Positions 1 to 64,000 of a DNA stretch of 64,000 nt are shown piece after piece; within the stretch, counting starts at the first letter, position 1; each line of letters begins with the position of its first letter. The stretch covers positions 1 through 64,000 of the forward strand of contig JAEPNO010000017.1 in NCBI GenBank assembly GCA_017643365.1, read 5' to 3'. Source of the stretch: Balneolaceae bacterium (GTDB taxonomy: Bacteria > Bacteroidota > Rhodothermia > Balneolales > Balneolaceae). The notes under the pieces are model-generated. The model ran no database searches and was not told the origin of the DNA. It saw nothing but the letters and a program-made list of their open reading frames with translations. Position numbers and translations under genes: made by a program.

Positions 1-38
1 AGAAAATAATATACCCTGCGGACTTAGAAATGCTATAT

Positions 39-434
39 TTAAAAGAAACTCAAAACGTTTAGGACACTATTGGTCAAAAAACTATAAGGAAGACCATTTA
101 GCTGGGTATACCAGGTAGTTTTAAAGGTGTTTATTGCTGGAAAAAGAAAATACCAGGCGTTTGCAATTAGAAAGAGTTTGATAGGTGAGATGTACTTTTT
201 CCTGGCTCCTTTGATGTATTCATCAACATAGGTAGCCGGCTTAATGAAAAAGCTTTTTAGAGTGCGCCAAAATTTATTTTCGATGTTGAATACATCAACA
301 ACAAAATCGTTAATCAGTGAAAAGGCCGAAAAATCTTTTTCTGAGAGTCGTCGCTCTCCACAATTTGGGCAAAAAGAGGTTTCAAACGGTTTCCCGCAGC
401 TTGCGCAATCTATTTTTTGGAGCTCACTTTTCAT
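39..434 (-). CDS. DUF3667-type zinc-ribbon membrane protein, short
   Basis: Function unknown. The N-terminus has a zinc ribbon (CASC near residue 11, CPNC near residue 23), followed by a hydrophobic-aromatic stretch (DVFNIENKFWRTLKSFFIKP) and the KYISPIKLFLIANAWYFLF membrane segment that characterise DUF3667 proteins. The protein is only 131 residues and stops after the first membrane segment, whereas family members usually continue for 100 or more residues with further helices. It may be truncated or frameshifted near position 60; the remaining 38 bases are too few to tell. It starts 5 bp after the decarboxylase stop, so it is probably the last gene of that minus-strand run. Family call good, integrity uncertain. 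Confidence 0.6.
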   Translation of the reverse strand: MKSELQKIDCASCGKPFETSFCPNCGERRLSEKDFSAFSLINDFVVDVFNIENKFWRTLKSFFIKPATYVDEYIKGARKKYISPIKLFLIANAWYFLFPAINTFKTTWYTQLNGLPYSFLTNSVLNVLSFF

Positions 435-439
435 TTGGC

Positions 440-1786
440 TTAAATAGCACTTTCGATTCTTCGAATCAATTCCCGAATAAAATCAGCGTGCTCAGGTCGC
501 ATCAATACACTTCGAAGAATGGTAACGTTTTCTTCATCTGCAACGTAATCAGGATGAAAATGCGCAAAATCTCCAGCCGGAACTTTATATAACGATAGAA
601 AGAAGCTCTGATCATCCATCCCTTTTTGAAATACTTTCCGTGAAAGTTCCGAAATCTGTGATACGTTTTTCGTTGATTCGCTAATTGGAAAATAAGTGAG
701 AATATCGAGCTCAGGTTTTTTGTAGGCGGTCAGCTTTTCGCTGTTTGAAATCAAATCAAAACCAACGAGTGCAGCTTGTCTGCATTTCGCTAAAATCGGT
801 CCATAGCCTTCTTTCTCTTTGAGCGGAAAACACTGCAAAGTTGCCCAAAAAGCAACGGCTGTTGCACCTGCTCTGGAGCATTCCAGGCTAATTTCCCCTA
901 AATGTAGCTCATCGGAAGTAAAGTAGGTGTAAGGCGAATCGTGCTTATAAAACCGCCCAACAGCCGGATCTTTAAAAAGAACGGCACCACAGCCGTAAGG
1001 TTGTAAGCCATGTTTGTGTGGATCTACTACAATGCTGTCAGCTTCTTGCATGAGTTTCCACGAAGTGCCGTCAATCATGTCCGAATCTTTCAAACTTCGA
1101 AAAAAACCGCCATAGGCCGAATCGATATGAATGCGGATGTCATGTGCTTGCGCCCACTCTAAGGCTTGATCCAGCGGTTCCACTTCTCCTAAGCCGGTTG
1201 TGCCAAGAGTAACTACTAAGGTTCCGATTTCGGCCGGTTCAACAGTTGAAAACTCAAACTCACCATGATAATTGATAGGAATAGTCACCGAATCCATTCC
1301 CAGCACTTCGCACATTCGTCCGTGCGTGTAATGTGCGTTTTTAGAAAATGCGATTTTTTTATGTGGATGGATTTTTCTCGAAATCCACAAGGCTTCAAGA
1401 TTGCCAATAGTACCGCTTGAGGTTAAATGCCCCAGAAATGTATCCCCATAACCAAAAAAATCTGCCAGCATGGGCATGATTTCTTTTTCCATTTCGGACG
1501 ATGGTGGCCCGCCATCCAAAGCATGGTTATTCGGGTTGATAGAGCTGGCTAGCGCGTATGCTGCCCAGGCAACTTCATGGGGACTTTTAAGCATCTGCCC
1601 GGCATACACCGGATGATGAAACGGGTAATTGCCTTTTAGGCGTTGGGTAAGTGTTTCAAAAACCTGTGCAGATTTATACGAATCTACGAGTAGGGTTTCA
1701 TCCAAAGAAAAAGCTCCAAACGATGCTTTCCATTGCTGGAGATCGTTTAGAGCTTGTGTAAGTAAAGAAAAAGTATGTGATTGCAT
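440..1786 (-). CDS. PLP-dependent decarboxylase (group II / glutamate decarboxylase-like)
   Basis: Predicted cytoplasmic fold-type I pyridoxal-phosphate enzyme that decarboxylates an amino acid; the substrate cannot be read from sequence. Visible marks are the LTSSGTIGNLEAL cofactor segment (about 121-133), HIDSAYGGF with Asp222 contacting the PLP ring nitrogen, and DPHKHGLQPYGCG with Lys258 as the Schiff-base lysine. At 448 residues it is of normal length for the group. The ATG overlaps the stop codon of the upstream DUF3078 gene by one base, which implies translational coupling. Aromatic amino acid, aspartate or glutamate decarboxylase activity are all possible. Confidence 0.85.
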   Translation of the reverse strand: MQSHTFSLLTQALNDLQQWKASFGAFSLDETLLVDSYKSAQVFETLTQRLKGNYPFHHPVYAGQMLKSPHEVAWAAYALASSINPNNHALDGGPPSSEMEKEIMPMLADFFGYGDTFLGHLTSSGTIGNLEALWISRKIHPHKKIAFSKNAHYTHGRMCEVLGMDSVTIPINYHGEFEFSTVEPAEIGTLVVTLGTTGLGEVEPLDQALEWAQAHDIRIHIDSAYGGFFRSLKDSDMIDGTSWKLMQEADSIVVDPHKHGLQPYGCGAVLFKDPAVGRFYKHDSPYTYFTSDELHLGEISLECSRAGATAVAFWATLQCFPLKEKEGYGPILAKCRQAALVGFDLISNSEKLTAYKKPELDILTYFPISESTKNVSQISELSRKVFQKGMDDQSFFLSLYKVPAGDFAHFHPDYVADEENVTILRSVLMRPEHADFIRELIRRIESAI

Positions 1787-2655
1787 TAACGAAGATTAAC
1801 TAACAAACCGGCAGCAAGAATTTGCCGTGTTTGCAGCTCATCTGCAACTACATCATCATCATAAATCATTTCAAGTTGAAAAGAGGCAGTAAGATAATCG
1901 TTTATTTTGCCGGTTATCTCATTCGCCCATGCCACATCGGTGCTGGCAAGGCTTTTATTCACGTTGTTGAAGGTTTCTAAACTAGAGGTATAGTTCACGT
2001 TTTTTAGAATTTCCTTGCTGAAATTAACGGCTAATTGCAGACCACCCTCAGAGAAAACATTATCGCCAGGAGCAACACCGTATCCTTTAGCCTGTACGAT
2101 GGCTTCGTCGTTCACAATAGTTTGTTTAAGCGCTAAACCGGCTTCAAAACTCACGTAATCGGCAGGAGTGTAGGCATACCCGATGCTCTCAGAAAAATAA
2201 CCCGGCGCCATGAAGTCTGAGATTCTAGTGCGGGGTTCGGTAGAATAATCGTAGCCATCATAAAACTGAGTGGTAAACGATATCTGCGCAAAGGCATTCA
2301 TGGTGTTTTCATCGTTTAAGATATAAGCAGCACGATGCTTGATGGCTAAACGGTCGGCTGTTTTACGGCTTTCTTCACCTTCAATATTGGTGATTCCATA
2401 TCGAACATTAAACACATAACCATAGGTGAATTTTCCTTGGCGATATGCGCCATTAACTCGGGTAAATACCGTGGTTGATACATTGTTTTGCCCACCTGCA
2501 GCCCAATTGTTAAAGGTAGATTGGGAAGCATTTAGACCGAGTACCCAAGTGGTTGCCCATTCGTTGTCGAGTGTGTCGGGGATGATGATAGTTTCTTGTG
2601 CATAAGAGAGACTTGTTACACCTAAAGTGACAAGTGCAAGTAGTAGTTGTTTCAT
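1786..2655 (-). CDS. DUF3078 domain outer-membrane-type protein
   Basis: A secreted protein with a clear signal peptide (residues 1-19, ending SLSYA before Gln20) followed by the DUF3078 hallmark LGLNASQSTFNNWAAGGQNN. The rest alternates polar and aromatic residues and ends in LVNLR, as in an outer-membrane beta-barrel, which is the usual expectation for this Bacteroidota family. The function is unknown. It lies between the phosphoribosyltransferase gene (21 bp upstream) and the decarboxylase gene (1-bp overlap downstream), so it is cotranscribed with enzymes to which it has no obvious functional link. Confidence 0.8.
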   Translation of the reverse strand: MKQLLLALVTLGVTSLSYAQETIIIPDTLDNEWATTWVLGLNASQSTFNNWAAGGQNNVSTTVFTRVNGAYRQGKFTYGYVFNVRYGITNIEGEESRKTADRLAIKHRAAYILNDENTMNAFAQISFTTQFYDGYDYSTEPRTRISDFMAPGYFSESIGYAYTPADYVSFEAGLALKQTIVNDEAIVQAKGYGVAPGDNVFSEGGLQLAVNFSKEILKNVNYTSSLETFNNVNKSLASTDVAWANEITGKINDYLTASFQLEMIYDDDVVADELQTRQILAAGLLVNLR

Positions 2656-2676
2656 GTTTGAAAGTTAGTTTTTGAT

Positions 2677-3171
2677 TTATACGTTTTTGAAAAGGACCAC
2701 TTCCTGTATCTTACTCTTATCTATAATTACTTCAATGTGTTCCCCAAATTTTGTAGGTACAGAAATACCAGTCAGCTCGCAGAGTACCGGATACTTCCGA
2801 TGACCACGATCTACAAGGCTCAGCACTTCGATAATGTTAGGTTCGTTTGAATAACAAATAGTTGAAAGAGCACTAAACATGGTTTTGCCGGAAAAAATCA
2901 CATCATCAACAACCAACACCGACTTCTCGGTGCAATTTGGGATGGGTGCTTTTTGTCCGTTATCAGCAACATCGTACTGATGGAGTTGGATTTTCTGCTC
3001 ACTATTCTGTTTTAGATAAGTAGTGAGCTCAACGGCGGTAGCATATCCCCTGTCGTTCAATCCGAAAACGACTAGCTCATCCGCATCTCCCATTTTTTCC
3101 CAAACCTGAATGGCAAGGCGCTTAATGGTACGTTGAATATGTTGTTGATCCATCAAAGTTATATGTTGCAT
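2677..3171 (-). CDS. PyrR-like phosphoribosyltransferase
   Basis: Type I phosphoribosyltransferase of 164 residues. The PRPP loop VLVVDDVIFSGKTM is at residues 85-98, and the later LVDRGHRKYPVLCE segment followed by VPTKFGEHIEV matches the C-terminal part of PyrR uracil phosphoribosyltransferases/regulators. The flexible-loop region typical of PyrR is not obvious. It may salvage uracil or act as a regulator; no RNA attenuator was seen nearby. It is the first gene of a minus-strand run, and a 125-bp gap separates it from the divergent YtxH gene, so a promoter should lie there. Confidence 0.75.
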   Translation of the reverse strand: MQHITLMDQQHIQRTIKRLAIQVWEKMGDADELVVFGLNDRGYATAVELTTYLKQNSEQKIQLHQYDVADNGQKAPIPNCTEKSVLVVDDVIFSGKTMFSALSTICYSNEPNIIEVLSLVDRGHRKYPVLCELTGISVPTKFGEHIEVIIDKSKIQEVVLFKNV

Positions 3172-3296
3172 GGCAACCTGTTTAGTTAATGATTTAAGGT
3201 AAATTAATATTTACACTAATTTGATTTTTAAGCATTAAATTAAAAAATCCAAACGTTATATTAACACTGTTAACCTGAACGTAAAATAGCGGAACC

Positions 3297-3584
3297 ATGA
3301 GTAGAACATTAGGCACCATATTTACAGCACTTGCATCTTTTTCTGCAGGCGTAGCAGTAGGTTTATTAGTTGCTCCGCAAAGTGGAAAAGACAATCGCCG
3401 GTGGATTAGCGAGCATTCATCCGAAGCCAAAGATTGGGTAGAAGGTAAAAGTCATCAAATTCTCGAACAGAGCGAGAAAAAGCTCGGGAAAATTCAACAC
3501 GATCTCAAAGATTCGATTCCTGATTTATATCAAGCCACTGAGGAATTATTTTTTGATGACGCCGATATGAAAGATGTATCCTGA
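3297..3584 (+). CDS. YtxH domain-containing small membrane protein
   Basis: A 95-residue protein with one N-terminal membrane helix that is rich in Ala, Gly and Val (about residues 5-27) and ends in LLVAPQSGKDNRRWI, the typical YtxH junction. A charged, probably helical cytoplasmic tail with KSHQILEQSEKKLGK follows. YtxH proteins are linked to envelope or stress functions but have no defined activity. The last 11 bp overlap the start of the DUF2851 gene in another frame, so the two are probably translated together. Confidence 0.75.
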   Translation: MSRTLGTIFTALASFSAGVAVGLLVAPQSGKDNRRWISEHSSEAKDWVEGKSHQILEQSEKKLGKIQHDLKDSIPDLYQATEELFFDDADMKDVS

Positions 3585-4734
3585 TGAGGAAATAAAATAC
3601 GAGAAGATTCTGCATACCGTTTGGAGTGAGCAACTTTTCACCTGTTCAGAATTTACAACCACTGCCTCAGAAGAAGTGCGTGTGATCAATCCCGGATACC
3701 TAAACCACAGTGATGGTCCTGATTTCCTTAATGCTGCCATCCAAATTGGAAATATTATTCACTACGGAGCGGTAGAAATACATTTAAACTCCCGGGATTG
3801 GAATTCTCACCGGCATCATACCGATAGTAATTACAACAAAGTTATTCTGCATGTAGTGGCCGATGTCGGCGATACAAGTGATGTAAGAACCAAGATTGGC
3901 GAAAACATACCCACGGTAAATATTCGTCCTTTTTTACCTGATCAAGTAAATGAACTAATCGGTGCAATATCGGGAAGTAATTTACCATGCTCAACCATTG
4001 TCAATTACATATCAGAAGATGCGTTTACCGAGCAACTGGCAATAAGCCGTCAAGAATATCTGGATAAGAAAGTTCAGGATTTTTATGCCTTTTATGATCC
4101 TTCTGAAGGTTTAGCTGATGCCTGGAAAAAAGCACTGATGGTTAGTTTGGCCGATAGCCTGGGTATCTCACAAAACAGATCCACTATGGTTGAAGCCGCG
4201 CACATTTGGCTGGATGCCTTAAACACCGGAATTAAATTTACGAGTGGGAAGGATTTTGCACACGCTGCAATCGATCAGCATCGCATCAATTTTTCAAGAA
4301 AGGGGGTGAGGCCTGCTCATCGCCCAGAGCTAAGGTTGCCTCAATTGCATAGAGTAATGCTGGCAATACACGGTATGGATTTATCAGTTTTTCTAGATGG
4401 CGATATTCAACAAAACTGGAAGTCGATTCTAGAGCAATCAGGAATAGCTAAAAACGGCTTTGCAAAAATAATTTATGGAACGGTGTTTTTGCCGGCACAC
4501 TTGGCGCTAAGCCAGTTAGTTTTTTCAAACGCGCTGAAAAGTAAAGTGTTTGATGAGTGGTTCCAACTTCAAGTGCTCATTCCTGAACACATCCGAAAAA
4601 AGTTTGCGATTTTTCCTGATCAATTATACACTCAAACAAGAAAAAATTTGGGTGCAGTTCACTTATATCATGCGTATTGCAAAGAAAAGCGATGTTTGGA
4701 ATGCAAGGTATTAAATAAAGCAATTTTGTCTTGA
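3574..4734 (+). CDS. DUF2851 family protein
   Basis: A soluble 386-residue protein of unknown function, recognised by the conserved N-terminal block (residues about 10-80) containing LHTVWSEQLF, INPGYLNHSDGPDFLNA and GAVEIHLNSRDWNSH, and by the C-terminal cysteine cluster YCKEKRCLEC near residues 369-379. The histidine- and aspartate-rich N-terminal block resembles a nuclease-like core, but this is inference. The start overlaps the YtxH gene. The gene ends 49 bp before tRNA-Gln, and the tRNA promoter -33 element lies over its last codons. Confidence 0.8.
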   Translation: MYPDEEIKYEKILHTVWSEQLFTCSEFTTTASEEVRVINPGYLNHSDGPDFLNAAIQIGNIIHYGAVEIHLNSRDWNSHRHHTDSNYNKVILHVVADVGDTSDVRTKIGENIPTVNIRPFLPDQVNELIGAISGSNLPCSTIVNYISEDAFTEQLAISRQEYLDKKVQDFYAFYDPSEGLADAWKKALMVSLADSLGISQNRSTMVEAAHIWLDALNTGIKFTSGKDFAHAAIDQHRINFSRKGVRPAHRPELRLPQLHRVMLAIHGMDLSVFLDGDIQQNWKSILEQSGIAKNGFAKIIYGTVFLPAHLALSQLVFSNALKSKVFDEWFQLQVLIPEHIRKKFAIFPDQLYTQTRKNLGAVHLYHAYCKEKRCLECKVLNKAILS

Positions 4735-4761
4735 CTGCATTTTTATAGCTCTTTATCTTTG
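4731..4761 (+). promoter_or_regulatory. Bacteroidota-type promoter of tRNA-Gln
   Basis: TTG at 4731-4733, a 20-bp spacer, then TATCTTTG at 4754-4761: an exact match to the Bacteroidota consensus TTG-N20-TAnnTTTG. It ends 21 bp before the mature tRNA. The -33 element overlaps the last codons of the DUF2851 gene. Confidence 0.85.
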
Positions 4762-4782
4762 GAGTCTGTTAACGATCTGAAT

Positions 4783-4853
4783 TGCCCGGTCGTCTAATGG
4801 CAGGACACCTGGTTTTGGTCCAGTATGTGGGGGTTCGAATCCTCCCCGGGCAA
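4783..4853 (+). tRNA. tRNA-Gln (TTG anticodon)
   Basis: A full cloverleaf can be drawn. The acceptor is TGCCCGG (4783-4789) paired with CCGGGCA (4846-4852), the D arm is GTC/GAC, and the anticodon loop TTTTGGT has TTG at positions 34-36. The T arm is GGGGG/CCTCC around TTCGAAT (4834-4840). No CCA is encoded. The anticodon reads CAA/CAG, giving glutamine. Confidence 0.93.
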
Positions 4854-4860
4854 CTATACT

Positions 4861-4894
4861 CAAAAGGATGATTAGGGATGCATCCTTTTGTTTT
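4861..4894 (+). terminator. Intrinsic terminator after tRNA-Gln
   Basis: A perfect 10-bp stem (CAAAAGGATG at 4861-4870 with CATCCTTTTG at 4881-4890) and a 10-nt loop, followed by TTTTAT. It separates the tRNA from prs. Confidence 0.85.
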
Positions 4895-4927
4895 ATGTAA
4901 TCCTGAATCTTTCAGTGCTAGCAATTT

Positions 4928-5860
4928 TTGGAAAGTCCTCTCGCAATATTCTCCGGTACCGCCAATCCGGCTTTAGCTCGCGCTATTGCTAAGGAGTATG
5001 GTACACAGCTTGGAAAAGTAACTCTCAAACGCTTCTCTGATGGAGAACTGTATGTGAAATTCGAGCAAAGCATTCGCGGAGAAGATATTTTCATCGTTCA
5101 ACCAACCCCACCCTCGGGCGATAACATCATCGAATTATTGTTGATGTTGGATGCTGCCAAGCGCGCATCTGTAAAACGTGTTACCGCTGTAATTCCGTAT
5201 TTCGGATATGCACGGCAAGATCGTAAAGATCAGCCCCGGGTTTCAATAGGGTCGAAGTTGATGGCAAATTTATTGGTAGAAGCAGGTGCAGACCGCGTAC
5301 TTACCATGGATTTACACGCTGCACAGATTCAAGGTTTCTTCGATATTCCACTCGATCATTTATATGCTAGCCGAGTGTTTATCGATCATCTCTCAAAAAA
5401 TCCAATCGAGAATCTGGTAGTTGTTGCCCCCGATGTTGGTAGTTTGAAAATGTCTCGCTCGTACGCGAAAAAGTTAGGTGCTTCGCTTGCCTTTATTGAT
5501 AAGCGCAGGCCAAAAGCTAACGAATCTGAGATCATGAACATTATTGGGGAAGTAGAAGGCAAAAACGTATTAATTGTAGACGATTTGATTGATACCGCCG
5601 GAACACTTACCAACGCAGCTGCCGCCATGAAAGAGCGGGGCGCACTTAGCATAGTGGCTATGTGTACGCATCCAATACTGTCTGGCCCTGCATTTCAACG
5701 CATCGAAGATTCTCCTATTGATGAATTATTAGTTAGTGATACAATACCGCTACGCCAACCATCTGATAAAATTAAGGTGTTAAGCGTGGCTAATATTTTT
5801 GCTGAAGCAATTCAGCGAATTCACACTAATGATACCATCAGTGCTTTGTTTGATAATTAA
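4928..5860 (+). CDS. prs: Ribose-phosphate pyrophosphokinase (PRPP synthetase)
   Basis: Makes PRPP from ribose 5-phosphate and ATP for nucleotide, histidine and tryptophan synthesis in the cytoplasm. The 310-residue length is typical. Visible are IFSGTANPALARAIA at the N-terminus, the ATP-site segment YFGYARQDRK (91-100), DLHAAQIQGFF (128-138) and the PRPP loop VLIVDDLIDTAGTL (214-227). The start must be TTG at 4928: an in-frame TAG lies nine bases upstream and no ATG or GTG falls between. No clear Shine-Dalgarno is present. It heads the common prs-rplY-pth order. Confidence 0.95.
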   Translation: MESPLAIFSGTANPALARAIAKEYGTQLGKVTLKRFSDGELYVKFEQSIRGEDIFIVQPTPPSGDNIIELLLMLDAAKRASVKRVTAVIPYFGYARQDRKDQPRVSIGSKLMANLLVEAGADRVLTMDLHAAQIQGFFDIPLDHLYASRVFIDHLSKNPIENLVVVAPDVGSLKMSRSYAKKLGASLAFIDKRRPKANESEIMNIIGEVEGKNVLIVDDLIDTAGTLTNAAAAMKERGALSIVAMCTHPILSGPAFQRIEDSPIDELLVSDTIPLRQPSDKIKVLSVANIFAEAIQRIHTNDTISALFDN

Positions 5861-5877
5861 CATTACAGAAATCAAAA

Positions 5878-6537
5878 ATGTCATTACCTGAATTAGTAAA
5901 ATTAGAAGGAACCCTTCGCGAAACCAGTAAAAAGGCGAATCGCGAATTACGTGCTGCAAAGCGTGTTCCTGCCGTTCTTTACGGTCCTGAAATTGAAGAA
6001 AACGTTAATTTCGCGATCGATGAACTTGCACTAGAAAGAATTCTGCGCAAGCCGCAGACAAAATTACAAGAGCTTACTGTAGACGGTAAAGTTTACAGAA
6101 CTCTTTTAAAGCGCACTGAGTTTGATCCGGTTACCGATCGTCCGATCCACGCCGATTTCTACGTGCTTTCTGATAACCACAAAGTTACACTTCGTATTCC
6201 TTTCAAAGTCATCGGCGCTGCCCGTGGTGTTGTTGAGAATGGTGGACGTTTGTTCCAGCCAATGAAATTCATGAGAATTCGTGTACTGCCTAAGTACATC
6301 CCTTCTGAGTTTGTGGTTGATATCACTCCATTGAAAATCGGTCAGTCTATCCACGTTGGCGATCTTGACCTTGAAGGTATTGTGCCAATCGATAGCTTAA
6401 CCAGAACTATTGTAAACGTACGTCCACCAAAAGGCGCGCTAGTTAGCGATGTACTTGATGACGAAGACGAAGACGCTGAAGATGCCGAAGGCGCAGAAGG
6501 TGCTGAGGAATCAACAGAAGAAACATCTGAAGAATAA
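5878..6537 (+). CDS. rplY: 50S ribosomal protein L25 (Ctc/TL5 form)
   Basis: Binds 5S rRNA in the large ribosomal subunit. The N-terminal L25 domain covers about residues 1-95 (LRETSKKANRELRAAKRVPAVLYG), and the C-terminal TL5/Ctc beta domain about 95-190 (VGDLDLEGIVPIDSL). A strongly acidic Asp/Glu/Ala tail occupies the last 25 or so residues. At 219 residues this is the long two-domain form. It lies 17 bp after prs and 24 bp before pth, consistent with one operon. Confidence 0.95.
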   Translation: MSLPELVKLEGTLRETSKKANRELRAAKRVPAVLYGPEIEENVNFAIDELALERILRKPQTKLQELTVDGKVYRTLLKRTEFDPVTDRPIHADFYVLSDNHKVTLRIPFKVIGAARGVVENGGRLFQPMKFMRIRVLPKYIPSEFVVDITPLKIGQSIHVGDLDLEGIVPIDSLTRTIVNVRPPKGALVSDVLDDEDEDAEDAEGAEGAEESTEETSEE

Positions 6538-6561
6538 AAACTGATAGGGTACCACGAATAA

Positions 6562-7116
6562 ATGTCCATTATTGTAGGATTAGGAAATGTTGGACAAGAA
6601 TATGAGGGTACCCGACATAACATCGGTTTTGACGTTGTTGATTTAATTGCCGAAAAACTCTCCGTCGACTTTAAAGCCGGCGGAGGGCCTTTCGTAGTTG
6701 CCGAAGGGCGCCACAAAGGGCGAAAAGTTATTTTGGTAAAGCCAACAACGTATATGAATAGAAGCGGAACTGCTGTTAAAAAGGCACTTGCGAAATATAA
6801 TACCGAGATAAAAGATTGCTTAGTAATTTACGACGATCTGAATTTACCGGTTGGTGTAACGCGCATGAAGCCACAAGGCAGCGACGGCGGACATAATGGA
6901 ATTGCTGATATCAACGAAAAGATTGGGCGTGAATACCCCCGGTTGAGAGTTGGTATCGGAAATGATTTTAAACGGGGCAGGCAGGTTGACTATGTGCTTT
7001 CTCCTTTTGATCAAAGCGAAATGGATGAGGTTAAGATTTCCATCCAAAAAGCTCATGAAGCTGCTCTTGCATTCGTGAGTTTGGGTATCGAAAGAGCAAT
7101 GAACTTTTATAATTGA
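6562..7116 (+). CDS. pth: Peptidyl-tRNA hydrolase
   Basis: Releases tRNA from prematurely dropped peptidyl-tRNA. The 184-residue protein opens with [19 protein letters not shown], where His19 is the catalytic histidine. It also has the conserved [10 protein letters not shown] segment and DDLNLPVG with the catalytic-site aspartate, plus GGHNGI. It is full length with an ATG start and forms the third gene of the prs-rplY-pth group. Confidence 0.95.
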
Positions 7117-7156
7117 AAACCCTGCGGGGGATTCTCAAACTAACCTAAACGGAGTT

Positions 7157-9367
7157 ATGCAAAACATAATCTTTTTCTCAATTGCGGCGGGTGTGATAGC
7201 CCTTTTATATACCGCTTTCAAATCTTCTTGGGTTTCGAAACAAGAAGTAGGTACCGAAAAAATGGGGCGTATTGCTGACAGTATTGCCAGCGGTGCGATG
7301 GCTTTCCTGAAAGCTGAATATCGAGTACTTGCCATTTTTGTGGCTGTTGTTGCTGTTATCTTAGCCTTGAGTGCTGATGCAGTTACCTCTAGCTGGATGG
7401 TAGCAATTTCTTTCATCGTTGGAGCTATTTGTTCCGGACTTGCCGGCTTTATCGGTATGAAAGTTGCGACCAAAGCTAACGTAAGAACAACAAATGCAGC
7501 TCGCGAAAGTTTAGGTAAAGGCCTTGAAGTTGCTTTTGCCGGTGGTTCTGTAATGGGACTTGGCGTTGTTGGATTAGGTGTACTTGGTCTTTCGATCTTG
7601 TTCATGGTTTTCTCAAATATTTTTGGCATCGAAGGTGCCGACGCGGTTAACCGTGTTCTTGCTATCGTAACCGGTTTCTCATTTGGTGCTTCTTCAATCG
7701 CACTTTTCGCTCGTGTAGGTGGTGGTATTTACACCAAAGCTGCCGATGTTGGAGCTGACCTTGTAGGTAAAGTGGAAGCTGGTATTCCTGAAGATCACCC
7801 GTTAAACCCGGCAACTATTGCTGATAACGTAGGTGATAACGTAGGTGACGTAGCCGGTATGGGTGCGGATCTTTTCGAATCGTATGTTGGATCTATCATT
7901 GGTACCATGGTATTGGGTGCTGCTTTTATGACCATCCCAAATTGGGCAGATAACTTTGAAGGACTTTCTGCAGTATTACTTCCTTTAGTGCTTGCAGGTA
8001 CAGGAATTGTGACTTCTATCGCTGGTACATTTTTAGTACGAGTTAAAGAAGGTGGCGATCCGCAAAAAGCATTGAACATGGGTGAGCTTTTCTCAGGTGT
8101 GGTAATGTTAGTAGCTTCTTACTTCATCATTACTTGGATGCTTCCGGAAAGCTGGACATTCAGCGGTATCGAGTACACAAGCACAGGCGTATTTATTGCA
8201 ACCATTTTTGGTTTGTTATCAGGTCTAGCTATTGGTTTTGTAACCGAGCACTACACTGGAACCGGCACCAAGCCGGTATTGTCTATTGTTAAGCAGTCGG
8301 TTACCGGTTCAGCAACAAACATCATCGCTGGTTTAGGTGTGGGAATGATTTCTACTGCTATTCCAATCATCATTATTGCCATCGCAATTATCGGTGCTTA
8401 CAGCTTTGCCGGACTTTACGGTATCGCTATTGCTGCTGTAGGTATGCTTGCAAATACTGGTATTCAGTTAGCTGTTGATGCATACGGCCCGATTTCGGAT
8501 AACGCTGGTGGTATCGCTGAAATGGCTGAATTAGAGCCGGAAGTACGTGAGCGTACTGATAAGTTGGATGCAGTAGGTAACACAACTGCTGCCATCGGTA
8601 AAGGTTTTGCAATCGGTTCTGCCGCACTTACTGCGCTAGCATTGTTTGCTGCTTTTATTACAGCTTACGAAGCAGTTAATCCGGGATTAGAAGTGATTAT
8701 CAACATCACTAACCCATACGTAATGGCTGCACTTTTTGTAGGTGCGATGCTTCCATTCTTGTTCTCTGCTTTGTCAATGAACGCAGTAGGTCGCGCAGCG
8801 ATGAGCATGATCGAAGAAGTTCGTCGTCAGTTCAAAACTATTCCTGAACTACGCGCTGCACTTGATGTAATGAACAGCAACGGCGAAAAAGATTTTGCTG
8901 ATTGGAGCAAAGAAGATCAAGCTACTTTTGAAGCAGCTGATGGAAAAGCGGAATACGAAAAATGTGTGGAGATTTCTACTGCAGCTTCTATCCGTGAGAT
9001 GGTTCTTCCGGGCTTATTAGCGGTAATTGTACCGGTATTGTTCGGATTTGTACCAGGCTTCATCAGCGACGACCCAACACTTGGCGCAAAAATGCTTGGT
9101 GGTTTACTAGCTGGTGTAACTTCAGCTGGTGTGTTGATGGCTTTATTCCAATCAAACGCTGGTGGTGCTTGGGATAATGCTAAGAAGATGATTGAAGAAG
9201 GTGTAACCATCGACGGTGTTGAGTACGGTAAAGGTTCTGAGCCGCACAAAGCAAGTGTTGTTGGTGATACTGTAGGTGATCCTTTCAAGGATACTTCAGG
9301 TCCATCTCTAAACATCCTTCTTAAGTTGATGTCGGTTGTTGCTCTTGTAATTGCAACTATGATCTAA
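7157..9367 (+). CDS. hppA: Membrane-bound ion-pumping inorganic pyrophosphatase, K+-dependent type
   Basis: Integral membrane pump that couples pyrophosphate hydrolysis to H+ and/or Na+ export. The 736-residue protein has about 16 hydrophobic segments, the pyrophosphate-site segment [20 protein letters not shown] (about residue 220), and a second acidic site near the C-terminus, [15 protein letters not shown]. The segment [15 protein letters not shown] carries Ala where K+-independent pumps have Lys, so a K+-dependent enzyme is predicted. Whether it pumps H+ or Na+ cannot be decided here. It ends at a strong terminator and begins 40 bp after pth. Confidence 0.93.
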
Positions 9368-9390
9368 TCCGACACAGGATTTGTTAACTT

Positions 9391-9428
9391 AATCCCGGTT
9401 GCACCAGATGTAGCCGGGATTTTTTATT
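9391..9428 (+). terminator. Intrinsic terminator after hppA
   Basis: An 8-bp stem (AATCCCGG at 9391-9398 with CCGGGATT at 9414-9421) followed by TTTTATTT, just downstream of the pyrophosphatase stop. Confidence 0.85.
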
Positions 9429-9446
9429 TCTACAATACACAGCACT

Positions 9447-10073
9447 ATGGCCGCTACCGATATTTTAAAACTGATTTTTCATCACGATCAACGCATGGAG
9501 CAACTTGCGCCATCTTCACAGAATAATGAAGATCCGTTAGCAATGTTTACTCAGCCCGACCCAACGTACTCAACGCTCTATTTTAGCGGTAGCTTAGTGG
9601 AAGAAGAACTATTTGGAATCAACAGATTGCATCGGTTCGATCATATCATCCAAACCATACAAGCTGGACTGGGCACACAATCTTATCAAACTGCAAAAGG
9701 AGAATTCGTTGAGTTAAAACAAGCACTACTCGCCATTGATAACAACGAGATGATTCTGCTGGCTGATGAAACTCTTCCATCCGAGAGTATTCATTCCTTC
9801 TCTAGCAAAGTGTTGCGCGATATTCTCGAAAAAGGATGGATTGCCATTTACAAACGCGAAGCGCCAAACGGCTTTGATGTTCAAATATTCAGCCGGGATA
9901 ATATTTACACCCGGTTTTTTTATCCGCTGCAAAAAATGCTGGAACCGGATTTCAGAGTGTTCAGCATCAACGGAAAACGAGTAAGCAGCGAGCGCCATTT
10001 TTACTTCGAAACGTGGACGCTACACAAACCTCCGCATGGTTTCGAGGAGATCTTACCCGAATCTGTGTTATAG
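9447..10073 (+). CDS. Hypothetical protein, no family recognised
   Basis: A 208-residue soluble protein without a signal peptide or membrane helix. The sequence is mixed alpha/beta, with an Asp/Glu-rich middle and aromatic-rich C-terminus (ERHFYFETWTLHKPPHGFEE). No catalytic motif was recognised. Codon use and length support a real gene: it is the only long frame here, it starts with ATG 22 bp after the hppA terminator, and it ends 75 bp before the iron-uptake operon. It is probably a lineage-specific conserved protein. Confidence 0.65.
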   Translation: MAATDILKLIFHHDQRMEQLAPSSQNNEDPLAMFTQPDPTYSTLYFSGSLVEEELFGINRLHRFDHIIQTIQAGLGTQSYQTAKGEFVELKQALLAIDNNEMILLADETLPSESIHSFSSKVLRDILEKGWIAIYKREAPNGFDVQIFSRDNIYTRFFYPLQKMLEPDFRVFSINGKRVSSERHFYFETWTLHKPPHGFEEILPESVL

Positions 10074-10148
10074 AGTTTTTTACGATTAATGAGTTCTATT
10101 TATTAGGCGATTTCTTTATCTTATTTAGACCACATTTAAATAAGGAAT

Positions 10149-10367
10149 ATGTATCCCTTAAATCACACAAAAGAAGGCGAACAAGTTATAGTAAAGTGCA
10201 TCGATTGCCATTGCGACGATGTATGCCGTTTAAACGAATTAGGATGTGTTGAAGGAGCTACCGGAATCATCATCTCCAATCAAAAAGATGTGATTTTTAA
10301 AGTGGGAGAGACGCGGCTTGCCATCAACAACAACATTGCGAAATCGATACTGGTAAGCCCAAATTAA
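10149..10367 (+). CDS. feoA: FeoA domain protein, cysteine-rich variant
   Basis: A small SH3-like FeoA protein that normally supports the FeoB ferrous-iron transporter from the cytoplasm. At 72 residues it has the fold-typical RLNELGCVEGATG turn and the ending INNNIAKSILV. It is unusual in carrying five cysteines near the N-terminus (Cys17, 20, 22, 26 and 33, including CIDCHC), which could bind metal or sense redox; this is inference. It is the first gene of feoA-feoA-feoB, 4 bp before the second feoA. Confidence 0.82.
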   Translation: MYPLNHTKEGEQVIVKCIDCHCDDVCRLNELGCVEGATGIIISNQKDVIFKVGETRLAINNNIAKSILVSPN

Positions 10368-10371
10368 ATTG

Positions 10372-10593
10372 ATGTCAACCAAACTTTCGAACATAACCAA
10401 GCCCGGAAAATTTCAGATTAAGAGCATCGCCGGAGCAGAAACTACACGATTAATGGAAATGGGAATTTTACCCGGCAGCACACTCGAAATGGTTCGAAAA
10501 GCGCCCACCGGTTTCCCTGTAGAAATAAAAGTTCGAAGCTCGCTCTACACCCTACGCAAATCGGAAGCAGATTGTATTGAACTGGAAGTCTAG
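10372..10593 (+). CDS. feoA: FeoA domain protein, standard form
   Basis: Second FeoA-like partner of FeoB (about 73 residues), with the classic IAGAETTRLMEMGILPGSTLE segment described here in part as RLMEMGILPG, and ending YTLRKSEADCIELEV. ATG at 10372 is preferred over an adjacent TTG three bases upstream. The stop TAG shares its last base with the GTG start of feoB, so translation is coupled. Having two different FeoA proteins in tandem suggests separate roles. Confidence 0.88.
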   Translation: MSTKLSNITKPGKFQIKSIAGAETTRLMEMGILPGSTLEMVRKAPTGFPVEIKVRSSLYTLRKSEADCIELEV

Positions 10594-12713
10594 TGGAACA
10601 AACACCTAAAACTATTGCATTAGTAGGTAATCCGAATACGGGAAAATCTACCGTTTTTAACGCTCTAACCGGATTACGTCAAAAGATTGCGAACTATCCC
10701 GGAATTACTGTAGAGCGCAAAGTGGGGACTTCCATCATCGGGGGCGTGCTGCATCAAGTAATTGACCTACCCGGTGCATACAGTTTAAACTACAAGAAGT
10801 TAGATGAGCGTATTGCTTATCAGGCACTTATAGGAAGTTACGAGCACGAAGAAAAGCCTGATTTGGTATTAGCAATAGTGGATGTTACCAATCTTGATCG
10901 AAACCTGTTTTTAGTTTCACAGCTTTTGGATCTGAAGATTCCGGTAATACTTGTGTTGAATATGATGGATGTGGCTGAGCAAAAGCAGATAACCATCAAC
11001 GAGAATCTTCTCTCTGATAATCTGGGTGTTCCGGTAATTTCGGTATCAGCAAAGCAAAAAGAAGATATCGAACGTCTCAAGAATTTTATTGCCACAGAAG
11101 AATTAAAGGCTCCGCAACCATTAGCATGGCTCGAAAGTTTTCAAATACGTCGGGCTCTGGGAAAAGTAAAGAAAGAGTGGATTCAACCATGTACAAATAT
11201 CCCTGAAGCTGCACATGATACCGAGGCACTTCGCTTAATTTCAGAAGGCAATTTTGATGAAGTATTCTACAAGTATCAGGATAAAGAGAAGGGGCTCTCT
11301 GTTATTAAACAAGCCCGCGAAATTCTGGAGCAGGCTGGTGAAAACCCGATGGCGGCTGAAGTGCTCCAGCGCTACGACTTTATCGACAGGTGCACAAAAG
11401 ATGCTACTCAGCAAACCACAGATTCATCATTAAGCCTCACAGATAAAATCGACAGTGTTGTTACTCACAAAGTTTTTGGCCCAATTATTTTTGCGTCGGT
11501 ATTACTTCTCATGTTTCAAGCTATTTTCAGCTGGGCAACACCCTTCATGGATTTTATTGATCTGATTTTTGTGGAGACCGGAAATTGGGTAGCTAATACG
11601 ATGGCACCCGGAATACTTAACGATTTATTAGTAGAAGGGGTGCTCGCCGGGTTAGGTGGCGTGGTGATATTCCTGCCTCAAATCATCTTCTTGTTCTTTT
11701 TTATCTACATTTTGGAAGGCACAGGTTACATGGCACGTGCCGCTTTCGTGATGGATGGTTTTATGACCAAAGTTGGGCTGCATGGCCGTTCTGTAGTTCC
11801 TTTGATGTCAGGATTTGCCTGTGCCATACCCGGAATTATGGCTACGAGAACCATCGAGAACTGGCGCGATCGAATTATTACGATCATGGTATTACCCTTT
11901 ATGGCATGTTCGGCTCGCCTTCCGGTGTACGCTTTGCTGATTGCAGCGTTCATTCCATCAACAACAGTTTTAGGGATATTCACTTACCAGGGAATTACCT
12001 TCTTTGCCCTGTACATTTTTGGAATTGTGATGGCTTTGGTTGCAGCTGCGGTTATGAAACGCTTTTTCCCAAGTGGACAGCAAACGCCGTTTATTATGGA
12101 ACTTCCGGCATACAAAATGCCAAAGTGGGATGTAGTTTTTAGAAACGTGGCTGATCGTGGTTGGATATTTGTGAAAGAGGCGGGAAAGATTATCGTAGCT
12201 ATATCTATAGTGCTTTGGTTTTTGGCGTCATTCCCTAATGTTGATGAACAAGAATATGCCCAAAATGCTTATGACGGCGAGACCATAGAATCGTATCAAT
12301 TGCGCCACAGTTTTGCAGGAAAATTCGGGCAGATTATCGAGCCAACTATCGAGCCATTGGGCTTTGATTGGAAAATCGGGATTGGATTGATCACATCGTT
12401 TGCAGCACGTGAGGTAATGGTTGGTACACTAAACACCATTTATAGCATTGAAGGAGACGACGAAGACATCGTTACCCTCAAAGAAAAACTCATCAATGAT
12501 ACCGATCCCGAAACAGGGAAACCGATTTACTCGGTGGCCACAGCACTTTCGTTGATGATCTTTTTTGCACTCGCTATGCAATGTATGAGTACCATCGCTA
12601 TCGTCCGCCGAGAAACTAATTCGTGGAAATGGCCTACCGCTATGTTTGTGTACATGAGTGCACTGGCCTATGTGTGTTCGCTGATCACCTTTCAAATAGG
12701 GAGTAATTTGTGA
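10593..12713 (+). CDS. feoB: Ferrous iron transport protein B
   Basis: Inner-membrane Fe2+ transporter with an N-terminal G domain. The G motifs are GNPNTGKST (12-20), DLPG (58-61), NMMD (123-126) and SVSAK. The C-terminal half has about eight to ten membrane helices, including Gate repeats around GYMARAAFVMD and the conserved GCAIPGI-like segment GFACAIPGIMATRT. The length, 706 residues, is normal. It starts with GTG overlapping the feoA stop by one base and ends in a TGATG overlap with the following Cys-rich gene, so all four genes form one tightly packed operon. Confidence 0.95.
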   Translation: MEQTPKTIALVGNPNTGKSTVFNALTGLRQKIANYPGITVERKVGTSIIGGVLHQVIDLPGAYSLNYKKLDERIAYQALIGSYEHEEKPDLVLAIVDVTNLDRNLFLVSQLLDLKIPVILVLNMMDVAEQKQITINENLLSDNLGVPVISVSAKQKEDIERLKNFIATEELKAPQPLAWLESFQIRRALGKVKKEWIQPCTNIPEAAHDTEALRLISEGNFDEVFYKYQDKEKGLSVIKQAREILEQAGENPMAAEVLQRYDFIDRCTKDATQQTTDSSLSLTDKIDSVVTHKVFGPIIFASVLLLMFQAIFSWATPFMDFIDLIFVETGNWVANTMAPGILNDLLVEGVLAGLGGVVIFLPQIIFLFFFIYILEGTGYMARAAFVMDGFMTKVGLHGRSVVPLMSGFACAIPGIMATRTIENWRDRIITIMVLPFMACSARLPVYALLIAAFIPSTTVLGIFTYQGITFFALYIFGIVMALVAAAVMKRFFPSGQQTPFIMELPAYKMPKWDVVFRNVADRGWIFVKEAGKIIVAISIVLWFLASFPNVDEQEYAQNAYDGETIESYQLRHSFAGKFGQIIEPTIEPLGFDWKIGIGLITSFAAREVMVGTLNTIYSIEGDDEDIVTLKEKLINDTDPETGKPIYSVATALSLMIFFALAMQCMSTIAIVRRETNSWKWPTAMFVYMSALAYVCSLITFQIGSNL

Positions 12714-12859
12714 TGGGATTTGATCTTCAATCGGTTATAGCTGTAGGTCTTTTGATTTTGGTAATTGCCTACATCACTTCCAGATACATTGTAAAACCTA
12801 TGATGAAAAGCGAAAAACACAACGATAATTGTGGTCCCGGTTGTAGTTGTAATCCGTAG
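12713..12859 (+). CDS. FeoB-associated Cys-rich membrane protein
   Basis: A 48-residue protein whose ATG overlaps the feoB stop (TGATG). It begins MGFDLQSVIAVGLLILVIAY as a single membrane helix, then a basic stretch (KPMMKSEKHN) and a Cys-rich end, CGPGCSCNP with Cys40, Cys44 and Cys46. This is the layout of the short FeoB-associated proteins found after feoB in many bacteria. It probably sits in the inner membrane with its cysteines on the cytoplasmic side, perhaps passing or sensing iron; that role is inference. Confidence 0.82.
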   Translation: MGFDLQSVIAVGLLILVIAYITSRYIVKPMMKSEKHNDNCGPGCSCNP

Positions 12860-12931
12860 AAAATAGATGCAATTACAAGTTGAGTAAGCACCGCCGGTTG
12901 GCTATTTTCCGAGCTACTCAAACACTCTTCA

Positions 12932-13774
12932 ATGACCTATCTCGAAAAGCTCGAAAACGCGGTACAAAAATCTCAGTCGACACTTTGTGTGGGGCTCGAT
13001 CCCAACCTGAATTTACTCCCTGACGTTACCCGCGAAAAAATCGGATCAACCAGCGAATTGGTTTTCGAATTTTGTAGCTCGGTGATCGATGTAACCCAAG
13101 ATCATTGTGCAGCTTATAAACCAAATCTTGCTTTTTTTGAGGCTCTTGGTAAAAAAGGACTGAAAGTGTTAGATGCGGTTCTAGATCACATCCCTGATGA
13201 CAAAATCATAATCGCCGATGCCAAACGGGGCGATATCAGCAGTACGGCCGAGCATTATAAAAAAGCTTTTTTCGATAAGTTTAACGTGGATGCAATTACT
13301 CTCAATCCATTGATGGGATTTGAAACACTGGATGCATTTTCTGATGATGAATCCAAAGGGGTTTACGTGCTGGCTTTGACTTCTAATCCCGGCGCCGATG
13401 ATTTTTTGAAAAAACCGTTTGAAGGCTTCGATATGATGGCCGAATACATTGCCTGTTCACTGTTTGAGCGATCGGTAAACACCGAAGCCCATTTGGGGAT
13501 GGTAGTTGGTGCCACGCAATCTGCCGAGGCCAGATCGGTGATTGAATATCATTCGAAAGCGAGCTTATTGATTCCCGGAGTAGGCGCTCAGGGTGGAAGT
13601 CTCGAAGAATTAGCGAATACCCTGGCTGGACATGAAGGAATTCCGCTGATCAACTCCAGCCGTGGTATTATTTACGCTGGTTCTGATCAAAATAACTGGA
13701 AAGATCATGTTTCCAAAGCCGCAAAAACACTAAAAGAAAACCTCTCGATCATCACACAAAATTATGTCGGATAA
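12932..13774 (+). CDS. pyrF: Orotidine-5'-phosphate decarboxylase (long type)
   Basis: Converts OMP to UMP, the last step of de novo pyrimidine synthesis. The 280-residue length and the layout (LCVGLDPNLNLLP near the N-terminus, IIADAKRGDISSTAEHY with the catalytic Asp-Lys-Asp set, LIPGVGAQGG and NSSRGIIYA near the end) match the longer pyrF subfamily. The leader at 12880-12921 contains a 7-bp inverted repeat, TTGAGTA/TACTCAA, that may fold. The gene's last 11 bp overlap rnhA. Confidence 0.93.
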   Translation: MTYLEKLENAVQKSQSTLCVGLDPNLNLLPDVTREKIGSTSELVFEFCSSVIDVTQDHCAAYKPNLAFFEALGKKGLKVLDAVLDHIPDDKIIIADAKRGDISSTAEHYKKAFFDKFNVDAITLNPLMGFETLDAFSDDESKGVYVLALTSNPGADDFLKKPFEGFDMMAEYIACSLFERSVNTEAHLGMVVGATQSAEARSVIEYHSKASLLIPGVGAQGGSLEELANTLAGHEGIPLINSSRGIIYAGSDQNNWKDHVSKAAKTLKENLSIITQNYVG

Positions 13775-14210
13775 ACCAGAAATTACGGTGTTTACCGACG
13801 GTGCTTGCTCGGGAAATCCCGGTCCCGGTGGATGGGGTGCCATTCTCATCTGGAATGGAAATGAGAAAGAGTTATCAGGCGGCGAAAAACACACCACCAA
13901 CAACCGCATGGAGATGCAAGCGGTAATTGAAGCCTTAAAAGCGTTGAAGAAACCCTGCAAAGTTGCAATCCATAGCGATAGTGCGCTCATCATTAATGCC
14001 ATGACCAAGGGTTGGATTGAAAACTGGCAAAAAAAAGGTTGGCGCAAAGCCGATAAAAAGCCGGTGGAAAACAAAGAACTGTGGGAGCAGATGCTGGCTG
14101 CGATGAAGCCCCATGAGGTGCGCTGGGTGAAAGTTAAGGCACACGTTGGCATAGAGCTCAACGAACGCGTAGATCAACTAGCCGTAGCGGAGAGTAAGAA
14201 GTTCAATTAA
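13764..14210 (+). CDS. rnhA: Ribonuclease HI
   Basis: Cleaves RNA in RNA-DNA hybrids, for example primers and R-loops. The 148-residue protein has the catalytic carboxylates in their usual settings: FTDGACSGNPGPGGWGA with Asp12, NNRMEMQAVIEAL with the conserved Glu, HSDSALIINAMTKGW with the second Asp, and a C-terminal NERVDQLA Asp. It is standard length and starts within the last codons of pyrF. Confidence 0.95.
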   Translation: MSDKPEITVFTDGACSGNPGPGGWGAILIWNGNEKELSGGEKHTTNNRMEMQAVIEALKALKKPCKVAIHSDSALIINAMTKGWIENWQKKGWRKADKKPVENKELWEQMLAAMKPHEVRWVKVKAHVGIELNERVDQLAVAESKKFN

Positions 14211-14285
14211 GAATGTTTCAATGGTCAATTAAGAATTGTTCAATTAAGAATTAAGAATGGCATCTCTTAATTATATCCCAGAGTT

Positions 14286-15368
14286 TTAGTTAGGTTTTTT
14301 TGCTAAAAATATTCTTCCTGCTTCAACGAATGTTTCAGTTTGATCAAAACGAATTTCTTTTAGTATAGCTTTTTCTTTAAGATCTATGATTGATATAAAC
14401 CTGTTACCAACATTTATTACAGCATATCTCTCTTTTTCGGTTAAAAAAATTAGGTCATTTCCCCCACCAACATCTATAGAATCGGTTATAATATTTTTAT
14501 TAGGATCGTAAACCGTGACTTTCCTAATGGAGCCCAGACCCATACCTTGATCTCCTGTATCGGTATTATAAACCTCTCTATTATCTCTTCGAGCTTTTGG
14601 GTTACCCCATTTAAACACAGGTAATTGCCCAATCTCACGCATTTCATTAAGATCAAAAACAGGTCCACCTAGGAAATAAAGTGTGTCGCCCCCTGATGAA
14701 AGCTCTGTATTTGGAAAATTACTAAATGAAAGCCCATCAAAGAGCACTTCTGTTTCGCCATTTAAGTAGGAATGTCTATACAATTGATATTGATTATTTA
14801 AAGCATATACAATTGGCTTGAGAGGATGAACTTGGACACCTTTATAGTCATGATTTTCAGCATGACTCACATTGACTTGTGACAATTCTTCAACCCCTCC
14901 ATCGCTTTTATCAATTCTACCTAAAATTCTTACAGGGTTAAAATTGGTTTGATCAATTCTTTCTGCCAGAGTAATAAAAAAAATATCATCTCTATCACTT
15001 AATAAAAATTCAACCGGACGATCATAGATAACTCTTGAACTCCAATTATCTAAATTAATTTCAATAACTTCCCCAGTGTTTTGATAGAATTGACCTTTAC
15101 CAGATGAAAGATATAGCCTAGTGTTATCTTTGTTTACAGTTACTGAGTAAATCGTTTCAAATTCGGTGATCTGTTCATAATCTCCATTTTCGAGATCGAT
15201 TATGAATAAGTTATCACCACCATAAGAATAGCTATACACGAGATAGTCATTTATACTCTCTTCAGCCCAAGTAATTGGTTTATCCTTGTCTTCTTCCCCT
15301 AAAATTCCGCAGTTTGCGAATCCAATTAATACAAATACCGGTATGCAGTAAAGTAGAACCCTGATCAC
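14286..15368 (-). CDS. Putative lipoprotein with beta-propeller-like repeats
   Basis: A 360-residue exported protein. The N-terminus is a hydrophobic signal ending GFANCG, a loose lipobox with Cys20, followed by an acidic stretch (EEDKDK). The rest has repeated beta-strand segments such as YSYGGDNLFIIDLENGDYEQ and RLYLSSGKGQFYQNTGEVIE, suggesting a WD40/YVTN-like propeller. No catalytic motif is seen. It is a single gene in an AT-rich segment with simple repeats on both sides, so it may be a recent arrival. Lipoprotein status is probable, function unknown. Confidence 0.65.
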   Translation of the reverse strand: MIRVLLYCIPVFVLIGFANCGILGEEDKDKPITWAEESINDYLVYSYSYGGDNLFIIDLENGDYEQITEFETIYSVTVNKDNTRLYLSSGKGQFYQNTGEVIEINLDNWSSRVIYDRPVEFLLSDRDDIFFITLAERIDQTNFNPVRILGRIDKSDGGVEELSQVNVSHAENHDYKGVQVHPLKPIVYALNNQYQLYRHSYLNGETEVLFDGLSFSNFPNTELSSGGDTLYFLGGPVFDLNEMREIGQLPVFKWGNPKARRDNREVYNTDTGDQGMGLGSIRKVTVYDPNKNIITDSIDVGGGNDLIFLTEKERYAVINVGNRFISIIDLKEKAILKEIRFDQTETFVEAGRIFLAKKPN

Positions 15369-15569
15369 TTATTCAACCCATCCAATTATTAAAGAATTAA
15401 ATGTTAATTTTTATTGACGTAAGTATAAAATATGAATTATTTGAAAGTAAAAAATTCAAATAAGAATGGCATATTAATACAGAAGCAGCACTTTAATTGA
15501 TAATTGATAATTGAACAGCCCAACTTGGAATTTGAATAACTGGAATTTGGAATTTTCACAATTCGGATA
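15369..15569. repeat. AT-rich spacer with short direct repeats
   Basis: A 201-bp non-coding gap with short repeats: ATTGATAATTGATAATTGA near 15498, and GGAATTTG twice near 15530-15550. It lies where the OsmC half would be if the neighbouring alpha/beta hydrolase were of the bifunctional type. No recognisable remnant is seen. Confidence 0.35.
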
Positions 15570-16325
15570 TCAAATATACTTCTCTGCCCATGTACCGAGC
15601 ACTTTACCAACATATTGGCTATCCGTAGGATTACTAAGCAGATGATCAGCTTCATCCAGCGAAATGAAACTCTTTGGATGTTTTGCTGCTTCAAATATCT
15701 TCTGAGCATTATCGATCCCCACCTGATTGTCGAGCGGAGAATGAAAGATGATGAGTGCTCGATCTAGGTTTCGAATCTTATTTCGCATAGACGTTTCTTC
15801 GAGGTCATCCAAAAACTGTTTTTTAATGGTAAAAGGTCTACCGGCAAGCGATACTTCGGCCGATCCTTTTTCTTCGATTTCATCTATTTTAAGGCTGAAA
15901 TTCTCAGTTACGTGCGCCGGATCAGCCGGTGCAGCTATTACCGCTATGGCTTTCACAGAATCAATACGATGCGCGGCCTGCAAAACTGCAGCTCCGCCAA
16001 GTGAGTGACCAATCAAAATGGAAGGAGCTTCAAATTCGTCTGCCATATACTCGGCGGCGGCCACGAGATCATCGATATTAGAGCTGAAATTGGTGTCTGA
16101 AAAATCCCCGGAGCTTTGTCCAAGTCCGGTAAAGTCGAAACGGAGCGTGGCAATGCCAACATCAGCAAGAGCTTCGGTGATATTCCCTACGGCTTTCAGA
16201 TCTTTGGAACACGTAAAACAATGAGCAAATAGGGCATAAGCTTGAACATCTCCCTCCGGCAAATCAATTTTAGCAGAAAGGGTTTCGTTGAGTGCTCCCG
16301 TAAATTCTATATTCTTTGAAGGCAT
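15570..16325 (-). CDS. Alpha/beta hydrolase (N-terminal half of hydrolase/OsmC-type proteins)
   Basis: Serine hydrolase of about 251 residues. The nucleophile elbow is GHSLGG with Ser108, and acid and histidine candidates lie in FHSPLDNQVG and DEADHLLS near the C-terminus. The blocks ALFAHCFTCSKDLKAVG and LRFDFTGLGQSSGDFSDTNF are hallmarks of bifunctional alpha/beta hydrolase-OsmC proteins, but this gene stops after the hydrolase and no OsmC domain follows. ATG at 16325 is preferred. The frame stays open to an ATG at 16460, but that would overlap the divergent VOC start and add 45 atypical residues. Substrate unknown. Confidence 0.82.
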   Translation of the reverse strand: MPSKNIEFTGALNETLSAKIDLPEGDVQAYALFAHCFTCSKDLKAVGNITEALADVGIATLRFDFTGLGQSSGDFSDTNFSSNIDDLVAAAEYMADEFEAPSILIGHSLGGAAVLQAAHRIDSVKAIAVIAAPADPAHVTENFSLKIDEIEEKGSAEVSLAGRPFTIKKQFLDDLEETSMRNKIRNLDRALIIFHSPLDNQVGIDNAQKIFEAAKHPKSFISLDEADHLLSNPTDSQYVGKVLGTWAEKYI

Positions 16326-16458
16326 GGTTTTGCTCTTTTTGAGTTCGTTTATAATCAGCCAACGAGTAAACCTGAAATCTAATTCCATTAAGCCAAATTG
16401 ATCTACCATTTTATGGGCGTTTTTATGATTTTGTGCCAAACTAAAATTAACCCTCGAC

Positions 16459-16872
16459 ATGAATCCATTTCACTTAGCTTTTCCGGTAAAAGACCTCGAA
16501 GAAACACACACATTTTACACCGAAATTCTGGGCTGCTCCACCGGTCGTTCTTCCGATCACTGGATCGATTTTAACATGTGGGGACACCAAGTGGTGGCGC
16601 ATTTAAGTCCCGAAGAGGCCAAGGAATCTGCACAAAATGCGGTGGATGGAAAAGGTGTGCCGGTTCGTCATTTTGGGGTAATCATCGAAATGGAAGAGTG
16701 GGAATCACTTGCTGAAAAGGTAAAAGCTGCCGGTATCGATTTTATTATCGAACCGTATGTGCGTTTTAAAGGAGAACCCGGCGAGCAAGCCACGATGTTC
16801 TTTTTAGATCCATCGGGCAATGCCCTCGAGTTCAAAGCTTTTGGGGATAAGAGTCAGATTTTTGCGAAGTGA
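16459..16872 (+). CDS. VOC (glyoxalase/dioxygenase superfamily) protein
   Basis: A 137-residue protein with two beta-alpha-beta-beta-beta units of the vicinal oxygen chelate fold. The N-terminus [23 protein letters not shown] and the C-terminal [17 protein letters not shown] contain likely metal ligands (His near residue 4, His in VPVRHFG, Glu in NALEFK). The reaction is not determined; family members include glyoxalases, ring-cleavage dioxygenases and resistance proteins. It is divergent from the alpha/beta hydrolase and convergent with the plug-domain gene 9 bp downstream. Confidence 0.8.
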
Positions 16873-16880
16873 ATTACATT

Positions 16881-17643
16881 TTAATTACTTGCAACGATAT
16901 TCTGGTTGGTCCAAATAACTACAACACCGCAACCATCAGAAGTACTTCTAAATCTAACCGGGGTATTAAGTGAATGATACACTTCGATGCCTATAATATC
17001 GTCTGACCTTGGTACCACCTGATCAACTTTAACACCGGAGAATCCACTAATCTCCATACCATCTACATATATTGCCATTTGACAACCATATTTAATGGAT
17101 CTATTACTAAAAATGCCGTTGTCATACACATTAATTGTAGGTATAGAGTTCAATAATGTGCTTGGTAGAATACTTCCATCTCTGTAAATATCTTCACGAG
17201 TGAGGAAGTTTGCAGGTCTGGAATTCTGTCGGCTATAAAAACCTTCTATTTCTAGTTTTTTAAAAATCTTTTTCCCCTCAACTACAATTGCATCCATGGT
17301 CTGTGGTGCAGACAACACACGCATTTCAAGCTTTAAAGTATCTTGCTTATCAAAATTAAAAGGACCAGCAAAATTACTGCTGTAGTCCATTTTTCGAACC
17401 CCAACCAAATACTCTCCTTCCTTTTTTACATTCAAGTAAAACTTGCCATCACCATCGGTGGTTTGGTAACTGATTACGGTAGAATCGGTAGTCATTAATA
17501 GAACAATGGCAGCAGGTACCGGTTCTAAATTAAATTCTTCAACAACTTTTCCTTTTATGTATTGTGCATTCGATTGATGTGGGAGTAACGAGAGAAGCCC
17601 TATAAAAAAAAGTGCAGCAAACTATAGCCCTAACATGTTTCAT
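16881..17643 (-). CDS. Carboxypeptidase-regulatory / TonB plug domain protein, frameshifted in its signal peptide
   Basis: A barrel-less outer-membrane-receptor fragment: a carboxypeptidase-regulatory beta domain (YIKGKVVEE onward), then a TonB plug-like domain (LLNSIPTINVYDNG and CQMAIYVDGMEI) ending IGIEVYHSLNTPVRF. As sequenced, the unbroken frame starts only at ATG 17495, which would delete the signal peptide and first strands. Upstream, ATG 17643 begins MKHVRAIVCCT and reaches a run of eight T's (17604-17611). With seven T's the frame joins perfectly into a signal peptide ending QSNAQ and about 253 residues. It may be phase-variable, a pseudogene or a sequencing slip. No barrel follows. 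Confidence 0.65.
17604..17611 (-). repeat. T8 homopolymer at frameshift
   Basis: A run of eight A's on the plus strand, eight T's in the coding sense, inside the signal-peptide codons of the plug-domain gene. Loss of one base restores a continuous frame from ATG 17643. Confidence 0.75.
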
Positions 17644-17752
17644 ATCAAAAAAATTTAGTTTAAGTGTATAAGAATCTAATTTAAAAAATAAATTTTCAAT
17701 ATCGCATGTTCATGCAGGTATATAAATTAGATGGTTAGGTTTAACAAGTAAG

Positions 17753-17775
17753 CATCGCTTTAGCGGTAAGCGATG
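17753..17775. repeat. Palindromic repeat, copy a
   Basis: An 8-bp stem, CATCGCTT with AAGCGATG, and loop TAGCGGT. Its reverse complement contains the core CGCTAAAGC shared with copies b and c. It lies directly upstream of the FkbM methyltransferase gene. Confidence 0.6.
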
Positions 17776-17849
17776 TGCTTTTCTTTATTGTCATGGTTTT
17801 GACCTATATTGATGTGAATAAGGATATTTGGAGCGGCTTAGGACTTGGC

Positions 17850-18608
17850 ATGATTAATAATTTTTGGGAGCGATTCATTAAGCTCTTCACAAAAACGATA
17901 CTTTACGTTTGGTATATACGCTGGTTTTGGAAACCTGAAGAGGGGAGTATCAATGAAATTTTGAATCGAGCTGCAAAAAGAGATCCTGAATTCACTTTTG
18001 TCCAAATTGGTGCAAACGATGGGTATCATAACGACCCGCTGTATAAGTTCATTCGTGCTTATAATTGGAACGGCATAATGGTGGAACCTCAGGTGCATGT
18101 TTTTGAACGATTGAAGAAGAATCACAAAGGTAATGATGTATTAAAGTTCGAGAATGCCGCAATTTCTGCTGAAAAGGGAGTCATTCCATTTTACATGCTG
18201 GCGGTTTCAACAGCTCGATGGGCAACAGGCATGAGTTCTTTTGATCAAAAGCATATCGAAGAACACATCGACATAGGGTTTGTGAAAAAATGGGCGACCC
18301 GAGAAGGAATTACTCTCCCGGAAAATCGAGAGGATTATATTAAATGCGTGGAAGTCCAAACAATGAACTTCGATGATCTGATCGCAAAGCACGGGTTGAA
18401 CGATGTAGATGGGATCATTTTGGATTGCGAAGGTTTTGACTCAATGGTGCTTTCGACGGTAGATATTCCAGGATATAATCCGGATATCATTTTGTTCGAG
18501 CATCTCCATTTTAAAGATGAAGACTACCAAGAGTTGACAGACCGTTTAAGCGATTTAGGCTATGAATTACGTAGTGATGAAATGGATACGATTGCGTTTA
18601 AGAGATGA
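17850..18608 (+). CDS. FkbM family methyltransferase
   Basis: SAM-dependent methyltransferase of the FkbM family, usually O-methylating a glycan, polyketide or small molecule. The SAM site is FVQIGANDGYHNDPLY, followed by GIMVEPQVHVFERLKKN with the acidic ribose-binding residue, and the C-terminal block DGIILDCEGFDSMVL. ATG at 17850 gives about 252 residues. The frame is open upstream, with a GTG at 17775 and ATG at 17793, so the start is uncertain. It is a single gene flanked on both sides by related palindromes (17753 and 18631) and followed by the REPIN-like array, suggesting a mobile or recently placed segment. Confidence 0.82.
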   Translation: MINNFWERFIKLFTKTILYVWYIRWFWKPEEGSINEILNRAAKRDPEFTFVQIGANDGYHNDPLYKFIRAYNWNGIMVEPQVHVFERLKKNHKGNDVLKFENAAISAEKGVIPFYMLAVSTARWATGMSSFDQKHIEEHIDIGFVKKWATREGITLPENREDYIKCVEVQTMNFDDLIAKHGLNDVDGIILDCEGFDSMVLSTVDIPGYNPDIILFEHLHFKDEDYQELTDRLSDLGYELRSDEMDTIAFKR

Positions 18609-18610
18609 GT

Positions 18611-18679
18611 AGCCGAACAGTTGAACATTGATCAACTACGCTAAAGCTTCGTTGATTGAAAACAGCCGAACAGTTGAAC
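18611..18679. repeat. 16-bp direct repeats flanking palindrome b
   Basis: AGCCGAACAGTTGAAC occurs identically at 18611-18626 and 18664-18679, one copy on each side of the palindrome at 18631-18656. Confidence 0.75.
18631..18656. repeat. Palindromic repeat, copy b
   Basis: Arms ATCAAC and GTTGAT enclose the core TACGCTAAAGCTTC. It lies 22 bp after the FkbM stop codon. The same core is in copy c after tRNA-Ser, and the reverse-complement form is in copy d after the GIY-YIG gene. Confidence 0.75.
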
Positions 18680-18796
18680 TTCGAATGTTGTTCTAGTTTT
18701 GCCAATTCGATCCCGATTGATCGGGAGAGAAATCTAAAGAATTTGATCAAGACCGTGAGTTCTATTTGTCACTTCGTTCTAAATTCCAAAGCCCAA

Positions 18797-19048
18797 GTCT
18801 CCCCTTGAGGGGAGTGCCGTCCGCCAGCCGGCGGATGGCGAGGGGTGTCAAGTGACGATCGACGACTGACCAACGACGACCGAAGAACACCCTCCGTCAT
18901 CCGGCGATTGCCGGATGCCACCTCCCTCAAGGGAGGACTAACGCTCAGCATTAATAAGTTTAATGGTTGCTCAGAATTTAGAAAAGCAAATTTTCCTTTA
19001 AGCAGGAATTAGATTTCACACTCTATTTGAAAAGACAATATCGATAAG
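18797..19048. repeat. REPIN/MITE-like element 1 plus spacer
   Basis: A 143-bp element (18797-18939) with inverted ends of about 50 bp. The left end holds hairpins CTCCCC/GGGGAG and TCCGCC/GGCGGA; the right end holds CATCCGGC/GCCGGATG and CTCCC/GGGAG. The middle is rich in ACGAC. A spacer of about 110 bp follows that also recurs in unit 2. No reading frame is supported. The period to the next unit is 251 bp. Confidence 0.8.
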
Positions 19049-19299
19049 GCTCCCCTAGAGCGGAGTACCGTCCGCCAGCTGGCGGATGGCGAGGGGTGTT
19101 GAGTGGCGAGCGACGACTGACTAACGACGACCGAAGAACACCCTCCGTCATCCGGCGATTGCCGGATGCCACCTCCCTCAAGGGAGGACTAACGCTCAGC
19201 GTTTATAAGTTTAATAGTTGCTCAGAATTTAGAAAAGTAAGTTTTCCTTTAAGCGGGAATTAGATTTCACACTCTATTTGAGAAGACAATATCGACAAG
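19049..19299. repeat. REPIN/MITE-like element 2 plus spacer
   Basis: Second unit of the tandem, exactly 251 bp after unit 1 and nearly identical over the element and spacer. The left outer hairpin is degraded (CTCCCCTAGAGCGGAG), while the inner hairpin keeps its pairing as TCCGCC-AGCT-GGCGGA. Confidence 0.8.
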
Positions 19300-19521
19300 T
19301 CTCCCCTAGAGGGGAGTGCCGTCCGCCAGCCGGCGGATGGCGAGGGGTGTCAAGTGGCGAGCGACGACTGACTAACGGCGGACGTTCTTCATCAACGTGA
19401 ATACGATGAAAAATCCTGCAGTATTCCAATGGGTATGGGTTTAAATTTCATTCCCGACGACCGTTGAACACCCTCCGTCATCCGCTTTTCAGCGGTTGCC
19501 ACCTCCCTCAAGGGAGGACTT
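19300..19521. repeat. REPIN/MITE-like element 3 with a different centre
   Basis: The left end matches units 1 and 2, but from about 19378 the centre is replaced by roughly 80 bp of unrelated sequence before a divergent right end (CCGC-TTTTCA-GCGG, then CTCCC-TCAA-GGGAG). The remaining bases to 19641 show no gene or other clear structure. Confidence 0.75.
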
Positions 19522-19641
19522 GTCCTGAGCATTAATTAGTTTGTTTCTTGATCCAAAATAGAAATGACAAATTGAATCAGTTCCCATTGAATGCAAGAAT
19601 TACAATTTCGAGATTATTTACCCGCAACCCGCAACCTAAAT

Positions 19642-21603
19642 TTAAAGCTCCTCTTCCGCGGCTTCAATGCGCGTCGAATATTCTTCCCATTGATACATCA
19701 AATCGGTGAGTTCTTTCTTGATGGTTTCGTACTCAATCGAAGTTTCCTTCACGCGATCGCTGTCGTCATAAAAATCCGTTTGGGCCATCAACTCTTCGAT
19801 TTCTAGCTTCCGCTCTTCTTTGGCTTCGATGTTCTTTTCCACTGCCTCGAGTTTCTTTTTGATCGGGCGAATTTTTTTATTCAACTCATTCCTACGCTCG
19901 GCATCTAAGCGCCGCTGTTCTTTTCGGGATAATGTATTGGAAGCTTGTTCAGCATTCGATGTTCGAAGTTCAATGTTCTTCTGTTCCTCCTCTGCTTCTT
20001 CCTTTTTCTTATCCAGATAATAAGACACATTGCCCAAGTAGGTCTTGATAGTGCCGGGACGGATTTCCAGCACTTTATTTACGATTGGATCCAAAAATGC
20101 CCGATCGTGAGAAACAATCATGCACGTACCTTCATACTGCTGCAGTGCTTGTTGCAGGATGTTTTTCGAACTCATATCCAAATGGTTCGTGGGCTCATCA
20201 AAAATGAGAAAATTTGCAGGAGATAGCAGCATCTTTGCCAAGGCAAGCCGGCTTTTTTCACCACCTGATAGCACTTTCACTTTCTTGAACACGTCATCAC
20301 CCGTAAAAAGAAAACATCCTAAAATGGAACGGAGTCGGCTTTCTTTTTCACCGGAACCGGCTTCCATCATCACTTGCAGGGGATCGTAAGTAGGATCAAG
20401 ATCTTCAGCCTGATGCTGCGCAAAGTAGGAATAGGTGACTTTATGCCCTACGGTTCGCGTCCCGCCTTGAATGGGCTCTTTTCCAGATAGAATTCTTATC
20501 AAAGTAGACTTACCCGCTCCGTTCGGACCTACAACGGCCACTTTATCGCCACGTTCTAGTTCAAAATCGAGTCCTTCAAAAACGGTGTTGTCGCCGTAGC
20601 GTTTGGTTACTTGATCGAGCTGCATCACAATCTGACCACTTCGCTCGGGTTCAGGAAATCGAAATGAAACCGAATTAAGTTCGTCCTCAACTTCGATGCG
20701 TTCGATTTTCTCAAGCTGTTTTACCCGACTTTGTACCTGTCGTGCTTTGGTGGCTTTATATCGGAAGCGATCAATAAATTCTTGGGTTTCTTTAAGCTGC
20801 TTTTCCTGATTTTTCTGCGCATTGATCAACAGCTCGCGTTCTTCATCCCACTTGCGCTCGTAAAACGAATAATTACCGGAGTAATCGCTCATTCGTCCGC
20901 GCCGAATAGCCAATGTTCTGGTGGTTATGGTATCCAAAAACGCACGATCGTGAGAAACCACAATCACGGCGCCCTCATAACTATTTAGGAAGTACTCGAT
21001 CCATTGCAATGATTCGATATCCAGGTGATTGGTAGGCTCATCCAACAGTAAATAGGTAGGTTTTTTCAGCAGTAATTTTGCCAGAGCAATTCGCATCAAC
21101 CAGCCACCACTAAACTCGGTGGTAGAACGCTCAAAATCCGATTCCGAGAAACCCAATCCCATCAACACTTTCTCAATTTCTGAGCGAAGGGTATATAATC
21201 CGGAAGTTTCGAGCTGAGTTTGCAATGCGCCATAGCGCTCCATCAATTTCTCGTAGGTTTCGCTTTGTGGATCAACCTTGCCAAGCTCTTCTTGTAAATG
21301 ATTTACTTTTTGTTCTAGTTCAAAAAGCTCGCTGAAGGCAGTTTCTACTTCCTCAATAACGGTGAGTTCAAAATCAGGATCTACGCCATCCTGTGGTAAA
21401 TAGCCCAGAGTTTCAGCATTCGACAGAGTAATTTGCCCACCATCGGCTTCTCTCAAACGCATAATTATTTTGAGTAGCGTAGATTTACCTGCACCGTTTG
21501 GCCCAACTAAGCCAATGCGCTCACCGGGATTGATGATCGCTGAAACGCCGTCTAATAAAGTTCGTTCGCCCAGATGAAGGGTAATTTGTTCGATTGCCAG
21601 CAT
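19642..21603 (-). CDS. ABC-F family ATP-binding cassette protein (YheS/YdiF-like)
   Basis: A soluble ribosome-associated ATPase with two ATP-binding cassettes and no membrane domain; ABC-F proteins act on stalled or assembling ribosomes. Cassette 1 has GPNGAGKSTLLK, FSGGWLMRIALAKLLL and LLLDEPTNHLD. Cassette 2 has GPNGAGKSTLIR, LSGGEKSRLALAKMLL and LIFDEPTNHLD. The linker with FIDRFRYKATKARQVQSR is of the YheS/YdiF kind. A charged C-terminal coiled coil covers about residues 535-653. At 653 residues it is full length. A consensus promoter lies 33 bp upstream of the ATG. Confidence 0.92.
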   Translation of the reverse strand: MLAIEQITLHLGERTLLDGVSAIINPGERIGLVGPNGAGKSTLLKIIMRLREADGGQITLSNAETLGYLPQDGVDPDFELTVIEEVETAFSELFELEQKVNHLQEELGKVDPQSETYEKLMERYGALQTQLETSGLYTLRSEIEKVLMGLGFSESDFERSTTEFSGGWLMRIALAKLLLKKPTYLLLDEPTNHLDIESLQWIEYFLNSYEGAVIVVSHDRAFLDTITTRTLAIRRGRMSDYSGNYSFYERKWDEERELLINAQKNQEKQLKETQEFIDRFRYKATKARQVQSRVKQLEKIERIEVEDELNSVSFRFPEPERSGQIVMQLDQVTKRYGDNTVFEGLDFELERGDKVAVVGPNGAGKSTLIRILSGKEPIQGGTRTVGHKVTYSYFAQHQAEDLDPTYDPLQVMMEAGSGEKESRLRSILGCFLFTGDDVFKKVKVLSGGEKSRLALAKMLLSPANFLIFDEPTNHLDMSSKNILQQALQQYEGTCMIVSHDRAFLDPIVNKVLEIRPGTIKTYLGNVSYYLDKKKEEAEEEQKNIELRTSNAEQASNTLSRKEQRRLDAERRNELNKKIRPIKKKLEAVEKNIEAKEERKLEIEELMAQTDFYDDSDRVKETSIEYETIKKELTDLMYQWEEYSTRIEAAEEEL

Positions 21604-21635
21604 GAATGTGTGCTAATTTGGAGAAAACAGAAGGC

Positions 21636-21667
21636 CAAAGATAGGTGCATTCGCACACTTTATACAA
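21636..21667 (-). promoter_or_regulatory. Bacteroidota-type promoter of the ABC-F gene
   Basis: On the minus strand, TTG (21667-21665), a 21-bp spacer, then TATCTTTG (21643-21636). This matches the consensus and leaves a leader of roughly 25-30 nt before the ATG at 21603. Confidence 0.75.
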
Positions 21668-21716
21668 TGATAAACTAAACTAAGAGGATTGATGGAATAA
21701 TCTTATTTTTGTAGCT

Positions 21717-22820
21717 ATGGGATTACTTCTGTTTTATTTGTTTTTAGCGCTCGGCGTGTCTTTTTTGTGTTCAATTCTGGAAGCAGTTTTGCTCTCAATT
21801 ACGCCATCGTACGTGGTTTTGAAAGAACAAGACCAACCTCGTGTAGGCCTCTTGTTGAAGCAATTGAAGGAAGATATTGATCGTCCGCTTTCTGCAATTT
21901 TAACACTTAACACCATCGCGCACACCGTTGGGGCTGCGGGTGTAGGAGCCCAGGCATTAATCGTTTTTGGGGATGCCTACGTTGGCGTTACCTCGGCTGT
22001 GCTCACACTATTGATTTTGATCCTCTCCGAAATCATACCCAAAACTTTAGGGGCTACCTTTTGGAAAAACCTCGCGGTATTCTCGGCAAGAATCATTTCC
22101 ATTTTGATTGTGGTTACTTATCCATTTGTGAAGCTCTCGGAGCTTATCACAAAGATCATCAGCCCGAATAAAGGCGGTCCTTCGATAAGTAGAGAAGAGT
22201 TTTCGGCAATGGCCGATCAGGGCGTTCAGGAAGGCATTTTTGAGGAAGGGGAGTCGAATGTGTTTAAGAACCTGATTCGATTCTCATCGCTTAAAGTGAA
22301 AGATATCATGACTCCGCGCATTGTGGTGATGAAATTTTCAGAGAATCTCACTATTGAGGAAGCTCTTGAAAAGAAAGAGCGTTTGCGAGTTTCGAGATTA
22401 CCGGTTTTTGCCAAAAACGAGGAAGATATCACTGGCTACATCTTAAAAACTGATTTGTATGAGCAAGTGTCGGAAGGAAAGGGAGATGCCGAACTTGCAA
22501 CAATCAAACGCGAAGTGCTGATGGTTCCTGAAACAGCATCGTTAAAGATTTTGCTTCAAAAATTGATCGAGCGTCAGGAACACATTGCCGTTGTTGTGGA
22601 TGAATACGGTGGACTCGCAGGTGTGGTAACGATGGAAGATGTGATCGAAACGCTGCTTGGAATCGAAATTGTAGACGAAATCGATGCAATCGAAGACATG
22701 CAAAAGCTTGCACGCGAAAAATGGGAGCGACGCGCCAAAAAAATGGGCATCGTTCTACCCGAAGATCAAAATGTGCCTACAAGTAAATCTGACTCAAGCG
22801 AAGACGGAACGGTGCAGTAA
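21717..22820 (+). CDS. CNNM/CorC-type membrane protein with CBS pair
   Basis: Probable divalent-cation (Mg2+/Co2+) efflux or regulatory protein of the DUF21-CBS family. About four hydrophobic segments lie within residues 1-150 (LFYLFLALGVSFLCSILEA and LILSEIIPKTLGA), followed by a CBS pair at about 190-320 (VKDIMTPRIVVMKFSENLT and IAVVVDEYGGLAGVVTMEDV). The usual C-terminal CorC_HlyC domain is absent; a short charged tail ends the 367 residues. The 3' end overlaps the convergent lysC gene by 27 bp. Confidence 0.87.
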   Translation: MGLLLFYLFLALGVSFLCSILEAVLLSITPSYVVLKEQDQPRVGLLLKQLKEDIDRPLSAILTLNTIAHTVGAAGVGAQALIVFGDAYVGVTSAVLTLLILILSEIIPKTLGATFWKNLAVFSARIISILIVVTYPFVKLSELITKIISPNKGGPSISREEFSAMADQGVQEGIFEEGESNVFKNLIRFSSLKVKDIMTPRIVVMKFSENLTIEEALEKKERLRVSRLPVFAKNEEDITGYILKTDLYEQVSEGKGDAELATIKREVLMVPETASLKILLQKLIERQEHIAVVVDEYGGLAGVVTMEDVIETLLGIEIVDEIDAIEDMQKLAREKWERRAKKMGIVLPEDQNVPTSKSDSSEDGTVQ

Positions 22821-24158
22821 CCTACTCGCGTATACGGTCTGATTTTCATTCACTACCACGCTTAGTATTCGTTTCTCTTTGGTAAAAGTGATCATATCTA
22901 CCGCATTATCACCCAGAGCCTTGAACACCTTTTCAGAAAGTTGATCCATGGCTTGTAGCTTACACCCGATTAAGCTAATCAAACCCTTACTTCCATCGAT
23001 GTGAACGGTTCCAACTTCGATTAAAGCCTGAGAAAGCTCACTTAGTTTCTCATTAGCTTGCAAAGCAATGGTAACCGATGCTTCGGTGGTATTTACCGCA
23101 TCAACGGGCAATCGCAGTTTTTCGAGCGCAGCAAATACTTTGGTTAAAAATGAATAGCCCATCACCGTTTCATAGGCGCTTACGGTAACCAAAGCCATGT
23201 TTTCTTTGAAGGATATCGCCAGAAAGTCTTTTGTCGATGCCGATTCTCGGCCAATACGAGTTCCTGCTTCATCAGCCTTAAACATGTTCTTTACAAACAC
23301 CGGAATGTTACGCTCCTGAGCAGGTTTTAAAGTAGCCGGGTGTAAAACTTTAGCGCCGAAATACGCCATTTCTGTTGCATCGAAATACGAAAGTTCGTCG
23401 ATGGGTTGAGCGTCTTCAATAAAACGCGGATCGCTGGTGTAGATCCCGCTCACGTCGGTCCAAATTTCGATAGCCTGTGCATGTATTGCTCCGCCAATCA
23501 AACTTGCAGTGTAATCCGATCCTTCGAAGCCCAAAGTAGTGGTGGTTCCATCCGGAGCCTCGCCATAAAAGCCACCAATGATGGGAGTGAATCCGCTATC
23601 CAAAACAGTTTCGATGCTTCCACATTTTTGGTTGATGAGCGCACGATTTGGGTTAGCAACCCCGTACTCAGCATCAGTTTTTATCAACTTTTTGGCCTCG
23701 ATGTGCTGTGTAAGCTGATTAGTAGCCAAACCGCATTGTGCCAATAAATAGGATGATACTTGCTCGCCAACAGCCGCGATCGAATCTTGTAAAGCAGGAT
23801 TTAAATCATTCTTCTTTGCCGCGTATTGCAGCATCTTCTTCAGAAACCCGACTTTCTCATCAATTTTTTTGAAGCAGCTTTCTTTGATAAGCCTTTTTTT
23901 TTGATGCGGATTTTCATCCAGAAAATGCTCTACTAACTCGCGGTGCCGATTTTTGATAGTCTCAACGATTTCGAGGGCTTGTTCCAAATCGCCTGATGCA
24001 GCGCTTTTGCCGGCTTCGATCAATTGTCGGGTAGTTCGCGCAGTAGCTGATACCACAACCACCGGATATTCGTAATTTCGTATGATTTCTAACACTTTTC
24101 GCCAGGTTTGATGGTCGTTCATCGACGTCCCACCAAACTTTAAAACCGTAATATTCAT
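22794..24158 (-). CDS. lysC: Aspartate kinase
   Basis: Phosphorylates aspartate, the first step toward lysine, threonine, methionine and diaminopimelate. It opens with VLKFGGTSMNDHQTWRKV (kinase site), and has GFEGSDYTASLIGGA and EIWTDVSGIYTSDPR. The C-terminal third (about 300-454) holds ACT regulatory domains, with SFLTKVFAALEKLRLPVD and GLISLIGCKL. It is monofunctional, 454 residues. It lies 15 bp upstream-to-downstream from lysA in the same direction, so lysA-lysC form an operon. A nine-A tract (HQKKR codons, near 23892-23900) is a potential slippage site. Confidence 0.93.
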   Translation of the reverse strand: MNITVLKFGGTSMNDHQTWRKVLEIIRNYEYPVVVVSATARTTRQLIEAGKSAASGDLEQALEIVETIKNRHRELVEHFLDENPHQKKRLIKESCFKKIDEKVGFLKKMLQYAAKKNDLNPALQDSIAAVGEQVSSYLLAQCGLATNQLTQHIEAKKLIKTDAEYGVANPNRALINQKCGSIETVLDSGFTPIIGGFYGEAPDGTTTTLGFEGSDYTASLIGGAIHAQAIEIWTDVSGIYTSDPRFIEDAQPIDELSYFDATEMAYFGAKVLHPATLKPAQERNIPVFVKNMFKADEAGTRIGRESASTKDFLAISFKENMALVTVSAYETVMGYSFLTKVFAALEKLRLPVDAVNTTEASVTIALQANEKLSELSQALIEVGTVHIDGSKGLISLIGCKLQAMDQLSEKVFKALGDNAVDMITFTKEKRILSVVVNENQTVYASRLLHRSVFA

Positions 24159-24173
24159 TATCTCCTGAGTGTT

Positions 24174-25328
24174 TTAAATTTCGTCGGAATAGAGGGATTG
24201 CACGTGTGGACGAAGATTATATTCGTTTTGCATAACCTCGCCGTAAGCACCACAACTGCGTATTGCTAGCAAATCGCCGCGCGAAAGTTCCGGCAAATCG
24301 AGGTCTTTTCTAAAGGTATCTGAACTCTCGCAAATCGGACCAACTACATCGTATGTTATCTCGTTTTTGGTGGATGTAAGCGAATCTATATTATGCAGCG
24401 CCTGATATAATGCCGGACGAAGGAGTTCGGTCATGCCCGCATCAACAATGGCAAAGTTTTTAACTCTGCCAGATTTAGTATACAGCACTTTGGTGATCAG
24501 ACTTCCACATTGCCCAACCACCGAACGACCAAGCTCAAAATGTAATGTCTGGTGATCTTTTAGCTTTATCGACTTAGAAAAAATTTCGAAATACCGTTTG
24601 AAATCCGGAATGGAAGATTGATTCGGGGCATCGTAATTAATGCCGAATCCGCCACCAACATTGATCGATGTGAGGGTATGTCCTTTCGATTCGATGTAGT
24701 CGTTAAGATCGTTAGCTCGTTTGCAAAGCTGTTCGAAAGGCTCAAACTTTATGATCTGAGAGCCGATGTGGAAGTGAATCCCAATAAGTGTGAGATTTTT
24801 CAGCGAGGGTAGAGCTTCCAGTACGTTGTCTAAGTCGTCCTCGTGGATGCCAAACTTGTTTTCGTTAAGACCCGTCGTGATGTAATGGTGAGTTTCGGCA
24901 TTCACATTGGGATTAAGTCGTAGAGCAACTTTTGCCGTAGTGTTATGTTTTGCAGCAAACTCGTTAATCACTTCCAGTTCTTGTGGCGATTCCACATTAA
25001 AACAAAAGATGCCCGTTTTCAGTGCTAGCTCAATTTCGTCGTCGTTTTTACCAACACCCGCAAAAGCAATTTGTGCCGGAGAAAATCCACTTTCGATCGC
25101 TCGTTTTATCTCACCACCACTTACACAATCGGCATCTAATCCATATTCACGAATAATGTCGAGAATTTTAGGCTGATGATTCGCTTTTAAAGCAAAATGT
25201 ACACGATAACCCCGATCGATGCCTTCACTTTTAATCTGCTGTAAAGTGTTGCGTAGTAATTCTGTATCGTAGTAATAAAACGGCGTTTTATGCTTTTTTA
25301 AGGCACCCACCACCTCTTGTGGAAACAT
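24174..25328 (-). CDS. lysA: Diaminopimelate decarboxylase
   Basis: Makes L-lysine from meso-diaminopimelate. Fold-type III PLP enzyme of 384 residues: VHFALKANHQPKIL carries the PLP lysine near residue 49, then HFHIGSQI, NVGGGFGINYD and, near the end, GPICESSDTFRKD with the active-site cysteine, and GAYGEVMQNEYN. It is somewhat shorter than the usual 410-420 residues but keeps all core motifs. It lies between lysC and the antiporter gene on the same strand (3 bp after the antiporter stop). Confidence 0.92.
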   Translation of the reverse strand: MFPQEVVGALKKHKTPFYYYDTELLRNTLQQIKSEGIDRGYRVHFALKANHQPKILDIIREYGLDADCVSGGEIKRAIESGFSPAQIAFAGVGKNDDEIELALKTGIFCFNVESPQELEVINEFAAKHNTTAKVALRLNPNVNAETHHYITTGLNENKFGIHEDDLDNVLEALPSLKNLTLIGIHFHIGSQIIKFEPFEQLCKRANDLNDYIESKGHTLTSINVGGGFGINYDAPNQSSIPDFKRYFEIFSKSIKLKDHQTLHFELGRSVVGQCGSLITKVLYTKSGRVKNFAIVDAGMTELLRPALYQALHNIDSLTSTKNEITYDVVGPICESSDTFRKDLDLPELSRGDLLAIRSCGAYGEVMQNEYNLRPHVQSLYSDEI

Positions 25329-25331
25329 AAA

Positions 25332-27170
25332 TCAGTGTTCTGAAATTGGTTCTTCTGCAGTCGATTCTTCCTCTTCATCTTCTTTGCCCGTGACCAGCGC
25401 TATAATTTTATCGCCGGGTTGAGGTGTAGGAGGATTATCGAGAGAGAATGGCTGAACGGTATCGTTCTGCTGCACAAAGATAGGAATAGATTTTTCGAAA
25501 TATTGTTTTTGATATTCTTTAAATGAAAATTCGTTATCGATCTCATTAATCTGAATTTGTAGTTCTTCATCGTCGGCGAATTCTTTAATTTTTTCGAAAT
25601 TCATCTCGTTCGAAAACAAGGTTCGGCCACCAATAAATTCGCTACTGTCGTTTTCTCTTCGGTTTGATGTAGCCGATTGCGCAAGCTGAAATACCGCAGA
25701 AGTGCCGAATTCATCCCGAAAACGTATGCTTGCCAGCGAGTTAACTTCGTCGTTAGGCGTAAGCGCCATCAAAATTCCGATCCCATCAAGATCAATTTCA
25801 TCGATGGCATACTCCGACAAGATGTTACCGTAATAAGTTTCCAATCCAGCTTTTCTGGCCTTCGTTATATTTGCCCAATTTGAATCTGCTACTAAAACCT
25901 TGAAGCCAAGCTCTTTAAGTTTGAGAGCGAGTTTACGACTCCACGAGTGCGCGCCAAGAAATAAAACCCCGTGTGGTTCGGGCTTAGCAACCCCAAGTAA
26001 GCGCGCTACAGGCTTTGCGGTTAAGCCATAAATGGTAACGGTAGCGATGATCACAATAAAGGTGTAGGGCACGAGCTGAGCGGCATCAGGGAAGCCTTCT
26101 TGTTCAAGCCGGAGAGCAAAAATCGCGGAAATGGCTGCGGCAACAATTCCACGTGGTGCCATCCATGCAATAAAGGTTTTTTCTTTAAATGTGATTTTGG
26201 AGCCGATCGTTGAGAGATAAATCGAAGCCGGACGTACTACAAAAAATAGAGCGGCTAAAAACAGAATGCTGTTCATGTTGATGTAAGAAAGTGCATCCGA
26301 TTGAAGTCGAGCAGCCAACAAAATGAACAGGGTTGAAATGAGCAGCACCTGCAGGTTTTCTTTAAACTCTACGATGTGTTTTACGCGCACACTTTTTTGA
26401 TTTGCGAGAATAATACCCATAATCGTTACAGCGAGTAACCCTGATTCGTGCTGTAATAAGTTCGAGGAGGTAAAGATGGCAATGAGTATCATCAGAGTTA
26501 CCGGATTCTGTAAATAATCGGGAATCCAGTGTTTTTTGAGTGTGATATACATGATACCTGCTCCCAACGCGCCAAAGAAAGTGCCATCGATAATAGTAGT
26601 TACAATCACTAATCCAGCATGACCGGAAATACTTTTAAAGCCACCGGCAATAATGATTTCGAACACAAGAACGGCCATCATTGCACCAATGGGATCATTC
26701 ACTATTCCTTCCCATTTTATTACTGATTTAGCGGTATCAGTGGGCCGAACTTGACGCAATAAAGGAATGATTACGGTTGGACCGGTTACGATGAGAATGG
26801 CCCCAAAGAGTACCGAAATTTCCAAGCCTAAGTCTAATAAATAATAAGCAAAGGTGGCTGCGAGAGCCCAGGTTATTAATACCCCAAAGGTGATGAGTTT
26901 TAAAACCGTTCCTCCAATTTTTCGGAACTCGCTCATGCTCAGGCTTAATCCCCCTTCAAAAAGAATAATGGCCACCGAAATCGAAACAAAAGGCTGGAGT
27001 AAATCTCCCATTAAAAAATCGGGATCGAGAAAACCGGTAATTGGTCCGGCGATAATCCCAAATGCTAACAAAACTAAAATGGCCGGTAATTTTGTTTTCC
27101 ATGCCAACCATTGTGCTGATATACCGAGTGCTGCAACACTCGCTAATCCTACCAGAATTTCTTCGTTCAT
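25332..27170 (-). CDS. Cation:proton antiporter with TrkA-N/RCK domain
   Basis: Inner-membrane CPA-type Na+ or K+/H+ antiporter. About 12 hydrophobic helices fill residues 1-390, with GPTVIIPLLRQVRP, WEGIVNDPIGAMMAVLVFE (Asn-Asp pair of the ion site) and WMAPRGIVAAAISAIFALR. A nucleotide-binding RCK-like domain follows (GVLFLGAHSWSRKLALKL through GILMALTPNDEVNSLA, about 395-500), then a TrkA-C-like module (DNPPTPQPGDKIIALVTG) and an acidic end. The ion is not determined. It is divergent from the APC permease across a 141-bp gap. Confidence 0.9.
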   Translation of the reverse strand: MNEEILVGLASVAALGISAQWLAWKTKLPAILVLLAFGIIAGPITGFLDPDFLMGDLLQPFVSISVAIILFEGGLSLSMSEFRKIGGTVLKLITFGVLITWALAATFAYYLLDLGLEISVLFGAILIVTGPTVIIPLLRQVRPTDTAKSVIKWEGIVNDPIGAMMAVLVFEIIIAGGFKSISGHAGLVIVTTIIDGTFFGALGAGIMYITLKKHWIPDYLQNPVTLMILIAIFTSSNLLQHESGLLAVTIMGIILANQKSVRVKHIVEFKENLQVLLISTLFILLAARLQSDALSYINMNSILFLAALFFVVRPASIYLSTIGSKITFKEKTFIAWMAPRGIVAAAISAIFALRLEQEGFPDAAQLVPYTFIVIIATVTIYGLTAKPVARLLGVAKPEPHGVLFLGAHSWSRKLALKLKELGFKVLVADSNWANITKARKAGLETYYGNILSEYAIDEIDLDGIGILMALTPNDEVNSLASIRFRDEFGTSAVFQLAQSATSNRRENDSSEFIGGRTLFSNEMNFEKIKEFADDEELQIQINEIDNEFSFKEYQKQYFEKSIPIFVQQNDTVQPFSLDNPPTPQPGDKIIALVTGKEDEEEESTAEEPISEH

Positions 27171-27219
27171 AAATGCCTTTAAATTGCGCTAAGTAGTTTT
27201 ATTTTTTTATAAAATTGAT

Positions 27220-27259
27220 GAACTACAAGTTCAGAATAATTGTAGGAACTAGTGTTATA
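27220..27259. promoter_or_regulatory. Possible operator between antiporter and APC permease genes
   Basis: GAACTACAAGTTC (27220-27232) is a perfect 5-bp-arm palindrome, and its CTACAA is matched downstream by TTGTAG about 11 bp away. It sits in the 141-bp divergent intergenic region. No regulator is known. Confidence 0.3.
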
Positions 27260-27311
27260 AAAAACATATTATCATTTTATACAAGCTTTTAACAGTATAC
27301 TCTACAAAATC

Positions 27312-29405
27312 ATGCCGGCAGCAGCAAAAAAACTATCAAAAAAACTTACGGTGTTCGATGTATACGCCGTTAGCACGGGTGCGATGTTCAGCTCGGGATT
27401 TTTCTTGTTACCGGGAATCGCCGCAATGGAAACCGGGAACTCAGTAGCCTTTGCCTATCTGGCAGCGGGTTTTTTGATTCTCCCCTCGATGTTATCAGTA
27501 GCTGAACTTTCAACTGCTATGCCTAAAGCAGGTGGCGCTTATTACTTTCTGGATCGTAGTTTAGGTCCGTTAATGGGCACTATTGGCGGCTTGGGATCAT
27601 GGATAGCATTGATCTTTAAAAGTGCATTTGCGCTCATCGGGATGGGCGCATATCTCACCATTTTTGTGGATGTCCCCATGTTGCCCTTGGCGTTAGTGCT
27701 TACACTCGCATTCGGGCTTCTCAATATATTCGGTGCAAAAGAAACAGCGGTATTACAACGTGTTTTGGTGGCTGCACTGGTTTTGATTATGGCCTATTTT
27801 TTAATCATGGGGCTTAACTTTATTTATGCTACCGATGGATTCTTACCACCGTTACAACAGCAAAATTTCTTCACAAACGGTATTAATGGGTTCATTTCAA
27901 CGATAGGTTTAGTGTTCGTTTCGTATGCAGGTTTAACTAAGGTTGCCAGCATTGCGGAAGAGGTTCAAAATCCCGATCGGTCGATTCCATTGGGGATGAT
28001 TTTATCATTAGTTACAGCCAGTGTGGTTTATGTTGTAGGTGTTTTTATCATGATAAAAGTACTTCCGGCAAATGAACTGTTTGATAGCTTAACTCCGGTT
28101 GCTGATGCCGGTAAACGTGTTATGACATTCCTCCCGGGCTCTACGGGGCTCTTATTGATTGTAATCGCAGCTATAGCTGCTTTTGCATCCACAGGAAATG
28201 CAGGAATTATGTCGGCATCGCGATACCCACTTGCAATGAGTCGTGATGGGTTATTGAGCCCGATATTTCAAAATATCGGCAAGTTTAATACACCGCATGT
28301 TGCTGTAATTGCAACTACTCTATTCATGGCCGCTGTGCTTATTCTTTTTGATGTGGAAGCCGTTGCAAAGCTGGCAAGTGCGTTCCAATTATTGCTTTTT
28401 TGCTTATTAAACCTCTCTGTGATTGTGATGCGCGAGAGTAGAATCGAAGCCTACAAACCGGGGTATAAATCGCCGTTTTACCCATGGCTACAAATTGCAG
28501 GGATGATTATTTCGCTTTGGTTGGTGGCCGAAATGGGGCTTCTCGCTGTGGGATTAACAGGAACACTCATCATTTTCTGTATAGGATGGTATTTCTATTA
28601 CGCTCATGGAAAAGTGAAGCGTCAAGGTGCCATTTATCACATTCATGCACGGCTTGGACAATTGCGCTACGAAGCACTCGAGCATGAGTTAATGACGATC
28701 ATCAACGAGAAAAACCTCAACAATTCGTTGACTTATCAAGAAGTGATTGCACGATCGATTGTAATGCATATAGATGAAGATCAAACCGATATTGAGCGAT
28801 TGATAATGCGTTCAACTTTGACATTGAATGAGCGATTAAAATTAAATCGGGATAAACTCAGAGAGCAGCTAAATGATTTCGAGAAGAATTTCATCGAAAT
28901 GAAGGATGGGGTTTTCTTTAAATATATTCAGCTCGAGAAAGTGAAAATCCCCGAAATGCTAGCCGTTCATTCTTCGAAAGGGATTGAATTTGAACTCGAT
29001 AAGGAGAAGAAAAAAGCATATGCAATCATTTTCTTAGCCACTCCAAAAGATAAGCCGTTACTACATATGCGAATTATCGGTCACCTAGCAGAGCTTATTG
29101 AGGCCGAAGGATTCCTGGAGCGTTGGAAAAGCGCGAAAATCGAAAAGGCAATGAAGCAGGTGCTGCTAACCGACGAACGATTCATAAATATTCGTTTGGT
29201 TGAACATACCAAAGCCGAAGATTGGATCGGCAAAAAACTGATGGAGCTAGAGCTTCCCGGTGAGTGCCTGGTAACTATCATAGAGCGCGATAGCGAGATC
29301 ATTATCCCCAAAGGTAAAACGAAACTACATTCGGGCGATATACTCTCGATACTTGGATATCCGAAAGATATCAAAGCACTAAAAAAGGAACTCGATTACG
29401 AATGA
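27312..29405 (+). CDS. APC-family permease with EIIA-like and TrkA-C domains
   Basis: Amino acid-polyamine-organocation transporter in the inner membrane, with about 12 helices in residues 1-440 (VYAVSTGAMFSSGFFLLPGI opens helix 1, and AFASTGNAGIMSASRYPLAMSR in part is conserved). The cytoplasmic tail of about 250 residues resembles a PTS EIIA(Fru/Ntr) domain: AVHSSKG with His553 in the position of the phospho-histidine, then AIIFLATPKDKPLLHMRIIG and HLAELIEAEGFLERW. A TrkA-C-like end follows (KTKLHSGDILSILG). Substrate unknown. The EIIA assignment is moderate; the transporter call is firm. Confidence 0.85.
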   Translation: MPAAAKKLSKKLTVFDVYAVSTGAMFSSGFFLLPGIAAMETGNSVAFAYLAAGFLILPSMLSVAELSTAMPKAGGAYYFLDRSLGPLMGTIGGLGSWIALIFKSAFALIGMGAYLTIFVDVPMLPLALVLTLAFGLLNIFGAKETAVLQRVLVAALVLIMAYFLIMGLNFIYATDGFLPPLQQQNFFTNGINGFISTIGLVFVSYAGLTKVASIAEEVQNPDRSIPLGMILSLVTASVVYVVGVFIMIKVLPANELFDSLTPVADAGKRVMTFLPGSTGLLLIVIAAIAAFASTGNAGIMSASRYPLAMSRDGLLSPIFQNIGKFNTPHVAVIATTLFMAAVLILFDVEAVAKLASAFQLLLFCLLNLSVIVMRESRIEAYKPGYKSPFYPWLQIAGMIISLWLVAEMGLLAVGLTGTLIIFCIGWYFYYAHGKVKRQGAIYHIHARLGQLRYEALEHELMTIINEKNLNNSLTYQEVIARSIVMHIDEDQTDIERLIMRSTLTLNERLKLNRDKLREQLNDFEKNFIEMKDGVFFKYIQLEKVKIPEMLAVHSSKGIEFELDKEKKKAYAIIFLATPKDKPLLHMRIIGHLAELIEAEGFLERWKSAKIEKAMKQVLLTDERFINIRLVEHTKAEDWIGKKLMELELPGECLVTIIERDSEIIIPKGKTKLHSGDILSILGYPKDIKALKKELDYE

Positions 29406-29428
29406 AAAGCTAAAGTTTAGCTTTTTAA
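29405..29428. terminator. Bidirectional terminator between APC permease and hisS
   Basis: A 9-bp stem (AAAAGCTAA with TTAGCTTTT) and loop AGT, at 29405-29425, T-rich on both strands. It overlaps the hisS stop codon and serves both convergent genes. Confidence 0.7.
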
Positions 29429-30676
29429 TTTGGCGATAATTTCATCAATCGAAAGTTGCTCTTCGGCACTTTCATGCATATTTCTTAGCACGAATTTCCC
29501 GGATGCCAGCTCATTGTCGCCTACGATCAATGCGTATTGTGCATTCTGTCGATTAGCTTCTTTCATTTGAGCTTTCATCGAACGGCCTTTGTAATCCATG
29601 GTTGCTGATATGCTTTGCTCACGGAATGTTGGAAGGATTTCGATCACCCATTCACGAGCTTCATCTCCTAAACAAACCATAAACACGTCGATCGATTTTT
29701 CGTCGGCTAATTGGATATCTAATTCCTCACAAGCGATCAGTAAGCGCTCCATTCCGGCAGCAAATCCTACAGCAGGGGTTGGTAGGCCACCGACTTCCTC
29801 AACCAATAAATCATAACGTCCGCCACCTGCTAGGGCATCTTGTGAACCGAGATCCGGACTGGTAAGCTCGAAAGCGGTACGCGTGTAATAATCCATGCCT
29901 CGCACGAGTAAAGGATCAACCACATACTCTATACCTCGCATATCTAAATACTTGCGAACCAATGCAAAATGTTCGGCAGAGTCTTCATTCAAATAATCGC
30001 TAATCACCGGTGCATTTTTGATAAATTCTTGATCTTCCGGCTCTTTTGAATCGAGAATCCGCATCGGGTTTTTCTCGAAACGAGTTTGCGAGAGTTCACT
30101 AAGCTTATCAAAATTAGGACGCAGATATTCACGAAGAACGTTCTTATAAGATTCCCGGCTTTCAGGATCGCCCACTGAATTCAGTTTTAGTGTAAAGTTT
30201 TTGATGCCAATCCGTTGATAGATGCGCATCATGAACGAAATACATTCCACATCAGCAATCGGGTCATCGCTGCCAATCACCTCTAAGCCAAACTGGTGAA
30301 ATTGACGCTGACGCCCTTTCTGTGGACGTTCTGCGCGGAACATTGGTCCGATGTAGTATAGCTTCTGAGCACCCCCACGCTGAGCCAAATGATGCTGAAC
30401 AAAAGCACGCACTACCGGCGCAGTAAGCTCAGGACGCAATACATAGTTGCTGTCCCCTTTAGTAAACGCGAAGATCTCTTTGGTTACGATATCCGTAAGC
30501 TGGCCAACACCTCTCTTGATAAGCTCCGTTTGCTCCATAATGGGAGTTCGAATTTCCTCGAAATTGAATCGTGCAGCTTCTTCATGGATGATATTCTCCA
30601 GGGCTCTCCATTTCGGCGATTCGTCGGGTAAAATATCCACCATTCCGAGGTGGGTGGTGTAGGTAGCTTTGGGCAT
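29417..30676 (-). CDS. hisS: Histidine--tRNA ligase
   Basis: Class II aminoacyl-tRNA synthetase charging tRNA-His. Motif 2 is FRAERPQKGRQRQFHQFG and motif 3 is GFAAGMERLLIA. The histidine-specific segments LVRGMDYYTRTAFE and AGGRYDLLVEE are present, and a C-terminal anticodon-binding domain covers about residues 325-419. At 419 residues it is full length. It borders the polysaccharide locus, with the flippase gene 54 bp upstream on the same strand. Confidence 0.95.
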   Translation of the reverse strand: MPKATYTTHLGMVDILPDESPKWRALENIIHEEAARFNFEEIRTPIMEQTELIKRGVGQLTDIVTKEIFAFTKGDSNYVLRPELTAPVVRAFVQHHLAQRGGAQKLYYIGPMFRAERPQKGRQRQFHQFGLEVIGSDDPIADVECISFMMRIYQRIGIKNFTLKLNSVGDPESRESYKNVLREYLRPNFDKLSELSQTRFEKNPMRILDSKEPEDQEFIKNAPVISDYLNEDSAEHFALVRKYLDMRGIEYVVDPLLVRGMDYYTRTAFELTSPDLGSQDALAGGGRYDLLVEEVGGLPTPAVGFAAGMERLLIACEELDIQLADEKSIDVFMVCLGDEAREWVIEILPTFREQSISATMDYKGRSMKAQMKEANRQNAQYALIVGDNELASGKFVLRNMHESAEEQLSIDEIIAKLKS

Positions 30677-30730
30677 TAAGAGATTGTATTACTTCAGATA
30701 AATGATTTTAGAAGATAAGGCGCTTAATAT

Positions 30731-32209
30731 TTAGAATCTTGAATGTGTAACTAAAGAGTTAATTAATTTATTAACGTCATCAGAAATCTTAAACTTCCAA
30801 ATTGCAAAGACATAAACAATTAATAAGGATACTGATCGGATTCCTATATCAATGAGGTAATTTTCATGCTCTTCGATTTGCAGCGAAATAAAAAGAAGTA
30901 GTAAACCAAGTATTGTGATCCAGAGTATTTTAATACTAAATGGTTGTAATCTAAATTTTAGCCAAACATAAACCACTCGAGTAATATTACCAATTATTAT
31001 TGAAATAGAAGTTGCAACAGCAGCTCCCAGAATCCCATAAATGGGTATTAATAAAAAGTTTAAAATTATAGCGACAACTATTACGAAAATAGAGGAGTAA
31101 AAATCAAATTTATAGAATGGTGATGATATAATAATTTGTCCATTTGCACCCGTAGCCATATCAAACAAATTTCCAAGCCCGATTATAATTATTACTACAG
31201 CTCCTGTACTATATTCATCAGGTAGGATTGCAAATAAATTGTTCAAGTTTGCTATAACTCCAATATATATAATTACACCTGCTATATATTGATTTAATGA
31301 TGTTTTTTTATACACATCACTTATGTTGTGTATGTCATTGTTAGAAAATGAGTTAGAAATTACTGGGAATGAAATTTTCCCGATAGATTTTTTGGGGACT
31401 AGGATAACTGAGCCTACATAGATTGCGATAGCATATATGCCCGTTTTCGTTAACCCTTCATACGAGCCAAGCATTAAAAGATCTATGTTACCAAGAATTA
31501 GTACTGTAAGTCCACTAAAAAATGCATAAAAACTGTATTGGAATATTTCAATAACCTTCTTTTTAGAAAAAACAGAAAATTCAATCTCAAATTTTACAAA
31601 ACCCTTAATTAAAGAATATGCTAACAATAAGATGTATTGGAGTGCATAATTGGCTATAAAAAGAAAGATAAATTGGTCAAAATTTATAATATCAAACGAA
31701 AATAAAAGTAAGGTACCAATAGTAATTATTCTTAAAAATACCTCCTGTAGAGAAGAAGCAAAAACAGTATTAAAACTCGCTTTCAAGAATGCTGTCAAGA
31801 GCCCAAATGAAGATGAAAAGAAAACTAGTGGAATTATATAGATGAAATACTGAGATAAAAGTTTACTCTCATTATTGTAGAGCTCAAGTAATCTATTATC
31901 AAATACAATTAGAAGAATTGAATATGCAATAAACCCCAATAATGGTGGGATTATGAACGCCCAAAATAGACCCTGTGGTTTATCAGAAACCGCTTTTAAA
32001 GGCGGGAAAAACTTTACAATTGACTTTGGAATACCAAAATTTAAAAATTGTACACTAAGAGTCATAATAGATAATAGAACTCTTGTTAAACCAAACTGAT
32101 CTGTAGCAAGAATATTAGGGAATAATTTTATAGTAGCTATGAAACCAAGAATAATGCCTATGTAAGAAATGGTGGCATTTTTAATACTCTGATTGATTAT
32201 TATTCCCAA
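30731..32209 (-). CDS. Oligosaccharide flippase (Wzx/MOP family)
   Basis: Predicted to move lipid-linked oligosaccharide units across the inner membrane. The 492-residue protein has 12-14 hydrophobic helices rich in Ile, Leu and Phe, in the pattern of polysaccharide biosynthesis exporters, with Gly-Pro turns such as FLNFGIPKSIVKFFPP and GLTKTGIYAIAIYVGSVI. The coding sequence is notably AT-rich compared with hisS next to it. It marks the start of the surface-polysaccharide locus. Confidence 0.85.
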   Translation of the reverse strand: MGIIINQSIKNATISYIGIILGFIATIKLFPNILATDQFGLTRVLLSIMTLSVQFLNFGIPKSIVKFFPPLKAVSDKPQGLFWAFIIPPLLGFIAYSILLIVFDNRLLELYNNESKLLSQYFIYIIPLVFFSSSFGLLTAFLKASFNTVFASSLQEVFLRIITIGTLLLFSFDIINFDQFIFLFIANYALQYILLLAYSLIKGFVKFEIEFSVFSKKKVIEIFQYSFYAFFSGLTVLILGNIDLLMLGSYEGLTKTGIYAIAIYVGSVILVPKKSIGKISFPVISNSFSNNDIHNISDVYKKTSLNQYIAGVIIYIGVIANLNNLFAILPDEYSTGAVVIIIIGLGNLFDMATGANGQIIISSPFYKFDFYSSIFVIVVAIILNFLLIPIYGILGAAVATSISIIIGNITRVVYVWLKFRLQPFSIKILWITILGLLLLFISLQIEEHENYLIDIGIRSVSLLIVYVFAIWKFKISDDVNKLINSLVTHSRF

Positions 32210-32251
32210 GGAAAAACCGGTTACTTTGCTATTTAAAAACCCAATCTAATA

Positions 32252-32869
32252 ATGAATCAGAACAAAAAGAATAACTATTCACACGAATGGATATTTAATT
32301 TAGAGAAGCAATATCATTGGAATTTATATTGGCATCAATTGAATTGTATAATGAATATTTCACGTATTGAAAAGCAACATACGATTTACGAAGTTGGAAA
32401 AGGTAGTGGGTTTACATCTGAATATTTAAATAGTAAAGGTTATTCTATTAAAACTATTGATATAGATGAGAATAAAAATCCTGATTTATTACTAGATATT
32501 ACTAAAGACCAAATTCCTACTTCAGATGCGTATATTGCATTTGAGATTCTAGAGCATATACCATTCTTAGATGCTGAAAAATTTATTAAGACTTTAAAAG
32601 ATAATGGTACTAAATACCTTGTATTTAGTCTTCCCTATGCATTTAAGACATTTATATGGATAGAAGGTTTTTTACTGAAGTATGGTGGATTTAAAATAAA
32701 TCTTGGGAAAAAAAGAAAGTCAATTATATCAGAACACCATTATTGGGAATTGGGAATTAATGGTCATAATGTAAAATCAATTAAAGGAATTCTTGGTAAA
32801 TATAATTTTAAAGTTGTGAAGGATTATAAATATAGAAATCATCATTTCTTTGTAGCTGAACAAGGATAA
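32252..32869 (+). CDS. Class I SAM-dependent methyltransferase
   Basis: A 205-residue Rossmann-fold methyltransferase. The SAM loop is YEVGKGSGFTSEYL (about residues 46-59), the acidic ribose-binding end of strand 2 is KTIDIDENKNPD, and a third motif reads AYIAFEILEHIPF. It probably methylates a sugar or glycan intermediate given its neighbours; the target is inferred. It is the first of four plus-strand genes (methyltransferase, sulfotransferase, acyltransferase, deacetylase) spaced by a few bases or overlapping, hence an operon. Confidence 0.78.
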   Translation: MNQNKKNNYSHEWIFNLEKQYHWNLYWHQLNCIMNISRIEKQHTIYEVGKGSGFTSEYLNSKGYSIKTIDIDENKNPDLLLDITKDQIPTSDAYIAFEILEHIPFLDAEKFIKTLKDNGTKYLVFSLPYAFKTFIWIEGFLLKYGGFKINLGKKRKSIISEHHYWELGINGHNVKSIKGILGKYNFKVVKDYKYRNHHFFVAEQG

Positions 32870-32871
32870 GA

Positions 32872-33795
32872 ATGTTCTCAACGAGACTAATGATTGACTT
32901 GCAAAGTAACTTGCTAAAGTTTTTGGAATTAAAATTTAGAAAAAGAGCTAATTCTGAACATGATTTTATACCTATTTGGATTGTTGGGGCACCAAGATCA
33001 GGTACAACATTAATTTATCAAGCTTTATGTTCGGCGTTCAAGTGTTATTATCTAACTAATAGAGTAGCTTGGCGATATAGAATAGCTCTTATCGTAAGAA
33101 TGATTGAGCGTAATTTTTTTAAAACTGATTTAAGCCCAACTAGTTTCAATTCCAAATACGGTCAAACAAAACACTCAAGCGACCCACATGAAGGAGGGCC
33201 ATTTTTTTATCAGTTCTTTCCAAAAGAAGAACCATATGTTACAGTAGAAAAAAATTATAGAGATAGTAGAAATGGTGTAGAGTTTAAGAATATCCTTTCA
33301 GAAATTGCAAAACCATACCCAATATTTATTTCTAAAAACACATATCATTCTCTTAGGATTCAGGTATTATCGGAATTATTTCCTTCATCTATTTTTGTTT
33401 GGGTGAAACGAGATTTAAAATCAACTATGAAGTCGATTTATAAGGCGAGGCAAGATAATAATGATTTGGAAAAATGGTGGGGAGTAAATCCACCCGGCTG
33501 GAAATTGAAAGAAAAAGAACCTGTTTTGGACCAAATATATTGGCAAGTGAATGCTATTAATCAAATAATAAAAAAAGATCTCGAATTAAGTCTCGCAAGG
33601 CATTATGAAATCGATTATGACGATTTTTGTGAGAACCCTCGCTCATTTATTGCTGAATTTGCTGATACATTTAGTCTAGCATCAAATCTATATAGTTCTA
33701 TTATCAACATACCGGAAAACTTTTTAACTAAATCGAGTGAATCAGATAATATTGATGTTATGATTCAGGAATATCTTGAAGCTAAAAATGATTGA
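32872..33795 (+). CDS. Sulfotransferase family protein
   Basis: Transfers sulfate from PAPS to a hydroxyl of a glycan or related molecule. The 5'-phosphosulfate loop is VGAPRSGTTLIYQAL (about residues 39-53), and the 3'-phosphate region contains FVWVKRDLKSTMKSIYKAR, with the conserved Arg-Asp pair and Ser. The length is 307 residues. Its position in the operon suggests that the surface polymer is sulfated, which is inference. The stop overlaps the next start by 8 bp. Confidence 0.8.
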   Translation: MFSTRLMIDLQSNLLKFLELKFRKRANSEHDFIPIWIVGAPRSGTTLIYQALCSAFKCYYLTNRVAWRYRIALIVRMIERNFFKTDLSPTSFNSKYGQTKHSSDPHEGGPFFYQFFPKEEPYVTVEKNYRDSRNGVEFKNILSEIAKPYPIFISKNTYHSLRIQVLSELFPSSIFVWVKRDLKSTMKSIYKARQDNNDLEKWWGVNPPGWKLKEKEPVLDQIYWQVNAINQIIKKDLELSLARHYEIDYDDFCENPRSFIAEFADTFSLASNLYSSIINIPENFLTKSSESDNIDVMIQEYLEAKND

Positions 33796-34729
33796 ACCAT
33801 CACCTCATAAATTACCGGGCAATATTTTTATGCAGCCTTGGTGGCTTGATGTAGTTGCCAAAGATGATTGGATAGAACTGAAAATTGAAAAAGGTGGAGA
33901 TCTTAAAGCGCGTTGGCCTATTGTGATGCGGAAGAAGATGGGGTTTGTTCATATTGAAATGCCTGTTTTGACCCAGAAAACTGGTCCATGGATAAAACAA
34001 GAGAGTACAAAACAAGTCTCCTTGCACAGTAATGAAAGAAAATTACTTGAGGAGTTGATCGAAAAAATTCCGTCTTTTGATCGATTCAATTTAAATTTGG
34101 ATGAATCCATTATAAATTATTTACCATTTAAATGGAGTGGTTTTAAACAATCTTCAAATACTTCATTCAGGATCAACGATCCCTATAATTCAGAAGCAGT
34201 TTGGGCCAATTTTAAAAGTACAGTAAGGAGAAACATTAGGCGGGCCCAAGAAAATTGTACTATATCTACCAATCTTACATCAAAGGAGTTATATCTACAA
34301 ATTAAGAAGACTTTTCATAGGAAAAATAAAGAGCCTTCCTATAGTTTTGAATTAATTGATGATTTAATAAATGAAGCAACAAAGAGAAATAGAGCCAATA
34401 TTATAGGGGTGTTGAATAAAAATAATGAAGTGATTTCAGCACAATTATTTATACATGATGATAATGTAACTTACTATTTAGCTGGTGGATTTGATAATGA
34501 TAATATTGAACCCGGTGCAGTTAGTTTAGGAATGTTCGAAGGGATAAGACTTGCCGCAGCTCGAAAAAATGCCTTTGACTTCGAAGGGTCTAGTGTTAAT
34601 GGAATAGAGCAGTTTTTCAGTTCTTTTGGTAGCATACCGATTCATTTCCATAATATTCATAAAGTGAGTAATAAATACTTACCTGTATATTTATTAAAAG
34701 AGATAAGAAATTTTAGGAAAACACTTTAA
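33788..34729 (+). CDS. GNAT / FemAB-like acyltransferase
   Basis: About 313 residues with the paired-GNAT layout of FemAB-like proteins used in exopolysaccharide and cell-wall assembly. Recognisable blocks are QPWWLDVVAKDDWIELKIEK near the N-terminus, FKSTVRRNIRRAQEN in the middle, and HDDNVTYYLAGGFDNDN followed by FDFEGSSVNGIEQFFSSFG near the end. ATG at 33788 is preferred over a TTG at 33776, since it overlaps the sulfotransferase stop by only 8 bp. The acyl donor and acceptor are unknown. Confidence 0.75.
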   Translation: MIEPSPHKLPGNIFMQPWWLDVVAKDDWIELKIEKGGDLKARWPIVMRKKMGFVHIEMPVLTQKTGPWIKQESTKQVSLHSNERKLLEELIEKIPSFDRFNLNLDESIINYLPFKWSGFKQSSNTSFRINDPYNSEAVWANFKSTVRRNIRRAQENCTISTNLTSKELYLQIKKTFHRKNKEPSYSFELIDDLINEATKRNRANIIGVLNKNNEVISAQLFIHDDNVTYYLAGGFDNDNIEPGAVSLGMFEGIRLAAARKNAFDFEGSSVNGIEQFFSSFGSIPIHFHNIHKVSNKYLPVYLLKEIRNFRKTL

Positions 34730-34738
34730 AAACCTAAA

Positions 34739-36076
34739 ATGTTAAAAAACGAGACTGTAAAAATTATCACTGGTAGTAATTTTGCCCAGGAAAAGCATTT
34801 CATACTATCAGTGTTTGTCGAAGACTTTTTGGGCATGCATCTTGACATGGAATTCTTGGTCGAAAAAACTGGATATGAGTTAATCTACCAATCCAATTGT
34901 GTTCAACTGAATGATGTGTTTTTTGGTGATAATTATTTCAACGACAAAACGCATCAAAATCTGAAGTCTTTTAATTTAAAAGGCAATGAACTACCAGCAT
35001 GGTTTTATGATGTAAATACTGAGTTAGATATTAAAGTTGATATTTTTGGCATGGCGTTTTTTATCATGTCGGGTTATGCAGATATTCATTTTTCTCAAAA
35101 CGATGAGTTCGAAAGAAACATTGGATACTCATCTTTTCTTGTGCAAAAACAATTGATTGATAGACCAATTATTCAAGAATGGTTTACAGTTCTTGCATGT
35201 GAATTATTACAACTTTCGGAGACTGATTTTTTATCCAATAGATTGTATTCAAAACATGTTTCACATGATGTTGATCAACCCTTCGAATATTTAAACTACA
35301 CATACCGTCGGTTGTTGAAAAGACTTATTGGAGATGTGGTAATTAGAAGAGATTTCAATCTAGCAATTGAGCGAGTTAAGTTTTTTCACAAGGTGAAAGG
35401 AGGGGATTTTGAATCTGATCCGTATAATAATTTTGAAGAATTAATTGATCTTTTGGCTGCGTTCGATATACGAAGTGCATTTTTCTTTGTAGCTAGTGAT
35501 AATGATCATCCAAACGATGTCAATTATCAGATTCATCAAAAACCAATCAAGCAAATTGTCAAAAAAGTTCATAATGCAGGACATAAGATTGGAATACACC
35601 CGAGTTTTAATACTTTGGGATGCTCAGATAAACTAAGTGAGGAAGTAAAAGCATTAAACACAGTATTAAATGAACTTCAAATAAAATCTTTAGTTAACGA
35701 AAGTAGAAAACACTATCTAAGATGGGATTGGAAAACTACGCCTAAAGAATTATCAGACGCTGGAATTGAACACGATTATACTGTTGGTTATGCAGATAGA
35801 ACAGGTTTTAGAGCAGGAGTAGCATTTCCATATTCCGCTTTTGATTGGATTAATAAGAAAATATTACCAATTAAAATCCACCCATTAATCGTAATGGAGT
35901 GTTCTCTTCTTAATGAAGGATATATGGGTGTTTCGTATAAAGAGGCTAGTGAAATAATTGGAACGTATCACACAATATTGAAGAAACTAGGTGGGGAGTT
36001 TGTATTCTTATGGCACAATCATTTATTAATTGATAAAAAAGATATTCAATTGTTTAATTACTTTTTAGGGCTTTAG
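34739..36076 (+). CDS. Polysaccharide deacetylase family protein
   Basis: A 445-residue protein whose C-terminal half (from about residue 175) is a NodB-like carbohydrate esterase: SHDVDQPFEYL carries the catalytic Asp and a metal Asp, GHKIGIHPSFN carries the metal histidine, and LWHNHLL is the late His motif. The N-terminal 170 residues form a separate Bacteroidota-type module. It probably removes acetyl groups from the polymer made by this locus. It is the last gene of the plus-strand run, 9 bp after the acyltransferase gene. Confidence 0.82.
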   Translation: MLKNETVKIITGSNFAQEKHFILSVFVEDFLGMHLDMEFLVEKTGYELIYQSNCVQLNDVFFGDNYFNDKTHQNLKSFNLKGNELPAWFYDVNTELDIKVDIFGMAFFIMSGYADIHFSQNDEFERNIGYSSFLVQKQLIDRPIIQEWFTVLACELLQLSETDFLSNRLYSKHVSHDVDQPFEYLNYTYRRLLKRLIGDVVIRRDFNLAIERVKFFHKVKGGDFESDPYNNFEELIDLLAAFDIRSAFFFVASDNDHPNDVNYQIHQKPIKQIVKKVHNAGHKIGIHPSFNTLGCSDKLSEEVKALNTVLNELQIKSLVNESRKHYLRWDWKTTPKELSDAGIEHDYTVGYADRTGFRAGVAFPYSAFDWINKKILPIKIHPLIVMECSLLNEGYMGVSYKEASEIIGTYHTILKKLGGEFVFLWHNHLLIDKKDIQLFNYFLGL

Positions 36077-36171
36077 CTTAGCATTTTAAATGGCAGTTCT
36101 AATCTTTAATTTCCAAGATTAAATAGAAGTACTTGATCAGCATTAAAATCAGATAAATTTAGAAATAACAA

Positions 36172-37305
36172 TTAATCAAGTAGTCTAGAAACTTGTTGTT
36201 CTAATAGTTTCATATTCATTTCTGAGTTAATTTTTCTTGCTGCTTTATCACTATTTATTTTGTACTGATTAATGCTTTCAGGAGTCATGTTTCTTATTTG
36301 TTCTGCTAGGTCTTTCGGTAAAAAGCTATCAGCAACTACCCCAATTTCATTTTGCATTACCAGTTTTTTCATTTCTGGAGACGGCCCTATTGCAACTGCT
36401 ATTCTTGCTTGTATAAATTCAAATATTTTATTTGGTAGGGCATTTTTATTATTAAAGTTATTAGGTTCAAGAATATAAATTCCTACATCGTAGGATTTAA
36501 GAAATGGAACAATTTCTTGCATAGAAACAGGTGGAATAAAGCGGATATTTGGTTTATTCTGAGCCAGTTCCTTCAGTTTATTAAGATAATGTTGTTTACG
36601 GGCAACTAACATCAAGTCTAATTGGTACCCCTCATCTAGAAAATCCATCATAGTTATCATGTTTTCTATTTTCCTAGAAGGTATAGCTGCTCCATGATGT
36701 ATTAATCTAACAGTATCTTCATTATTCAGAAGTGTGGGTTCAATTTCAGTGTATTCCGAAGCATTTGTCATTACTAGTGGCTTAAGCCCAAAGTTTTTTT
36801 CGAACTCGATAGCAATCCCTTCACACACAGTAAACATTTGGGAAATATTTTCAGTAAAATTTTTAAGGAGCCAAGTATTATAATTTCTGAATAAGAGATT
36901 CCAAACGAATTTTTCTTCGAACTCTTTTGGGGCATACTCATGTGCGTCAAAAATTATCTTTGCATTATTTTTACTGGCTATTTTTTCAGCTAGAGGCAAG
37001 CTATCTACGTCATTGGCTAGAATTAAATCGAATGATTGATTGCCAACATTTTTTAATGCACTTCTTACAGTTAATTGTGTCCAATAAAATAGATTATAGA
37101 ATCGAAAAAGTAGGGCAAAATATGCTATTAGTAGAAACGTACGGTTCTTGCTTTTTTTTGCTTGGATAAATTTTACCCCTTCAATTTCCGGTGTTTTTAT
37201 GCCAATGCAAGAGACGTCATATGATTTATTTAATCTGATTAATTGCCTGTTTACCCGTGGATCATTTTTTAAGTCGGTAAAGGATATTACTAAAATACTC
37301 TTCAT
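36172..37305 (-). CDS. Glycosyltransferase, GT-B fold
   Basis: A 377-residue retaining GT4-like glycosyltransferase. The N-terminus is VISFTDLKNDPRVNRQLIRL, the acceptor-domain segment is ILANDVDSLPLAEKI, and the donor-domain region contains VRLIHHGAAIPSRKIENM and PNKIFEFIQARIAVAIGPSPEM, with the usual donor-binding Glu. The sugar is unknown. It forms a minus-strand group with asnB and wecB. Confidence 0.83.
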   Translation of the reverse strand: MKSILVISFTDLKNDPRVNRQLIRLNKSYDVSCIGIKTPEIEGVKFIQAKKSKNRTFLLIAYFALLFRFYNLFYWTQLTVRSALKNVGNQSFDLILANDVDSLPLAEKIASKNNAKIIFDAHEYAPKEFEEKFVWNLLFRNYNTWLLKNFTENISQMFTVCEGIAIEFEKNFGLKPLVMTNASEYTEIEPTLLNNEDTVRLIHHGAAIPSRKIENMITMMDFLDEGYQLDLMLVARKQHYLNKLKELAQNKPNIRFIPPVSMQEIVPFLKSYDVGIYILEPNNFNNKNALPNKIFEFIQARIAVAIGPSPEMKKLVMQNEIGVVADSFLPKDLAEQIRNMTPESINQYKINSDKAARKINSEMNMKLLEQQVSRLLD

Positions 37306-37375
37306 TTATATAGTGAGATCAAAAGTTTAGCTAATAGTTCCATAAAATAGATTTTCAAATTTATTAGGACTCTTT

Positions 37376-39208
37376 TTAAGTAAAATTATTTATCCAATAA
37401 TTGAGATTAGCAATACGCCAAATAAATTTCGCATTTTTATCATTTCCCTTTTTGAAATCTTCAATTTCTTTTGAAATCTTTTTCTGATTTAGGAAATCAA
37501 GGCGATCGTAATTTATATTAAGTAGAAAGTCTAATTTACCTCTTAACCAAATTACTTCACCAGGTGTCACAAATCCCTTTTTGTCAGTTCTGTGGTATAT
37601 TTTTTCTGGAAGTCTTTGCTTCATAGCTTCACGTAAAATCCATTTAGACCAACCGTTTCTGATTTTTACTTCAGTTGGAAGCTTAAAAGCGTACTCAACA
37701 AGACTATGATCAAGAAATGGGACGCGACTTTCTATAGAAAATGCCATTGAATTTCGATCTTCATAATGTAATAGATTCGGTAAACTTGTGGTAGTCATCA
37801 AGTGAAAGTGAAAAGCAGAAAATCTAGAAAATCCGGGATTTTGTAATTTAGTTTTAGGGTTCGTCTGAAGAAGTGCTTTTGGAAAGAAATGATTTTGTTC
37901 TATCTGATACAATTGTTCTTCACTAAACAATAAAGACAAAGTAGATTTTGCTATAACATCAAATAAATTCGAGAACCCATATTCCTGCCGTTTTTTTTGT
38001 GCACTTAACTCAGAAAATGATTTTTTAAGGTTTAAATTTCTAGTGAATTCACTATACATTCGATAATAAGCATGCGAATATCCACCTAAGAAATCATCAG
38101 CTCCTTGCCCGCTCAGTACTACTTTTATTCCCATGCTAGAAATCAATTTCATTACAAAATATTGTGATAGAGGGGAGGAGCCTAGAATTGGGAAATCGTT
38201 GTGGTAAGTTGCTTTATAAAATTCCTCACTTACTTCCGACTCGGATGGGGAGATAAAATACGTTTTAAAAGTATCAGGGTATTTTTTTGCGACTTCATTT
38301 ATGAATGGTCGTTCATCTACTGATTTTTCACCTTGGTAGTAAACAGAAAATGTATTTAAATCTGATATTAGACCATTATCAATAACACTAGAAACAATCG
38401 AGGAGCTATCAATTCCACCACTTAAAGTTGCACCTACAGGTACATCGCTTCTCACATGAGCTTTTAATGAGTTGTCGAACAAACTTCTAAACTCATAAAC
38501 CATTTCATCTATATTTTTTACGGCTTTGTTACTTGGTGTAATGCTCCAATAGTTCTTAATGTTAAGTGAGTAATTTTTAACAGTTAAATTGCAGCCGGCT
38601 TCTAAGCTACTAACAGATGAAAAAAAAGTCTCATCACGATAATGGCTCCAACCTAATTGCATCGCACGACTTACGGTATTCAAATTGAGGTCATTCGTAA
38701 ATATTGGGGAATGTTTTAATGCTTTAACCTCTGAAGAGAAGTAAAAACGCCCATTAGAGAAACAGTAATAAAAAGGTTTAATACCAAATCTGTCTCTGGA
38801 ACAAAAAAGTTTTTCATTGTTAGAATCCCATATCGCAAAAGCCCACATTCCCATGAACTTATCGACACAATCCTCACCCCATTTTTTGTAAGATTCTAAA
38901 ACAACCTCTGTGTCAGAATTAGTTTTAAATTGAACGTTTTCTTTTTCCAATTCAGTGCGAAGTTCAACATAATTGTACACTTCTCCATTGAATACAAGTG
39001 ATAACCCATGTTTTCTAAATGGTTGATTTGCGTTATTGGATAGATCAATAATGCTCAATCGATTATGCCCTAAAACAACATCCTTATAAATGTAATGATC
39101 TGAAAAGTCTGGCCCTCTATGTGATGTTGAGGCCAGCATTTTTTTAATTACATGTTCTTGGCTCTCGTGAGCAAGATGTGTATCAATAAATCCGTGTATT
39201 CCACACAT
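37376..39208 (-). CDS. asnB: Asparagine synthase (glutamine-hydrolysing)
   Basis: A glutamine amidotransferase/ATP-dependent synthetase of 610 residues. MCGIHGFIDTH supplies the N-terminal nucleophile Cys2; FNGEVYNYVELR and GMWAFAIWD belong to the glutaminase domain. SGGIDSSSIVSSV (about residue 265) is the pyrophosphatase loop of the synthetase domain. Such copies inside polysaccharide loci often amidate sugar acids rather than make free asparagine, so that role is possible. Both domains look intact. Confidence 0.9.
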   Translation of the reverse strand: MCGIHGFIDTHLAHESQEHVIKKMLASTSHRGPDFSDHYIYKDVVLGHNRLSIIDLSNNANQPFRKHGLSLVFNGEVYNYVELRTELEKENVQFKTNSDTEVVLESYKKWGEDCVDKFMGMWAFAIWDSNNEKLFCSRDRFGIKPFYYCFSNGRFYFSSEVKALKHSPIFTNDLNLNTVSRAMQLGWSHYRDETFFSSVSSLEAGCNLTVKNYSLNIKNYWSITPSNKAVKNIDEMVYEFRSLFDNSLKAHVRSDVPVGATLSGGIDSSSIVSSVIDNGLISDLNTFSVYYQGEKSVDERPFINEVAKKYPDTFKTYFISPSESEVSEEFYKATYHNDFPILGSSPLSQYFVMKLISSMGIKVVLSGQGADDFLGGYSHAYYRMYSEFTRNLNLKKSFSELSAQKKRQEYGFSNLFDVIAKSTLSLLFSEEQLYQIEQNHFFPKALLQTNPKTKLQNPGFSRFSAFHFHLMTTTSLPNLLHYEDRNSMAFSIESRVPFLDHSLVEYAFKLPTEVKIRNGWSKWILREAMKQRLPEKIYHRTDKKGFVTPGEVIWLRGKLDFLLNINYDRLDFLNQKKISKEIEDFKKGNDKNAKFIWRIANLNYWINNFT

Positions 39209-39397
39209 AAGTAGTACAGGTAATGATAGTTTTAGAAACAGATTTTAATGGGGAGGATTTAACTTTTACTCTTCAGTCGATTTGGTAAGAACAATAATAA
39301 TTGAGTTATAAATCAAGCCAAATAATATCCAATAAGTGCTCAAAACTCCTTAATTCCATATCGATAAGCAAGTAGAGTTAGGTGTTTAAACAATCAA

Positions 39398-40459
39398 TTA
39401 TAGAATATTTTCAAAAAAATCTTTCAATTTGGTAGCAATAGCATTTGCAGCATTTCCATCCCCATATAAAGGTTTCCAATGAGTGTTAGGGGCAGCATTG
39501 AATGCCTTCATAATTTTATTGGTATCAGGTCCTGTTAATTGATTCCAACCACCATGAAGAGTCTCAACCCACTCTGTTTCATCTCTTACGGTTATACAGG
39601 GTTTTTTTGCCCAATATGCTTCTTTTTGTAACCCTCCTGAATCGGTTATTACTTTCTCACAATTTCTTAATAATGCGTTCATATCGAAGTAAGATTGAGG
39701 CTCCAGCAATACTAAATTATTAGGTAAATTGCGATTTGATAGCTTTTGTTTGTTTCTAGGGTGAACCGGCCAAACAATAGTTTGATTTATAGTATTAAAA
39801 GCCTCAAGAATCTGATTCAAGTTATTATCACTGTCGGTGTTGGAAGGTCTATGTATGGTTGCCAAGAGATAGTCAGAAAACAATAATTCTGTATCGGTTT
39901 TTTTCTTTTTTGATATCTCAGAAAATGTGAGAAATGCATCATACATCACATCGCCAACATTATAGATACTACCTTCAATTTGTTCTTTTTCAAGTTGATG
40001 TACGCCAATTTCGGATGAACAAAAGAGAATGTCAGAAATTTGGTCGGTAAGTAGACGATTGATTTCTTCGGGCATTTTACGATTAAAGCTTCTAAGCCCA
40101 GCTTCAATATGAATAATCGGGATATGTAGTTTTGAAGCAACTAATGCACCTGCAAGTGTAGAGTTCGTATCCCCATAAACAAGTATTGCGTTCGGCGTAG
40201 ATTTTCTATTTAAAATAAATGACTCTAGTTGAATCATCATTTCTCCCGTTTGTGCACCGTGTGACCCAGAACCAATGTTTAGATTTGTTGATGGAACAGG
40301 AATATCAAGTTCTTCCCAAAAGATCGTACTCATCGAATGATCATAATGCTGTCCTGTATGAACAATATCTTCGTTTATACCAATACTATGAAGTGCTTTT
40401 GAGACAACAGCTGCTTTAATAAATTGTGGACGAGCTCCAACTACTGTAATAATTTCCAT
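39398..40459 (-). CDS. wecB: UDP-N-acetylglucosamine 2-epimerase (non-hydrolysing)
   Basis: Interconverts UDP-GlcNAc and UDP-ManNAc, supplying ManNAc-type sugars to the surface polymer. The 353-residue protein has VGARPQFIKAAVVSKAL, VYGDTNSTLAGALVASKL, HIEAGLRSFNRKMPEEINR and, late, TDSGGLQKEAYWAKKPC. These are the family's substrate and active-site blocks. A 189-bp AT-rich gap separates it from asnB, and no gene was seen in it. Confidence 0.92.
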   Translation of the reverse strand: MEIITVVGARPQFIKAAVVSKALHSIGINEDIVHTGQHYDHSMSTIFWEELDIPVPSTNLNIGSGSHGAQTGEMMIQLESFILNRKSTPNAILVYGDTNSTLAGALVASKLHIPIIHIEAGLRSFNRKMPEEINRLLTDQISDILFCSSEIGVHQLEKEQIEGSIYNVGDVMYDAFLTFSEISKKKKTDTELLFSDYLLATIHRPSNTDSDNNLNQILEAFNTINQTIVWPVHPRNKQKLSNRNLPNNLVLLEPQSYFDMNALLRNCEKVITDSGGLQKEAYWAKKPCITVRDETEWVETLHGGWNQLTGPDTNKIMKAFNAAPNTHWKPLYGDGNAANAIATKLKDFFENIL

Positions 40460-40642
40460 TGATTTAGAATAGAGGATTTATGTTACTTAATTAAGTTTCT
40501 AGAAGCATATGATTCATAGTTTGTAAGATGCCAATAATACAATTTTTATAATTCAATCTGTGGCATCAATGCAACATGTTGAGACACTAATAATTATTTG
40601 TGCACACATAAAAAGCTCTTACCTTCAGCAAAAAATTATATT

Positions 40643-41266
40643 ATGAAAAAGATCCTGATATTAGCCCCACATGCCGACGATGGTGAATTTGGTTGTGGTG
40701 CATCTATAAAACGTTTTTCGGAAGAAGGTGCAGAAATCTTTTATGCGGCTTTTTCACCATGCCAAATATCTATGCCGAAAGGAAGTAAAGAACTTCAACT
40801 TTATGATGAACTAGAAAGAGCGGTATCGCATCTTGGCATCAAAAAGGAAAATATTTATAAATTCGATTTTCAAGTTCGAGTTTTTACAGAATATCGTCAG
40901 CAGATACTCGATAAATTGATCGATCTTAGAAAAGAGATAAACCCGGATTTAGTGTTATTACCAAACTCTGATGACATCCATCAAGACCACCAAGTAATAC
41001 ATACAGAAGGGCGAAGAGCATTTAAAAATGTGTCTATGCTTGGTTACGAACTTCCATGGAACAATCGACACTTTTTGAGTAATTATTACATCAAAATTAC
41101 GGATTCTCATCTTAATGCAAAGGCGAATGCAATTGCAGAATATAAAAGCCAAACCTTTCGACCATACATGGATATCGATTTTTTTAAAGGGTTAGCACGT
41201 GTTCGGGGCATTCAAGCTAACGCCGATTATGCCGAGGCTTTCGAGTTAATTAAATGGGTTCACTAA
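40643..41266 (+). CDS. PIG-L (LmbE) family deacetylase
   Basis: Zinc-dependent N-deacetylase of the GlcNAc-PI deacetylase superfamily, likely acting on an amino sugar. With ATG 40643 it has about 207 residues: ILILAPHADDGEFGCGASI holds the metal-binding His-Asp-Asp set, and DDIHQDHQVIHTEGRR the third metal histidine. A TTG 45 bp upstream would add residues unlike the family and is not preferred. It is the only plus-strand gene between two minus-strand groups. A ManNAc or GlcNAc derivative is a reasonable but unproven substrate. Confidence 0.83.
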   Translation: MKKILILAPHADDGEFGCGASIKRFSEEGAEIFYAAFSPCQISMPKGSKELQLYDELERAVSHLGIKKENIYKFDFQVRVFTEYRQQILDKLIDLRKEINPDLVLLPNSDDIHQDHQVIHTEGRRAFKNVSMLGYELPWNNRHFLSNYYIKITDSHLNAKANAIAEYKSQTFRPYMDIDFFKGLARVRGIQANADYAEAFELIKWVH

Positions 41267-42384
41267 GAACCAATATTCGATATAGCGTTCATTTGACGAG
41301 CATTAATAGTGCCTAAACAGATATCCTGAACAGCCCAGTTAAGATCAAAGGGGATTACGTCGTACACCTTTTGGTCCGGATTAAAAATCACAAAACTAGT
41401 GCGGTTCGAATCTATAGAAATGAAAAAGTCGGAATGGGTGTCAGTGTTCTGAATCCATTCCATTTCGCCAAGCTCTCGGGGTTTACCCTCAAGATTTTTA
41501 AATGAATAAACGGTGCGTTTTTGTTCGTTTTGAAGTTGGTGAACTTCCCCGGTTCCGGTACTTGTGGCTATAGTTTGCCGATTAAATATATGCCCACCAT
41601 GTGGGTTCTTTAAACCGTCTAGTATTTTTTTAGAAGCGCCATTTTCAACATTAATCCGATAAACGGCTCCATCATGAAAAAAAGTAGCTATTACAAAATT
41701 CGGGTCTTGTTCATCGTAAACCACCGAGTTGATAAATGCCACTCTTTTTGCTGTTGGTAGCGAATCCTTTGATGGATCAGAAATCAATAAAACAGAATTA
41801 CCTTCGGCTTTTTTCCTTGCTGCAACTTCTTCATTTCTTGTTAAAATAACAGGAGTACCGGTTTTTGGATCTACGGTTGAATTAAATCCATGTTCCCAGG
41901 CAAGCCATTCCCAGCATTGTTCTTTTGTGGCTAGATCATATTCAAGTATGAGATCAAAGCCCGAAGAAGATATCAACAAGCGATCAGGATTATCTGGCTT
42001 AAATTCTACAGTGTGGATGTAAGAGAACCAAGGATTCTGAAGAGTTATCATTTCCCCAACTTCATCAAATACATAGACTATATTCTCGGCTGCAAAACTA
42101 AACTTACTATGACCAATATGTAATGCCCTTGGTTCTTTAGTACGAATCAAGACATTGCTTTCAGCGAGTTTACCATCCTCAATTTTTATTTGAGCAATAC
42201 CACCAAGCGATGGAGTTCGACGTTCAACACTACCTGTTTTGGATATCGTATTTGATCTGGAAGCAAGGTAGCGTTTCCTAATTGCTTGCAAGTCAAAACT
42301 TTTGATTGAAATTAATGCGTCAATACTTCCATAAAAAGTAGTTGATCGTTGAAATGATGAAATATCAATTACTTCAGTATTCAT
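41263..42384 (-). CDS. Beta-propeller-like protein of unknown function
   Basis: A 373-residue protein with no signal peptide, built of repeated beta segments such as YIHTVEFKPDNPDRLLISSS, DLILEYDLATKEQCWEWLAW and FINSVVYDEQDPNFVIATFF. The Trp-rich block and His-containing turns resemble arylsulfotransferase-like or YVTN propellers, but no active site can be named. It overlaps the upstream glycosyltransferase gene by 11 bp and the convergent PIG-L gene by 4 bp, so it is part of the locus. Confidence 0.65.
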   Translation of the reverse strand: MNTEVIDISSFQRSTTFYGSIDALISIKSFDLQAIRKRYLASRSNTISKTGSVERRTPSLGGIAQIKIEDGKLAESNVLIRTKEPRALHIGHSKFSFAAENIVYVFDEVGEMITLQNPWFSYIHTVEFKPDNPDRLLISSSGFDLILEYDLATKEQCWEWLAWEHGFNSTVDPKTGTPVILTRNEEVAARKKAEGNSVLLISDPSKDSLPTAKRVAFINSVVYDEQDPNFVIATFFHDGAVYRINVENGASKKILDGLKNPHGGHIFNRQTIATSTGTGEVHQLQNEQKRTVYSFKNLEGKPRELGEMEWIQNTDTHSDFFISIDSNRTSFVIFNPDQKVYDVIPFDLNWAVQDICLGTINARQMNAISNIGS

Positions 42385-43693
42385 TAAGAAGCTCCCTTAA
42401 CTCATTATTTAATTCCTGAGATAATTGTTTACGTGAAAACTTTTGATGCAGATTATTTTCGATCGTTGCTGTACTGCCATGGTTAGCCCACTCGGTATAA
42501 AGGGAAAATATCCGTGCCTTAATCTGTGTTTTATCTGAATAATCAATCATTGGTGAACGCTCACAATCAGATAATATATTTGCTGCATCGCCGTCAATCG
42601 GGCCTAAAGAAATTAAAGGAGTCCTGGATGCCAAATATTCAAAAATCTTTCCGGTGATGATTTTTTTATTATCTCCTGTATCTGGTATGATGAATAATAA
42701 ACCGGAAGCGTCAATCATTCTTCGAACGGCTGTATGATGTTGAACAAAAGCCTCAATGCTGCAATAGGGTAGTAGTGCATGTTCTTCTAAACTTGTAAGT
42801 ACTTGAGAATGAGTATTCCCGATCAAGGATAACTTTAGATGCTTACCAAATTCCTTGTTCTCTTCAATCAATTCTTGTAACGCTTTCCACAAAGCAATAC
42901 AGTTTTGGTTCTCTTTGAAGTTTCCGATGTATGCTAACTCAAACTTATTTGATTTTTCAGAAGGTGTTAAGTCAGAAAAATCTTCATGATCATATCCATT
43001 AGGCAGAAGCATGATTTTTTTTGCACGATTCTCAAATTCCTCAACTAGTCCGGAACTTACAGTCGTGATCAAATCAGCTGAGGTGGCAACTAAGGTCTCA
43101 AGCTTTCGATCTTTTTCAATGGTTGATTTTGTTCGTGGTAAGAAGCTATTGTAGTAGATGTTAGTCCAAGGATCTCTAAAGTCAACTACCCACGGAACGC
43201 CTAATTTCGATGAGAGTTTGTGCCCGACCAAATGTGTTGAGTGGGGTGGTCCTGTTGTAATAACCAGGTCAATATTTTCTTTGAGGATGATCTTTTTTGC
43301 AGCTTTGAAGGCGAATGAACCCCATCCTTTACGAGCATCGGGAATAAACCAGTTTGCCCTAATATAGGATGCGAGTTTTTTGATCAATGAAGGCGAACCT
43401 TTCAGATCACCCATGCCAACACTGGTAACTTTCCCGCGTTTTAGATTTCCTGACAGAACATTGAAAATTCTAAAAGGCTCCATAGTACTGGTTCTAATTA
43501 CTCGAGTGGATTCAGGAACATCATTCAGCAGAGTTTCATCAGTATTAGGATAACTGCCGCTTTTTGGTGTGATTACATAGGTTTCCCAGCCAAGTTGGTC
43601 AAGAAATTTCACAAACTTTAGCCAACGTTGAACTCCGGGGCTACTAGCCGGTGGCCAATAGTAAGTGATAATAAGTGCCTTTTTTTTACTCAC
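42374..43693 (-). CDS. Glycosyltransferase family 4-like protein
   Basis: About 439 residues, GT-B fold. The N-terminus ALIITYYWPPASSPGVQRWL is typical of surface-glycan GT4 enzymes; the donor domain contains FELAYIGNFKENQNCIALW and GKIFEYLASRTPLISLGP, with the conserved Glu. I place the start at GTG 43693, which overlaps the YfhO stop by 8 bp; the frame extends to ATG 43723 with a longer overlap. An eight-A run directly follows the start (codons 3-5) and could cause slippage. Confidence 0.85.
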   Translation of the reverse strand: MSKKKALIITYYWPPASSPGVQRWLKFVKFLDQLGWETYVITPKSGSYPNTDETLLNDVPESTRVIRTSTMEPFRIFNVLSGNLKRGKVTSVGMGDLKGSPSLIKKLASYIRANWFIPDARKGWGSFAFKAAKKIILKENIDLVITTGPPHSTHLVGHKLSSKLGVPWVVDFRDPWTNIYYNSFLPRTKSTIEKDRKLETLVATSADLITTVSSGLVEEFENRAKKIMLLPNGYDHEDFSDLTPSEKSNKFELAYIGNFKENQNCIALWKALQELIEENKEFGKHLKLSLIGNTHSQVLTSLEEHALLPYCSIEAFVQHHTAVRRMIDASGLLFIIPDTGDNKKIITGKIFEYLASRTPLISLGPIDGDAANILSDCERSPMIDYSDKTQIKARIFSLYTEWANHGSTATIENNLHQKFSRKQLSQELNNELRELLNEY

Positions 43694-46130
43694 TGTCTGC
43701 TGAACCAGTAAATCTGCGGGCAACTAGGAATAGTGCCAGCGAAATTTGAAATATCAATGATGCCCAAGATAATTTTACACCATTGTAAAATGAAGAGGGC
43801 CTGAAATCTAATTCCAAAGTGTGCTCGCCTGCAGGGATCTGTAATCCTCGGAGTAAATAGTTGGTTTTGTAAATGGGAATTTCTTCACCATTTAAGGTGG
43901 CTACCCATCCATCCGGATAATAGATCTCGCTGAGTACTAAGAAGCCGGGTGTTTCCCTCGAAATTTCTAAAGTCATTTCAGCGCCGGTATACGAAGTGAA
44001 TTCTACAGTGGCAGTCGAGTCTGGGATGATTTCAGGTGAGAAATTTTCAACAACCGCTGTTGTAGAAAAGTCGACACGCCCGGGAGTTAGATACTCAAAC
44101 GCTTCCGTCGGGTCATTTACCCTGATAACTTGATCAACAAAAAATGCCTTGGGAAGTACATTTTCCAGTTCATACACCACACCATCGTTGCCTGAATAAA
44201 CAGGAGTAAGTCCCGGTACCTGTAACCCTTGGTTGTAGGTGATGTACTTGGTATTCAACACAGCAAGTAAATCAAGATTGATTCCATACTGACCACCAAA
44301 AATGGGTTCACCTTGAGCCATTAAAACATCTTGTGCTAAAGCAAGCTTTGCGCCTGTATATCCGCCTAACGAGGGGTAAAAGTAGGATGGAATAGCATTC
44401 GAATATGGATTGTCGAGAAGTGGAAAAACGCGATAAGGATACACGGAGTTTTCTACGATGTTTTCCTGAATAAAAGTGTCTAGAGGGCGCCGTTGACTTT
44501 CAATTAATCGCTCGGTATCCACATTATTACTTACAAATTTCGTTTCGTCCATATAACGTTGCCCTACAGAAATCATATCAATAGCTGTTAGCAATACCAC
44601 GCTAAATGATAATATGGACGCAGAGATTTTACTAGTGAAGTAAGCATAGGAAAGAACGATGCCGGCTATCAAAAAGAATCCCAAACGAAATAGATCTGCA
44701 TTTGCTTTCTCAGCACGTGTTGGTACAAATTGAGTTTCTACAATGCTGCGCGCACGCTGTAACACTTGCGGATTGTTTGGAGGTAATTGGTTTTGCTGAG
44801 CTATTTGTGCAGCAATGTTTTCTACTTCACCAAAACGAGTATAGTCGAAGCTTTTTACTGTAATAAACAGAAATACAAATACACCGGCTACTAAGCCAAA
44901 TATTGGGTACAATTTTTTTATGGATTCTTGTTTTTCGCCTACCCAATCGATTAATGCCTCTAATCCATATACAGCCACAATACTAAAACAAAAGGAAGTG
45001 ACTACAAGCCAGGTTTCCGGAGCTCTGAATTTGTCGAAAAATGGGAGGTACTTAAATGCCAGATTATTGAAAACAGCGAAGGAGCTTCCCCAAGCAAAAA
45101 AGATGGCTAATATTCCTACACCAAGGAAGATGAACATTTCCTTTTTTCTAACTCGGACTAAAGCAATCAACATAAAAAATACAGCAAGAGCGCCCAGGTA
45201 GTGTGGACCTGATGTAAATGATTTTGGTCCCCAATAATCGGGAGAAGCACCACCAAATAAATCAGGTACAGCTAATGTAAGTGTTTCGGACACACCTTGG
45301 CTCCAGGCAAAAGCATAATTGGTATCAAGCCCGGTTGTTCCTTTCAAATCTGAGCCACCTCGAATACTATGTGGTGCATAGCTTTTTTGATAAAGGGTAC
45401 GCTCGGCATTGTTTAACACACCCATCACGCCACCCACAAGCAGGATTGCTGTTATAATGCCCCACTTTTTGTAGTCTCTGCTTTGAAGCCATTTTACCGA
45501 ATCAAAAATCCAAAGGCCTCCAATCAAAAACATAAAATAGTATGTGATTTGTGGATGCCCGGCGCGAACTTCTAAAGCAAATGCCGTGGTAAATAATAAA
45601 AGCCCCAGCAGTTTTTTAGGACTTCTAGTAATCAGCCAGTAACCGGCTATGGTCCATGGAACAAAGGCAAGAGTAAAGAATTTGGAAGTATGCCCGGCCA
45701 TAATTATTACCGGGAAATAAGTGGTTAATCCATATAAAAGACTGCCAAAAACAGCTGTAAGAGGTCGAAAACCCATCAATATGAGTAAGAGGTACATTCC
45801 GGTGAGCATTACCCAATACTGAAAAGCCGGATAAATCTTATTAAAGTACCCAGTGAGAATATCCAGATTAGGAACTTGCCGTTGAACCGAAACAACCACC
45901 GCCGGCATGCCACCAAACATGTTATTAACCCACAGAGGTTCCTCATCAAATTGCTCTCGATATTCGATTACTGATTCGGCGCCAGCTCTCCACTGAGTAA
46001 TATCATGACGTTGAATTTCTTTCCCTCCAAGGGTAGTTTGAAAGAACAGAACTAATGGGATAATAAATAATATGGCAACAGATACAATGTGTTGCCACTT
46101 GCTTGGTAGGCGATAGAAAAAATCGGACAT
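43686..46130 (-). CDS. YfhO family membrane protein
   Basis: An 814-residue polytopic membrane protein with roughly 12-13 helices and a C-terminal periplasmic beta domain (VVLSEIYYPDGWVATLNG-like block: LVLSEIYYPDGWVATLNGEE in part, then LLRGLQIPAGEHTLELDFRP). YfhO proteins are GT-C-like and are implicated in glycosylating lipids or teichoic acids in other bacteria. FGGMPAVVVSVQRQVPNLD near the N-terminus contains the first periplasmic loop. It is the first gene of the minus-strand group with the GT4 and propeller genes and follows gatC by 10 bp. Confidence 0.85.
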   Translation of the reverse strand: MSDFFYRLPSKWQHIVSVAILFIIPLVLFFQTTLGGKEIQRHDITQWRAGAESVIEYREQFDEEPLWVNNMFGGMPAVVVSVQRQVPNLDILTGYFNKIYPAFQYWVMLTGMYLLLILMGFRPLTAVFGSLLYGLTTYFPVIIMAGHTSKFFTLAFVPWTIAGYWLITRSPKKLLGLLLFTTAFALEVRAGHPQITYYFMFLIGGLWIFDSVKWLQSRDYKKWGIITAILLVGGVMGVLNNAERTLYQKSYAPHSIRGGSDLKGTTGLDTNYAFAWSQGVSETLTLAVPDLFGGASPDYWGPKSFTSGPHYLGALAVFFMLIALVRVRKKEMFIFLGVGILAIFFAWGSSFAVFNNLAFKYLPFFDKFRAPETWLVVTSFCFSIVAVYGLEALIDWVGEKQESIKKLYPIFGLVAGVFVFLFITVKSFDYTRFGEVENIAAQIAQQNQLPPNNPQVLQRARSIVETQFVPTRAEKANADLFRLGFFLIAGIVLSYAYFTSKISASILSFSVVLLTAIDMISVGQRYMDETKFVSNNVDTERLIESQRRPLDTFIQENIVENSVYPYRVFPLLDNPYSNAIPSYFYPSLGGYTGAKLALAQDVLMAQGEPIFGGQYGINLDLLAVLNTKYITYNQGLQVPGLTPVYSGNDGVVYELENVLPKAFFVDQVIRVNDPTEAFEYLTPGRVDFSTTAVVENFSPEIIPDSTATVEFTSYTGAEMTLEISRETPGFLVLSEIYYPDGWVATLNGEEIPIYKTNYLLRGLQIPAGEHTLELDFRPSSFYNGVKLSWASLIFQISLALFLVARRFTGSADSE

Positions 46131-46140
46131 GAAAGGCGTA

Positions 46141-46428
46141 TTATTCGATTACTTTTGGAACTCGGAAATAGTCGGAATCGGCATCAGGAGCATTTTTTAG
46201 TGCTTCATCATGAGAAAGTGGAGTTTTGGCTTCATCTTTCCGTAAACGAGAATTGAGGTCGATTACATGCTCAAGTGGTTCTACATTTGAGGTGTCGATC
46301 TCATTTAAAAGATCCATGTAACCAAGAATAGAATTCATATCTTTGGCAAGTGAGTTCACCTCATTTTCGCTTAATTTTAAACGCGCTAGATCAGCAACGT
46401 AGCGTACTTCTTTTTCTGAAACTGACAT
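46141..46428 (-). CDS. gatC: Asp/Glu-tRNA amidotransferase subunit C
   Basis: Small subunit of the GatCAB complex that amidates Glu-tRNA(Gln) or Asp-tRNA(Asn). At 95 residues it has the family's VRYVADLARLKLSENEVNSL helix, the middle block SNVEPLEHVIDLNSRLRKDE, and the end DSDYFRVPKVIE. gatA and gatB are not in the window. It precedes YfhO on the same strand and is divergent from HPr. Confidence 0.92.
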   Translation of the reverse strand: MSVSEKEVRYVADLARLKLSENEVNSLAKDMNSILGYMDLLNEIDTSNVEPLEHVIDLNSRLRKDEAKTPLSHDEALKNAPDADSDYFRVPKVIE

Positions 46429-46568
46429 ATAATTGTAATTAAATTCTGTGTAAAGGTAAGAAAGTTACATCGAAAGGTTTACTGCTAATCAGGTAAAATA
46501 AATTGTACTATACTATTTCAATTTTATCAAAGCCTTGTAATATTCGCCTACACTAAATAATATGGTGT

Positions 46569-46841
46569 ATGATTAAAAAAACAGTAACAATAAAAAATAG
46601 TACCGGCTTGCATGCAAGGCCGTCGGCGGCACTGGTTAAACTTGCCGGATCGTTCAAATCCGACTTTTTTATCCACATGTATGGCTATAGAGTTAATGGG
46701 AAAAGTATTTTAGGCGTAATGACTTTAGCTGCAGAACAAGGCGCTGAGTTATTGTTTGAAGTGTCGGGACCAGACGAAGAAGAGGCAATGGAAGCTATTG
46801 TTAATTTAGTGGATAACAAGTTTGGTATGAGCGACGAATAG
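46569..46841 (+). CDS. ptsH: HPr phosphocarrier protein
   Basis: Small phosphocarrier that accepts phosphate from enzyme I on His15 (NSTGLHARPSAALVKLA). The regulatory serine is in place as Ser46 in NGKSILGVMTLAA, the site of HPr kinase in other bacteria. At 90 residues it is complete. enzyme I starts 1 bp after its stop. No sugar-specific EII is in the window, so a regulatory PTS is likely. Confidence 0.92.
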   Translation: MIKKTVTIKNSTGLHARPSAALVKLAGSFKSDFFIHMYGYRVNGKSILGVMTLAAEQGAELLFEVSGPDEEEAMEAIVNLVDNKFGMSDE

Positions 46842-46842
46842 C

Positions 46843-48564
46843 ATGCAGCAAGTATCGGAGGAGCTTATAATAAAGGGATTGTCGGGCAGTGAAGGTATTG
46901 CCATTGGATCGACTTTTGTGGTTGATCTCTCGAGACGATCGGTTGCTCCGAAAATAATCAACAGCCTGCAAATTCGCTCAAATGTCAAACGCTTTCAAAA
47001 AGCGAAAATATTGTTCTTAGATGAGATCGAAGAACTCTCAAAAAATTTAGACAAAGCTACCCGCGAAATCTTTGAGGCTCAGAAACATATTGTATCTGAT
47101 GTTGAAATAGATGAAAAAGTTCTTCACCTAATTGAGACTGAGAAGTTCAGTGTTGATTATGCCATTTTTGAGACCTTTGGCGGTTTTATTGAACGCCTTA
47201 GAGAAAGTGGATCAGAGATTTTTCAGCAAAGGATCGTTGATTTAGAGAATCTTCGAAATCGATTGATCGACCTTTCTTGCGAGAATGAAGACCAAAAGAA
47301 AATCCCCAAAAATTCCATTCTAATTGTAAAGGAAATCAGCCCTACCGATTTGGTTAATTTCCATGAATTGGGGATAAAAGCCTTGGTAATGGAAAAAGGC
47401 GGGGTAACCTCCCACGCATCAATAATCGCACAGTCGTTAGAAATTCCCTGTGTGGTGAGTGCTAAAAACGTGTTGCATTCCAGCAGAACCGGAACACCCG
47501 CGGTGGTTGATGGCACATCAGGTTCAATTGTTATAAATCCATCGGATCAGACACTTTCTGAGTACAAACAACGCATAAAAGCACGTACGAAACAGAAAAA
47601 AGCACGTCAACAAGTTCATGAAGAATCAGTTACAAAAGATGGTGTTGAGTTTCATTTAAGAGCCAATGTTGAGTTTATCCAAGAACTGGAATTGGTTAAA
47701 AAAAATAGAGCAGAAGGCGTTGGTTTATTACGCACAGAAGCCTTGCTCTATGGTGGTTTTGAAAAACGCTCGGAAGAAGCTCAGATAGAATTTTATGATA
47801 AGATCCTAAAGGAACTCAAAGGTCCGGTTACCATTCGTTTGTTCGATGTGGGTGGGGACAAACTCAATATCCACAATCAAGATGAAGACAATCCTTTTCT
47901 TGGATGGCGTGGTATCCGCATGTTGCTTGATGAAAAGCAGATTTTAGAGAACCAGTTACGTTCTGTGTTAAAAGTTTCCGGCAAGTATAAAGAGCGTATT
48001 CAAATTCTCGTACCAATGATTACGGATGTACGAGAAGTTGTTGAGGTAAAGCAGGTTTTAAAAGAAATTAAAGAAGAGCTTCGGGAAAATGAAATTCCCT
48101 TCGATGATCATATCCGCGTTGGGGTTATGGTTGAAGTGCCAAGTGTGGCTCTGCTTGCATCTCAGTTTGCCAAAGAAGTTGATTTTTTTAGCATCGGAAC
48201 CAACGATTTAACACAATACACTCTTGCAGTTGATAGAGGTAACGAACGTATTTGTGAACTCTATCAGCACAATCACCCTGCTGTTTGGCAGCTGATACAT
48301 CAAACCATTTATGCCGGTAACAATAATAAGGTGCCGGTTGCAGTATGTGGCGAATTGGCCGGCGATATTATCGGGGCTTCTGCATTAATTGGAATGGGAG
48401 TAACCGATTTAAGTATGTCTGTTCATTCGATCCCACGAATCAAGCAACATTTACGGTCTCATACACTCGATAAATTTCGATTACTCGCACAGAAAATACT
48501 GGTTAGCTCATCTGCAGAAGAAGTTAAAGCGGAATTCAAAGCGCTTTTCCCCGACTATTCTTAG
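46843..48564 (+). CDS. ptsI: Phosphoenolpyruvate-protein phosphotransferase (enzyme I)
   Basis: Transfers phosphate from PEP to HPr. The 573-residue protein has the phospho-histidine motif MEKGGVTSHASIIAQS with His191, the PEP-site blocks GVGLLRTEALLYGG and DFFSIGTNDLTQYTLAVDRG, and VPVAVCGELAGD with the active-site Cys. There is no GAF or NPr extension, so it is the standard length. It is translationally coupled to HPr. Confidence 0.93.
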   Translation: MQQVSEELIIKGLSGSEGIAIGSTFVVDLSRRSVAPKIINSLQIRSNVKRFQKAKILFLDEIEELSKNLDKATREIFEAQKHIVSDVEIDEKVLHLIETEKFSVDYAIFETFGGFIERLRESGSEIFQQRIVDLENLRNRLIDLSCENEDQKKIPKNSILIVKEISPTDLVNFHELGIKALVMEKGGVTSHASIIAQSLEIPCVVSAKNVLHSSRTGTPAVVDGTSGSIVINPSDQTLSEYKQRIKARTKQKKARQQVHEESVTKDGVEFHLRANVEFIQELELVKKNRAEGVGLLRTEALLYGGFEKRSEEAQIEFYDKILKELKGPVTIRLFDVGGDKLNIHNQDEDNPFLGWRGIRMLLDEKQILENQLRSVLKVSGKYKERIQILVPMITDVREVVEVKQVLKEIKEELRENEIPFDDHIRVGVMVEVPSVALLASQFAKEVDFFSIGTNDLTQYTLAVDRGNERICELYQHNHPAVWQLIHQTIYAGNNNKVPVAVCGELAGDIIGASALIGMGVTDLSMSVHSIPRIKQHLRSHTLDKFRLLAQKILVSSSAEEVKAEFKALFPDYS

Positions 48565-48572
48565 TCTTAATA

Positions 48573-48587
48573 AGTAAGTTTCTTACT
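48573..48587. other. Small hairpin downstream of ptsI
   Basis: AGTAAG at 48573-48578 pairs with CTTACT at 48582-48587 around TTT. It is not followed by a T run, so it is a weak terminator at best. Confidence 0.35.
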
Positions 48588-48710
48588 CACTTGAGTTAAT
48601 GGCATTAATGCAGGAAACGGTTCCATAATTAAATAATTATTGCAAATAGATTATAAAAACTAAAATAATTAATTAATAACATTGTATTAACAATTTGAAT
48701 TTGGTAAAAA

Positions 48711-48742
48711 TTGTAATTCACCAAAAAAAGTAAGTATTTTTG
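48711..48742 (+). promoter_or_regulatory. Bacteroidota-type promoter of the CBM48 gene
   Basis: TTG at 48711-48713, a 21-bp spacer, then TATTTTTG at 48735-48742. It ends 32 bp before ATG 48775 and overlaps an earlier in-frame GTG, which argues against that GTG as the start. Confidence 0.75.
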
Positions 48743-48774
48743 TGATTCATAAGTTAACAAAACATCTTATTGCG

Positions 48775-49074
48775 ATGCTTACCAAGAAATTCACTCCAAA
48801 GAGAACTGTATGTAAAGTAACTTTTTCTGTACCATCAGAAATCGTGAATAAAGAAGTTGCCCTAGCCGGCGATTTTAACGACTGGGATTTTGAATCCTTA
48901 AAACTGAAAAAGAAAAAAGACGTTTACCAAGCCGAAGTACGTTTAAAGCCTGAAAACGAGTATAAATTCAAGTATTTAATCGACGGCGAAGTTTGGGAAA
49001 ACGATTACGAAGCCGACGATTACGTGCCTAACGAATTTGGTACCGAAGATTCGGTGGTTGTAGTAGGCAAATAA
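48775..49074 (+). CDS. Standalone CBM48 / isoamylase early-set domain protein
   Basis: About 99 residues forming one carbohydrate-binding module of the glycogen-binding kind. The hallmark is VALAGDFNDWD followed by PENEYKFKYLIDGEVWEND and an acidic end. No catalytic domain is attached. Such single modules bind alpha-glucans in AMPK-beta and branching enzymes; a glycogen-binding adaptor is possible. ATG 48775 is supported by the promoter immediately upstream. It is followed 5 bp later by birA. Confidence 0.8.
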   Translation: MLTKKFTPKRTVCKVTFSVPSEIVNKEVALAGDFNDWDFESLKLKKKKDVYQAEVRLKPENEYKFKYLIDGEVWENDYEADDYVPNEFGTEDSVVVVGK

Positions 49075-49079
49075 CAACT

Positions 49080-49874
49080 TTGTTTGATCACAATCTATTT
49101 AATAAAGAGCTCTCAACTTCCTGGTTAGGTAGAGAGCTTTTTTATTATCCGGAACTTAGTTCCACCAACGATCATGCTAAAAAAATAATCAACGAGTCTT
49201 CATTGCATGGTTCGTTAATAGTGGCTGATCATCAAACTGCAGGGAAAGGGCAGCATCAAAGAAAGTGGGATGCTGAACCGGGGCAAAATCTCACGTTCTC
49301 GATTATCTTTGAGCCTCAGAAAGGAGAGCGCCTCAGTATTCTTACGCTTGCTTGTGCTTTGGCTGTGTGCGAATATATTGATGAAAACCTACCGGAAACC
49401 GCCTGGCTGAAATGGCCAAATGATGTACTTATAGGTGGGAAAAAAGTAAGTGGTTTGCTCACAGAAACCGTTTTTAAGGGAGATAAATTAGAACGATTGG
49501 TGATCGGTATTGGGGTTAACATCAATCAACAAACATTTGAAAATGAATTGGCAAACTCTGCAACGTCATTTTCTTTACTTGATAAGAACACCCATCAAAG
49601 GGAATTAGTGCTAGCCCGACTGCTCACTAGAATCGAATATTTTTATCGATTATGGAGCACTCAAAATTCATATTTAATAAAGCGTATCAACTCAAAGCTA
49701 ATCGGATACGGGAAATGGATCCGTTTAGAAGTTGACGGGCGAGAAGTGAATGGGGAATTCAAGCTTTTAGGCATTAATGAAAGTGGGCATTTACTTGTGT
49801 TGAATAAGGAGCTTGAAGTGAATACTTTTTCATATGAACAAGTCAGAGTCCGATTCGATTCTAAAACATCTTAA
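49080..49874 (+). CDS. birA: Biotin--[acetyl-CoA-carboxylase] ligase
   Basis: Attaches biotin to the BCCP subunit of acetyl-CoA carboxylase. The 264-residue protein lacks an N-terminal DNA-binding domain, so it is a monofunctional ligase. The biotinyl-AMP loop region is GKGQHQRKWDAEPGQNLTFS, then LKWPNDVLIGGKKVSGLLTE and VIGIGVNINQ. The start is TTG at 49080; no ATG or GTG is in frame nearby. The gene overlaps tilS by 41 bp. Confidence 0.88.
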   Translation: MFDHNLFNKELSTSWLGRELFYYPELSSTNDHAKKIINESSLHGSLIVADHQTAGKGQHQRKWDAEPGQNLTFSIIFEPQKGERLSILTLACALAVCEYIDENLPETAWLKWPNDVLIGGKKVSGLLTETVFKGDKLERLVIGIGVNINQQTFENELANSATSFSLLDKNTHQRELVLARLLTRIEYFYRLWSTQNSYLIKRINSKLIGYGKWIRLEVDGREVNGEFKLLGINESGHLLVLNKELEVNTFSYEQVRVRFDSKTS

Positions 49875-51171
49875 AAAAGAGCTGCAAAAAAGATTTCAGA
49901 CATCCCCATTCTTAATAATTGGAGTAAGCGGGGGAGCCGATTCTATGGCGCTTTTATATGCGCTACACAAATTAGATGTTGATGGATTGGTGGTTCATGT
50001 AAATTATGGACAAAGAGGAAAAGAGAGTGACGCCGATCAGGAGCTCGTGGAACAAATTAGCGCCATGTGGGGATTTGAATGTTGTTCAATCAAGCCCGAA
50101 GAGAAAATCGAATCAGGCAATTTTCAGGAATGGGCGAGGGAGCAACGCTATTCGGTGTTTGAAGAGCTTCGAAAGGTGAATAATGCGGATGCAATCACAG
50201 TTGCGCATCATTTTGATGATCAATTAGAAACGATTCTTTTTAAGATGCTTCGAGGCAGTGGATTGCCAAATCTGAAGGGTATGCAAGAATGGAATGATGA
50301 TCGAAAAATCTGGCGACCACTTCTGAAATTTTCAAAACAGGAGATCTTAGATTATTGCGAAAACGAACATATTCCTTTTCGCACAGATGCTACAAACCTA
50401 GAAAGTAAATATGCCCGTAATGCTATCAGAAACGATGTTTTTTCTACTTTTGATGAATTTATTCCGGGATGGAAAGAGAATTTAGCTAGGATCACAGAAT
50501 CTGCTTCAGTGTTTGAAGAATCGATCGCTGAGGTGCTAAAAACCTGTTCCGATAAACAAGGAATTGATGTAGAAGCAATTGCTGATTATTCCGATCTATT
50601 TAAAGCAACACTCCTAAAGCATTTTGTTGAATTCAATGCTGACGTCGGCCTTACCAAAGGACAAATTGAACAATTAGTTGTTTTGTTGGAAGCTGAAACC
50701 GGAAAATTTGTTGAACTTGAGCCAGGAATCAAAGTTTTTAAAGACCGAGATAAGCTTACGATAAAGCAGGAAGCAGATGCATTTAATTCAAAAACCATAG
50801 CTCTAAAAGAAGTTGAAGCAGGTGTTAAATTTAAGGCTTGGAAATTTTCGATCTCAGACTCTAAACCTGAATCAGGATTGTTTGTTGACGCAACTTCGCT
50901 ACAATGGCCACTCGAATGCAGACGATGGGAGCCGGGCGATGTTTTCAAACCATTAGGGATGTCGGGTACTCAAAAAGTTTCCGATCACTTAACCAATCGA
51001 AAAATAAAAACCGCAAACCGCCAAGATTCGTTGATATTATGCGATTCAGGTGGTACTATTTGTGCAATTTTATATCCGGAGCCACTTAACAATGGTCAGG
51101 TCGGTAATATTGCCGAAACCAATAAGGAAACCGAGTTAACCACGCGGTACTTTAGTATCGAAAAATTATAG
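49834..51171 (+). CDS. tilS: tRNA(Ile)-lysidine synthase
   Basis: Converts C34 of tRNA-Ile(CAU) to lysidine using lysine and ATP. The 445-residue protein has the PP-loop IIGVSGGADSMALLYAL (Ser32 to Ser37), AITVAHHFDDQLETILFKML, and RNAIRNDVFSTF before the C-terminal domain (residues about 350-445, with CRRWEPGDVFKPLGMSGTQK). The start lies inside birA with a 41-bp overlap. Confidence 0.93.
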   Translation: MNKSESDSILKHLKKELQKRFQTSPFLIIGVSGGADSMALLYALHKLDVDGLVVHVNYGQRGKESDADQELVEQISAMWGFECCSIKPEEKIESGNFQEWAREQRYSVFEELRKVNNADAITVAHHFDDQLETILFKMLRGSGLPNLKGMQEWNDDRKIWRPLLKFSKQEILDYCENEHIPFRTDATNLESKYARNAIRNDVFSTFDEFIPGWKENLARITESASVFEESIAEVLKTCSDKQGIDVEAIADYSDLFKATLLKHFVEFNADVGLTKGQIEQLVVLLEAETGKFVELEPGIKVFKDRDKLTIKQEADAFNSKTIALKEVEAGVKFKAWKFSISDSKPESGLFVDATSLQWPLECRRWEPGDVFKPLGMSGTQKVSDHLTNRKIKTANRQDSLILCDSGGTICAILYPEPLNNGQVGNIAETNKETELTTRYFSIEKL

Positions 51172-51175
51172 AATT

Positions 51176-51730
51176 ATGAGTTTATATTTACCGGAACAGG
51201 TAGAGTGTAAAGGGGAGAATTTTAAAGTTTTTATTAGCAAAGAGCAGATCGATGCCAGGCTCTCACTAATGGGCGAGCAAATTGATAAAGAGTACGAAGG
51301 CAAGCGCCCGATATTTATTGGAATTTTAAATGGCTCGTATATTTTTCTCGCCGATTTGATGCGCAATGTCTCTATACCATGCGAAGTTGATTTCATGAAA
51401 CTCTCGAGTTATGGAGATGAAAAAGTGTCTTCCGGAAATGTAACCGAACTGAAGCACATCGATGCAAAGCTAAAAGATCGACATGTAATATTGATCGAAG
51501 ACATTGTTGATACCGGTCTTTCGATGAAGTATATGATTGAGAGGATGAAGTCGTATTCTCCGGCAAGTGTGAAAGTGGTTACTTTGCTCCATAAGAAAGA
51601 TGCAACGGTGCACGAAGTTCAAGTCGATTACGTAGGATTTGAAATTCCGAATAAATTTGTACTCGGTTATGGCCTCGATTATGCTCAGGAAGGCCGAAAT
51701 TTGGCACAAATTTATGTTCTTGACGATTAA
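51176..51730 (+). CDS. hpt: Hypoxanthine phosphoribosyltransferase
   Basis: Salvages hypoxanthine and guanine to IMP and GMP. The 184-residue protein has GILNGSYIFLADLMR, the metal/PRPP loop VILIEDIVDTGLSMKYM, and VDYVGFEIPNKFVLGYGLDY with the purine-binding residues. It follows tilS by 4 bp, an order common in Bacteroidota and other phyla. Confidence 0.93.
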   Translation: MSLYLPEQVECKGENFKVFISKEQIDARLSLMGEQIDKEYEGKRPIFIGILNGSYIFLADLMRNVSIPCEVDFMKLSSYGDEKVSSGNVTELKHIDAKLKDRHVILIEDIVDTGLSMKYMIERMKSYSPASVKVVTLLHKKDATVHEVQVDYVGFEIPNKFVLGYGLDYAQEGRNLAQIYVLDD

Positions 51731-51753
51731 TTGCTTTTTCTGATAATCGAGCG

Positions 51754-51784
51754 TTGATTAGGCATGCTCAGTACCGTATATTTG
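51754..51784 (+). promoter_or_regulatory. Bacteroidota-type promoter of tRNA-Ser
   Basis: TTG at 51754-51756, a 20-bp spacer, then TATATTTG at 51777-51784, ten bases before the tRNA. The spacing is the same as in the tRNA-Gln promoter. Confidence 0.83.
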
Positions 51785-51794
51785 GTGCCCTTTG

Positions 51795-51883
51795 GGAGAG
51801 GTGGCTGAGTGGCTGAAAGCGCTCCCCTGCTAAGGGAGTTTACCTGGAAACAGGTAACGAGGGTTCGAATCCCTCCCTCTCCG
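51795..51883 (+). tRNA. tRNA-Ser (GCT anticodon)
   Basis: Acceptor GGAGAGG (51795-51801) pairs with CCTCTCC (51876-51882), with G as discriminator. The anticodon stem is CTCCC/GGGAG around CTGCTAA with anticodon GCT. A long variable arm (TACCTG/CAGGTA) and T loop TTCGAAT confirm a class II tRNA. No CCA is encoded. Confidence 0.94.
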
Positions 51884-51910
51884 CACAACTACGCTAAAGC
51901 TTCGTTGTGC
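51883..51910. repeat. Palindromic repeat, copy c
   Basis: Arms GCACAAC and GTTGTGC around the same core as copy b. The outer arm bases differ from b on both sides so that pairing is kept. It begins at the last base of tRNA-Ser. Confidence 0.75.
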
Positions 51911-51976
51911 AGGCTCAACTATCGAAAACAATGTTTTTGAGTGAGTTTGCTAGAAGTTGGTAGTTAACAAAGTCAA

Positions 51977-52028
51977 TGTAAAGTCGAACCCTCATGCTTC
52001 TTAAGTGTGAGGGTTTTTTATTTGGGGG
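51977..52028 (+). terminator. Direct repeat R1 with intrinsic terminator
   Basis: About 50 bp, nearly identical to R2 (52324-52375). It contains AACCCTCA/TGAGGGTT (51987-51994 and 52008-52015), followed by TTTTATTT. It ends just before the GIY-YIG start. Confidence 0.85.
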
Positions 52029-52033
52029 ATGTG

Positions 52034-52285
52034 ATGTTTTATGTATACATGTTGAAGAGTATAGACTCAGAATGGCGATATACCGGATCAACAAATGATT
52101 TACGCGAGAGGCTCAAAAAGCATAATGAGGGTGAGGTGCAATCCACAAAGCATTTTGCACCCTTTAAGCTGGAGGCTTATGTAGCCGTTAACTCAGAAGT
52201 AAAAGCGCGAGCCTTAGAACAATACTTTAAAACCGGATCGGGTGCAGCGATCATGAAAAAGCGAATTCTACAGGTGCCGGAATAG
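52034..52285 (+). CDS. Single-domain GIY-YIG endonuclease-like protein
   Basis: About 83 residues comprising only the GIY-YIG nuclease domain. FYVYMLKS and YTGSTNDLRERLKKHN hold the two signature tyrosine strands and the catalytic Arg, and KARALEQYFKTGSG the metal-binding Glu region. Related UvrC-like mini-proteins are common in Bacteroidota; targets are unknown. ATG 52034 is preferred over an upstream frame extension to 52007. The gene is enclosed by direct repeats R1/R2 and palindromes c/d, next to tRNA-Ser, and sits right behind a strong terminator. Confidence 0.85.
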   Translation: MFYVYMLKSIDSEWRYTGSTNDLRERLKKHNEGEVQSTKHFAPFKLEAYVAVNSEVKARALEQYFKTGSGAAIMKKRILQVPE

Positions 52286-52292
52286 TCAATTT

Positions 52293-52324
52293 AATCAACG
52301 AAGCTGTACTCAGCGTAGTTGATT
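52293..52324. repeat. Palindromic repeat, copy d
   Basis: Arms AATCAAC and GTTGATT around a core that is the reverse-complement form of copy b, with a longer loop (GTACTC). It lies 8 bp after the GIY-YIG stop and directly joins R2. Confidence 0.72.
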
Positions 52325-52375
52325 GTAAAGTCGAACCCTCATGCTTATTAAGTGTGAGGGTTTTTTAATTGGGGG
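52324..52375 (+). terminator. Direct repeat R2 with intrinsic terminator
   Basis: Copy of R1 at an offset of 347 bp. The hairpin is AACCCTCA (52334-52341) with TGAGGGTT (52355-52362) and a T run. It is followed by a run of eight G's (52371-52378). Confidence 0.85.
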
Positions 52376-52462
52376 GGGCGAATTCAGGTAATTAACCCCA
52401 ACACTTTGAGTTAGCGTTACAATTCATTACATACCCATAACTAACCTAATTATGGAGGATGT

Positions 52463-53146
52463 ATGATTGATAAAATCACTTCGGTATTGATTGAGGCTTA
52501 TGAGACCTTTTTCAACAAACTGGCCGATTTCTTACCGAGTTTGGTCGGTGCACTTTTGATCCTGATCGTGGGGTGGATCATTGCAAAGCTGGTAAAAACA
52601 GCCGCAATCAAGCTGTTGAAACTCATCAAGCTTGATGTTGTAACTGAGAAAGCAAAAATAGATCAGTTTTTGCGAGACGGTGGCAGCGATAAAACCGCCA
52701 TCGATATACTTGGGGGCATTATCTACTGGCTCATCATGTTGATCGTGATCCTTGCAGGCTTGGATGCCTTAGGACTGGGTGTAGCTTCTGAGTTATTCAA
52801 CCAAATTATACTGTATATCCCTAATGTAATAGTTGCTGTATTAGCGCTCATTTTTGGAATATTTCTTGCCGGTTTTATCGCTCAAGTGGTTTCAACTTAC
52901 CTGGCCAATGTTGGAGTTAAAAACTCCGCAGCAATTGGCGCAATCGCAAAATATGCCATTATACTTTTTGTAATTTCTTTATCACTTACTCAATTAAGTA
53001 TTGGCGAAGAGTTAGTTACAAATGCCTTCTTATTACTTTTTGGTGCAGTTTGTCTTGCTCTTGGCTTAGCTTTTGGACTAGGTGGAAAAGAGTGGGCGGC
53101 TTCTGTTATCAAGAAAGTGGCGGAAGAATCAAAAGTTGATAATTAA
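52463..53146 (+). CDS. MscS-type / TM-helix-repeat membrane protein
   Basis: A 227-residue inner-membrane protein of the conserved TM helix family related to mechanosensitive channels. FLPSLVGALLILIVGWIIAK is the first helix and motif, and a second copy is LYIPNVIVAVLALIFGIFLA. A Gly-rich segment ALGLAFGLGGKEWA resembles the MscS pore-lining end, but the large cytoplasmic beta domain of MscS is absent. It is a single gene with its own terminator. Confidence 0.82.
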   Translation: MIDKITSVLIEAYETFFNKLADFLPSLVGALLILIVGWIIAKLVKTAAIKLLKLIKLDVVTEKAKIDQFLRDGGSDKTAIDILGGIIYWLIMLIVILAGLDALGLGVASELFNQIILYIPNVIVAVLALIFGIFLAGFIAQVVSTYLANVGVKNSAAIGAIAKYAIILFVISLSLTQLSIGEELVTNAFLLLFGAVCLALGLAFGLGGKEWAASVIKKVAEESKVDN

Positions 53147-53199
53147 AGCTCAGAAAGTATATAAGTGCCGATGCGACGTGTCGTGCTTCATTAAATCAT

Positions 53200-53228
53200 G
53201 CTCCGATGCTTTGCGTCGGAGCTTTTTT
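53200..53228. terminator. Terminator between the MscS-type and DNA alkylation repair genes
   Basis: A 7-bp stem (GCTCCGA at 53200-53206 with TCGGAGC at 53216-53222) followed by TTTTTT. It reads for the plus-strand gene and lies 5 bp from the convergent stop codon. Confidence 0.78.
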
Positions 53229-54012
53229 ATTTAATATAGACTTGATTCAACATCGACATCGCCCACAGATCTTCTCTTTTCAACTCGTTTCTTAGGGCAT
53301 GTTTGATGATCCATTTCGTAGAGTCTTTTTCAACAGGCCGCCAGCTTTCGAGTTCTTGTTGAGCTATCGCTTTATTGTCTTTGAGGATATCGTTCAGACA
53401 ATTGGCAACCGACTTTTGCACGTATTTTGATGGGTCAGTTTTCAAGCTTCTCAGGATTGGTAGCAAAGGAGTTGGATCATCGATAAAAATATCCAGCTTG
53501 GAGGCCCAAGGTAATCGTGGTCGACCACCTTCTGATGCCAATCTTCGGACATGAAAATTCTCTGACTGCGCCCAAAGATTCATTTGTTGCATGGTCTGAG
53601 TTTGATGCTTGACGATAAACGGACGAATAGCATATTCACTGGTATTTCTTTTGGTGATTTCTTCCAATGCTCGATAGGATAACTCCGGATAATCAAGTCC
53701 ATATTTTTCCACAAACTTGGCGATGGGCATCACCCAATAGTAATTGGTAAACATTCCGGTTTCTTCTTCATTTTCCGGACCAAGTATTTCCAGTAAATCA
53801 GGTAGGGCTTGTTGATATTCTTTATTCAGAAAATGAAATAAACCATCGGCAATAATTTCAACCCGATCTTTTAGTTCAAGCTCTGGTATTCGTTGGGAGA
53901 CATACTCGATGAACTCGCTTTTGGGAAAACCAGCTTGACCATCTAAGATTTTATCAGCAAGCATCGCTGCGAGATCTTCATCAAACCAAAGTTTGAGAGA
54001 CTTGTACGCCAT
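53227..54012 (-). CDS. HEAT-repeat DNA alkylation repair protein
   Basis: About 261 residues of helical repeats in the AlkC/AlkD-like superfamily, glycosylases that remove N3- and N7-alkylated bases. The signature HVRRLASEGGRPRLPWA and the later KYVQKSVANCLNDI are typical of the AlkC-like branch. ATG 54012 is preferred over a TTG four codons upstream, since it lies 1 bp after the YjbQ stop codon. Cotranscribed with the YjbQ gene. Confidence 0.82.
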   Translation of the reverse strand: MAYKSLKLWFDEDLAAMLADKILDGQAGFPKSEFIEYVSQRIPELELKDRVEIIADGLFHFLNKEYQQALPDLLEILGPENEEETGMFTNYYWVMPIAKFVEKYGLDYPELSYRALEEITKRNTSEYAIRPFIVKHQTQTMQQMNLWAQSENFHVRRLASEGGRPRLPWASKLDIFIDDPTPLLPILRSLKTDPSKYVQKSVANCLNDILKDNKAIAQQELESWRPVEKDSTKWIIKHALRNELKREDLWAMSMLNQVYIK

Positions 54013-54013
54013 T

Positions 54014-54436
54014 TTAAGCTCCAATTATCGTGATAACTATTTTTCTGGCACTGCCTCTGTTTCGATGTTCGCATAGATAGATGCCCTGCCACGTTCCAAC
54101 ATTGAAACGCCCATCAGAAACGGGAATTGTAACCGAAGATCCCAACAGCGAACTTTTGATGTGTGAAGTCATATCATCGGGACCTTCATACACATGTTTG
54201 TAAAGGCTGACATCCTCGGGAACGGTTCGGTTAAAAAAAGTTTCGAAATCTTGGCGAACGGTTGGATCGGCATTCTCATTTATGGTGAGCGATGCACTAG
54301 TATGCATAATGAAAATATGAGCCATTCCTGATTTTATAGTATTTAGTTCTGGAATCTGCTCTAAAAGCTCTTGGGTTATCAGGTGAAAACCTCTTGGTTT
54401 AGCCTTTATCGTGCATTCTTGTTGAAGTACTTTCAT
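54014..54436 (-). CDS. YjbQ / UPF0047 family protein
   Basis: A 140-residue trimeric-fold protein of the YjbQ family, sometimes reported with thiamine-phosphate synthase activity. The conserved blocks are FIMHTSASLTINENADP, VYEGPDDMTSHIKSSLLG and GTWQGIYLCEHRNRG, which bear the likely metal histidines. It is the first gene of a two-gene minus-strand operon. The physiological role is not settled. Confidence 0.88.
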   Translation of the reverse strand: MKVLQQECTIKAKPRGFHLITQELLEQIPELNTIKSGMAHIFIMHTSASLTINENADPTVRQDFETFFNRTVPEDVSLYKHVYEGPDDMTSHIKSSLLGSSVTIPVSDGRFNVGTWQGIYLCEHRNRGSARKIVITIIGA

Positions 54437-54581
54437 AAAGAAATGAGTTAATAAATTTCTGAATGTTCTTATTATGAACTAAGGTAAATTTTTAAAACTA
54501 ATTGCGGTTTATTTTATCAAATCTACAGAATACAAAAACGCGCTAATTACCACTTTTAAGGAATTCAAACTTAAAGAAGCT

Positions 54582-55397
54582 ATGAATTTTAGCTCCTCAG
54601 TGGCATTTTATGTGATTTTCTCATTGCCGGCAATTCTCATTATATCCACTTCTATCTCGGGTCTACTTTATGAAGATGATGTTGTGCGACAAAATCTAAT
54701 CAAGCAGTTTGAACAATTGTTTGGCGCCGAAAGTGCATCCGCTATCGATAAAGTTCTTGAAAATGCTAATGAAAGCGCATCCTCAAATTGGGCTAGATTG
54801 CTTGGCTTATTTATGTTAATAATAAGTGCAACTACGGTATTTGTATCTCTTCAGGATGGTATAAATAGAGTATGGGGGGTAAAAGCCAAGCCGGATAAAA
54901 ATGTGTTCATGTTTTTTAAAAACCGGGCACTTTCGTTGGCAATGGCAAGTAGTATTGGATTTTTAATGCTTGTTTCACTGTTAATTGAAGCCACCATCAA
55001 CATATTTAATGAGCTCGCGCTTAACATATTTCAAGCATCCAATTTTTCTATCATTTCTCTTACAAATACCATTATTTCGTTTGTGTTAACAGCCTTGGTT
55101 TTTTCTTGTTTATTTAAAGTGATACCGGATGCTAAAACAAGATGGAAAAATGTATTTGGAGGCGCGTTATTTACAACGTCTTTTTTCGTGTTAGGTAAAT
55201 TTCTGATTGGTTTCTATTTAGGAAATAGCTCGCTCGGTAATGTGTATGGAGCCGCCGGCTCACTGGTTGTTTTGCTAGTTTGGATTTTCTTTTCTTGCTT
55301 GATTGTACTGTTCGGGGCTCAATTTACAGCAACATATTCCAAAGCCATGGAAGAAGAAATAACCCCCGATGATAACGCTCAATTGATAGAAAATTGA
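54582..55397 (+). CDS. YihY/BrkB family membrane protein
   Basis: Inner-membrane protein with about six helices: VAFYVIFSLPAILIISTSIS, LMLIISATTVFVSLQDGINR, then a conserved VYGAAGSLVVLLVWIFFSCL near the end. The family is no longer thought to be RNase BN; its role is unknown. With ATG 54582 the protein is 271 residues and lacks about 30 N-terminal residues that family members carry. The frame is open upstream to a stop at 54480 and encodes a plausible extension (ending TTFKEFKLKEA), but it has no ATG, GTG or TTG. An ATT at 54501 is a candidate start. Confidence 0.82.
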   Translation: MNFSSSVAFYVIFSLPAILIISTSISGLLYEDDVVRQNLIKQFEQLFGAESASAIDKVLENANESASSNWARLLGLFMLIISATTVFVSLQDGINRVWGVKAKPDKNVFMFFKNRALSLAMASSIGFLMLVSLLIEATINIFNELALNIFQASNFSIISLTNTIISFVLTALVFSCLFKVIPDAKTRWKNVFGGALFTTSFFVLGKFLIGFYLGNSSLGNVYGAAGSLVVLLVWIFFSCLIVLFGAQFTATYSKAMEEEITPDDNAQLIEN

Positions 55398-55530
55398 ATA
55401 CCCTGCTTGATAATCGAGGATCAAAAATGCGGTTCTAGAGAGACTAAAATTTAAGTATTTAATAATCATACTTTGTAGTTAATAGTCGTATCTTTAAGGC
55501 TTCCAAATTTTTCAATTACTACAAAGTTAC

Positions 55531-57351
55531 ATGCACCAAGAGCTAAGAAATATAGCAATCATCGCTCACGTAGATCACGGGAAAACTACCCTTGTTGATC
55601 AAATCCTAAAACAGAGCGGAACCTTTAGAGAGAATCAAGAAGTAGAGGAGCGCGTGATGGATTCCGGCGATCTTGAGAAAGAACGCGGTATCACAATCAG
55701 CTCTAAAAACACAGCCATTAATTGGAAAGGCACAAAAGTTAATATCGTGGATACTCCCGGTCACGCCGATTTCGGTGGCGAAGTAGAACGTATCCTCAAA
55801 ATGGTGAATGGCGTTATTCTTTTAGTGGATGCTGCTGAAGGTCCACTTCCTCAAACAAAATTCGTACTTCGTAAGTCGCTTTCTTTGGGCTATAAGCCGA
55901 TTGTTGTTATCAATAAAATCGACCGTGGCGATGCTCGACCTGACGCTGTGTTAGACGAAATTTTTGATTTGTTTGTGATGCTGGATGCAACCAACGATCA
56001 GCTTGATTTCCCGGTGTTATACGCAATAGCCCGAGATGGGATCGCTAAAACCGATTTGGAAGATGAGGGCGAAAGCCTTGCTCCATTGATGGATAAAATT
56101 GTAGAGCACGTTCCTGCGCCAAGCCAACCCATCGAAAAAGAATTTAAAATGCTGGTTAGTTCTATTGATTGGAACGACTATGTTGGTCGAATTGCGGTTG
56201 GACGAATCGAGCAAGGTTCAGTGAAATTAAACCAAGAAGTGGCGTTAATCGGTGGCGATGGATCTAGCAAAATGAAAGGTCGCGCAACTAAATTATTCAC
56301 CTTCGATGGTTTAAATCGTAAACCGGTTGAAGAAGCTTTTGCCGGCGATATCGTGGCCATTGCCGGATATGATTCGGTAAACATCGGTGATACACTTACG
56401 GCTGTTTCCGACATGACTCCCCTGGAGTATGTGGATTTAGACAAGCCGACCATTGCGATGTATTTCAGAGTAAATAACTCGCCATTTGCAGGATTGGAAG
56501 GGAAATACGTGACATCAAATATGATCAAAGATCGTTTGATGCGCGAGGTTCGAACCAACGTTGCGATGAAAGTGGAGCAAACCGAAAGTCCTGATGTATT
56601 CAAGGTTTCAGGTCGTGGCGAACTTCAGATGGCTATTTTGATCGAAACAATGCGTCGTGAAGGCTTTGAATTTGCTGTTTCTCGTCCGGAAGTGCTAATG
56701 CAGGAAATGGACGGCGTTCTTAATGAGCCGGTTGAAGAAGTTATTGTTGATGTGCACACCGATTACAGCAACAAAGTGATTGATAACCTGCAGAAACGAA
56801 AAGGTATTATGCAGGGAATGAGCCAGGAAGGCGAAAACAACCGAATTGAGTTTCGTGTGCCTTCTCGTGGTTTGATTGGTTTCCGTGGCGAAATGCTTAC
56901 CGAAACTCGTGGAACAGGCATCATGCACCAGCAGTTTGATGGCTACGAGCCATTTGCAGGTGAAATTCCCGGACGAAGTAGAGGAGCGTTAATCGCTTTA
57001 GAAAAAGGTGATGTTACCGGTTATGCATTGGAAGGGATTCAAGATCGTGGTCAATTTTTTGTTGAACCAGGCGATCCAGTTTACATGGGTATGGTTGTTG
57101 GATTAAATAACCGAACCGACGATATGGTTGTAAATGTGGCAAAGAAGAAAAACCTTACCAACCACCGTGCAACTCAAACTGCTGATGGCGTGAAAATCTC
57201 GCAGGCAAAGAAAATGAGCCTTGAAGAATGTATTGAATTTATCGCCAACGATGAGCTGTTGGAAGTAACACCTCAAAGTTTAAGAATTCGTAAGAAGTTC
57301 TTAGATCATAACGAGCGTAAACGCGAAGAGAAAAAGAAGACAAACGCGTAG
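55531..57351 (+). CDS. typA: Ribosome-associated GTPase TypA/BipA
   Basis: Translational GTPase that acts in ribosome assembly and stress or low-temperature growth. The 606-residue protein has G motifs AHVDHGKTTL, DTPGHADFGGEVERIL and NKIDR, an EF-G-like middle (domains II, III and V), and the BipA-specific C-terminus (DGVKISQAKKMSLEECIEFI). It is full length with an ATG start and ends at a strong terminator. Confidence 0.95.
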   Translation: MHQELRNIAIIAHVDHGKTTLVDQILKQSGTFRENQEVEERVMDSGDLEKERGITISSKNTAINWKGTKVNIVDTPGHADFGGEVERILKMVNGVILLVDAAEGPLPQTKFVLRKSLSLGYKPIVVINKIDRGDARPDAVLDEIFDLFVMLDATNDQLDFPVLYAIARDGIAKTDLEDEGESLAPLMDKIVEHVPAPSQPIEKEFKMLVSSIDWNDYVGRIAVGRIEQGSVKLNQEVALIGGDGSSKMKGRATKLFTFDGLNRKPVEEAFAGDIVAIAGYDSVNIGDTLTAVSDMTPLEYVDLDKPTIAMYFRVNNSPFAGLEGKYVTSNMIKDRLMREVRTNVAMKVEQTESPDVFKVSGRGELQMAILIETMRREGFEFAVSRPEVLMQEMDGVLNEPVEEVIVDVHTDYSNKVIDNLQKRKGIMQGMSQEGENNRIEFRVPSRGLIGFRGEMLTETRGTGIMHQQFDGYEPFAGEIPGRSRGALIALEKGDVTGYALEGIQDRGQFFVEPGDPVYMGMVVGLNNRTDDMVVNVAKKKNLTNHRATQTADGVKISQAKKMSLEECIEFIANDELLEVTPQSLRIRKKFLDHNERKREEKKKTNA

Positions 57352-57360
57352 ATAATTAAA

Positions 57361-57393
57361 AAGCCGAAAGGATTTCCCTTCGGCTTTTTTTAT
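57361..57393 (+). terminator. Intrinsic terminator after typA
   Basis: An 8-bp stem (AAGCCGAA at 57361-57368 with TTCGGCTT at 57379-57386) followed by TTTTTAT. Confidence 0.87.
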
Positions 57394-57567
57394 ACCCCTA
57401 AAATTAATTAAAGATTCTGCCGCAGTATCAGTGCGGGGCTGTTGAAGCTTGTGCGCAGCTAAAAGCCCATTTGACAGAAACAGTGTTTTTGGTCGTTCAT
57501 TTTCCCCTATAAGATCCCCCCGAGAAAGCCAAAATTGTAAATGATACCAGAGATGTTTTCAACATCG

Positions 57568-57594
57568 AGAAATTATTTCTAGGGAATAATTTCT
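57568..57594. promoter_or_regulatory. 10-bp inverted repeat upstream of the hybrid sensor gene
   Basis: AGAAATTATT (57568-57577) and AATAATTTCT (57585-57594) are exact reverse complements around TCTAGGG. It is an operator candidate 80 bp before the start codon of the hybrid sensor. Confidence 0.45.
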
Positions 57595-57639
57595 GTTATC
57601 AAAGTAGAAAATGGATTTTGATCTTTTGTTACACTATCC

Positions 57640-57669
57640 TATCAAAAGTTTGTCAAATTCTATCAAATG
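57640..57669 (+). promoter_or_regulatory. Helically phased TCAAA direct repeats
   Basis: TCAAA occurs at 57642, 57653 and 57663, spaced 11 and 10 bp, with CTATCAAA repeated exactly 21 bp apart (57639 and 57660). It directly precedes the hybrid sensor start and could be a binding site for its AraC domain. This is inference. Confidence 0.4.
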
Positions 57670-57676
57670 TGCGTAA

Positions 57677-60600
57677 ATGAGGCTAAAAATAGGGTTGTTA
57701 GTAAGCGTTTTGGCTTTTTTTGCCACTTCTCTTTTTGCATTTCAGGATGAAGTCATTCCATTTAGATGGGAAGACTTACCCGGCAAGTATACGGTAAGGC
57801 ATTTAACAGTTGATGATGGCTTACCTATAAATTCCATCAACAGGATGGTTCATCATACCGATGGTTTTATCTATTTTGCCACTAATGATGGATTAGTGAA
57901 ATTTGATGGGCAAGACTACGAGATATTTAATACTTCAAAGTATCCTGTTTTAAATAGTAACAGGTTTAACTGGGTTGGTTCGGGCGCAAACAATGAACTT
58001 TGGTTTCGTGATATTGAAAATCACTTATACCAATTGGATAAAACTGAAATTAAGAAACTTCAAGACATTTCAGCTTTTGAAGATCTTGATGTGCTTAAAA
58101 TCGAAAAGTTGAATAGTGAAGCCGTTTTGCTAACTACGAACCAAGGATTTTATGTGCAAAATGGACCATTCAGTTTTAAACAATATCCTTTCAGTTTTAA
58201 ACAATATCCTTTTATTGAGACCCAAAAGTTTATCGATAATAGCTTTGTTATTAGTGAAAACAGAATATTGTTTTTTATAGATGAAGGAGCATTAATAATT
58301 GATAATGAAAGTCTGCAAAAGCTGATCAGTTCAACTGACTTAAAAATCGATGTAACGACAATATTTGATCAATACACTACTGCTGATGGTCATATTTGGA
58401 TTCTGACCGATGACGGGAAATTATTGGAAATTGAATCGAACTATGAACAGCATTTATATGAGGATCCTCAATTTTCAGGCATCGAGTTTCGCGATTTGAT
58501 AGAATTGGATCAAAATGTGTTACTGATCAATTCTTCGATTGGGTACATCAGCTTCGATAGAGGAACGAACTCGTTTGAATTGACTGAATACACCTCAGAG
58601 ATGGAAGAATATCACGTTAATGATTTATGGGACCAAGGTGAATTCAATCAAATATATTCGTTAAACGACGAGTTGTTTATCGAGGGAAATTCTGTTTTTA
58701 AAGCTTCAAAGAATATTAATCAGATTACAAGGGATACAGAAGGGAGCTTGTGGGTTCCAACTAATGGAGATGGTGTTTATCAATTAGTTGAGCAGCGTAT
58801 AATTACAATAGATGATGAAATAATAAATGGGTTGTCTAATGTATATGGTATGGCAGAGCGAGGGGATGAAATTTGGATTACAAGCTTTGAAAATGGCGTA
58901 TTTAGCATATCAAATTCAGAGATAAAGAATTGGAATTCTACTTCTGAAGATGAACAAATGGTGTACATGCGAAGTGTTGCTTCAGAAACTGTATTATATG
59001 CCGGGAGCTTTTTTCTATTTCGTTTTGTAGATAATAGATGGGTTTTGGATGAGACATTGGGGGAAGTAAGCGATCTAATTGATGTTATATATTTTGATAA
59101 CAATGATAACTTTTATGTGGGAACAGGCAGACAATTATTCATAAAAGAAAAAGAAAATTTTAAAGAATTTAGAGATGAAAAGGGTGAGGTAATTGATGGG
59201 GTCAATTTCCTGAAAAGTTATTTTAATCAAGAAATAATAGCCGGTACGCATAACAAAGGAGTTGCAATATTAGGAGCGAATCGTTCGGTTATGTATATCG
59301 ATGAATCTAAAGGTTTAGGATCTAATACCATTCGAGATGTATGGGTTTCATCAAAAGACACACTTTGGGTTGTAACCGAAGATCAGGGCTTAAATCGAGT
59401 GGTTTTATCAGAATCCAAAGAAATAAAAGGGGTCATAAAAATTACTGTGTCAGATGGTCTAATTGATAATTCTTTGCACAGGATGATCCGAGATGATTTT
59501 GGCTTCTTTTGGATCAATTCTAATAAGGGGATTATGAGAATTGCTGAAAATGACCTTAACAAATACGCTGATGGTGCAATCACATTTTTACCGATTTACA
59601 TCTTTGATAAATCAAACGGATTAAAAAATGTAGAAGGAAATGGAGGTACTCAGAATGCAGGTTTACTAACCGAAGATGGAAAATTATTTTTCCCAAATCA
59701 GCCGGGGTTAATCTACACAAAGCCGGAATGGCATATTGATATAACATCGGAGTTAAGAAAACCTATTTTCGAATGGGTAGCATTTAATGATTCAAGCATT
59801 GTACCGCATAGTGATTATGAAGTAACACTCCCCAAAACGGCAAGAGATTTACAAGTGAAGTTTACGGTGCCGACGTTTAGCCAACCCAATAAATTAACAT
59901 TTAGATATAAGGTGCCCGGAGTAGTTGATACATGGCAATTTGCCGGGGTTGAACGTTTAGCACGGCTAACAAATTTGCCCGCAGGAAACCTTCAATTAAT
60001 TGTTGAAGCACAATTGGCAGACAGCAGAGAAGTAACTACTTCAATGTTAACTCTAAATATTGAGCCAAAATTCTATGAGACGAAGGCATTTATACTTTTA
60101 ATTGGAATAACAATTGTACTACTGTTTGTTGGTGGGTTTAGATTGTTGTTAGTGCAGGCTCAAAGGAGAGAAAAGTATCTTAATAAAATTGTAACCGAAC
60201 GCACAAAGGAACTTACTGAAGAGAAAAAAAGGACAGAAGAGGCACTGATTCAGGTTAAAAAATTAGATGAATCGAAAACCCAGTTTTTCACAAAAATTAC
60301 TCACGAATTACGTACACCACTCAGTTTGATTTTAAGCCCACTAAACGAAATGATTAGTGGTGATGCAAAATCGTTGGATAAGAAAAATCAAAATCTTGAT
60401 TTGATCCATCGAAACGCGGTTCGGTTAAAAGATTTAGTTGGTCAGTTATTGAACATTTCGAAATTAAATGCTGGTGAACTTGAGCTGGATCCGGAACCTA
60501 TTGATATCGTGAGCTACACACAGTCAATTATTGCTCAGTTTGAACATCGAATCGAGTATAAAAAAATTCGATTCCACATTGATTCGGATTCATTAAATCA

Positions 60601-61795
60601 ACATCACTTAAATATTGATAAAAATGCCTGGGGGCATATTTGTACTAATTTGGTGGGGAATGCTTTAAAGTTTACACCAAAAAAAGGAGCAATAACCATT
60701 CGTTTTAGTGAAGACGATCATTCCTATTATTGCGATTTTTCAGATACCGGTGAAGGGATTAAAAAAAGAGACCTGCCATTTATTTTCGACAGTTATTATC
60801 AGGGCGAATCGAGTTTGTCAAAAGCAGAGGGGACAGGTATTGGCCTTGCGATGGTAAAAGGCTTGATTGATTTGATGAATGGTTCAATACATGTTGATTC
60901 AAGCCCCTCTGGAACTACATTTCGAATTGCGATGAGGAAAGAGCTTCACCAAGTTGAAGAGTGGATCAATACAACAAAAGAAGCGGATAGCAAAGAATTA
61001 GAAAACCCGAGTGTAATATTTCAAACTAACCAGGGCACACCGAATTCAAGTCATCGAGCCAATGTTATGTTAGTAGAAGACAATGACGACATGAGGACGT
61101 ATTTGCAATCAGTTATTTCAGGGATGTTTGACGTTAAGGCAGCTGAAAATGGTCTTGAAGCACTAAAATTATTGGATGATTTTATACCGGATATTATAGT
61201 ATCTGATATCATGATGCCGGAAATAGATGGCTACGAGATGGTAAAAAAGATCAGGAGTTTAGATCGTTTTGCACATATCCCGGTGATATTTATAAGTGCA
61301 AAAGATAGTGTAGCTGAAATTGAATACGGGTTAAACGCCGGCGCTGATATCTATCTGCCAAAACCATTTGAAAACAGCCTGTTGATTACACAAATAAATG
61401 CATTGTTACGTAGAGAGAAAGCATTGCTTGAGTCGACCAGTCATACATCTGAGCAATTATCAGAACTTGAAGTGCAGGTAATTGAAATCATTAAGCGGCA
61501 TTTAGGGAATCCCGATCTCAGTGTTGATATGATTGCAATAGCATTGTCAATGAGTAGCCCAACTTTATACAGAAAGTGGCGAAACGTAAGTGATGAGTCT
61601 ATTAATTCAACAATACTACAGTATCGTTTCGTAGAGGCATTAGAATTGATACAAAAGGATGGGCTATCAATTTCTGAAGCTTCTTATGCAGTAGGCTTTT
61701 CTAACCTTGCATATTTTTCTAAAGCTTTTAAAAAGAAGTATGGGTATTCACCTAAACATTATTTAGAGATGAATGAGACAGCAAGTGAGTATTGA
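57677..61795 (+). CDS. Hybrid two-component sensor with AraC output (HTCS)
   Basis: One-protein signalling system that senses a periplasmic ligand and controls transcription. Order: signal peptide (1-22), two-component-regulator propeller repeats (about 25-740), Y_Y_Y-like domain (about 745-800), membrane helix (about 804-827), HisKA with His876 (KITHELRTPLSLIL), HATPase (GTGIGLAMVKGLIDLMNGS), receiver with Asp1177 (DIIVSDIMMPEIDG), and AraC HTH (about 1280-1372, DMIAIALSMSSPTLYRKW and ISEASYAVGFSN). Length 1372 residues, intact. The target genes are not adjacent. It contains a 7-residue tandem duplication. Confidence 0.93.
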   Translation: MRLKIGLLVSVLAFFATSLFAFQDEVIPFRWEDLPGKYTVRHLTVDDGLPINSINRMVHHTDGFIYFATNDGLVKFDGQDYEIFNTSKYPVLNSNRFNWVGSGANNELWFRDIENHLYQLDKTEIKKLQDISAFEDLDVLKIEKLNSEAVLLTTNQGFYVQNGPFSFKQYPFSFKQYPFIETQKFIDNSFVISENRILFFIDEGALIIDNESLQKLISSTDLKIDVTTIFDQYTTADGHIWILTDDGKLLEIESNYEQHLYEDPQFSGIEFRDLIELDQNVLLINSSIGYISFDRGTNSFELTEYTSEMEEYHVNDLWDQGEFNQIYSLNDELFIEGNSVFKASKNINQITRDTEGSLWVPTNGDGVYQLVEQRIITIDDEIINGLSNVYGMAERGDEIWITSFENGVFSISNSEIKNWNSTSEDEQMVYMRSVASETVLYAGSFFLFRFVDNRWVLDETLGEVSDLIDVIYFDNNDNFYVGTGRQLFIKEKENFKEFRDEKGEVIDGVNFLKSYFNQEIIAGTHNKGVAILGANRSVMYIDESKGLGSNTIRDVWVSSKDTLWVVTEDQGLNRVVLSESKEIKGVIKITVSDGLIDNSLHRMIRDDFGFFWINSNKGIMRIAENDLNKYADGAITFLPIYIFDKSNGLKNVEGNGGTQNAGLLTEDGKLFFPNQPGLIYTKPEWHIDITSELRKPIFEWVAFNDSSIVPHSDYEVTLPKTARDLQVKFTVPTFSQPNKLTFRYKVPGVVDTWQFAGVERLARLTNLPAGNLQLIVEAQLADSREVTTSMLTLNIEPKFYETKAFILLIGITIVLLFVGGFRLLLVQAQRREKYLNKIVTERTKELTEEKKRTEEALIQVKKLDESKTQFFTKITHELRTPLSLILSPLNEMISGDAKSLDKKNQNLDLIHRNAVRLKDLVGQLLNISKLNAGELELDPEPIDIVSYTQSIIAQFEHRIEYKKIRFHIDSDSLNQHHLNIDKNAWGHICTNLVGNALKFTPKKGAITIRFSEDDHSYYCDFSDTGEGIKKRDLPFIFDSYYQGESSLSKAEGTGIGLAMVKGLIDLMNGSIHVDSSPSGTTFRIAMRKELHQVEEWINTTKEADSKELENPSVIFQTNQGTPNSSHRANVMLVEDNDDMRTYLQSVISGMFDVKAAENGLEALKLLDDFIPDIIVSDIMMPEIDGYEMVKKIRSLDRFAHIPVIFISAKDSVAEIEYGLNAGADIYLPKPFENSLLITQINALLRREKALLESTSHTSEQLSELEVQVIEIIKRHLGNPDLSVDMIAIALSMSSPTLYRKWRNVSDESINSTILQYRFVEALELIQKDGLSISEASYAVGFSNLAYFSKAFKKKYGYSPKHYLEMNETASEY
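58169..58210 (+). repeat. In-frame 21-bp tandem duplication in the hybrid sensor
   Basis: Two perfect copies of a 21-bp unit give FSFKQYP twice in succession in the propeller region. No frame disruption. Confidence 0.9.
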
Positions 61796-61799
61796 GTGT

Positions 61800-62024
61800 T
61801 TATTTCTTAAATCCGAGTTTAGATAGAAATCCTTTTTTGGATTCATCTCTTTTATATTTTTGCTCAGTTTGAATTTTTCGTTTGCATCCCTGGCAAGCTA
61901 ATTTCGCCGAACCTTTATATTCAATTTCTGCAAGTTCTACTATATAACCACCTATAATTCGAATCTCGTTTTCCACCGAATTGCATTTAAAGCAACGTCG
62001 TTTATCTTCTGATACTTCTGCCAC
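61800..62024 (-). CDS. Small CXXC zinc-ribbon protein, unknown function
   Basis: A 74-residue basic protein with two CXXC knuckles, CFKC (about 11-14) and CQGC (about 44-47), separated by a beta hairpin-like stretch, then a Lys-rich tail (KKGFLSKLGFKK). This is a zinc-ribbon layout used in RNA- or DNA-binding or adaptor proteins. It converges with the hybrid sensor gene 4 bp away and lies 133 bp downstream of recG. Confidence 0.7.
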   Translation of the reverse strand: MAEVSEDKRRCFKCNSVENEIRIIGGYIVELAEIEYKGSAKLACQGCKRKIQTEQKYKRDESKKGFLSKLGFKK

Positions 62025-62157
62025 GCCTTAAGCCATTTTTATATTTTTAAACTAGTCCTAAAATCCTATTTATTGTACACAGTATAAATAAACAGTAGTG
62101 ATAGTGTAGAGATGCTAATACCCCGAATATTAGCGCTTTCTAATATAATAAACATTG

Positions 62158-64000
62158 CTATGCCATTCCATAAAATCTTTGCCGTTCAGCAAAGTACGGA
62201 AGAAAAGCGGTTTTTAAACTATCGTAAATACTTTTATTTAAATCCGGATCATCATGTATGATCTGCTCTGCGGCGGATTTCGCATTCATTAAGAGAAGTT
62301 GATCTTCAACAATATCAGCTACTTTAAAATCGGGTAAGCCACTTTGTTTGGTTCCTAAAAAATCGCCCGGCCCTCGAAGTTTTAAATCTGCCTCGGCAAT
62401 CCTAAATCCGTCACTAGTTTCTTCCATGGTTTTAAGACGATAACTCCCCGATCTACTCACTTTCACATCCGGCAGCAGTATGCAATAACTTTGTCGGGAA
62501 CCGCGGCCAATACGCCCTCTTAACTGATGGAGCTGAGAAAGCCCAAATCGTTCTGCATGTTCAATGATCATAATGGAAGCATTGGGCACATCCACGCCCA
62601 CTTCGATAACAGTTGTGCTAACCAAAATCTGAATTTCGTTGTTCTTGAACGCCTGCATGGTTTCTTCTTTGGTAGATGAATCCATCCGACCGTGAATCAA
62701 TCCAACGTTGTAATCGGGAAAACGGGCTTTCACTTTTTCAAATCCGGCGGTGGCGTCCTTTAAATCCAGCGCTTCCGATTCCTCCACCAACGGGTATATT
62801 ATATAGACCTGTCCACCATCGGCTAATTCCTGTTCCACAAACCGGTAAACATCTTCGCGTTTTCTTTCACCACGGATAGCAGTCTCCACGGGTTTACGTC
62901 CCTTAGGTAATCCCGCTATTATAGATACATCCAGGTCAGCATAAACCGTCATGGCCAGCGATCTAGGGATAGGCGTTGCGCTCATCACCAAAAGATGTGG
63001 GTGATTTCCCTTGCTAAGTAAATCTGCACGTTGTTTTACTCCAAAGCGATGTTGCTCATCAATCACAGCCAAACCAAGATTGTGAAACTTGACCGTTTCT
63101 TGAAATAATGCATGGGTCCCCACTACAATGTGACAATTACCGCCTTCAATGTCGGTGAGTATATCTCGCCGTAACGCCGTTTTTTGTCCGCCTACAAGTA
63201 AACGTATGTTGATATCCAGCTCTGAAAGGTGTTCCGTTAATGTTTGATAGTGTTGTTCAGCCAGAATCTCGGTTGGTGCAGCTAAGGCAGCTTGGTAGCC
63301 GTTATCAAGGGCCATTAGCATAGCACCGATTGCCACGATCGTTTTGCCAGCCCCCACATCACCTTGTAGTAATCGATTCATCTGTTTGCCCGAGCGGACA
63401 TCTCTTTTAACATCAGATAACGCTAATTTCTGACCTTCGGTTAAATCAAAAGGCAGCAGTTTGTTGAAATAGGTAGATGTAAATGGCTTCATGTTGCTAA
63501 ACACTTTGCCCGAAGCACGAGCAACAACATTGTGCTTTATTTTGCACATGCTAAGCTCGAATAGAAATAACTCTTCGAATTTAAAACGCTCTAACGCTTG
63601 TTTGTGTGCTTGATGTGTTTCCGGATTATGAATGTTTCTCAAAGCTAAGCTCCTTTCAGGAAAATCATAATCGCTCAATATATATGCAGGTAGGAATTCG
63701 GTAATTTCAGTTTGGTTCAATAAGTGCATCACCCATTGTTGAATGAGTGAGGATGTTATTCGAGCTTTGCTGAATTCTTTATTAGCAGGATATATAGGTA
63801 TGATCTTAGAAAAAGCCTCTAGGTCACCATCATCCGAAATCGAACTTATTTCAGGATGGGCCATAGAGATTGATTTCCCATATCGTTTGGCCTGACCAAA
63901 AAAAGCTAGTACGGCTCCTTTTTTAAACTGTCGTTTTAAATACGATGCCCCTTTAAACCAAACTCCCTTAACAATACCGGTTCCATCACTTAGCGAAACC
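62158..64000 (-). CDS. recG: ATP-dependent DNA helicase RecG (5' end beyond the window)
   Basis: Branch-migration helicase that remodels stalled forks and Holliday junctions. The visible 614 or so residues hold part of the wedge/OB domain (GTGIVKGVWFKGASYLKRQF near the right edge), Walker A LQGDVGAGKTIVAIGA, the DEQH box AVIDEQHRFGVKQRADL, motif VI QLHQLRGRIGRGSRQSYC, and the RecG C-terminus GPGDFLGTKQSGLPDF. The frame stays open to base 64000, so the N-terminus lies outside; an internal Met at 63864 is not the start. Confidence 0.95.
   Translation of the reverse strand, partial: VSLSDGTGIVKGVWFKGASYLKRQFKKGAVLAFFGQAKRYGKSISMAHPEISSISDDGDLEAFSKIIPIYPANKEFSKARITSSLIQQWVMHLLNQTEITEFLPAYILSDYDFPERSLALRNIHNPETHQAHKQALERFKFEELFLFELSMCKIKHNVVARASGKVFSNMKPFTSTYFNKLLPFDLTEGQKLALSDVKRDVRSGKQMNRLLQGDVGAGKTIVAIGAMLMALDNGYQAALAAPTEILAEQHYQTLTEHLSELDINIRLLVGGQKTALRRDILTDIEGGNCHIVVGTHALFQETVKFHNLGLAVIDEQHRFGVKQRADLLSKGNHPHLLVMSATPIPRSLAMTVYADLDVSIIAGLPKGRKPVETAIRGERKREDVYRFVEQELADGGQVYIIYPLVEESEALDLKDATAGFEKVKARFPDYNVGLIHGRMDSSTKEETMQAFKNNEIQILVSTTVIEVGVDVPNASIMIIEHAERFGLSQLHQLRGRIGRGSRQSYCILLPDVKVSRSGSYRLKTMEETSDGFRIAEADLKLRGPGDFLGTKQSGLPDFKVADIVEDQLLLMNAKSAAEQIIHDDPDLNKSIYDSLKTAFLPYFAERQRFYGMA

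Follow-up and report, generated by a model that had tools for sequence, protein, structure and literature searches.

Why should a gene for a single-domain GIY-YIG nuclease lie directly 3' of an intact tRNA-Ser gene, enclosed by two nearly identical terminator repeats? The question is raised by a locus of a Balneolaceae bacterium (NCBI GenBank assembly GCA_017643365.1, contig JAEPNO010000017.1). The window, that is, the whole stretch of DNA analysed, comprises positions 1 to 64,000 of the forward strand of this contig, and the features of the locus are collected in Table 1. An earlier note on this DNA had described the order tRNA-Ser, palindrome c, R1, GIY-YIG gene, palindrome d and R2, which was confirmed, and had considered either tandem duplication or insertion of a nuclease unit beside the tRNA gene as its origin, with self-mobilisation as an attractive hypothesis.

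Table 1. Features of the tRNA-Ser locus (positions in the window)
Feature	Position	Strand	Evidence or remark
hpt-like phosphoribosyltransferase gene, conserved upstream neighbour	51176..51730	+	PF00156; matched in 58/59 genomes
tRNA-Ser(GCT), intact, host gene of the cassette	51795..51884	+	ARAGORN; Rfam RF00005, 62 bits
Palindrome c, right at the tRNA 3' end	51884..51909	+	weak fold, z -1.5
R1: tRNA-Ser trailer motif TGTAAAGT, rho-independent terminator and GGGGG ribosome site	51977..52028	+	
GIY-YIG nuclease gene, single-domain, 83 aa	52034..52285	+	PF01541, E 8e-15; likely start ATG at 52034, stop ends at 52285
Palindrome d, hairpin adjoining the duplicated trailer	~52292..52325	+	-14.3 kcal/mol, z -4.6
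R2: second trailer and terminator copy, with ribosome-site remnant	52324..52375	+	
347-bp repeat unit (R1, nuclease gene and palindrome d), missing at the empty site	51977..52323	+	

The tRNA-Ser Locus and Its Empty Counterparts

The repeats, earlier given as about 50 bp, nearly identical and 347 bp apart, proved to be 52-nt direct repeats at exactly this distance with 50 of 52 positions identical. They were also rightly read as terminators, both of them containing a strong hairpin followed by T's (-18.4 kcal/mol; z -6.3 and -7.1), and the GGGGG ribosome site of the nuclease gene is part of R1. Even with up to 3 mismatches allowed, the 3.77-Mb genome has no copies of the R core other than these two, so R1 and R2 are a local duplication; R as a dispersed repeat was ruled out. 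The clear duplication in the window concerns the trailer and terminator only, not the tRNA body, and palindrome d takes the part of the hairpin. Within the 347-bp unit the GIY-YIG gene is the sole frame and no integrase gene is found. A search of the region with Rfam 15 placed only RF00005 (tRNA) above the gathering score, R and the palindromes being unmatched. Palindrome c belongs to the same palindrome family as the psi-tRNA hairpins of the window's protein clade, and its sequence stands 3' of tRNA-Ser in relatives both with and without the nuclease gene. The other tRNA gene of the window, tRNA-Gln (4783-4854), has no cassette directly 3' of it.

Orthologous loci in relatives were located via the hpt-like gene and the stretch 3' of it was then inspected. 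One TGTAAAGT trailer and one terminator, with no nuclease gene, follow tRNA-Ser in G002, G001, G028 and G018, the first two of which belong to the genus of the window source. Downstream of the empty site of G018 (L158) lies an MscS-like gene, as in the window (178/220 residues identical), and the distance from the tRNA to this gene is 137 bp there versus 578 bp in the window. Because the relatives with empty sites hold a single copy, R1 and R2 are the native tRNA-Ser trailer-terminator, duplicated around an inserted gene. Occupied and empty alleles of this site exist between species, not within one species, and empty and occupied sites coexist inside one genus. The comparison across relatives that the earlier note had proposed thus returned strains with one R-type trailer-terminator and no GIY-YIG gene; the whole arrangement is not shared by all relatives, and insertion beside the tRNA gene is the part of the suggested origin that these clean empty sites support.

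A Protein Reduced to the Catalytic Domain

The single-domain GIY-YIG identity held, the window protein scoring 55.3 bits against PF01541 with a curated cut-off of 22.6. Residues Y5, Y16, G18, R26, H30 and E62 are each kept in at least 127 of 131 family proteins, and K66 is also kept among the catalytic-type residues. From domain start to stop the family members have a median of 85 aa, so little lies outside the GIY-YIG domain, and no separate DNA-binding module was found beside it in the 131 proteins compared. By sequence, the closest solved relatives are UPF0213 proteins (PDB 1zg2, E 8e-16; 1ywl, E 7e-11), whose structures are annotated as hypothetical proteins; the DNA nuclease SLX1 is also among them. 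UPF0213 and other stand-alone GIY-YIG proteins share the one-domain size of the present family, and to our knowledge no tRNA-linked cassette is known for UPF0213 proteins.

A Family Beside tRNA Genes

The window protein was used as a search query in 59 relatives and the loci were then inspected; similar genes adjoin tRNA-Gly, Met, Leu, Pro, Asn, Val, Asp and Ser. A 17-protein profile, whose seeds were mostly tRNA-linked members of the order, matched 69 of the 85 genomes examined from that order, the number of matches in a genome ranging from 0 to 14 at E<=1e-3. Across the phylum, 111 of the 198 genomes sampled carry such proteins (E<=1e-12). Within the order, a tRNA or tRNA fragment adjoins 104 of 137 strong matches, and tRNAs within 400 bp share the strand of the nuclease in a ratio of 93:0. 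Of 137 members in a second set, drawn for the most part from beyond the order, 98 have a tRNA no more than 400 bp away, and here too the two genes share a strand without exception (98:0); the nuclease gene follows the tRNA in 69 and precedes it in 29, and 18 further members are found in tandem arrays. Despite the seeding of the profile with tRNA-linked members of the order, the adjacency outside the order is an independent result. Some 13 amino acids are represented among the tRNA genes bearing the arrangement. Most members that lack a neighbouring tRNA belong to a single clade, are part of a tandem array or have been cut off by the end of a contig. Genome contigs were scanned with a Gly-type alignment, and named loci come from Balneolaceae, Cloacimonadota, Ignavibacteria/Melioribacter, Marinimicrobia, Flavobacteriaceae, other Bacteroidetes, Acidobacteria and Verrucomicrobia.

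The locus, earlier seen as a single oddity, is instead a member of a phylum-wide family, one of hundreds of miniature nuclease cassettes adjoining tRNA genes. This large family is apparently undescribed: the open-access full text searched yielded no description of it, and a survey of the GIY-YIG superfamily from 2006 (PMC1564403) uses neither Bacteroid- nor Cytophaga in its main text. The recurrence also bears on another account, in which a terminator was duplicated by chance around an unrelated small gene that has no mobility. One such tandem duplication could yield R1 and R2 at the window locus alone, yet tRNA genes for many amino acids, in several phyla, have this arrangement next to them and always on the same strand, which makes chance duplication highly improbable here and refutes it as a general account.

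Two loci depart from the usual setting. At L005 (1500-1800; G026:C39) a GIY-YIG gene is flanked by two copies of the 5' end of a conserved rfbB-looking gene, one of them truncated and the other full, and because of this duplication tRNA genes may not be the sole targets. At L008 (G020:C3:737573) a GIY-YIG gene apparently lies inside a gene for a putative RAYT-type transposase, a name read from the sequence.

Partial tRNA Copies, Hairpins and Decay

The typical order at these loci is an intact tRNA, a terminator, the nuclease gene, a psi-copy of the tRNA 3' part and a copy of the terminator. The last 12 nt of the cognate tRNA are copied downstream of the nuclease gene in 47 of 97 cases, as against 3 of 1429 for non-cognate tRNAs. 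A perfect hairpin, mostly TCCCGA-N4-TCGGGA, abuts the copied piece in 33 of 47 cases versus 51 of 940 random positions; being so far above chance, this placement ruled out that the hairpins are merely generic genomic palindromes. Such hairpins may mark the ends of the element, be scars left by repair or represent a palindrome that moves along with it. One Ser clade has a 22-bp hairpin element that splits the T loop at GTTC^GAATC (6 loci in 5 genera), and in the Gly psi-tRNA the 5' half of the T arm is replaced by a hairpin. Mirror-image loci also occur (including L237, L241, L246 and L247), with a tRNA 5' half and hairpin, the nuclease gene and then the intact tRNA. The psi-tRNA-Gly of L019 (after the stop at 1773) has two hairpins in place of the 5' halves of the anticodon arm and the T arm, and hairpin insertion can therefore recur in one copy.

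Copy number and decay are visible in the genome of the window itself, where the initiator-Met locus holds at least 3 tandem copies, the last with frame damage, an additional decayed psi-tRNA is found at Gly, and an Asn-like copy is degenerate. The tandem cassettes 3' of initiator tRNA-Met (L140 2868-4100; G000:C1) contain a run of N. Many draft contigs of relatives stop within such arrays, and these loci therefore seem to break assemblies.

The hairpins differ by protein clade: TCCCGA belongs to Gly, TCCGCC to initiator Met, TGCC..CCCTTCGGGA to one Ser clade and CTACGC..GCTTCG to the Ser clade of the window. They are also found elsewhere in the genomes, some within the loops of other palindromes. 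For instance, a 22-bp TGCC..AGGCATCCCTTCGGGA element lies in the loop of another palindrome at CTC^GATTCC, a site resembling the T-loop site GTTC^GAATC, in L189 (G000:C15:41531) and L188 (G002:C27:10166). The window has a REP-like palindrome cluster at 18560-19560 with three cassette hairpin families, CTACGCTAAAGCTTCG, TCCCGATTGATCGGGA and TCCGCCAGCTGGCGGA.

REP/RAYT systems combine short genomic palindromes with a small nuclease-type gene, and in this respect the cassettes resemble them. The nuclease might likewise act on short hairpins and insert them into loops, both those of tRNA genes and those of other palindromes; psi-tRNAs would then be the places where such insertion is tolerated. Such spreading would suit the clade-specific hairpin families and their occurrence in other palindromes' loops. 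Hairpin number correlates with the GIY-YIG count (rho 0.51 over all genomes and 0.35 inside the family) and also with the cognate lineage, correlations that are uncorrected for phylogeny and partly circular. Genomes may, however, hold dozens of hairpins and few GIY-YIG genes, and hairpin spreading as the primary activity is considered improbable. Besides, the cassettes differ from REP/RAYT in their GIY-YIG fold, which is not that of an HUH tyrosine transposase, and in the tie of the gene to tRNA loci; beside the palindromes of the window no HUH tyrosine transposase was found, the only match between them being PF01541.

Protein Lineage and tRNA Kind

Each protein lineage is tied to one tRNA kind. 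On a tree of 135 domains, changes of tRNA amino acid number 9 (minimum 7; 99 loci) as against 53-68 when the kinds are shuffled within genus. For a set of 187 loci from 72 genera the changes number 35 as against 92-119. With few columns in the alignment and weak forks in many places, the claim is carried by these counts and not by single forks. One protein clade occupies Ser-GCT, Ser-TGA and Ser-GGA genes alike, from which it follows that this clade moves between loci or tracks sequence rather than locus. Pro-GGG genes are occupied by two unrelated protein clades, and one g19 protein groups more closely with an f5 protein than either does with the remaining Pro-type proteins from the g19 protein's family.

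A gene handed down vertically at one locus would yield the same match between clade and tRNA, because the tRNA loci are mostly single-copy with a conserved, mostly syntenic upstream context. Vertical persistence with loss is indeed the explanation for part of the pattern and would also fit much of it at the genus level; the Gly and Met lineages look largely vertical when genus groups are compared. Against descent alone stand the Ser clade at three gene types, the two Pro-GGG clades, the g19/f5 pair and the presence of empty and occupied sites in one genus. The cassettes might go further and represent an old host gene, acquired long ago at each tRNA locus, transmitted vertically, co-transcribed with the tRNA, serving the host (for example, by keeping tRNA genes intact) and often lost. 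Conserved upstream synteny at same-isotype loci, Gly and Met lineages that track genus groups, and strongly kept catalytic residues are in line with such a role. Yet the distribution is very patchy, down to empty sites in the same genus and from 0 to 14 matches per genome, tandem copies decay, and a host gene gives no reason for psi-tRNA and hairpin copies or for mirror-image loci; it is therefore regarded as unlikely.

RNA recognition would also produce specificity for tRNA kind and co-orientation, if the protein or the psi-tRNA transcript acted on the tRNA or its precursor, for instance by cutting or sequestering the cognate tRNA. Such a function appears quite improbable, as the closest solved relatives are UPF0213 proteins and a DNA nuclease, the duplicated terminators and the empty and occupied sites would be left unexplained, and no PADLOC defence family was matched.

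A Proposed Homing Cassette of tRNA Genes

Elements with tyrosine integrases that integrate at tRNA genes restore their target, because they carry a copy of the tRNA end that is lost on insertion. The present cassettes would be alike in tRNA-gene insertion and in the restored gene. They differ in lacking an integrase, in being units of ~350-400 bp with one nuclease gene, in the hairpin at the psi-tRNA edge, and in that the duplicated part can be the 5' half. A second comparison is offered by SegB of T-even phages, in behaviour the closest counterpart that has been tested, a free-standing GIY-YIG homing nuclease encoded between tRNA genes and tRNA-linked in many phages, which cuts inside tRNA genes at the motif RAWTSGAAC (PMC13096335). 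The complement of this motif, GTTCSAWTY, would fit the T loop where hairpins split the psi-tRNA-Ser copies (GTTC^GAATC). SegB is, in contrast, phage-borne, has 221 aa and is associated with tRNAs without preference for particular isotypes, whereas the present family has ~85 aa, is chromosomal, consists of tRNA-specific lineages and is accompanied by psi-tRNAs with hairpins; by sequence the two are not close (6.9 bits over ~20 aligned residues).

The best explanation of the locus is, at a probability of about 0.58, a miniature chromosomal homing cassette of SegB-like type that cuts tRNA genes and brings along the missing tRNA half, cleavage and movement being what we infer from the arrangement of the loci. 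The protein would cut its cognate tRNA gene, or the trailer just 3' of it, in a cassette-free chromosome, and recombinational repair would copy the cassette into the cut site. In the simplest account, the inserted unit would have the missing gene part at one end and the hairpin at the other, with its insertion point in the tRNA gene or trailer. By supplying the missing tRNA part and a terminator, the cassette would restore the tRNA at once, and the displaced remainder would become the psi-tRNA. The cassette, in which no promoter was recognised, would be transcribed from the promoter of the tRNA by read-through of the terminator; free-standing phage nucleases without promoters of their own are known (PMC2988022). 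Copies would later multiply in tandem and decay.

Homing is supported by the empty and occupied sites with the same flanking genes, by the strict same-strand adjacency in both sets, by the enrichment of cognate 3' copies and of the hairpins abutting them, by the agreement between protein tree and tRNA amino acid together with the one clade at three Ser gene types, by tandem and decayed copies and mirror-image loci with the 5' half duplicated, and by the fit of the SegB motif complement to the T-loop split site. The tie between lineage and tRNA is the pattern to be expected if a selfish element both cuts tRNA genes and mends them on entry. Several points argue against homing. The carrier keeps an intact tRNA gene and should thus itself be cut, unless the nuclease cleaves weakly or its site is protected. 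The match between clade and tRNA is partly explained by vertical inheritance and repeated loss, the protein consists of the catalytic domain and lacks the DNA-binding module that homing nucleases usually have, and the window itself clearly duplicates only the trailer-terminator. As for vehicles, no relatives were found in phages (window protein), plasmids (Gly-type protein) or IMG/VR (Gly-type alignment). The self-mobilisation suggested earlier survives as the best explanation, although much of the genus-level pattern fits vertical inheritance and loss as well.

More tentatively, the cassettes may constitute a separate class of minimal mobile elements: ~350-400 bp long, encoding the catalytic domain alone, with one tRNA kind per lineage, inserting in tRNA genes, carrying the missing half, bearing a hairpin at the edge of the displaced piece and owning a lineage-specific hairpin family that also spreads through the genome. 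If these proteins home, the tRNA genes of Bacteroidota are continuously attacked by tiny selfish nucleases, and homing would account for the broken tRNA copies, for the terminators found in duplicate and for the places next to tRNAs where assemblies break. The family would then provide a natural set of nucleases of ~85 residues with tRNA-gene specificity, and how a bare GIY-YIG domain reads DNA sequence would become a directly testable question.
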